The notes beneath the pieces were generated by a model that saw nothing but the letters and a program-made list of their open reading frames with translations, had not been told where the DNA came from and made no database searches. This document shows positions 1-34,347 of a DNA stretch of 34,347 nt, piece after piece. The stretch covers positions 1 through 34,347 of the forward strand of contig JAISRC010000140.1 of NCBI GenBank assembly GCA_031273845.1, in the 5' to 3' direction. Made by a program: the position numbers and the translations under genes. The DNA is from Desulfovibrio sp. GTDB taxonomy: Bacteria > Desulfobacterota > Desulfovibrionia > Desulfovibrionales > Desulfovibrionaceae. Position 1 is the first letter of the stretch; each line of letters opens with the position of its first letter.

Positions 1-142
1 CGATAGCATTTGAGAGAAGAGTGTGTTATGGTGGGCCATGTTCAAAATCTCCTTGAGCTGCAATGGTTTTGATAGCTTTTTTGTAGCATGAATCATGGAG
101 ATTTTGAACATATTTTTTAGCCCTTAGCCGGACAGCAATGAA
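1..142 (-). mobile_element. 5' end of an IS4-type (DUF4372-like) insertion sequence, running off the left edge
   Basis: Reverse complement gives MAHHNTLFSQMLS from ATG at 39. The leader matches positions 34055-34168 in inverted orientation with 3 differences over about 110 bp. Confidence 0.8.
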
Positions 143-252
143 ACGAGATTGTCCAAAGAACCACGGACGACATGCTGCAATCGTCCGCGGCCGTTCATGA
201 GCTGTCCGATACGGCGCAACAGTTGAACGCTGTCATGCTGAAATTGCTCTAA
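143..252 (+). pseudogene. C-terminal fragment of a methyl-accepting chemotaxis protein, truncated by the IS
   Basis: Frame reads NEIVQRTTDDMLQSSAAVHELSDTAQQLNAVMLKLL*, resembling an MCP C-terminus. An in-frame stop sits at the IS junction and no start is present. Confidence 0.6.
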
Positions 253-986
253 CGGCGAAAGCAAGTTTCGCCTGCGCCTGCGGGGCGGGCTTCAGGAAAA
301 AACTCAATAATCTTCAACGGTTCTATGTCAGGGTGCAGAGGAAGCATGGCCAGCGTGCGGTAGTCTTCCGGGCTGTCCAGGTCCAGTTTGATGTCCGGCC
401 GGCGCAGGTGAACATCCTCCGGATCAAAGGTGTGGATTGTAAAGGCGTCCGCGTTGTCTGTGATGTAGGAAAAGCAGTGTTCCCTGTGCTTCGGGAGCAC
501 GGCTTTTTTATCCAGCAGGCGCAACAGACCCAAGGAGATGATTTCTGCGCCCAACCCGTCGGGATAAAGGTTGTTCAAGGGCACATGGTTGTATACATAA
601 CTGTCGGGGGCGGCCCCAAGAGCCTGCCTGTATCGGATCAGGGCGTCTATTTCTCCGCCCCAGATCAGGGGATTGTCGGCGCAGACGCGCACGATCAGCG
701 CGTCCGGCTCCGCGCCGATCAGGGCATCCGCCGCCAGCGTGAAACGTTTCAGCACATCCTGCTCCGGCCCTCGGAAGACTTCCACCCCAAGGGCGCGCAG
801 ATGAGAGGCCAGAACATCGTCCGGCGCGGCATCCGGGACGGCTGCGATGATGCGCGTCAGCAGGCGCGATTGCGCCGTGCGGCGCACTACCCAGTCTATG
901 ACCGGCAAAGCGTGCAGACTGAGCATCATCTTGCAGGGCAGTCGGCTTGACCCCATGCGGGCCTGAATTAACGCCGTTACGCTCAT
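249..986 (-). CDS. SpsF-like cytidylyltransferase (nucleotide-sugar synthesis)
   Basis: MSVTALIQARMGSSRLPCK... nucleotidyltransferase N-terminus; GGGGG upstream of ATG at 986. The C-terminal residues come from a dispersed repeat module. Confidence 0.8.
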   Translation of the reverse strand: MSVTALIQARMGSSRLPCKMMLSLHALPVIDWVVRRTAQSRLLTRIIAAVPDAAPDDVLASHLRALGVEVFRGPEQDVLKRFTLAADALIGAEPDALIVRVCADNPLIWGGEIDALIRYRQALGAAPDSYVYNHVPLNNLYPDGLGAEIISLGLLRLLDKKAVLPKHREHCFSYITDNADAFTIHTFDPEDVHLRRPDIKLDLDSPEDYRTLAMLPLHPDIEPLKIIEFFPEARPAGAGETCFRR

Positions 987-1051
987 TTTCATCCCCCGGC
1001 TTGCATAAATTTTAAACCGGCAACGACCTTTTCTCATGCCGCAACGGGCTT

Positions 1052-2077
1052 TCACCCGAGGTCCGTCCGCAACAGATCGAGAATGCGGGCGACGACCCGC
1101 GCTTTATTGCCCGTGAAATCGAACTGTTCCATGCGTTCGCGCAGGATGCGCCGCTCCTGCGCGCCCGCCGTGTGCAGGAAGGCCGCGCGCAGATCTTCCG
1201 CGCGGAAGGGGTTCATCACGCCGAGATAGATGAAGCCGTTTTCCGGGCGCGCAAAGCTGTGCATGTCTTCGCGTTCATGGTGCGCAAGGACTATCGCCGG
1301 AATACGCATGTGGGCCAGTTCGTACACCGTGCGCCCGGCGGAACATACGGCGAAGTCCGCCTTTTCCATCTCGGCGGACATGACGTTGGTCGCATGCGTG
1401 TAGGAGAGCAGGCGGGTTTCCGGGTCAATGCGCGCGAGGTGTTCCTGCAGGGCTTCCTTATGGGCGTAGCCGGGGCCGGCCACTATGCGCAGTTTCAGGC
1501 CGCGCTCCAGGCAGTCCGCGTAAAGCGCGTCCACACTTTTGCGGGTGAAATCTGACGAATCCGTGCCGCCGAAAGTGACCAGCGCCTGTTCCGCCCCGGC
1601 CCGGAACGCCTTGCGTTCGGCTTTGAGAAATTCGTCGCGCAGGCAGAAGTTCCGATGTCCGTATAAACGCCGGGCATCGTCGCCACCGGCGCGTTCGTAA
1701 AGGGCGTTGACAACAAGGTCGGCAAGCTCCGCGCCCGGCCCTTCATCCTCAAAGTTTACCAAGCGCAGTCCCCGCTCTTTCAGAGGGCGCATGTACTCTT
1801 CGCCGGTGTTCAGCATGTCGTTGATCACGAGGTCCGGCCGCAGGTCCCGCACGTCCCGCCACAGTTCGCCGGATTGCTGCTTCCGGGCGGGAAAGTCCGT
1901 GCCGGCCAGATCCACGGCGAAGTCTTCGCTTTCCCGGGTGCAGAGAAACTCCGTCTCACAACCCGGCATGGCCTCGGCCAGCATCATGGCGCGGTAAACA
2001 TGCCCGAGGCCGACGGCCGGGTAGCCGGTTACGACAAAGACGATACGCGGCTTTTTTCCCGTTGCTCCCGCTCTCAT
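1052..2077 (-). CDS. PseG-like UDP-sugar hydrolase / glycosyltransferase-fold protein
   Basis: VVTGYPAVGLGHVYRAMMLAEAM, VTFGGTDSSDFTRKSVDAL, CSAGRTVYELAHMRIPAIV. Start ATG at 2077 overlaps the upstream stop (ATGA). Confidence 0.75.
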   Translation of the reverse strand: MRAGATGKKPRIVFVVTGYPAVGLGHVYRAMMLAEAMPGCETEFLCTRESEDFAVDLAGTDFPARKQQSGELWRDVRDLRPDLVINDMLNTGEEYMRPLKERGLRLVNFEDEGPGAELADLVVNALYERAGGDDARRLYGHRNFCLRDEFLKAERKAFRAGAEQALVTFGGTDSSDFTRKSVDALYADCLERGLKLRIVAGPGYAHKEALQEHLARIDPETRLLSYTHATNVMSAEMEKADFAVCSAGRTVYELAHMRIPAIVLAHHEREDMHSFARPENGFIYLGVMNPFRAEDLRAAFLHTAGAQERRILRERMEQFDFTGNKARVVARILDLLRTDLG

Positions 2078-3270
2078 GCTCCTTGCCCCGAGCGCAGGCC
2101 GTCCAGGGTTTTTCTCGTGCAGTCCAGCATGTATTCCAATTGCGTTTCTGTCAGACCGTGCTGGAAGGGGAAGGATATCATGTGGTCGAAAAAGGCGTCG
2201 GCATTGGGGCAGTCGGCTTGCCCGAAACCCAGCTTCTGATAATAGGGATAGCGGTTCAGAGGATAATACTGCACCACGCATTTGATGCCGAATTCCCCAT
2301 ACATGCGGCGCATGAAAGCATCGCGCCGGCTTGTCGGGCCTTCCATACGCGCGGCCAGAAGGTGATAATTGTGCCGGGGGCCCGCTTCGCGGTGAAAGAT
2401 CAGTTCCGGCCGGTCGGCGAGCTCATCTATAAAACGGATGGCCCGTTCACGTTTTTGCGCGTTTATCGTCTGCACGCGGTCCAGAAGAACGCTGCCCAAG
2501 GCGCATTCCACTTCGCCGATGCAGTAGTTGGCCGGCTGCAGGCGTCTGCCGTCCAGCTCCGGAAAATCCAGATCACCCATGGCCGGTATCCAGTAATTCG
2601 GGCGATTCCCGGCATAAGCGCGGTGCCCGTTGTGGCGCAGCATGGGCACCGCTTCGGCGCGGCGCGCGTCCTTGAGCGTGAGCATGCCCCCTTCGCCCAG
2701 AGTGGTGATGTTTTTGTGCGAATGGAAGGAAAAGGTTCCGAAATCGGCAAAATTGCCCGCTTTTACGCCCGCATGCTCCGCCCCTATGGCCTGACAGGCG
2801 TCTTCGACCACCGCCAGTCCGCGTTTTTTCGCAAGTTCCATGATCGGCGGCATGTCGGCCACGAAGCCGTAGAGGTGAACGACGACAACCACCCTGGTGC
2901 GCGGGGTGAGCACGCGTTCGATATGTTCGGCGGTAGTGACCCGCGTATGCGGATCAATATCCGCGAAAATCAGCCCGGCTCCGCGCGCGGCGAAAGGGTA
3001 GGCCGAGGACGTAAAGGTGTGGGAGGGGATGACCACCTCGTCGCCCTGGTTCAGCAGGCAAAGTTCGGCCGCCGTCTGCAGGGCGGCCGTTCCGTTCATA
3101 AAGGCAAAGGCGTATTCCGCCCCGTTGAATTTTTTGAATTTTTCCTGGAAGGCGATCTGCCGGCCGCCTTGGGTCAGAGGGTCGGCATCGCGCATGGCCG
3201 CGACCACGGCGGCGATTTCTTCCTCGGTATAGCGTATGGCCCGCCCGCTGAAGTCGATTCTGATGTCCAT
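2074..3270 (-). CDS. DegT/DnrJ/EryC1-family PLP-dependent sugar aminotransferase (possible KdnA role)
   Basis: NGTAALQTA, VVEDACQAIGAEHAG, FGTFSFHSHKNITTLGEGGM with the PLP-lysine context. Confidence 0.85.
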   Translation of the reverse strand: MDIRIDFSGRAIRYTEEEIAAVVAAMRDADPLTQGGRQIAFQEKFKKFNGAEYAFAFMNGTAALQTAAELCLLNQGDEVVIPSHTFTSSAYPFAARGAGLIFADIDPHTRVTTAEHIERVLTPRTRVVVVVHLYGFVADMPPIMELAKKRGLAVVEDACQAIGAEHAGVKAGNFADFGTFSFHSHKNITTLGEGGMLTLKDARRAEAVPMLRHNGHRAYAGNRPNYWIPAMGDLDFPELDGRRLQPANYCIGEVECALGSVLLDRVQTINAQKRERAIRFIDELADRPELIFHREAGPRHNYHLLAARMEGPTSRRDAFMRRMYGEFGIKCVVQYYPLNRYPYYQKLGFGQADCPNADAFFDHMISFPFQHGLTETQLEYMLDCTRKTLDGLRSGQGA

Positions 3271-3324
3271 ATACGGCCTGTTGCGGATTAGATTTTGATC
3301 GGGAGCATGCGGGGCGGAAGCGCC

Positions 3325-4407
3325 TCACATTGCCTTGAATATGGAAACAAGCCGGTCCCGGCTCAGAATCTCTTTATATTCCGGTCCCAGGGCATTGCTC
3401 AGGGGGTTTTCGTGGATGATGCCGGCTTGGTACAGGGCCTCGTAACGGTCATCGGGCAGGTTGCGGCATATGCCTTCCGGCATGTCTATTTTGTTTTTGG
3501 CTTTCATTTCCATGAGCAGGGCGCGTTCTTCGGGATAAAAGTCGCCGAGGGCGGACAGAGCGTAACAGTTAGCCTTGCCGTGGGGCAGGTGCAACACTGT
3601 GGAAAGAGCGGCCGAAACAGGATGGACCACGCCGGTGTTGCCGGCGGCCATCCCGCCCAGATAGGAGGCTACCATCATGTTTTCGAGATTTCCGTCGGCC
3701 TTCATGTCGTCGGGACCGAGAAAAATGTCCCGGCACAGGCCGACGGCCGTTTCCGAGAGACGGTCCACGATAATGTTGCGATAGCTGCCGCGCAGGGATT
3801 CAAAGCAGTGCATGAAGGTGTCCGTGCCGGTGAAAAAGAACTGGTCGCAGGGCGCGCTGCGCGTGAGTTCAGGGTCCAGCAGTATCTGGTCGTACACTGT
3901 GAAATCGCTGTTCATACCCAGCTTCAGCCCGCGTTTCCGATTGAGCAGCACGCAGGTGCGCGAGCATTCAGCGCCGGTGCCGGCCAGGGTGGGCACGCCG
4001 ATTTTGTAAACGGCGGGGTTTTTGACCAGTTCCCATCCCTGGTAGTCTTCCGCCCTGCCGGGATTGGTCAGCAGATTGGCCACGGCCTTGGCCGTGTCCA
4101 GCACGGAGCCGCCCCCTATGCCCGTTACGCAGCAGGGCGCTTTTGTGCCGAAATATGCCTTTGCCTCCCCGGTCAGGCTGTCTATGTTTTCCACAGTGGG
4201 CTCACTCGAAGTATCCACAAACACGACCTTGTCGCCTGCGCGTGCCGGCAGGGAAAGTTTTGCGTCGCGAAAAAAGCGATCCAGGTAAAAAAGCGCTCCC
4301 CCGGATTCCCGGCCGCGCCGGGCGTCCACCATGCCTCCGAGGGAGGCGAACGCGCCGAAGCCGAGCAGATAGTAGGGGACGTTTTTGGTATTGCGGGTGA
4401 CGGGCAT
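3325..4407 (-). CDS. Iron-containing alcohol dehydrogenase family, KdnB-like (3-deoxy-octulosonate 8-oxidase-like)
   Basis: TGIGGGSVLDTAKAVANLLTNPG, YQGWELVKNPAVYKIGVPTLAGTGAECSRT, GMNSDFTVYDQILLDPEL. The extra N-terminus of the 3325-4524 ORF is repeat-derived, so start MPVTRN at 4407 is preferred. Confidence 0.7.
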   Translation of the reverse strand: MPVTRNTKNVPYYLLGFGAFASLGGMVDARRGRESGGALFYLDRFFRDAKLSLPARAGDKVVFVDTSSEPTVENIDSLTGEAKAYFGTKAPCCVTGIGGGSVLDTAKAVANLLTNPGRAEDYQGWELVKNPAVYKIGVPTLAGTGAECSRTCVLLNRKRGLKLGMNSDFTVYDQILLDPELTRSAPCDQFFFTGTDTFMHCFESLRGSYRNIIVDRLSETAVGLCRDIFLGPDDMKADGNLENMMVASYLGGMAAGNTGVVHPVSAALSTVLHLPHGKANCYALSALGDFYPEERALLMEMKAKNKIDMPEGICRNLPDDRYEALYQAGIIHENPLSNALGPEYKEILSRDRLVSIFKAM

Positions 4408-4470
4408 GAATTCTTTACCGTTGTTGCGTTGGAGAGTGTTCATCAGAGAATGTTTCAATGCCGAAAATTC

Positions 4471-4507
4471 ATCAGAGCATTTCAAAGTTGAGAATTCTCT
4501 AAGGCAA
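4471..4507. repeat. Dispersed repeat, 'A' hairpin module
   Basis: CAGAGCATTTCAAAGTTGAGAATTCTCTAAGGCAAT, matching copies near 11490, 13055, 17662 and 25720. Confidence 0.7.
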
Positions 4508-4541
4508 TACCATTCGTGACTCAATACCTTCGCTTCGTTGT

Positions 4542-4564
4542 AAAAAGGCGGGCCGAAGCCCGCC
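4542..4564 (-). terminator. Rho-independent terminator downstream of qrcD
   Basis: Minus strand GGCGGGC-TTCG-GCCCGCC followed by TTTTT. Confidence 0.85.
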
Positions 4565-4594
4565 GGTTTTCATGGAGCCTGTATGCCGCGATAC

Positions 4595-5860
4595 TCAGTG
4601 GACCGGGCCGCCGCCGTTCAATTGCGCTTCCTGAGGAAAGATCGGGAGATAGCGGTAGGACAGGCTGAGCAACATCGCCCCGTAGGCCAGAACCAGTCCG
4701 CAGGCCGCCCATTCCACCCAGTTCGGGTTGTATGTGGCCCAACTGTCAAAGGGCAGGGAAGGCATAGCCAGAGTCTGCACGGTCATCACATAGCGGTTGA
4801 TGGTGATGCCCGCACAGTCCAGCAATCCCGCGGCATAGAGCAGGGTCGGATTGGCGCGCATGGATTTCGACAGCAGCATGAAGCAGGGTATGATGCCGCA
4901 GAGCACGATCTCGGCAAAGAGCAGCCATTTCCCGTAGATCCATCCGTAGAAGAAATCGCTGAAAGTCAGGCCGGAGCGGGGCGCTACGCTGAATACCCAG
5001 GCTCCCGTGTCCAGAATCTTGAAAACAAGATAGACCAGAAGCATGGTGCCGGCGATTTTGCCCATCAGAGCCTTGACGTCGTATGATACCAGCTTCCTCC
5101 CGGTCATTTTTTCCATGAGCGAGGCGATGAGCACGGTGAGCATGGGGCCGGAGGCCGCAGCGGACAGGACAAAGAGGAAAAAGGTCCAGGGCCAGATGAA
5201 AAATCCGTCGCGGAACGCGTAGGGACGTCCGAAAAGCACACCGTACATCCCCCCCAGAGAACCCTGGTGGAAGGTGGAAAGAAAGGCGCCCATGCCCGCG
5301 AACAGCGGCATGACCACATGCAGGTTGTGGGCCAGAGCATGCAGCAGGGGCTGCTTGTTGATTTGCTTCTGCTCCAGAATAATCGGGATGTATTCGATGA
5401 TCAGCACGATACAGTAACAGGTGATGCAGAAGATGACTTCCGTGAGCATAGAGTGGACGTTGGCATGCCAGTATCCGAACCAGGCCCGCACGGGCTGGCC
5501 GATGTCCAGCACCAGAATGATCATGGCCCCCGTATAACAGATGAAGCCGATGATCACAGCCAGATTGATGATGTTTTTCAGGGGATCAATATTCAGGATG
5601 TAGCGCAGAAAGCCTGTGAAAAAGGCACCCGCCCCCAAGGCTATGACCCCGAGGTCGAAAGTGATCCACAACCCGAAGCCGAAATAGTCGTCCAAGGCGG
5701 TCATGCCCAGTCCCCGGCTCAGGACAAGAAACGCCGCATACAGGCCGATGAGCAGAATCACGCTCATGGCGCCCATCCAGATCATGAACGGTTTCAGAGG
5801 GCCGCGTTCGCAGCCTTCAGGGAACAGGGCCGCGTCAAAGGGACGGTTGTCCATTGCCAT
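4595..5860 (-). CDS. qrcD: QrcD, NrfD/PsrC-like integral membrane subunit
   Basis: Polytopic NrfD-like membrane protein at the end of a cytochrome c / molybdopterin-fold / ferredoxin operon. Confidence 0.85.
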   Translation of the reverse strand: MAMDNRPFDAALFPEGCERGPLKPFMIWMGAMSVILLIGLYAAFLVLSRGLGMTALDDYFGFGLWITFDLGVIALGAGAFFTGFLRYILNIDPLKNIINLAVIIGFICYTGAMIILVLDIGQPVRAWFGYWHANVHSMLTEVIFCITCYCIVLIIEYIPIILEQKQINKQPLLHALAHNLHVVMPLFAGMGAFLSTFHQGSLGGMYGVLFGRPYAFRDGFFIWPWTFFLFVLSAAASGPMLTVLIASLMEKMTGRKLVSYDVKALMGKIAGTMLLVYLVFKILDTGAWVFSVAPRSGLTFSDFFYGWIYGKWLLFAEIVLCGIIPCFMLLSKSMRANPTLLYAAGLLDCAGITINRYVMTVQTLAMPSLPFDSWATYNPNWVEWAACGLVLAYGAMLLSLSYRYLPIFPQEAQLNGGGPVH

Positions 5861-5906
5861 TGTGCCGCTCCTTCAGCAATTTGCGCGGTTTCATCCGCAC
5901 AATGCT

Positions 5907-6734
5907 CTAGTGCTTCTTGGGCAGTATCTGCCGCGGTTTCTGCGTTTCCTCGTCCGGCACGTAATTGTCGCCGAGCCGGCGCACCCATTCCCGTTTGCTG
6001 ATGTAATAGACGGCAGTGTCCGTGCCCAAGCGTTCCAGCAGACGGAAGGCGTCCGCGTTCCCCCTGACCAGTTTGCTCACCGTGTGATCCGGATTGTTGA
6101 GGTCGCCGAACACGATGGCCCCGTTGGGGCAGGCTTCGGCGCAGGAGGTGACGTAGCCGTCTTCCGGCACGGCGCAATGCATTTTGTTATCCACGCCGCG
6201 CACATACACTTCTCCGCCTTTGGCCCGGATTTTGTCCTTGGCTTTCATGAAACGGTGGTGGCAGAAGCTGCATTTTTCCACAACACCGCGCGGGCGCGTG
6301 GACACGTCGGGGGTCAGGGACTTTTCCATGCCCTTGGGCCAGATGGGGTCGAACCAGTTGAAATAGCGCGCGTGGTAAGGACAGGCGGCCATACAGTACC
6401 GGCAGCCGATACAGCGCGGATAAATCTGGCTCACAATGCCGCCTTCCTCATTGCGCTCCGTGGCGACCACGGGGCAGACCGTGGCGCAGGGCTGTTCGGC
6501 GCACTGCTGGCACGGACGGGGCAGATACGCCGTTTCGTGGTCGGGAAAAGCCTTGTTGTTCGACAATTCAAAGACCACCAGCCAGTTCATGACGCGCAGC
6601 TTGTTCGAGGCGTCCGCCTGGGGCGCAAGGTTGTTTTCAGCCTGACAGGCTACCATGCATGCCCCGCACCCGGTACACTTGTCGAGGTCTATGGCCATTC
6701 CCCATTTGACGTTGAATTCTTTTTTAGCTGACAT
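5907..6734 (-). CDS. qrcC: QrcC, 4Fe-4S ferredoxin-type subunit
   Basis: CTGCGACMVACQ, CQQCAEQPCATVCP, CIGCRYCMAACPYHARYFNW. Confidence 0.88.
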   Translation of the reverse strand: MSAKKEFNVKWGMAIDLDKCTGCGACMVACQAENNLAPQADASNKLRVMNWLVVFELSNNKAFPDHETAYLPRPCQQCAEQPCATVCPVVATERNEEGGIVSQIYPRCIGCRYCMAACPYHARYFNWFDPIWPKGMEKSLTPDVSTRPRGVVEKCSFCHHRFMKAKDKIRAKGGEVYVRGVDNKMHCAVPEDGYVTSCAEACPNGAIVFGDLNNPDHTVSKLVRGNADAFRLLERLGTDTAVYYISKREWVRRLGDNYVPDEETQKPRQILPKKH

Positions 6735-6746
6735 GGCACGCAACCT

Positions 6747-8834
6747 TTATGCTTTTTTGATGTCCACGCCCGTACGGCACCACAGGTCCAGTCCCGTACC
6801 GGGTTCCGGCAGGGCGCTCATCAATTCCATGACATTGTGGCCCTTGTTCTTGCTGAATTCGTCAAATTCACTGTGGCCGAACCCCAGACACACTCCGGCC
6901 GTGTCGTTCATGACGCCCTCGAAGATGCGGACTTTTGCCGTGATCTTCTTGCCGCCCGCCTCAAGAACGACCTTGTCGCCGGCGGCGACCTTATGTTTGA
7001 CCGCGGTCGCCCGGTTCAGCATGACGGACATCAGCGTGCCGTCCAGCTCGTCGGCGCGCAAGGTTTTGTTGTTGTAAGGGGGAATGCCGGTCACGGCCGT
7101 TCCGAGGCTCATCCGCACATAGGGGGCAAGCCGCAACGCGCCTCCGCCGGCTTCGGCGGCCGGCGCCTGCTTCAATATATCCGCTTTGAAGGAAAAGGAG
7201 CTTACGGTTGCCTTTTCCTCACTCAGGGCCGGGACGCCGGCCGCCAGATCGTCGAAGCCGACTTTGCCGTATTGCGCGGCCTTGCTTTTGAGCACATCTT
7301 CATAGGTGTTGAAGCCGAGCGCCTTGTCCAGCCGCCGCGCCGTCTGCAGCAACGTGTTGCCCGCGTTCAGCACGCCAGCCTGAGCTTTAGTCGCCGGGGC
7401 CGAGATGCAGTAGCTTGCCTTGCCGCTACCGTAGGGAGTTTCCACATCGTCCATGCGCTCCAGACCCATGTCGGCCGGAAGGATCAGGTCGCACAGGGCC
7501 GCGGTTTCGTCCATGAAGGAATTGAAGGCTACTTTGAACGGAACAGCCTGAATCGCCTCCCGGATCTTGCGCGGGTCGGGCAGGGCATAGACAGGGTTGG
7601 CGTCGTGGATCAGCAGCAGGGCCGGCTTTTCCTGAGCGGCCAGAAAACGGATAAGGCTTTTTTTGTGGATGTCTTCTCTGGAGGCGGCCTCTGTAAACGC
7701 AGGCGCGGATTTGGGCAACAGACTCAGTCCTCCGGGCTTGTTGACGTTGCCGAGTAAGGCGTTCACTGCCAGTCCGGCCAGTACCGGAACAGCGCCCGCG
7801 CCGCTGCCGAACTCCGAACCGACTATGACCAGCGGGCTTTTCGCGGCCAGAAGCTTTTCGACTTCCTGTTTCAGTTTTGCCGCGTCTACCCCGGTGATCC
7901 CGGCTGTTTTTTCCGGGGTGAAGCCGGCGACAAACTCTCTGAATGCGTCAAAGTCGTCCGCCGCGCATGTTTTTCCGGCCGCAAGGAGGAGATGGGCTAT
8001 GCCCAAGGCCAGCACGCTCTCCGTGCCCGGATAAAGGGGCAACCAGAGGTCGGCAACGGCGGCGGTGTTGGTCTGCAAGGGGCCGGCATAGGCCAGGAAG
8101 AGCGAAGCGGCGCCGGCTCCCTGCTTTTCCCCGGCCTTGCGGAAGGAGTGCGGGCGCGCGTTTTTGAAAATGCGCCGGTTGCGCATCACCGTGCCCCAGT
8201 TTTCCAGAATATTGGCGCCGAGGGCCAGCACATGGTCGCTGCTTTCCAGATCATAGCCTATGCGGGCGCCGATGCCCGCCAGGGACGCGGCGACAGCTGC
8301 GTCCTGCGCGTCCGAGGGCATCAGGTATACGTCGCCGGAACCCAGCGCTCCCGCCAGGGCGCTGATGACTTCTATGACAGAGCTGTTTTCGTCGCCGGAA
8401 ATGAACGCCGTTTTCGCTCCCGCTTTCCTGATTTCATCCAGAAGCACATTGGAGGCTTGGGGCCAGGAAATTTCCTGTAGTTTCCCGTCCTGCCCGCGCA
8501 ACAGGGGGCGCCGCAACCGGGCCGGGCTGTGCAGCATCTGCGCTTCGGCCGCGCTCAGGGCGGAAACTCCCCCGCCCAGAGGATGGCCGGGCACGGGCAG
8601 AATGCGCACCGGGCGCCCGTTGACTTTGCGTACCTGTATGGGCACGATTGACGGGTCGCTTTTGCTGAAGGCGTATACATAGGTGTTTTCACCGTCTTCA
8701 AGCGAGGGTATCCAAGGCCAGTTCTGGGTCCAGATGGCCGAATCGTCCAGCAGTTTCCAAGGGATCGGGGTGAGCATGACCCCGGCGCCTGCGCCGGCGG
8801 CGAATTTTATGAATGTTCTTCTGTCAAGTCCCAT
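6747..8834 (-). CDS. qrcB: QrcB, molybdopterin-oxidoreductase-fold subunit with Tat signal
   Basis: N-terminal RRTFIKFAAGAGAG Tat motif; molybdopterin oxidoreductase-like fold; operon context. Confidence 0.85.
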   Translation of the reverse strand: MGLDRRTFIKFAAGAGAGVMLTPIPWKLLDDSAIWTQNWPWIPSLEDGENTYVYAFSKSDPSIVPIQVRKVNGRPVRILPVPGHPLGGGVSALSAAEAQMLHSPARLRRPLLRGQDGKLQEISWPQASNVLLDEIRKAGAKTAFISGDENSSVIEVISALAGALGSGDVYLMPSDAQDAAVAASLAGIGARIGYDLESSDHVLALGANILENWGTVMRNRRIFKNARPHSFRKAGEKQGAGAASLFLAYAGPLQTNTAAVADLWLPLYPGTESVLALGIAHLLLAAGKTCAADDFDAFREFVAGFTPEKTAGITGVDAAKLKQEVEKLLAAKSPLVIVGSEFGSGAGAVPVLAGLAVNALLGNVNKPGGLSLLPKSAPAFTEAASREDIHKKSLIRFLAAQEKPALLLIHDANPVYALPDPRKIREAIQAVPFKVAFNSFMDETAALCDLILPADMGLERMDDVETPYGSGKASYCISAPATKAQAGVLNAGNTLLQTARRLDKALGFNTYEDVLKSKAAQYGKVGFDDLAAGVPALSEEKATVSSFSFKADILKQAPAAEAGGGALRLAPYVRMSLGTAVTGIPPYNNKTLRADELDGTLMSVMLNRATAVKHKVAAGDKVVLEAGGKKITAKVRIFEGVMNDTAGVCLGFGHSEFDEFSKNKGHNVMELMSALPEPGTGLDLWCRTGVDIKKA

Positions 8835-8845
8835 TTCTCACCCCT

Positions 8846-9559
8846 TTACTTATGGCAGGTATAGCAGGCGTTGTTGGCGACGGTTCGCCCTTTCCCGTCG
8901 TCATAGAAATGTCCGGGATGGGCATGGCATCTTTCGCATTCCGACATCTTCAGGGTGGAGCGGCTGTACCCGGTGAGTATGTTCAACTCGGGCGCTTGCC
9001 CCTTGTCCAACTCGGCCGTCGAGGGATGGCAGGTCATACAGAGCTTTTGCGGATCTTCCGGAGACCCCAGACTCAGCTTGTCTTTCATGGTCAGGTGACA
9101 GGTATAGCATTTGGAAAAATGCGCGGCGTGGCTGAAAAAAACGTTATCCGGCTGTTTCTGGTGAGTGACCCAGGGGATGTCCCTGACGGCCTTCACATAG
9201 CCTTCCATAAAGGTCTTTTCGGCGGTGTAGGCGGCGGTTTCAACTTCCGTAGCCTTGGGACCCGGTTCCGGGGTCAGGATGCCGTCGTGGCAGGAAAGGC
9301 AGGTTTCACGTTGCGGTACGCCCGTGAAGGACCCGTCGTCCCTGAATCTGTGACAGTCCGCACAGGTTGCGCCGCCCTTGGTCAGGTGCGTGCTGTGGCT
9401 GAAATAGAAAGGCTCGTCCGCTTTGCTGAACAGGAGGCCGGGAAAAACCAGCCAACCGAAAAGCAACGCCGGGACAAGCCCTGCAAGGAAGGGCACAAGG
9501 CCCGAAATACATTTGGGGCGGCAGGTCGCGCTGTCCGCAGAATGTCTGTTTTCCTCCAT
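8846..9559 (-). CDS. qrcA: QrcA, membrane-anchored hexaheme cytochrome c
   Basis: Six CxxCH motifs (CADCH, CLSCH, CYTCH, CMTCH, CERCH, CYTCH) after one N-terminal hydrophobic segment. Confidence 0.88.
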   Translation of the reverse strand: MEENRHSADSATCRPKCISGLVPFLAGLVPALLFGWLVFPGLLFSKADEPFYFSHSTHLTKGGATCADCHRFRDDGSFTGVPQRETCLSCHDGILTPEPGPKATEVETAAYTAEKTFMEGYVKAVRDIPWVTHQKQPDNVFFSHAAHFSKCYTCHLTMKDKLSLGSPEDPQKLCMTCHPSTAELDKGQAPELNILTGYSRSTLKMSECERCHAHPGHFYDDGKGRTVANNACYTCHK

Positions 9560-9736
9560 ACCCGTTGCCTCACAGTTTGTTTGACGGTGAAAACACATCT
9601 GCCACAAGGCTTCCGCCGGCATTTCCGCGTACCGGGACTTCGCGTCGGGCTCGGGCCGATCCGCCCGCTGGAAAACAAAAACGCCGCGTCTGACCCGTAC
9701 CTTAGTGAAACTGATAATCCAGGCGCTTGAATCCTG

Positions 9737-10339
9737 TCAAGGTGATTTTCTGCCTCCGCGTCGCCGGATCTGCTCCGGTGCGCTGTTGCCGTACTGAAAA
9801 GGAGAGATGAAGGTCGAAATCAGTGGAAAATTTTTGTCCCTCTCCGCAATGATCGGGGTGATTTTGGGCCACGGTATGCCCAGAGCCGGGTCGTCAAAGC
9901 GGATGCCGCCTTCGTGTTCCGGGCTGTAGTAGTCGCTGACCTTGTAATAGAATTCCGTCCCGGCTTCAAGTGTCATGTAGCCGTGGGCGAAACCTTCAGG
10001 TATATAGAAGCGGAGCATGTTTTCCTCGCTCAGGACAAGACCGTGCCACTGCCCGTAGGTCGGCGAACCGAGGCGCAGGTCCACCGCGGTATCGTACACG
10101 GCGCCTCTGCCGACCCAGACCAGCTTGGCCTGGGCTGTGGGCGGACGCTGAAAATGCAGGCCGCGCAACACGCCTCTGTCTTCCGAACGGCTCAGGTTGT
10201 CCTGAACGAAAGTGCGGGCGGACTTCAGTTTTTTTTCCCATTCCGCGCGCCAAGTTTCCATGAAAAAACCGCGATGGTCCCTGTGCGCCTTCAATCGGAC
10301 GATCAGGAGACCTTCTATTTCCGTGGCTGTGACATCCAT
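9737..10339 (-). CDS. rfbC: dTDP-4-dehydrorhamnose 3,5-epimerase
   Basis: DHRGFFMETWR, FVQDNLSRSEDRGVLRGLHFQ, VYDTAVDLRLGSPTYGQW, IPEGFAHGY. Confidence 0.92.
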   Translation of the reverse strand: MDVTATEIEGLLIVRLKAHRDHRGFFMETWRAEWEKKLKSARTFVQDNLSRSEDRGVLRGLHFQRPPTAQAKLVWVGRGAVYDTAVDLRLGSPTYGQWHGLVLSEENMLRFYIPEGFAHGYMTLEAGTEFYYKVSDYYSPEHEGGIRFDDPALGIPWPKITPIIAERDKNFPLISTFISPFQYGNSAPEQIRRRGGRKSP

Positions 10340-10443
10340 GGCGTCCTCCGCGCTTCCCTGCCGTATCGGTCAAGTTTGCAGCAATACGCCTTTTTTGGCA
10401 ATGCCGTGCGCGAAATTTTTTTTCGGCGTTTTTCCCGGCCCTA

Positions 10444-10471
10444 TAAAGTTGAACAGGCGATCGGCCGATAA
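10444..10471 (+). promoter_or_regulatory. Putative sigma28 (FliA) promoter
   Basis: TAAAGTTG-N12-GCCGATAA about 20 bp upstream of a flagella-type gene and flgM. Spacing is 1 nt longer than the usual N11. Confidence 0.6.
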
Positions 10472-10492
10472 GGGGGATACGGGGAAAGTGAG

Positions 10493-10906
10493 ATGGAAAT
10501 GCACACGTTTTACACGCGCCGGATGTTGTTGCGTTACAGCAGACAATTGGTGGCGGCAAGACGTCTGGCCAGGTATGACCGCCTCGTCGGCAAGGGGTCG
10601 CGCGGCGATCCCGGCGTCGAGGAGACGAAAAGACGGGACATGATTGAGCGCATTGCGCGGGAAATCATGGAAAACCTGATTTTTGCCGGCAGCGACAACC
10701 CCGTTGTCCGGGAAGTCAGATCCCGTCTGGCCTCGGAGATGGGAGAGGAACTGGTGTTTCGCTACCCGCCCGACGATCCGGATCTGAAAATTTTCAGACC
10801 CGTAGCGGACGGCGGAGAAACGGAACTTCTTCCGGGAGAACGACAGGTCGTCATGGGCCGCTTGTGGGACGTTACCTTGCGCACTGTTGACGCGACCATG
10901 CTCTGA
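10493..10906 (+). CDS. Small protein preceding flgM, probably flagella-associated
   Basis: 137 aa basic and charged protein with sigma28-like promoter and adjacent flgM; function inferred from context only. Confidence 0.55.
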   Translation: MEMHTFYTRRMLLRYSRQLVAARRLARYDRLVGKGSRGDPGVEETKRRDMIERIAREIMENLIFAGSDNPVVREVRSRLASEMGEELVFRYPPDDPDLKIFRPVADGGETELLPGERQVVMGRLWDVTLRTVDATML

Positions 10907-10965
10907 AGTTAATGATTTTTTTGATGGGCGCGGCTTCGGGCCGCGGCCTAGCGGAGGCTTATTCT

Positions 10966-11307
10966 ATGGAAATTAAAAATTCGCTGCTGAACAATGCCGA
11001 CCCCTACCGGCTCGACATGGACCAGGCCGCCCGGTCGACGCAGAACGCGCGTCTCCAGGAGAAGCGCAACGGGGCAGGCGAGGCCGCAACCCAGACCGAA
11101 GGTGACCGCGTGAGCCTGTCGACCGCCGCTTTGCTGCATACCGCCGCATACGCCGAGGCCGGCAAAGCCCCGGACATCCGTCGGGAAAAGGTGGATGGGT
11201 TGAAAGCCCTGGTGGAAAGCGGAGCGTACGTTGCGGACAGCAGAAAAATCGCGGCGGGACTGCTGAAGGACGAGGTTTTCCTGGCCGGAACCCTGGATAA
11301 GGGCTGA
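10966..11307 (+). CDS. flgM: Anti-sigma28 factor FlgM
   Basis: GDRVSLSTAALL...REKVDGLKALVESGAYVADSRKIAAGLLKDE; GCGGAGG ribosome-binding site. Confidence 0.82.
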   Translation: MEIKNSLLNNADPYRLDMDQAARSTQNARLQEKRNGAGEAATQTEGDRVSLSTAALLHTAAYAEAGKAPDIRREKVDGLKALVESGAYVADSRKIAAGLLKDEVFLAGTLDKG

Positions 11308-11370
11308 TCCGCATCCTGCCCGGCGGTCATGAAGCAGGTCGATTTCGATTCAATACTGCTTTGAACTGCT

Positions 11371-11508
11371 CTGAAGTAATTTGATTTTGAGACGCCTCCT
11401 CCGGCGCTTAACGGTGAAACACGGTTTCGCCTTGCCTGCGAGGCGGGCGGCGGTGCTTTGCGCTTACGCCGCCCGGGCATTTTCAACTTTGAAATGCTCT
11501 AATTCCCG
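11371..11508 (+). repeat. Full-length mosaic intergenic repeat (modules B-C-A)
   Basis: AAGTAATTTGATTTTGAGACGCCTCCTCCGGCGCTTAACGG...TTTCGCC...CATTTTCAACTTTGAAATGCTCTAATTCC; inverse of 13054-13186. Confidence 0.85.
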
Positions 11509-11522
11509 TCTACGGGAGGCCG

Positions 11523-11978
11523 ATGTCCGACCAACTGATCCTTTTTTACGCCCGTGTCGCAGTTGCCGGGAAAAGTCCCGTTATGCCCGGTACCTGCGGT
11601 TCCCTGGTCGCTCTGATCGCGGCACCGTATCTTTTTATTCCCCTTCCCGCAGCCGGGCGCATTCTGCTTCTGGCCCTCCTTCTGGCAAGCGGGATACCGG
11701 CTTCCGGCCGGGCGGAAAAGCTCCTGAGCCGGACCGATCCCCCGGAAGTGGTGATCGACGAATTTTTCGGGCAATGGCTGACCCTCCTGCCTTTTGCCGC
11801 GCCGGACATCGCGGACTATGCGGCGGCTTTCATCCTTTTCCGCTTCTTCGACATCGTCAAGCCGTGGCCCGTCAAAAAGGCGGAAGCCCTGGGCGGCGGT
11901 CCGGGCATCATGCTTGACGATGCCGCCGCGGGCATTTATGCAATCCTGTGTTTCGCCCTGCTCAACCTGTTGTTCTGA
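11523..11978 (+). CDS. pgpA: Phosphatidylglycerophosphatase A family
   Basis: PVMPGTCGSLVAL, VVIDEFFGQWLTLL, FRFFDIVKPWPVKKAEAL, LDDAAAGIYA. Confidence 0.85.
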   Translation: MSDQLILFYARVAVAGKSPVMPGTCGSLVALIAAPYLFIPLPAAGRILLLALLLASGIPASGRAEKLLSRTDPPEVVIDEFFGQWLTLLPFAAPDIADYAAAFILFRFFDIVKPWPVKKAEALGGGPGIMLDDAAAGIYAILCFALLNLLF

Positions 11979-11986
11979 GGTCCGGC

Positions 11987-13057
11987 ATGGACAGAAGCGT
12001 TTTTGAAAGACGCCGCGAAAAACTGCGCCCGCTCCTGCGCGAGACGGGGCTGGCCGCCCTGCTCGTGACTTTGGACGCCGACCGCTTTTATCTGAGCGGC
12101 TTTGAGCTGCATGATGCGCAGATCAACGAAAGCTCCGGTTGCCTGCTGATCACGGCGGACGGCCGGGATACGCTCTGCACCGACCACAGATTTGCTGCCG
12201 CCGCCGCGCGCCTTTGGGATAAAGAGGATATTTTCCTGTACCGGAACAAAGGTATGCCCCAAGTCAACGCCTTGCTCAAAGAACGCGTGTCCGGCGAGAT
12301 CGGCTTTGACCCTTCCGCCCTGAGCGTTGAAGCCTTTGAATTGCTGGGCAACGGTTTGCGGCTGCGCAAAGCCGGCGATTTGGTCGCGGAGCTGCGGGTC
12401 GTCAAGGAAGACGAGGAGATCCGCAGGCTGGAAAACTCCTGCCGCCTGAACCGGGAACTCATGGACAAACTGCCCGGCATGGCGCGTTCCGGCATGACGG
12501 AGGCCTGTCTGGCCCGGGAAATAGAACGCTACTGGCGCGACAGGGGAGCGGAAGAGCTTGCCTTTCCGTCCATCGTGGCCGTGGACGGCAATGCCGCCTT
12601 GCCGCATGCCGTGCCCGGACCCGCCGAAATCACCGATTCCTGTTGTCTGCTCGTGGACGCCGGATGCCGGCTCGACGGTTATTGTTCGGACCAGACCCGC
12701 ACCTTGTGGACAGGCGACAATCCGGACGCCCTTTTTGTTTCGGATCTGGAACTGGTCCGGGAAGCGCAGGAGCGGGCCATACGCGGCATCCGTCCGGGTA
12801 TTGCCGCCTGCGAGGTTTACAAGCTTGCGGCAGCTTTTCTGGCCGGCAAAGGAAGAGGGGATTTGTTCACGCACGGCCTCGGCCACGGGATCGGTCTTCA
12901 GACCCACGAAGCCCCGTCGCTGAACGCAAACTCGGAAAAGGTCCTGCAGCCGGGCATGGTGCTGACCGTGGAACCCGGCCTGTATCGGCAGGGCAGACAC
13001 GGCGTGCGCTGGGAATACATGGTGCTGGTGACCGAAGACGGCGCGCGGGTGCTTTAG
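11987..13057 (+). CDS. M24-family Xaa-Pro aminopeptidase
   Basis: LLVDAGCRLDGYCSDQTRTLW, FTHGLGHGIGLQTHEAPSL, LTVEPGLYRQGRHGVRWEYMVLV. Confidence 0.9.
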   Translation: MDRSVFERRREKLRPLLRETGLAALLVTLDADRFYLSGFELHDAQINESSGCLLITADGRDTLCTDHRFAAAAARLWDKEDIFLYRNKGMPQVNALLKERVSGEIGFDPSALSVEAFELLGNGLRLRKAGDLVAELRVVKEDEEIRRLENSCRLNRELMDKLPGMARSGMTEACLAREIERYWRDRGAEELAFPSIVAVDGNAALPHAVPGPAEITDSCCLLVDAGCRLDGYCSDQTRTLWTGDNPDALFVSDLELVREAQERAIRGIRPGIAACEVYKLAAAFLAGKGRGDLFTHGLGHGIGLQTHEAPSLNANSEKVLQPGMVLTVEPGLYRQGRHGVRWEYMVLVTEDGARVL

Positions 13058-13186
13058 AGCATTTCAAAGTTGAAAATGCTCAGGCGGCGTAAGCGCGAAG
13101 CGCCACCGTACGCCCCGCAGGCGTAGGCGAAACTTGCTTTCGCCGTTAAGCGCCGGAGGAGGCGTTTCAAAATCAAATTGCCTTAG
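13054..13186 (-). repeat. Full-length mosaic intergenic repeat (A-C-B, inverse orientation)
   Basis: TTAGAGCATTTCAAAGTTGAAAATGCTC...GGCGAAACTTGCTTTCGCCGTTAAGCGCCGGAGGAGGCGTTTCAAAATCAAATTGCCTTA. Confidence 0.85.
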
Positions 13187-13363
13187 AGGGATCCACCCCC
13201 TCAGACTCCCCCGGCAGGAGGAATCATTCCCATGCACCCTGATAGGATTTTTCGGCAGGTCATATTTGGGGGGGTCCGGGGCCTGTCCGTCCTGAACGAA
13301 GTGAAGGCGGACAAAATCTTGTAGTAATTTCCCCCGGCGGGGTTCGGGGCGGAGCCCCGGTTA

Positions 13364-13384
13364 AGGCAATTTGATTTTGAGACG
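13364..13384 (+). repeat. Isolated 'B' module of the mosaic repeat
   Basis: AAGGCAATTTGATTTTGAGACGG, same as the start of the full-length repeat. Confidence 0.7.
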
Positions 13385-13427
13385 GCCGTCCGGTCGAATG
13401 CGCGGGCAAAGGGAAAATTGTCGCAGT

Positions 13428-16253
13428 ATGCCGCTGAAGGAACCCGCCGGGGCGGATCCCGGCAAGAATGTCCGCCGCGCGCGTTTTACCGTGCGCGGAC
13501 AGGTGCAGGGGGTGGGCTTTCGCCCCTTTGTTTTTCTTCTGGCGGAGAAATGCGCCCTCAGCGGTTTCGTGCGCAACGGCCCGGACGGGGTGCTCATTGA
13601 GGTTCAGGGAGAAGAGGATAATCTGCATGCCTTTGCCTGCGGTCTGACACGGGATCTGCCGCCCCTGGCCCGGATCACCGACCTGGACCGCGAAAACCTG
13701 CCCCCGAAGCCGGAGGAAAAGAACTTCGACATAGCGGCCAGCGGCGGCGGCCGGGGGCAATCAGTGCTCGTCAGCCCGGATGTCGGCATCTGCCCGGCAT
13801 GCCTGGCCGAGATCCGGGACAGGACGAACCGGCGTTTCAGGCACCCGTTTGCCAACTGCACGGACTGCGGGCCGCGCTACAGCCTTACCCGCTCCATACC
13901 CTACGACCGTTCCGGCACCAGCATGGCCTGTTTCCCTATGTGCCCGAAATGCCGCGCCGAGTATGAAAATCCCCGCGACCGGCGTTTTCACGCCCAGCCC
14001 AACGCCTGTCCGCACTGCGGCCCCGTGTTGCGGCTGGAACTTCCCGGCGGGACGGGAGAACTCATCCGTATTGAAGGAGACCGGGCACTGCCCGCTCTGG
14101 CGCGTTTTCTGTTTGACGGCGGCATAGCGGCCGTCAAGGGCATAGGCGGTTTTCATCTGGCCTGCGACGCGGGCAATGATCGGGCCGTCGCGGAATTGCG
14201 CCGACGCAAGGGGCGTCCGCACCAGGCCCTGGCGGTGATGGCCGCCGATCTTGCCGAGGTGCGGCGGTTTGTCTCGGCAGGACCCGCAGAGGAAGACGCG
14301 CTCCTGTCTCCCGAACACCCCATAGTCATCTGCCCCCTGCGCCCTTCAATACCGGAAAAGGTTTCAAGCCGTGAAGGGAATTTTGATGAAGCGCCGGACC
14401 CGGACGGGTCCGCGTCCCCTCTTTCTTCCCTTGTTGCACCGGCCGGGTCCGTATCCCGCCTCTCTTCTTCGGTGTCTCCGGACACGCGCACCATCGGCGT
14501 CATGCTGCCTTACAGTCCCCTGCATGTTTTGCTTCTGGACGAATTTACCGCCCTGGTGCGGCAGGAAGGCAGGACGGCCGCTCTTGTGATGACCTCCGGA
14601 AACAGGAGCGGAGAACCCATCTGCCTCGGCAACCGTGAGGCGCGTTCTGTCCTGGCCGGGATTGCGGATGCTTTTCTTTTCCATAACCGGGACATATTGG
14701 TCCGCGTTGACGATTCCGTCGTGCGCCCGCGCGCGTTGCGGGGCTGCCTTTTTGCCCCGCAGGGCACAGGACTTTGGAATTCCGTCGTGCGCCCGCGCGC
14801 GTTGCGGGACGGCAGCCGTCCGGCGCAGGTCGTCGTCGGCAAGGATTCTGTCGTGCGCCCGCGCGCGTCGCGGGACGGGCAAAAGGCCGGTCTGCTCTTT
14901 TTTCGGCGGGCGCGCGGCTTTGTGCCCCGCCCGATCAGTTTCGCGGCATCTGTAGGAAAGAGTGAAGAAGGCCGGCAGGGCGGGACCTTGCCCTGTGTGC
15001 TCGGGGCGGGGGCGGAACTCAAAAATGCCCCCTGTCTGACCAGAGGTACGGATGCCTTTGTCTGCCAGCATACAGGGGATATGGAGGATGCCGGTACGGC
15101 CGCCTTTCATGAGGAAGCGATCGACCACACGGCGCGCCTTCTGCATGTCGCGCCCGAAATCATTGTGCGCGACATGCATCCTGATTCCCTCAGCGGGCGC
15201 ATCGCCGAGGACTATGCCGGACGCTCCGGCCTGCCCGTCCTGCGTCTCCAGCATCATTTCGCCCATGCCCATGCCCTTCTGGCCGAGAACGGCCATGCCG
15301 GCAAGGCGCTGGCGCTGGTGCTTGACGGGTCGGGCTTCGGCTCGGACGGGACACTGTGGGGCGGTGAACTTCTTTTTCTCGATCCGCATCCGGCCGGAGG
15401 CGGGCTGCCGGAACACAGGCGTCTGGCGCGTCTGGCCCCTCTGGATTTGCCGGGCGGCGACGCGGCGGTGCGCGAACCCTGGCGCATCGCCCACGCCCTC
15501 TTGCTGCGTCTGGGCCTGATCGACGGACGAGGCGCGGCGTCCTTCTCCCTGCCCTGGCTCCCGGACAGGAAATTTGCGGCGGACATGCTGCCCGCCATGT
15601 TGCCTGCTGTACCGTCCGCCATACTCATGCCGTCCGGCGGGATCATGACGGACGGCGGGCTGAACACTCCGCGCGGGAGCGGCTGCGGCCGCCTGTTCGA
15701 CGCTGTTTCCGCCCTGCTCGGGCTGTGCCTGGAGGCGAGCTATGAGGGACAGGGGGCGATACGTCTGGAGGAAGCGCAGGGAGTGCCGCCCCCGGCTTCC
15801 GATCTTTCCTTTCCCGACCCCTCTTTCCCTGATCCTTCCTTACCCGATCCCGTTCTGTACCCTTGCCCTTTGCTTCCCGACCCGGAACAGGGGGAGGCCG
15901 GCCTGCTTCTTCTGGACACACGCGCCCTGTTCCGCGCCCTGTGCGAAGACCTTGCCCGCGCTGTTCCTGTCGCGCTCCTCGCGCGGCGTTTCCATCGCAG
16001 TCTTGCGGCCGGTCTTGTGGAAGCCGCGGCCTTTCTGGCTGCAGAGCACGGTTTGCAGACGGCGGGTCTGTCCGGCGGCTGTATGCTGAATATGACCCTG
16101 AGCGAGCTTTTGCGCGAGGGACTGGAAAAAAAGGGGATGACGGTTCTGGAGCACGGCGCGCTGCCGCCGGGAGACGGCTGCATAGGCTTCGGGCAGGCCG
16201 TTTACGGCGCGCTTGTGTCCGTTGTCATGAAGCGAGGTTGTGAAACGGAGTAA
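13428..16253 (+). CDS. hypF: Carbamoyltransferase HypF, enlarged by in-frame insertions
   Basis: Acylphosphatase domain (VRGQVQGVGFRPFVF), four CxxC motifs (CPAC, CTDC, CPKC, CPHC), YrdC-like domain, Kae1-like C-terminus (HHFAHAHALLAENG, GLSGGCMLN). Confidence 0.92.
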   Translation: MPLKEPAGADPGKNVRRARFTVRGQVQGVGFRPFVFLLAEKCALSGFVRNGPDGVLIEVQGEEDNLHAFACGLTRDLPPLARITDLDRENLPPKPEEKNFDIAASGGGRGQSVLVSPDVGICPACLAEIRDRTNRRFRHPFANCTDCGPRYSLTRSIPYDRSGTSMACFPMCPKCRAEYENPRDRRFHAQPNACPHCGPVLRLELPGGTGELIRIEGDRALPALARFLFDGGIAAVKGIGGFHLACDAGNDRAVAELRRRKGRPHQALAVMAADLAEVRRFVSAGPAEEDALLSPEHPIVICPLRPSIPEKVSSREGNFDEAPDPDGSASPLSSLVAPAGSVSRLSSSVSPDTRTIGVMLPYSPLHVLLLDEFTALVRQEGRTAALVMTSGNRSGEPICLGNREARSVLAGIADAFLFHNRDILVRVDDSVVRPRALRGCLFAPQGTGLWNSVVRPRALRDGSRPAQVVVGKDSVVRPRASRDGQKAGLLFFRRARGFVPRPISFAASVGKSEEGRQGGTLPCVLGAGAELKNAPCLTRGTDAFVCQHTGDMEDAGTAAFHEEAIDHTARLLHVAPEIIVRDMHPDSLSGRIAEDYAGRSGLPVLRLQHHFAHAHALLAENGHAGKALALVLDGSGFGSDGTLWGGELLFLDPHPAGGGLPEHRRLARLAPLDLPGGDAAVREPWRIAHALLLRLGLIDGRGAASFSLPWLPDRKFAADMLPAMLPAVPSAILMPSGGIMTDGGLNTPRGSGCGRLFDAVSALLGLCLEASYEGQGAIRLEEAQGVPPPASDLSFPDPSFPDPSLPDPVLYPCPLLPDPEQGEAGLLLLDTRALFRALCEDLARAVPVALLARRFHRSLAAGLVEAAAFLAAEHGLQTAGLSGGCMLNMTLSELLREGLEKKGMTVLEHGALPPGDGCIGFGQAVYGALVSVVMKRGCETE
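14360..14390 (+). repeat. Repeat inside hypF shared with intergenic 18556-18586
   Basis: GGTTTCAAGCCGTGAAGGGAATTTTGATGAA versus GGTTTCAAACCATAAAGGAAATTTTGATGAA: 27/31 identical. Confidence 0.75.
14712..14908 (+). repeat. Three exactly 66-bp-spaced, about 31-bp direct repeats inside hypF
   Basis: GATTCCGTCGTGCGCCCGCGCGCGTTGCGGG at 14712, 14778 and 14844; intervening about 35 nt diverge. Encodes (D/N)SVVRPRA(L/S)R three times. Confidence 0.92.
15800..15890 (+). repeat. Degenerate 15-bp minisatellite in hypF encoding S(F/L)PDP repeats
   Basis: Reads DLSFPDPSFPDPSLPDPVLYPCPLLPDPEQ. Confidence 0.8.
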
Positions 16254-16336
16254 TTATACCCTGATCCGCCGTGCCTTGTCGTTCCGGGGCCCGACCGGGA
16301 GCTTGCAGCCGTCTCCGCAAACCGGGGTGTCATATT

Positions 16337-16369
16337 GAAAAGTTTATTTTTCAATGCATATATCAACAG
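16337..16369. repeat. Dispersed 33-bp repeat, copy 1
   Basis: GAAAAGTTTATTTTTCAATGCATATATCAACAG; 28/33 identical to 32807-32839. Confidence 0.65.
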
Positions 16370-17352
16370 ACCGTGCTGAAGCGGATCAGCCCGCCCCTTT
16401 CCGTCCGGACGGTCCTGCCCAGAACTTCCAGGTGCTCCAGGTACGCCAGCACATCTTGTATCGCAAACCACTGCTGCGCCGGCATAAAGCTTTCCCAGTG
16501 TCCCTCCCCCCCGGACCAGTGTATCAGCGGCGCCAACTCTGCAGCCGTCAACTCTTTGCCCCGCAGCAGTTCGGCTGTCTCGTCCAGCCGATGCGTGCGC
16601 CCGATGCGCAGATCGTCCATGCGCTTCCGCGCATCACGAAGCAACTTCCCGTGACCGGGCAGAACAAGCTCCATGTCCATGCCGTAGACCTCGTCCAGAC
16701 TGTGCAGGAAAACGCCGAGAGGGTCGGGCATCTGCGGCCAGTGCGGAGTGTTGGACGCCGCGCCCGAAAGAATAAAGTCCCCGGAAAACAGTATCCTCCG
16801 CCCTTCATCATACAAAGCCATGTGTCCCGGCGTGTGTCCCGGCACGGCAAGCACGCGCAGGACAGCATCCCCATAGCGCAGAACATCGCCCTCGCTCACG
16901 TAGCTGATACTGATATCCCCTTTGGGACCGCATGTCATGCCGGGGTGCGTGGCCGCCACGGTGCGCATCAGCTCCTGCGGGCATCCGTACCGGGCCATGT
17001 CGTCAAGCACGACACGCCAGAAAGCCGGCGCATCGGCCGCCATCCTGACCACGTCCGCACCGTCCTCCGCGCCCGCATAAACGGTCGTTCCCGGTCTCGC
17101 GGCAAGTTCCACGGACAGCCCGCAATGGTCGGTGTGCAGATGAGTGAGGAAAAGATCCAGACTGTTTTCCGGCACGCTGAGTTCCGCCAGCCCGCTGTAC
17201 AGGGCCTCCCGGCATTCGGGCATATTGAAGCCTGTGTCTATCAGCAGGTTACGCGGCGTCCCGCGCAGCAGGTAAACGTTGAGTGCCCGGAGCGCGGTGC
17301 GCGGCAAAGGGATTTCTATTCTGTGAACGCCGGGGGCGACCGTTTCCGTCAT
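16363..17352 (-). CDS. Metallo-beta-lactamase-fold hydrolase
   Basis: LTHLHTDHCGLS (HxHxDH), VPGHTPGHMALYDEGRRILFSGDFIL, VLPGHG. Confidence 0.88.
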   Translation of the reverse strand: MTETVAPGVHRIEIPLPRTALRALNVYLLRGTPRNLLIDTGFNMPECREALYSGLAELSVPENSLDLFLTHLHTDHCGLSVELAARPGTTVYAGAEDGADVVRMAADAPAFWRVVLDDMARYGCPQELMRTVAATHPGMTCGPKGDISISYVSEGDVLRYGDAVLRVLAVPGHTPGHMALYDEGRRILFSGDFILSGAASNTPHWPQMPDPLGVFLHSLDEVYGMDMELVLPGHGKLLRDARKRMDDLRIGRTHRLDETAELLRGKELTAAELAPLIHWSGGEGHWESFMPAQQWFAIQDVLAYLEHLEVLGRTVRTERGGLIRFSTVC

Positions 17353-17428
17353 TCAAAATTCCTTCAGCGGGGTATATCACTTGGAGCAGATTCTTTTGTG
17401 CGTCAAACAACAACCGGGCGACAGCCAG

Positions 17429-17485
17429 GCCCGCAGGCGAAACTTATTTTCGCCGTTAGAGTATTTCAAAATTGAGAATACCCTG
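17429..17485 (-). repeat. Partial mosaic repeat (C and A modules)
   Basis: CCCGCAGGCGAAACTTATTTTCGCCGTTAGAGTATTTCAAAATTGAGAATACCC. Confidence 0.7.
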
Positions 17486-17616
17486 AAAGACATGGATTGC
17501 AACGCGGCTTCGCCGCTCGCAATGCCAGCCCTCTGTGCGACGATAACTCACCGGCATTCATGACAATGTTCTGCCATTCCGAGGGCCGCTTGCGGCCTGT
17601 GGGAATCCATGTCTTT
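17486..17616. repeat. 131-bp element bounded by a 13-bp perfect inverted repeat with internal hairpins
   Basis: AAAGACATGGATT (17486-17498) ... AATCCATGTCTTT (17604-17616); internal GCGGCTTCGCCGC and GGCCGCTTGCGGCC hairpins. Confidence 0.75.
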
Positions 17617-17661
17617 TACCTTCAAAATTTTCCCCGCGTTTTTCTGCTCCTGCACGGCCAT

Positions 17662-17727
17662 AGAGCATTTTCAGCTTTGAAATGCTCCAAGCGCCGGGGG
17701 AGGCGTTTCAAAATCAAATTGCCCTAA
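17662..17727 (-). repeat. Mosaic repeat lacking the C module (A then B)
   Basis: AGAGCATTTTCAGCTTTGAAATGCTCCAAGCGCCGGGGGAGGCGTTTCAAAATCAAATTGCCCTAAG. Confidence 0.8.
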
Positions 17728-17748
17728 GCGATACAGGGCCACAGTAGA

Positions 17749-18336
17749 TCAGATAAGTTTCTTCCCCGCTGAAAAGGCGTCGCCCAGTTTCGCGCCTATG
17801 CCGTAGTATGCCCGTGAGCCGGCATCGTAAATCAGGGGCGCGACTTTGCGGATGTCCGGGAAAACGCCCGTCGGGTCCAGGCAGTCTTCATCAGCCTTCA
17901 CATCGGCCACGGCCCCGACCATCATCGTGTGCGAACCGAGATCCAGGCTCCGGACCAGGGAGCACTCCAGCACAACGGGGCATTCCGCGATATAGGGCGC
18001 ATCCGCGTGTTCCGCGGGCACGGCGGTCCACCCGGCGACGGCAAACTTGTCGTAGCGTCTGCCGGAAACTATGCCCGCGTAATCCGTCCCCGTCAGCATG
18101 GCCTCGGAAGGGATGCCCACGGTGAAGGCTTTGCGGGCCAGCAGAGCGTCGTGCGTTCGGCGCGCCGGGCGTATGGATACGGCAAGACAAAGCGGCTCGG
18201 AACAGCAAATGCCGCCCCAGGCCGCCGTCATGACCCCAGGTTTGCCGTCTTCGTACCATACGGATACCAGAAGCGCGGGTTCGGGATACAACAAGGGCAA
18301 GGGACCGAGGGAACGTTTCGGACGCGGAGCGGACAC
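17749..18336 (-). CDS. Flavin reductase domain (FMN-binding split-barrel) protein
   Basis: PALLVSVWYEDGKPGVMTAAWGGICCSEPLCLAVSIRPARRTHDALLARKAFTVGIPS; GTG start at 18336 with AAGGAG upstream. The longer ORF start is repeat-derived. Confidence 0.82.
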   Translation of the reverse strand: MSAPRPKRSLGPLPLLYPEPALLVSVWYEDGKPGVMTAAWGGICCSEPLCLAVSIRPARRTHDALLARKAFTVGIPSEAMLTGTDYAGIVSGRRYDKFAVAGWTAVPAEHADAPYIAECPVVLECSLVRSLDLGSHTMMVGAVADVKADEDCLDPTGVFPDIRKVAPLIYDAGSRAYYGIGAKLGDAFSAGKKLI

Positions 18337-18349
18337 GGCGATTCTCCTT

Positions 18350-18385
18350 AAGGCAATTTGATTTCGGGATGCTTTAAAGCAATTT
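18350..18385 (+). repeat. Two 'B'-type motifs of the mosaic repeat
   Basis: AAGGCAATTTGATTTCGGGATGCTTTAAAGCAATTTGATG. Confidence 0.6.
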
Positions 18386-18389
18386 GATG

Positions 18390-18586
18390 CCGGCCGAGGT
18401 GCACACAATATTTCAATCCACAACCGGCTCCATCCGCCGATCGTCTCCGTCCCGGCGGATAGGAATCGGCCGGCTTGCCCCTCCCTGATGGAAGAGGTTA
18501 CCTGCAATGTGCTACCGCCCTTGCCGGGAGTCAACCGGCAACTCCCTGAGGGAGAGGTTTCAAACCATAAAGGAAATTTTGATGAA
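18390..18586. other. Intergenic region dense in perfect inverted repeats, ending in an SD-like motif and ATG
   Basis: CCGGCCGA/TCGGCCGG (18390-18473) enclosing ATCCGCCG/CGGCGGAT (18432-18460); TTGCCGG/CCGGCAA (18521-18541); CTCCCT-g-AGGGAG (18542-18554); AAAGGAAATTTTGATG. Confidence 0.7.
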
Positions 18587-18699
18587 CATATCTTCCGGCG
18601 TATGCTCGTGTCAATATGCAGTTCTCATAAAAACGTCATATTATCAATCTCTTGGCCGGATTGGACTTTCCCGGGCTTTTCCATTATCGTATCGCGCCG

Positions 18700-18845
18700 T
18701 TGGAGCATAAATGATTTTGGAACGCTCCACTCGGCGTGGACGGCGAAAGTAAATTTCGCCTACGCCTCATGGGTGGGCGGCGGTTTCCGCCGCTCGGCAT
18801 TTTGTAATTTCATTTGCAGAACGCTCTGAAACAATTTGATTTCGA
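18700..18845 (+). repeat. Divergent copy of the mosaic hairpin repeat
   Basis: GGAGCATAAATGATTTTGGAACGCTCC, GGCGAAAGTAAATTTCGCC, GCGGCGGTTTCCGCCGC, CGCTCTGAAACAATTTGATTTCGA. Confidence 0.7.
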
Positions 18846-18883
18846 CAGCCGGCCGCACAACAGGCTCCCCCCGAGGATTTTCC

Positions 18884-20688
<1,805 letters not shown>

Positions 20689-20689
<1 letters not shown>

Positions 20690-21300
20690 TGTCCCGGACA
20701 CTGTACGAAACCCCGCTGCACACGATCATGGATTATGTGAAGATATTTATCGCGGCGCTCGGCATCGCCATGCTTATCCGCACCTTCATCATCCAGCCTT
20801 TCATCATCCCCTCCGAATCCATGCTGAATACCCTGCAGATAGGCGACCGCCTCTTTGTGCTCAAGTTCAGCTACGGCATACATCTGCCTTTTGTGGAAAA
20901 AGAGCTTTTTTCCATGGGGGAACCGGAAGCGGGCGACATCATCGTTTTTCCCTTTCCTCAGAACAAAAAAGAAGACTATATCAAGCGCGTGGTCGGCGTA
21001 GCCGGGGATACCCTGGAAATGCGCAACAAAAAGCTTTACCGCAACGGCAAAGCCGTTGACGAGCCCTATGCCGTGCACGATGCCGGAGACACGGATCCCT
21101 ACCGCGACAATTTCCGCCCGCTCACCGTGCCGCCGGGCAAAGTCTTCGTGCTCGGCGACAATCGGGACAACTCCCGCGATTCGCGTTACTGGGGCTTTGT
21201 GGACAAGGATACCGTCCACGGCAGGGCCGTGATCATTTACTGGTCGAGCACGGATTTCATCAACATCAAATGGTCGCGCATAGGCAAGTTGCTGCGTTGA
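20689..21300 (+). CDS. lepB: Signal peptidase I
   Basis: FIIPSESMLNTLQIGDRLFV, YIKRVVGVAGDTLEM, VLGDNRDNSRDSRYWGFV. Confidence 0.95.
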
Positions 21301-21314
21301 AGCTCTCCGGCCCG

Positions 21315-22709
21315 ATGCGCTTTTGCAGCGACATGCTTTTCGGTCTCTACGGGGGGTTGTGGCGCGCGGCTGTTCCCCTGCTGGCGCGCCACAGCCGCCT
21401 GCGCGTGGATTTCGGGCAGCGACTGCACCCGGAGAAGGGGCCTGCAGCCGCCTTGCGGAATATTTCTTGCGCGCCCGGACAGAGGCCCCTGCGCCTCTGG
21501 ATACAGGCGGCCTCGGCCGGGGAGGCCCGGCTTGCGTGCGCCCTGCTTTCCGCCCTGGAACGCGCCGCGGCCGCGCAGCCGCGCTTCGCCTCACGCCCCC
21601 TGCACGTTCTGGCCTGCACCTGCACCCGCCAAGGGCTGGACACCTTGAACGGCGGGGAGGAGAGCAACGGGGTACGCCTTCTGAACGCTTATATGCCCTT
21701 GGACCACCCGGACATCATGCGCGCTGCCCTGCGTCGGGCCGCGCCCGATGCCGTGGTCCTTCTGGAAACGGAACTCTGGCCGGGGCAGCTCCGGGCCGCG
21801 AAGCAGGCCGGCATTCCCGTCCTGCTGCTTAACGCGCGCATGTCGGAGAAAAGCGCACGCCTCTATTCTCTTACGCGTTTCTTTTGGCGCTCTCTCGCCC
21901 CGGAGCGCATCGCCGCCGTATCCGAAGACGATGCCCGCCGTTTCGCGGACCTTTTCGGTAACCCGGAGAAAATCTCCGTGTTGCCCAACATCAAGTTCGA
22001 TCTGGCCTGCCCGGAACCGGACAGATCATCCCCCTGTCCGCGCGCCGCGCTCCTGCCTGCGGAGAGCGGACCCGTCCTGCTTTTCGCCTCGGTGCGCGAG
22101 GAAGAGGAAAAAATCCTCCTGCCCCTGCTCAAGTCATTGTACGACAGGGAAATACAAGGGCAGCGCGCGGTATTGATCATCGCCCCCCGGCACATGCATC
22201 GCATCGTGGCTTGGGAGGAAGGGTTGCGCGCCGCAGGCCTGCCCGTTCTGCGCCTCTCCCGCCGGAAGGAAGACGGGTCGCCGGCCGGCCGGCCCGTCTT
22301 CCTTCTGGACAGCTTCGGGGCACTGCAATCCCTGTACGGGGACGTTGACGCGGCCTTTGTCGGCGGGAGCCTGGCCCCCCTCGGCGGACAGAATTTTCTG
22401 GAAGCGGCGGGAGCGGGCGTGACTACCCTGGTCGGCCCCCATCTGGACAATTTTCGCTGGGTCGGCGAAGATGTGTTCAGCGCCGGTCTGGTCAGGCGGG
22501 TTTCGAACGCGGGAGAACTGAGGGATGCCCTGCTTGCGGTCCTTGCGGAACGGGCGGCGGACATTTTCCGGTCGGACCGGGTCTGTTCCGTCGCGGAGGC
22601 CAGAGCGGCGGCCGCGGCCGGAAAGCGCGCGCGTTTCCGCGCCCTGATCGACCCGAAACTGGGCGGAACCCTGCGCGCCGCACAGTTTGTTGTGGAAAAC
22701 CTTCAATAA
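21315..22709 (+). CDS. waaA: 3-deoxy-D-manno-octulosonic acid transferase
   Basis: LWIQAASAGEARLACALL, LLETELWPGQLRAAKQAGIPVLLLNARMSEKS, FVGGSLAPLGGQNFLEAAGAG. Confidence 0.9.
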   Translation: MRFCSDMLFGLYGGLWRAAVPLLARHSRLRVDFGQRLHPEKGPAAALRNISCAPGQRPLRLWIQAASAGEARLACALLSALERAAAAQPRFASRPLHVLACTCTRQGLDTLNGGEESNGVRLLNAYMPLDHPDIMRAALRRAAPDAVVLLETELWPGQLRAAKQAGIPVLLLNARMSEKSARLYSLTRFFWRSLAPERIAAVSEDDARRFADLFGNPEKISVLPNIKFDLACPEPDRSSPCPRAALLPAESGPVLLFASVREEEEKILLPLLKSLYDREIQGQRAVLIIAPRHMHRIVAWEEGLRAAGLPVLRLSRRKEDGSPAGRPVFLLDSFGALQSLYGDVDAAFVGGSLAPLGGQNFLEAAGAGVTTLVGPHLDNFRWVGEDVFSAGLVRRVSNAGELRDALLAVLAERAADIFRSDRVCSVAEARAAAAAGKRARFRALIDPKLGGTLRAAQFVVENLQ

Positions 22710-22758
22710 TATTATACTGTACAGCCGATTGCTTCGTACTGAGCAACAAGGTAATTTG

Positions 22759-24072
22759 ATGACAAAACCGGCAGCCCGCATCCTTTTTTGTATCGGTATT
22801 GTTCTGTCCTGCCCCGCCGTCCGCGCCGCCGAGGTCTATACCCTGGAAAAGGCCGTGACTGCGGCTTTGGAGCGCAACTTTACCATCCAGGCCGCCGCCG
22901 AAGGCCGCGAGGCCGCCCGCTCCGGCGTTTCGTCCGCGCGCAGCGCCTTCGGCCCCGTGCTCGGCTCGGGCTATGCCTATGACCGCCGCCAGCACGACCA
23001 GGAAAGCACCGGCCGCGCCGTGGACAGGGAACTCTACACATGGCGCGTCTACCTGAACCAGAACCTTTTCTCCGGCTTCGACACCCTGGCGGACTATCAG
23101 AAGGCCGCCCTGCGGGAAGAAAGCGCGCAGGCCGGGGTGAAACGCGCCCGTCTGGAACTTATTCGGCTGGTACAGACCCATTTCGTCACCTACCTCAAGG
23201 CGCTCGAAGACGCGCGCAGCGCCGCCGACGCCCTGGATCGCCTGCGTTCCCAGATGAATTCCAGCCGGGCTTTCTATGATGTCGGCGTTTCTCCGCGCAT
23301 TGACGTGCTCCAGGCCGAAGTGGACGTATCCACGGCTGAAAGCGCCCTGCTGGTCGCGGAAAACGCCGTGGAAACGCAGAAGGCCAGGCTCAATACCCTG
23401 CTGCGCCTGCCCATTGACGGCGACGCGGTATACAAGGGCACGCTGGAATACATCGACTTCGGCAAAAATCTGGACGAATGTCTGCAAACTGCCTACAAAA
23501 AGCGACCGGATCTGATCATGGCGGAAAAATCCGTCCAGATCGCGGAAAAAGACGTCACCAAGGCGCAAAGCGGCTGGTATCCGCGCATAGACGCTTACGG
23601 CGCGTGGGGCAGCAGGGGCAATACCGGTTCCGTGTCCGGCAGTCCCAACATCAGCAACAGATTCAGCGAATGGACCGTGGGCGTGAGCGCGGAATGGAGG
23701 CTTTTTGAATGGGGCAAAACCTTTTTCGACACCCGGCAGGCGCGGCATGAAAGCTCGCGGCTCAGGTTTGAAGCCGAAAACCTGAAACAGGAAGTCGGTT
23801 TCATGATCAAGGAACGCATGCTGGCCATGAGCGAAGCCGCCAAACGCATCAAGGTCGCCCAGGCGGCCGTGGTGCAGGCGCGGGAGGCATACCGCATGGC
23901 CGACGCCCGATACCGCCGGCAGGTAGGGACCATGACCGACGTGCTCGACGCCCAGGCCAAGCTGTCCCAGGCCGAGGCATCCCTCGCCGGGGCGCGCGCC
24001 GACTACTCCATAGCCCTGACCAACATTTACACCGACATCGGGGAAGAAAACCCCTCCCTGCGTCCCCGATGA
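22759..24072 (+). CDS. TolC-family outer membrane efflux protein
   Basis: Signal peptide, YTLEKAVTAALERNFTIQAA, RMADARYRRQVGTMTDVLDAQAKLSQAEASLAGARADYSIALTNIY. Confidence 0.9.
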   Translation: MTKPAARILFCIGIVLSCPAVRAAEVYTLEKAVTAALERNFTIQAAAEGREAARSGVSSARSAFGPVLGSGYAYDRRQHDQESTGRAVDRELYTWRVYLNQNLFSGFDTLADYQKAALREESAQAGVKRARLELIRLVQTHFVTYLKALEDARSAADALDRLRSQMNSSRAFYDVGVSPRIDVLQAEVDVSTAESALLVAENAVETQKARLNTLLRLPIDGDAVYKGTLEYIDFGKNLDECLQTAYKKRPDLIMAEKSVQIAEKDVTKAQSGWYPRIDAYGAWGSRGNTGSVSGSPNISNRFSEWTVGVSAEWRLFEWGKTFFDTRQARHESSRLRFEAENLKQEVGFMIKERMLAMSEAAKRIKVAQAAVVQAREAYRMADARYRRQVGTMTDVLDAQAKLSQAEASLAGARADYSIALTNIYTDIGEENPSLRPR

Positions 24073-25574
24073 AAGCGCGCGCGATCTCCGGTCCCCAGTC
24101 CCCGATACGGTCCCCGGCGACATGCATGACGGCCGGCACGACGGAGCATGCGGAAATGTCTGAAAACAGTCTTGATGAAAGCGACATTCACACAAAATTG
24201 TCGATCGGCGCAATCGTCTCCTTTGCGCTCACGTCGGCAATATGTTCTTTGATAATTTTCATAATAGTTGCGACAAAAATCAAAAATGAAAATTTGACGA
24301 TGGAGCAGTGTATTCTCGAAAAAAGCACAAAACTGAATGAGGTTATTTCCAGGCTGCTGTCCAGGACGCATATTATTTCCGCCATGATGGAGATTCGCGA
24401 GGATACGTCGGATGATTTCGAACATATGGCCGCTGCGGTAGTTGATGACCCGGCCATCATGAATATTTTTGTCGCCCCGTCCGGAGTCGTTTCCAAAGTC
24501 TATCCCCTGCATGGGAATGAAAACCTGATCGGCTTGAATCTTTTTGAAGAAGGCGCCGTCGCCGGGGAGGCGGTCCGGGCGAAAGAGCAGGACAGGCTCA
24601 CGTTCGGCGGACCCTTTCCCCTGCCGCAGGGCGGGCAGGCTCTGGCGGGCCTGCTGCCGGTCTTTCTCGGCAGACCCGGCAGCGGAAAGGACTTCCGGGG
24701 ACTGCTGGGCATTACTCTGAAATACCCGCAAGCTATGGCCGACGTCGGCCTGGATGAGCTTTCGCTGTATGGCCTCGGCTATGAACTGTGGAGAATCAAT
24801 CCGGATGGCGATGCAAAGCAGATTATTACGGGCGTCGGCGATCATGTATCCCCCTTCGGGCGTTTTGTCGAGAAGCGTGTAAGCATTGTCGACGCGGACT
24901 GGAACCTGCGCATCGGTGTCGCCGGCAAGTGGTATGACGCCCCGGAAATCCGGGCGATGATTCCGGTCGCTTTACTCATAAGTTTTCTGGTTGCTTTTCT
25001 TATGCAAAAAAGATTTGACTTAAAAGCAATGAAAAAATTAAAGCACATGGCCTACATAGACTCGTTGACAGAGGTATTCAACAGACGCTGTTTTATGGAG
25101 TTGGCATCCTTGCGCATTGAGATGCTGAAAAGAACAAAAGAATTCGGATTTTTAATTATATTTGATTTGGACAATTTCAAGAAAATAAATGATACCTATG
25201 GACATCTCGCCGGAGATGAAGTCTTGAGGGTCATTCCCGGCCGAATAAAAATGTGCATTCGCCCTTATGACCTGATGGCGCGCTACGGCGGAGATGAATT
25301 CATAATGTTTATTACATGCGCTGATGCAACGGATATAGCGGATGTCGTGGAGCGTTGCAGACGCAGCATTGCCGGCAAGCCGGTCGAGTTTGAAGACAAA
25401 AATATACCCGTCACCGCAAGTTTCGGCGTTGCTGCGTTTTCCCCGGACCTGGATCTCAAAACGGCAATGAAATTTGCGGACGAAGCGCTTTACGGCGCAA
25501 AGAAAAAGGGACGCAACATATGCGATATGCATGGTAATTGCGAATTGCTGCCGCTTTATTCCGGGCACGGCTGA
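24069..25574 (+). CDS. Membrane diguanylate cyclase with extracytoplasmic sensor domain and GGDEF domain
   Basis: Two hydrophobic segments flank a sensor-like region; DLDNFKKINDTYGHLAGDEVL, RYGGDEFIMF. The start may be internal (24156). Confidence 0.88.
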   Translation: MKARAISGPQSPIRSPATCMTAGTTEHAEMSENSLDESDIHTKLSIGAIVSFALTSAICSLIIFIIVATKIKNENLTMEQCILEKSTKLNEVISRLLSRTHIISAMMEIREDTSDDFEHMAAAVVDDPAIMNIFVAPSGVVSKVYPLHGNENLIGLNLFEEGAVAGEAVRAKEQDRLTFGGPFPLPQGGQALAGLLPVFLGRPGSGKDFRGLLGITLKYPQAMADVGLDELSLYGLGYELWRINPDGDAKQIITGVGDHVSPFGRFVEKRVSIVDADWNLRIGVAGKWYDAPEIRAMIPVALLISFLVAFLMQKRFDLKAMKKLKHMAYIDSLTEVFNRRCFMELASLRIEMLKRTKEFGFLIIFDLDNFKKINDTYGHLAGDEVLRVIPGRIKMCIRPYDLMARYGGDEFIMFITCADATDIADVVERCRRSIAGKPVEFEDKNIPVTASFGVAAFSPDLDLKTAMKFADEALYGAKKKGRNICDMHGNCELLPLYSGHG

Positions 25575-25578
25575 GGCC

Positions 25579-25752
25579 GTCTGATTTGGAGACGCCTCCT
25601 CCGGCGCTTAACGTCGAAACGCGGGTTCGCCTCGGGGCGGGTGGCGGCGCTGTTTCTGCGGGCCGCATCCTTAAGCCGGAAAGACCGGCTTAAGGTTTTT
25701 GCTCGCGCTTTCGTCGCCTGAGCATTTTCAACTTTGAAATGCTCCAATTCCA
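25579..25752 (+). repeat. Mosaic repeat (B-C-A) with an extra hairpin
   Basis: CTGATTTGGAGACGCCTCCTCCGGCGCTTAACG...CTGAGCATTTTCAACTTTGAAATGCTCCAATTCC. Confidence 0.85.
25669..25700 (+). terminator. Strong Rho-independent terminator inside the mosaic repeat
   Basis: CCTTAAGCCGG-AAAGA-CCGGCTTAAGG-TTTTT, 11-bp perfect stem. Confidence 0.8.
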
Positions 25753-25760
25753 AATTAAAA

Positions 25761-26366
25761 ATGATGGGCGATTTGGTGGAATACAGGGATTACGCTACCG
25801 GCGGCCATATTTCACGTACCACCAGGCTTCTTTCCATACTTACGGACAACCTGCCGCTCGGCAGCATTTATGCCGAAAGCGTTGCGCTGTGGGACACGGC
25901 CATGTTCCTGCAGTCTTCTCAACTGCACGACATCGGGAAAATCAGCATCCCGGACGTGATCCTGCTCAAGCCCGGTCCTTTGAGCGCCGATGAACGCGAA
26001 AAAATGAAAACACATGCGGATGTCGGGGCGCACATGATCGCCCAGTTGCAGGAACAAGTTGAGGGCAGCGATTTTCTGGAGCATGCCAAGATTATGGCGG
26101 GCACCCACCACGAGCGTTGGGACGGCGGCGGTTATCCTCTGGGATTGAAAAAAGAGGAGATTCCCCTGCAGGGACGCATGATGGCTTTTGCCGACGTCTA
26201 CGATGCCCTGATTTCAAAGCGCCCATACAAAGAACCGTACAGCAGCGAACAGGCTCTGGACATTATCAGGCGGGAGAGAGGCAGACAGTTCGACCCGGAA
26301 CTCACGGACATATTCCTCAAAGCCATGGAAAATTTTGAGCCGGGGCAGGATCGACAGGTAGCGTAA
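25761..26366 (+). CDS. HD-GYP domain protein, apparently N-terminally truncated
   Basis: DLVEYRDYATGGHISRT, LHDIGKISIPD, HHERWDGGGYPLGL, MAFADVYDALISKRPYK. Homology begins right after the repeat, with no receiver or sensor domain. Confidence 0.82.
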   Translation: MMGDLVEYRDYATGGHISRTTRLLSILTDNLPLGSIYAESVALWDTAMFLQSSQLHDIGKISIPDVILLKPGPLSADEREKMKTHADVGAHMIAQLQEQVEGSDFLEHAKIMAGTHHERWDGGGYPLGLKKEEIPLQGRMMAFADVYDALISKRPYKEPYSSEQALDIIRRERGRQFDPELTDIFLKAMENFEPGQDRQVA

Positions 26367-26393
26367 TATGCTGTAAAAACAGGTATATTTTTG

Positions 26394-27635
26394 ATGAACG
26401 CAACGCATCCCGATTTTCTGTTGCAAAACTACCGTTTTGATCTTCCCAAAGATCGTATCGCCCAGGTTCCGGCACCGCATCGGTCCGATTCGCGCCTGCT
26501 GGTGCTGGACCGTCGCGGCGCAACGCTTGAAGATTGCCGCTTTGCCGACCTTGCGAAGTATCTGCCGGCAAACTGTCTGCTTGTCGCCAACAACTCCAGA
26601 GTGGTTCCGGCGCGCCTTTTCGGCCGCAGGCCGAATGGGGGAATCCTGGAAATGCTGCTGCTCACCCCTCTGCCGATGCTTGGAGCCGCCGCCGCCCTTC
26701 CGGGCGAACATGCGGCCGAGGCGGACGTCCTCATGCGCCCGGCAGCGAAACTGCGCCCCGGCGACAGATGCGCCTTCGCCCCCGAACTTGAGGCCGTGAT
26801 TCTGGAACGCGGTCCCTCCGGCCGCTGCCGGGTCAGGCTGTTCTGGAACGGCACCTTGCCCGACATTCTTGAACGCCGGGGCTGTCTGCCCCTGCCTCCG
26901 TATATCCGCCGCCCCCGGCCCGCGGCGCGGGGAGCGGCCGTCAATGCGGCCGCTGTAGATGAAAACACATTGCGGCGGATGGACGCGGAGCGCTACCAGA
27001 CGGTCTACGCCAGGAAGGACAAAGCCGGGTCAGCCGCAGCGCCCACCGCGGGATTGCATTTTACGACCGAACTGCGCGAGCGCATACAAGCCTCCGGCCG
27101 GGAATGGGCGGAACTGACCCTGTATGTCGGCTACGGCACCTTCAATCCCGTCCGCTGCCGGGATATTCGGGAGCACACAATGCACCCCGAGCAGGCGGAA
27201 ATTCCGGCCGGCACGGCAAGCGCACTGCAGGCGGCCGCCGCGGCGGGTAGACCCGTCGTCGCCGTGGGAACCACGTCGGCCCGCGTTCTGGAAGCAGTAT
27301 TCGCCGCCCAGAATCCCGAAGCGGATCCGGCGCCTGGAAACCCGCCCGGCCCGCAAAATCCGGCAACATACGCCGATATTCGCGCCGAACGGTTGCGCGC
27401 AAAACAGAAGGCCGTTTTCAGACCCTTTGCCGGGGACGTAAATATTTTCATCCATCCAGGCAAGAACTTTCATGTCGTTGACGGGCTGATCACCAATTTT
27501 CATCTGCCTGAATCCACTCTGCTGCTCCTGGTTTCAGCCATGGCGGGGCGAGAACGCATCCTCGCGGCATACAGGGAGGCCCTGGCACGCGGTTTCAATT
27601 TTTTCTCGTACGGCGATGCCATGCTGATTTTGTGA
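26394..27635 (+). CDS. queA: S-adenosylmethionine:tRNA ribosyltransferase-isomerase
   Basis: DRIAQVPAPHRSDSRLLVLDR, LLVANNSRVVPARLFGRR, AAPTAGLHFT, LITNFHLPESTLLLLVSA. Confidence 0.93.
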   Translation: MNATHPDFLLQNYRFDLPKDRIAQVPAPHRSDSRLLVLDRRGATLEDCRFADLAKYLPANCLLVANNSRVVPARLFGRRPNGGILEMLLLTPLPMLGAAAALPGEHAAEADVLMRPAAKLRPGDRCAFAPELEAVILERGPSGRCRVRLFWNGTLPDILERRGCLPLPPYIRRPRPAARGAAVNAAAVDENTLRRMDAERYQTVYARKDKAGSAAAPTAGLHFTTELRERIQASGREWAELTLYVGYGTFNPVRCRDIREHTMHPEQAEIPAGTASALQAAAAAGRPVVAVGTTSARVLEAVFAAQNPEADPAPGNPPGPQNPATYADIRAERLRAKQKAVFRPFAGDVNIFIHPGKNFHVVDGLITNFHLPESTLLLLVSAMAGRERILAAYREALARGFNFFSYGDAMLIL

Positions 27636-27650
27636 GGCAATGCCCATACT

Positions 27651-27838
27651 GAATTATTCCAGCTCAAAAAATTATATGAAAAGCTCAATGAGGTCGAACG
27701 GCTGTTCAGGAGATTGAAAGGGTTCAGGCGTGCTTTTACCCGCTATGACAAGCTTGATGTCATGTTTATGGGATTCATGGTTTTTGCCTTGATTGTAGAG
27801 AATCTCAGAAGGATTGTATAGATAGTGTCAACGGGCCC
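27651..27838 (+). mobile_element. 3' remnant of an IS5-family transposase
   Basis: Frame reads FQLKKLYEKLNEVERLFRRLKGFRRAFTRYDKLDVMFMGFMVFALIVENLRRIV*, followed by TAGTGTCAACGGGCCC end-like sequence. Absent from the ORF track. Confidence 0.75.
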
Positions 27839-28010
27839 TAATCTTTTGCCCAAGGCAATCGCATGAAGTGGACAACAAACTGAAATATCAAGATAATTTT
27901 TTGAGGCCTTGATTTAAAAAACTTATTATTTCAAGGCGTTATCGTTTTTCATTCGATTGCCCTGATCTTTTGCCGCGCGCGGCGCTGAAAATGTTCGCCG
28001 ACTTCGGCAG

Positions 28011-29411
28011 CTACCAGAATTCTCTGCGCTCCTTGTACTTTTTATCGAAAGATTCCAGGGATTGCTTGTCTTTGGCGGCGGAAGCCAACGCTCTGGCTTT
28101 GTCGTAAAAACGCAGCACCTTGCCTTTGTCGTTGGCGTACAAGGCGCTGTAAGCCATGTACAGGTTGGCCTCGAACATTTTCCTTTCCGCCCCGTACATA
28201 CGCGCCAGCATCTCATGCACCTCCGGGTCTTCCGGTTCCTTGCGCAGGACGCGTCGGGCGTAGTCGAGGGCTTCGCCTGTCCTGCCCGCGTCCTCCAGAT
28301 CCCTGGCGCGGTAATAGAGGGCGTGGGTGTCCTCGGGGTTCATTTCGACGGCCCGCCGGAGCAGTTTCGACCCCAAGCCCTTGTTGCCCTTGAGATAGTG
28401 AAAGGCACCCGCTTCACGCACGATCAGCTCGTCGTTCGGAGAACAGGTCAGGGCGGAATCGAAATAGTCGGCGGCTTCCTTGACCCGGTTGCGCCGGGAA
28501 CAGAGTATCCCCATACCCGTAAGGGCCATGCAGCGGGTTTTGCCCTGCATCTGCGCGGCAAAGGCTCCGGCCGAGGGGTCAGGGTCGCCGTATCTGGCCC
28601 GCACCAAAGCCTGCACGCGCAGGAAGCGCGTATCGTCCCCGGCGCGCGGGGCGGGAAGGCGCGACACGCGTATGCCCATATCCTTGACCCGCTCCGTCAG
28701 GGCCGGGTGGGTGGACAGGTAGGTCGGAACCTCGCTGCCCAGGAGCCACTGCCTGCGGCTCAATATGCGGAAGGCCCCGACCATGCCGCCGGGATCGTAG
28801 CCCGCGCCGGCCAGATAGTTCATGCCTACCTGATCGGCTTCGCGCTCGTCGGCGCGGCTGTAGTTGAGCATGGCCGCCTGCCCCGCCGCCATGGACCCGG
28901 CTACGGTCGCGGAAGCGGCTGAACCGCCCATAAGTGCCCCGGCCAGCATCCCGAGTACGGAAAGCACGGAAACGATCTGACTGTTCTCAATGCGCGAGGC
29001 TATATGCCGCTGGGTGACGTGCGCCATTTCATGGGCCAGTACTCCCGCGACCTCCGCCTCATGATCCATGGCCAGAATCAGGCCGGTATGCACGAAAATG
29101 TAGCCGCCGGGACAGGCGAAGGCGTTGACGGCGTTATGCCGGATCACGCTCACGGAGAACGGGAAGGGCTGTTTGGGCATGGCCCGCGTCAGACGGTCGA
29201 CAATACTTTTTACATAGCCCGTGATTTCCGCATCCTGCACCAGAGGCATGCGGGAACGGATGAGGATGTTGAATTTTTCCCCCAGTTCTTTTTCGTCTTT
29301 CAGCGTGAACGATCCCCAGGCCTCCGCCCGGAAAGGAAAGACGGCGAGGTTCAGGAGCAGAGCCGGCAACAGGAGGATGCTGGGGAACTTTACCTTCACA
29401 ACACATCCCAC
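28011..29411 (-). CDS. M48-family metalloprotease with TPR-like C-terminus (BepA-like)
   Basis: GVLAHEMAHVTQRHIAS (HExxH), secretion signal, helical-repeat C-terminus. Confidence 0.88.
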   Translation of the reverse strand: MGCVVKVKFPSILLLPALLLNLAVFPFRAEAWGSFTLKDEKELGEKFNILIRSRMPLVQDAEITGYVKSIVDRLTRAMPKQPFPFSVSVIRHNAVNAFACPGGYIFVHTGLILAMDHEAEVAGVLAHEMAHVTQRHIASRIENSQIVSVLSVLGMLAGALMGGSAASATVAGSMAAGQAAMLNYSRADEREADQVGMNYLAGAGYDPGGMVGAFRILSRRQWLLGSEVPTYLSTHPALTERVKDMGIRVSRLPAPRAGDDTRFLRVQALVRARYGDPDPSAGAFAAQMQGKTRCMALTGMGILCSRRNRVKEAADYFDSALTCSPNDELIVREAGAFHYLKGNKGLGSKLLRRAVEMNPEDTHALYYRARDLEDAGRTGEALDYARRVLRKEPEDPEVHEMLARMYGAERKMFEANLYMAYSALYANDKGKVLRFYDKARALASAAKDKQSLESFDKKYKERREFW

Positions 29412-30853
29412 TCCGAACCCTGCGCCGAGTCGCGTACTGCGACGCCCATATCGGCGAGGGCGGCGCGCAGCCGGTCGGCGGCCGGGAAATCCTTGCGCGC
29501 TCTGGCTTCAGTGCGTTCCCGCAGCAATGTTTCCATGTGCGCGACGTCTATGTTTCCGCGTACGGCGCGCAGCTTTTTCAATTCGTCAAGGAATTGCCGG
29601 GGCGGCAGGAGAAAAATGCCGAAGACTGCCTGCCAGGCCGGGAGCAGAGCGGATATGCGGGCTATGAGTCCCCGCGCGCCGGCGTTTTTGCGCAGCGTCC
29701 TGTCGTCCATGATGCGCTGGGCCAGATGCAGAAGGCTGTTGATATGGCCAAGCGCGGCGGCGGTGTTCAGATCGTCGTCAAGAGCCGCTTCCCAGGCGGC
29801 GGCAAAGCGCTCGAATTCCCCGGCCATATCCTCGGGCGCTTTGCCGCCTCCGGCCATGGGACCGGCCTGCGCCTGCTCCATCAAGTCCAAGGTTTCGTAG
29901 ATGCGCCGAAGGTTTTTTTCCGCCTCGGTCAGCGCCTCCGCCGAAAAATCCATGGGACTCCGGTAATGGCGCGTGAGCAGGAAAAAGCGCAGGACCTCGG
30001 GCGGACAATCCTTCAGAATCTCCCGAATCATCTTGAAATTGTTCAGAGATTTCGACATTTTTTGCGAGTCCACGCGTACCAGACCGTTGTGTACCCAGAA
30101 GCGTGCGAACTCATGGCCCGAGGCCGCCTCGCTTTGGGCGATCTCGTTCTCATGGTGGGGGAAGATCAGATCCTGACCGCCCCCGTGTATATCCAAAGGC
30201 AAAGGGAGCTCCTTGGCGCTCATGGCCGAACACTCGATATGCCAGCCGGGGCGGCCGGGACCCCAGGGGCTGTCCCATGCCGGTTCGCCCGGTTTGGCGC
30301 TCTTCCAGAGGGCAAAATCCAGGGGGTCTTCCTTTTCTTCACCCGGCGTAACCCTGGCCCCGGCGCGCAACTCGTTCGGGTCGCGTCCGGAGAGTTTGCC
30401 GTAAGCGGCAAAGGAGCGCACACGGAAATACACGTCCCCGCCGGGCGCGGCATAGGCGTATCCCTTGTCAGTCAGGGTCCGGCAGAGTTGCGTCATTTCG
30501 TTTATGTAGCGTGTGGCTCTCGGCTCCACATCCGGCCGGCGCACATTCAGTCGATCCATATCCTCGTGAAAGGCCCGGATAAAACGCTCCGCCACCTCCT
30601 CGCTCGTGATGCCTTCCTCGGTGGCCTTGTTGATGATTTTGTCGTCCACATCCGTGAAATTGCGAACGTAGGTCACGTCCAGCCCGGTCTGTTCAAGCCT
30701 GCGGACCAGGACATCAAAGACCACGGCCGAGCGGGCGTGGCCTATATGGCAGTAATCATAGGCTGTTATGCCGCAGGCATAGACGGCGGCCCTGCCCGGC
30801 CGCACCGGGACGAAATCTTCTTTTTTACGGGACAAGGCATTGTAGAGCTGCAT
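29396..30853 (-). CDS. cysS: Cysteinyl-tRNA synthetase
   Basis: YDYCHIGHARSAVVFDVL (HIGH), VDSQKMSKSLNNF (KMSKS); start MQLYNALSRKK at 30853. Confidence 0.95.
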   Translation of the reverse strand: MQLYNALSRKKEDFVPVRPGRAAVYACGITAYDYCHIGHARSAVVFDVLVRRLEQTGLDVTYVRNFTDVDDKIINKATEEGITSEEVAERFIRAFHEDMDRLNVRRPDVEPRATRYINEMTQLCRTLTDKGYAYAAPGGDVYFRVRSFAAYGKLSGRDPNELRAGARVTPGEEKEDPLDFALWKSAKPGEPAWDSPWGPGRPGWHIECSAMSAKELPLPLDIHGGGQDLIFPHHENEIAQSEAASGHEFARFWVHNGLVRVDSQKMSKSLNNFKMIREILKDCPPEVLRFFLLTRHYRSPMDFSAEALTEAEKNLRRIYETLDLMEQAQAGPMAGGGKAPEDMAGEFERFAAAWEAALDDDLNTAAALGHINSLLHLAQRIMDDRTLRKNAGARGLIARISALLPAWQAVFGIFLLPPRQFLDELKKLRAVRGNIDVAHMETLLRERTEARARKDFPAADRLRAALADMGVAVRDSAQGSEWDVL

Positions 30854-30858
30854 AGGCT

Positions 30859-31293
30859 TCAGACCTCTATGAGCGCGACGCGGCGGGCATGTCTGCCGCC
30901 TTCGAATTCCGTGCGCAGAAAAATGTCCGCCAGATCTCCCGCCAGGGGCGGAGCGGTAACGCGCGCGGCCAGACAGAGGATATTGGCGTTGTTGTGGGCA
31001 CGGCAGGCGCGTGCCGTAAATTCGTCGGTACAGAGTGCGGCGCGGATGCCTTTGTGCCGGTTGGCGGCCATACACATGCCTACGCCCGTGCCGCAGATCA
31101 GAATGCCTCTGCCGCCTTCCGCCGATACCCGCGCGCAGAGTTTATGCGCGAATACCGGATAATCGCAGCTTTCCGCCGACTCCGGGCCGAGGTCCTCCAT
31201 CCGCAATCCCTGCGCGGACAGGCCGGCGCACAGGTATTCCTTCAGGGCGAAGCCGGCATGGTCGGAGGCGATGAAAACAGTGTCGTGATCCAT
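30859..31293 (-). CDS. rpiB: Ribose-5-phosphate isomerase B
   Basis: FIASDHAGFALKEYL, GILICGTGVGMCMAANRHKGIRAALC, RAHNNANILCLAARV. Confidence 0.93.
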   Translation of the reverse strand: MDHDTVFIASDHAGFALKEYLCAGLSAQGLRMEDLGPESAESCDYPVFAHKLCARVSAEGGRGILICGTGVGMCMAANRHKGIRAALCTDEFTARACRAHNNANILCLAARVTAPPLAGDLADIFLRTEFEGGRHARRVALIEV

Positions 31294-31311
31294 GAACGCG
31301 TCCTCAGCGGG

Positions 31312-32229
31312 TCAGCGCGCCGCGGTCTTCGGCGGAGACTTCATTATCGTTCCCGGGGGGAGAATAAGGGAGGTCTGTTCCCCGGTGTAGGGCGGGGAAA
31401 CACGCTCCGATTCCCGGACGGAAATCAGGGCCGAATCGCCGCGCGCATGGAAAACACGCAGCCTTTCCGGGCGCATCGGGTCGCCGGCAGCGCTTTCCGG
31501 TATCTCAATTGTCCATCCGTTCTCACCGCGCCAGACCAAAGGTGTGCCGTCAAAGGACAGTTCCAGCAGACCGGGCAACGCGGCGTTCCGCAGAGTGAAG
31601 CGGCAGCCGCCGGCGGAGGGGCGGTGTTCGGGAACGGCGTCTTTCCCGTCGGGCGGCAGAAAGAGCGGTCCCCAACGCCCTGTGAGCAGCAGAGCAAGGT
31701 CGGACAGGGAGAAGGGGAGAGGGACGCCGAAAGAGGTCAGGGAGCGTTGCTCGTCCTGTTGCAGATAGGCGGTGTTTTCGTTCGGGATATAAAGCAGGGT
31801 GGACTGTCCGTCTTCACGGATCTTTGCGGCGACCATGCCCATGCCCACCTGCAGGTCGAGGCGCAGGGGCAGGGGAGCGCCGCTCATACCGTTGCCCCAG
31901 AGCAGGATTGCGGCGCGCCGGGTACTTCCCTTGGTATCTGTATAGCGCAACCCGGCACTCAGGCGGAAGGGGCCGTCCATGGGCCCGCCTTTTTCCGCGC
32001 GTTCGCGGAAGCTTTGCCAGATTTCCGCGCCCCTGTCGGCGGAGGCGTTCTGTTCTTCCGAAGGCGTTGCGAGGTGGGGCGCCTGCGCGCCTGCGCAGGC
32101 CTGAAGCAGGAGGGCCAAGGCAAGAACGAGGAATACGGTGTTTTTTTGCACTCCATACGGGACGCCACCGCCTGCCAGCCGCCGGAGGGCAAGAACGAGG
32201 AATGCGGTGTTTTTTTGCACTGTGTTCAT
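31312..32229 (-). CDS. Outer-membrane lipoprotein, LolB-like context, with duplicated signal-peptide segment
   Basis: Lipobox LLLQACAG; N-terminal VQKNT(A/V)FLVLAL occurs twice. Confidence 0.65.
   Translation of the reverse strand: MNTVQKNTAFLVLALRRLAGGGVPYGVQKNTVFLVLALALLLQACAGAQAPHLATPSEEQNASADRGAEIWQSFRERAEKGGPMDGPFRLSAGLRYTDTKGSTRRAAILLWGNGMSGAPLPLRLDLQVGMGMVAAKIREDGQSTLLYIPNENTAYLQQDEQRSLTSFGVPLPFSLSDLALLLTGRWGPLFLPPDGKDAVPEHRPSAGGCRFTLRNAALPGLLELSFDGTPLVWRGENGWTIEIPESAAGDPMRPERLRVFHARGDSALISVRESERVSPPYTGEQTSLILPPGTIMKSPPKTAAR
32119..32220. repeat. 33-bp direct repeat, two copies 69 bp apart, in the lipoprotein N-terminus
   Basis: GGCAAGAACGAGGAAT(A/G)CGGTGTTTTTTTGCAC at 32119-32151 and 32188-32220, one mismatch. 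Confidence 0.93.
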
Positions 32230-32233
32230 GGCG

Positions 32234-32668
32234 TCAGAGTATGGAGAGGAGCAGTGATTCCACCAGACCCGCCATATCTTTGTGCCGGCCGCTGACGGTG
32301 ATGAGGTAGAAATTGCTGCCGGCGACGACGACGGAGGCTTCGGAATCCGTTCCGTCGGGCGATTTGAAGGTAAAGGAATAGTAGTTGGGGTCGTTGTCCA
32401 CCATGACCGGGCGGCTGCCGTTCAGTTCGGCGGCATAGGCTTCGGCCAGTTCCTCGGCGTTCATGCCGTCCACGCGCGTGAGCAGTTCGACCGCGACCTG
32501 CATGGAGGCCGTGCCGTCAGGCGCTGTGAACGCAGTGGTTCTGCCTTCGCGCTTTACCGTCCAGCCGGGCGGCAGATCCACGGAAAAATCCGTAAAATCC
32601 CTGGTCAGCGCGAATGCGGGCGCGGCTAGAAAAACCGCCGTACACAGCGCAACCGTAAAAATTTTCAT
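32234..32668 (-). CDS. Small secreted protein of unknown function
   Basis: Signal peptide MKIFTVALCTAVFLAAPAFA then a 120-residue domain (FSVDLPPGWTV...). Confidence 0.65.
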   Translation of the reverse strand: MKIFTVALCTAVFLAAPAFALTRDFTDFSVDLPPGWTVKREGRTTAFTAPDGTASMQVAVELLTRVDGMNAEELAEAYAAELNGSRPVMVDNDPNYYSFTFKSPDGTDSEASVVVAGSNFYLITVSGRHKDMAGLVESLLLSIL

Positions 32669-32806
32669 GCTCCGTCCCCTGTTTCTTCACAGCGTCAAGA
32701 AACAGATAGGATAGCAGAAAAAACGGCAACGGACAATAACCCGAAAGCAACTCCGCGGAGCGGGGGTCAGCCGAAAATCATGTTTTCCGGCCTGTAATCC
32801 CGCATG

Positions 32807-32839
32807 GAAAAGTTTACTTTTCAGTGCCCGTATCAACAG
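32807..32839. repeat. Dispersed 33-bp repeat, copy 2, overlapping a gene 3' end
   Basis: GAAAAGTTTACTTTTCAGTGCCCGTATCAACAG; 28/33 identical to 16337-16369. Confidence 0.65.
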
Positions 32840-33149
32840 TTCCGGGCGGTGAGGCGAATTCCGGTTGCGGACCGTATTTGAACAGGTAATCCCTTGCTTT
32901 GAAGTCGTTCTCTCTGTGCCAGAAATCGCCCGGTTCGGGATTGTTGCCCACATAGCCCCGCAGGTAATCGCTGTGGTTGCCGTATGCGCCGGGCCGCGCG
33001 GCGGGCATGGGCGGGCCCGGCCTCAAGGTGCCTACACCGCGTACCGGGCCCGGCGCCGTGTACAGGTCGGCGGGAGATGCCCCGGCGCCGGACAGTTCGG
33101 CGCATAGGGCGGCAAACGCCGAAAGGATCAAACAGAGATATACGCGCAT
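32814..33149 (-). CDS. Small secreted protein of unknown function
   Basis: Signal peptide MRVYLCLILSAFAALCAELSGAGA; Pro/Gly/Tyr-rich mature part. Confidence 0.55.
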   Translation of the reverse strand: MRVYLCLILSAFAALCAELSGAGASPADLYTAPGPVRGVGTLRPGPPMPAARPGAYGNHSDYLRGYVGNNPEPGDFWHRENDFKARDYLFKYGPQPEFASPPGTVDTGTEK

Positions 33150-33210
33150 GCCGTGCCTCCGTGCGGAATTTTTGTTCTGTATGCCGGGCGGCGGCGAATG
33201 CCCGGTCGCG

Positions 33211-33786
33211 TCAGGTGAAGTCCGTCCCGATAATGAGTTCGGCGGCCGCACGCAGGTCGTCCGCGACAGGCAGACCCGCGGGCATATCCGCTTCGGCCCT
33301 GTGGCCGTAGCCGGTGCGGACCAGGATGGAGCGGCAGCCGGCAGCCCGTCCGGCCCGGATGTCGGAAATTTTGTCCCCTATCATCCATGAGCGTTTGCAA
33401 TCCAGACCGAGTTCCTCCGTAGCCCGCAACAGAAGTCCGGGTTTCGGCTTGCGGCAGGAACAGTCGCCCGTAAAGTCCGGGTGATGCGGGCAGTAATAAA
33501 AAGCATCTATGATCGCGCCGCGGCCGGCCAGATCTTCGTTCACATAGTCGTGCAGGGCATCCACGTCCGCGGTTCCGTATAGTCCCCGCGCCAATCCCGA
33601 CTGGTTGCTGACCACTACCAGTCTGTATCCGAAGCCATGCAGGCGGGCCAGTGCCTGCGGCGCGCCGGGGAGCCATTGCCAACCCGCCCGGTCGTGCACA
33701 TAGCCTGTTTCAAGGTTCAAGGTGCCGTCGCGGTCAAGGAACACGGCGGAACCGGGAGATATAGGCGATACCGTCGGCAGTTTCAC
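33211..33786 (-). CDS. gmhB: D-glycero-manno-heptose 1,7-bisphosphate 7-phosphatase
   Basis: AVFLDRDGTLN, VVVSNQSGLARGLY, YYCPHHPDFTGDCSCRKPKPGLL, WMIGDKISDIRAG. Confidence 0.93.
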   Translation of the reverse strand: MKLPTVSPISPGSAVFLDRDGTLNLETGYVHDRAGWQWLPGAPQALARLHGFGYRLVVVSNQSGLARGLYGTADVDALHDYVNEDLAGRGAIIDAFYYCPHHPDFTGDCSCRKPKPGLLLRATEELGLDCKRSWMIGDKISDIRAGRAAGCRSILVRTGYGHRAEADMPAGLPVADDLRAAAELIIGTDFT

Positions 33787-33798
33787 GGCGCTTTTCCT

Positions 33799-34052
33799 TA
33801 GAGCATTTTACGCTTGAGATTGTCGCTCACGGCGGGCACAGCCCGCCTGCTCCAATCCCGCGGCAAGGATTTGCCGGCAAATCCTTGCAGAGCAGATTGA
33901 CATTGAAAATGTCAATCTGCTCTAATTCGTTTCCAGATAAAAATTGCGTCCTGCAATTTTTATCTGTCGGTTGCGGCGAAAGCGTGGTTTCGCCTTACCC
34001 CTCGAAATGCTTTGCATTTCGACGCGACATCTTGTCGCGTATTCCAATTCTA
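33799..34052. repeat. Tandem array of seven distinct perfect hairpins with mosaic-repeat edge motifs
   Basis: See the finding at 33831-34040 for arms and coordinates. Confidence 0.92.
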
Positions 34053-34054
34053 AA

Positions 34055-34347
34055 TTCATTGCTGTCCGGCTAAGGGTTAAAAAATATGTTCAAAATCTCC
34101 ATGATTCATGCTACAAAACAGCTATCAACACCATTGCAGCTCAAGGAGATTTTGAACATGGCCCACCATAACACACTCTTCTCGCAAACGCTGTCGCTCA
34201 TTCCCAGACATGTTTTTCAGAAATTTGAACATCGACAAGACCGGGCGTTCGTCACGCAAATTCGGCTTCAAGGAGCAGTTCTCCGCCATGGCTTTTATCC
34301 AGCTTGCCGCAAGGCGTTCCATGCGAGATGGCGTTCGCGCACTCTCG
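34055..34347 (+). mobile_element. 5' end of an IS4-type (DUF4372-like) insertion sequence, running off the right edge
   Basis: Transposase ATG at 34158: MAHHNTLFSQTLSLIPRHVFQKFE, then +1 frame KTGRSSRKFGFKEQFSAMAFIQLAARRSMRDGVRAL. Confidence 0.82.
34086..34159 (+). promoter_or_regulatory. Hairpin that would sequester the transposase ribosome-binding site and start codon
   Basis: ATGTTCAAAATCTCC (34086-34100) pairs perfectly with GGAGATTTTGAACAT (34145-34159), covering SD GGAG and the ATG at 34158. The left IS copy has the same arms at 38-52 and 97-111. Confidence 0.8.

Follow-up and report, generated by a model that had tools for sequence, protein, structure and literature searches.

Seven perfect hairpins in a Desulfovibrio contig are parts of two adjoining small noncoding mobile elements

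Near one end of the window (the whole stretch of Desulfovibrio DNA that was analyzed, 34,347 nucleotides long), seven hairpins follow one another between positions 33831 and 34040. What kind of DNA is this, and what keeps its stems perfect? Direct inspection found all seven predicted stems (7/7) with perfectly complementary arms; base 34022 is common to hairpins 6 and 7. Counting only perfect, nonoverlapping stems of ≥7 bp with loops of ≤10, the array has 6, whereas 2,000 dinucleotide shuffles averaged 0.18 and never exceeded 3. Thus, the hairpins are far above chance, and by the same count their density is equaled nowhere else in the window. The predicted list overlooked two things. An outer helix (CGC..GAGATTG with CAATCCC..GCG, one mismatch in the window copy) closes the first hairpin, and an eighth hairpin, with a 20-bp stem in intact copies, follows the seventh; only one of its arms, ATTCCAATTCTAAATT, is left before an insertion sequence (IS) that starts exactly at 34057 and cuts it off.

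When positions 33790 to 34060 were compared by BLAST with the genome of origin (2.6 Mb in 191 contigs), the stretch split in two. Positions 33798 to 33925 recurred about 38 times and positions 33921 to 34056 several times, mostly separately (copy numbers here are copies scored by the search). What repeats is therefore no single hairpin; there are two composite units, which we call A and B. The original prediction, an array of freely interchangeable single-hairpin cassettes, does not hold in that form, since hairpins 1 to 3 travel together as A and hairpins 4 to 7, with the eighth, as B; what survives of it is the exchange of one hairpin, P4, at the 3′ end of A. Dispersal of the units was borne out, as both elements are repeated genome-wide. 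Nor is the array unique to the window or an assembly artifact at a contig end: A and B have the same order and junction, at 79% identity, on contig C4, the sole other such locus in this genome; the window's A-B junction is that of L009/L218. The seven hairpins are thus two adjoining small noncoding mobile elements of termite gut Desulfovibrio, a habitat that we take from isolate names recalling termite gut surveys of the metagenome-assembled genomes (MAGs) concerned. A and B are apparently undescribed families of a known kind, the MITE or interspersed mosaic repeat; a search of the available literature on Desulfovibrio MITEs returned nothing relevant.

The copy of A in the window is complete (33798 to 33925, forward strand), is of the IS630 type, has the ends TTAGAGCATTTTACG...AATCTGCTCTAA, and scores 132 bits with a covariance model built from 47 copies. 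It consists of four helices, all on the forward strand: P1 (33811 to 33862, the outer helix) encloses P2 (33831 to 33847, GGCGGGC-aca-GCCCGCC) and is followed by P3 (33863 to 33888, GCAAGGATTTGCCGGCAAATCCTTGC) and by P4 (33889 to 33923), a 16-bp perfect stem. A is about 128 bp long, within MITE size (<200 to 300 bp), encodes no protein, and is dispersed in many copies, with 98 BLAST pieces making up the approximately 38 copies in 2.6 Mb. Its terminal inverted repeats are TAGAGCA...TGCTCTA, which copies of the A2 type extend into a long closing stem. Of 248 genomes searched in the order, 37 had hits to the covariance model, complete genomes from a different genus among them, and A-related DNA occurred in 30 of 149 genomes of the family, including 9/9 of the genus sampled. 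Exact matches to the core came nearly all from Desulfovibrio MAGs. On the reverse strand beside A lies a gene for a HAD-type phosphatase (33211 to 33786, from its open reading frame [ORF] and Pfam), with 11 bp between its start codon and the edge of A.

Where A inserts can be read from sites that lack it. In a second genus, two orthologous empty sites have a single TA: CTCCAC-TA-G in G221, compared with the occupied locus of G223, and GCGGGGC-TA-TCCCC in G146, compared with G227. The TA of the G221 site is within a stop codon. Two further comparisons (L248 with L296 and L236 with L300) were contiguous, but their junctions were too diverged to read. Independently of these, four loci in the genome of origin have A within a different repeat, C, at CGCCGT-TA-AGCGCC. 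The uninterrupted form of this site is common (170 matches with ≤1 mismatch versus 11 for a reversed control), which makes the comparison a paralogous one; all four loci have one orientation and may descend from a single event. These two orthologous and one paralogous empty sites show that insertion of A duplicates TA. As predicted, relatives differ by the gain of hairpin units as wholes. By analogy with these family members, the TAs at 33799 to 33800 and 33923 to 33924 are the presumed target duplication in the window.

Several observations were made on the sites around A. Repeat C is itself a multihairpin repeat, with GAGCATTTTCAACTTTGAAATGCTCTA ends; copies or fragments lie in the window at 11374 to 11502, 13054 to 13185, 17648 to 17726, 18712 to 18783, and 25571 to 25751, and the genome has at least 40 scored copies among 408 candidates. 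In loci L236 to L295, about 17 of 63 copies have an edge exactly at the stop codon of a gene, L242 being an example; comparison of L242 with L297 showed that insertion used the TA of the gene's own TAG. In L011, L014, L016, L017, L020, L028, L030, and L032, A adjoins a repeat ending in GGAGYYTGTCGGAC, with only TA shared, and this repeat is probably a further TA-targeting element.

The ends of A suggest what moves it. An IS630 of the same genus (L183, 998 bp, with overlapping reading frames) has the ends TAGAGCATTTTAACTTTGAAA...TTTCAAAGTTAAAATGCTCTA, and the right end of A2-type copies, TTTCAAAGTCAAAATGCTCTAA, agrees with it at 20 of 21 bases. The good match is restricted to the A2 type; the main A subfamily shares with IS630 ends only about 12 bp on the left and about 7 bp on the right. 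The genome of origin (incomplete, 2.6 Mb) yielded no intact IS630, only relics, one of which (L146, DDE_3 by Pfam, IS630 type) has the right end GTCAAAATGCTCTA. Given these ends and the target site, and following the same reasoning as for RUP in pneumococcus, we take an IS630 as the likely helper of A, the transposase of which would move A in trans. An A2-type copy lies inside an IS630-type transposase gene (L149, contig C27 of the genome of origin, 187 to 315), so that the MITE sits in a gene resembling that of its likely helper. In L183 (1 to 998), the two overlapping frames meet at an A-rich stretch, which suggests programmed frameshifting.

Element B (33926 to 34056, forward strand) has its right end cut and shares TAA (33923 to 33925) with A at the junction. 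Its hairpins, all on the forward strand, are a 14-bp stem (33934 to 33966), a 7-bp stem within a short outer helix (33975 to 33994), two more at 34002 to 34022 and 34022 to 34040, and the 5′ arm alone of a fifth (34041 to 34056), which is the 20-bp stem that is intact in L203, L213, L209, L047, L206, and others. B is about 170 bp when intact and has at least nine copies in the genome of origin, again the size and copy number of a MITE. Its terminal inverted repeats are only an imperfect TTCG...GGAA. In all complete copies (8/8), these ends are flanked left and right by the same three bases, either TTA or TAA. From these flanks we infer that B is a second MITE, one that would duplicate TTA or TAA. 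Transposons of the IS5 group duplicate TNA targets, and the 3-bp duplication read from B's flanks agrees with that form. Both in the window and in L218, A ends on its right in TAA, so that B was most likely inserted there; L218 also has TAA beyond the far side of B. At one further locus, B adjoins the end of a copy of C in the same manner. The predicted recurrence of edge motifs such as TGCTCTAATTC is real, and it arises because A inserts at TA and B at TTA or TAA, sites that A's own ends offer. The IS that interrupts B runs off the contig (left end, 34057 to 34347, forward strand). Five other copies in the genome of origin start exactly at the base corresponding to 34057, and one of these is at positions 1 to 140 of the window on the opposite strand; the other end of the contig is thus within the same IS.

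As to why the stems are perfect, the original prediction gave two alternatives, strong compensation or copying of the units as hairpins, and both have a part. Among the 47 copies of A, 94.3% of cells were paired and 22 of 37 pairs had changed on both sides; the covariation score was 0.210 versus 0.102 (SD, 0.005) when shuffled and 0.04 to 0.08 when slid. By helix, the paired cells were 94.7% over the 47 copies for P1 (7 of 10 pairs changed on both sides), 97% for P2 (3 pairs with double changes), and 96.3% for P3 (6 pairs). The six helices of B had 21 of 60 pairs changed on both sides, including 6/14 in its first hairpin and 3/7 in its second, and a score of 0.167 versus 0.092 (SD, 0.006) when shuffled; kinship among copies inflates these counts for both elements. 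Because the structures were partly read off the same sequences, more weight belongs to the both-sided changes and to the comparison with shuffles. RNAalifold recovered P1 to P3 from the A alignment but not P4.

Young copies behaved differently. Among 28 young A copies in the genome of origin there were 49 changes from the paired state, of which 48 were one-sided (24 to A-C, 12 to G-U, and 12 to other mismatches) and 1 was compensated. Hence, compensation is seen when subfamilies are compared and is almost absent among recent copies. The prediction had held that stems decaying without compensatory changes would speak against it; the young copies do decay in this way, whereas between subfamilies the stems covary. 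This pattern fits selection or correction in source lineages, not a function of every copy. The rate of change in young copies was 0.029 at paired sites versus 0.072 at unpaired sites, or about half, and some selection on each copy could account for the difference.

Copying of one arm from the other was seen in P4 of the window (33889 to 33923). It differs from the own-genome consensus at hairpin positions 10, 11, 17, 18, and 19, and all five match what copying from the opposite arm and loop in reverse complement would give; that is, the 5′ arm and loop are the reverse complement of the family consensus loop and 3′ arm. The five changes perfect the stem and invert the loop. Locus L114 has an exact inversion of its subfamily's commonest P4, which amounts to nine simultaneous differences, and L117 has an almost exact one; in all, 3 of 74 P4 hairpins scored were inverted. 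Arm homogenization plus loop inversion is the described footprint of template switching in replication (PMC8794818), and both occur in one event in the window and in L114, although the published cases are RNA genes and ours are mobile repeats. The window's 16-bp stem is clearly such an arm-copying product; recombination between oppositely oriented copies is an alternative for this and the other P4 events. P4 is also the truly cassette-like part of A: otherwise similar A bodies carry very different P4 sequences, and A2 copies have none, their two ends pairing together instead. With many copies of graded age, these elements offer suitable natural material for measuring how template switching repairs hairpins.

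To the original prediction these hairpins matched no known family, but their behavior is that of MITEs, and the nearest is the pneumococcal RUP. RUP is about 107 bp long, has >100 copies, inserts at TA, has IS630-like ends, and is believed to be mobilized in trans (PMC2229807, PMC3049150). With RUP and its IS630-Spn1, A has in common short length, many copies, a TA target, and IS630-like ends; like A and B, RUP is strongly folded. The likeness is one of behavior, not of compared sequences. Furthermore, the termini of RUP pair together, whereas in most A copies the 3′ end forms a hairpin of its own (P4), and both A and B contain several covarying internal hairpins. Correia/NEMIS, NIMEs, BOX, and BIMEs are, like A and B, short, noncoding, folded, intergenic, and combined into composites. 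They belong to other hosts and have no known sequence relation to A or B, the composites of which are explained by serial insertion at TA or TTA/TAA. By description, the rhizobial RIME/ABC palindromic elements, multipalindrome intergenic mosaics in a proteobacterium, are also similar.

Very probably, then, A and B are adjoining nonautonomous transposable elements, brought together and maintained by a mechanism of which three points are our reconstruction: which transposase helps A, in what order the insertions took place, and why source elements stay folded. An IS630 (Tc1/mariner-like) transposase acting in trans would recognize the GAGCA...TGCTC ends of A, which would insert at TA and duplicate it; B would then insert in the TAA at A's right edge, and a later IS insertion would cut B. 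Since every insertion leaves fresh TA or TAA sites at its edges, clusters would build up. The internal hairpins would be passed on with mobile source copies, single copies decaying after insertion. Perfect stems would persist because template switching copies one arm from the other, presumably beyond the one stem in which we saw it, and because folded source lineages may amplify best. The case illustrates how perfect hairpins may spread and be kept up, and the two families, abundant in Desulfovibrionaceae, break assemblies and often lie at gene ends.

A stronger version, which we consider improbable, is that the multihairpin fold itself is needed for mobilization, for example, in a single-stranded or cruciform step aiding the DDE-type IS630 transposase. 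If so, these MITEs would be under RNA-like covariation selection on DNA, with template switching supplying the compensatory changes.

That the hairpins are selected as RNA, a cis-regulatory element or small RNA of which the copies serve adjoining genes, seems very unlikely. The strong covariation in A and B would suit it, but departures from pairing to G-U and to A-C were nearly equal (47 and 56 cells in A, 26 and 17 in B), so neither strand behaves as RNA. Young copies decay without compensation, insertions are missing at orthologous sites, and Rfam had no family match at either gathering or relaxed thresholds. Orientation relative to neighboring genes (called with a simple codon usage script) was biased in the termite gut loci L066 to L145, where, between codirectional genes, 36 of 40 copies were antisense and 4 sense. 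It was unbiased in the genome of origin (6 sense, 7 antisense) and 22 to 11 in eight other genomes (P = 0.08). With the bias confined to one set of loci and unclear elsewhere, we do not use it as an argument. A tRNA scan found none, and a promoter scan was at chance level. As a warning, strong stem covariation in mobile DNA need not reflect an RNA function in the host.

We give little chance to REP- or BIME-like palindromes moved as single-stranded DNA by a Y1 transposase (RAYT/TnpA-REP) with the hairpins as substrate. The hairpins are conserved as structures and the genome has two Y1_Tnp genes, but both loci (L150 and L151) are without A, B, or GAGCA ends, and TA duplication with IS630-like ends indicates a DDE transposase. 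Stacked transcription terminators adjoining by chance are hardly credible: the perfect stems are rich in G+C and copies often lie at gene ends (22 convergent versus 8 divergent, besides those exactly at a stop codon), but this origin is refuted by the absence of trailing T tracts (a scan found 1 candidate versus 1.1 expected by shuffling) and by the mobility of whole multihairpin units repeated with fixed order and ends. Secondary attenuation of transcription by the mobile elements A and B is possible.

Two other repeats were noted in the window. A 66-bp unit is present in three tandem copies at 14713 to 14879, within a long ORF (13371 to 16253), and a 34-bp direct repeat, its copies 69 bp apart, lies at 32119 to 32221, at the start of the gene at 31312 to 32229.
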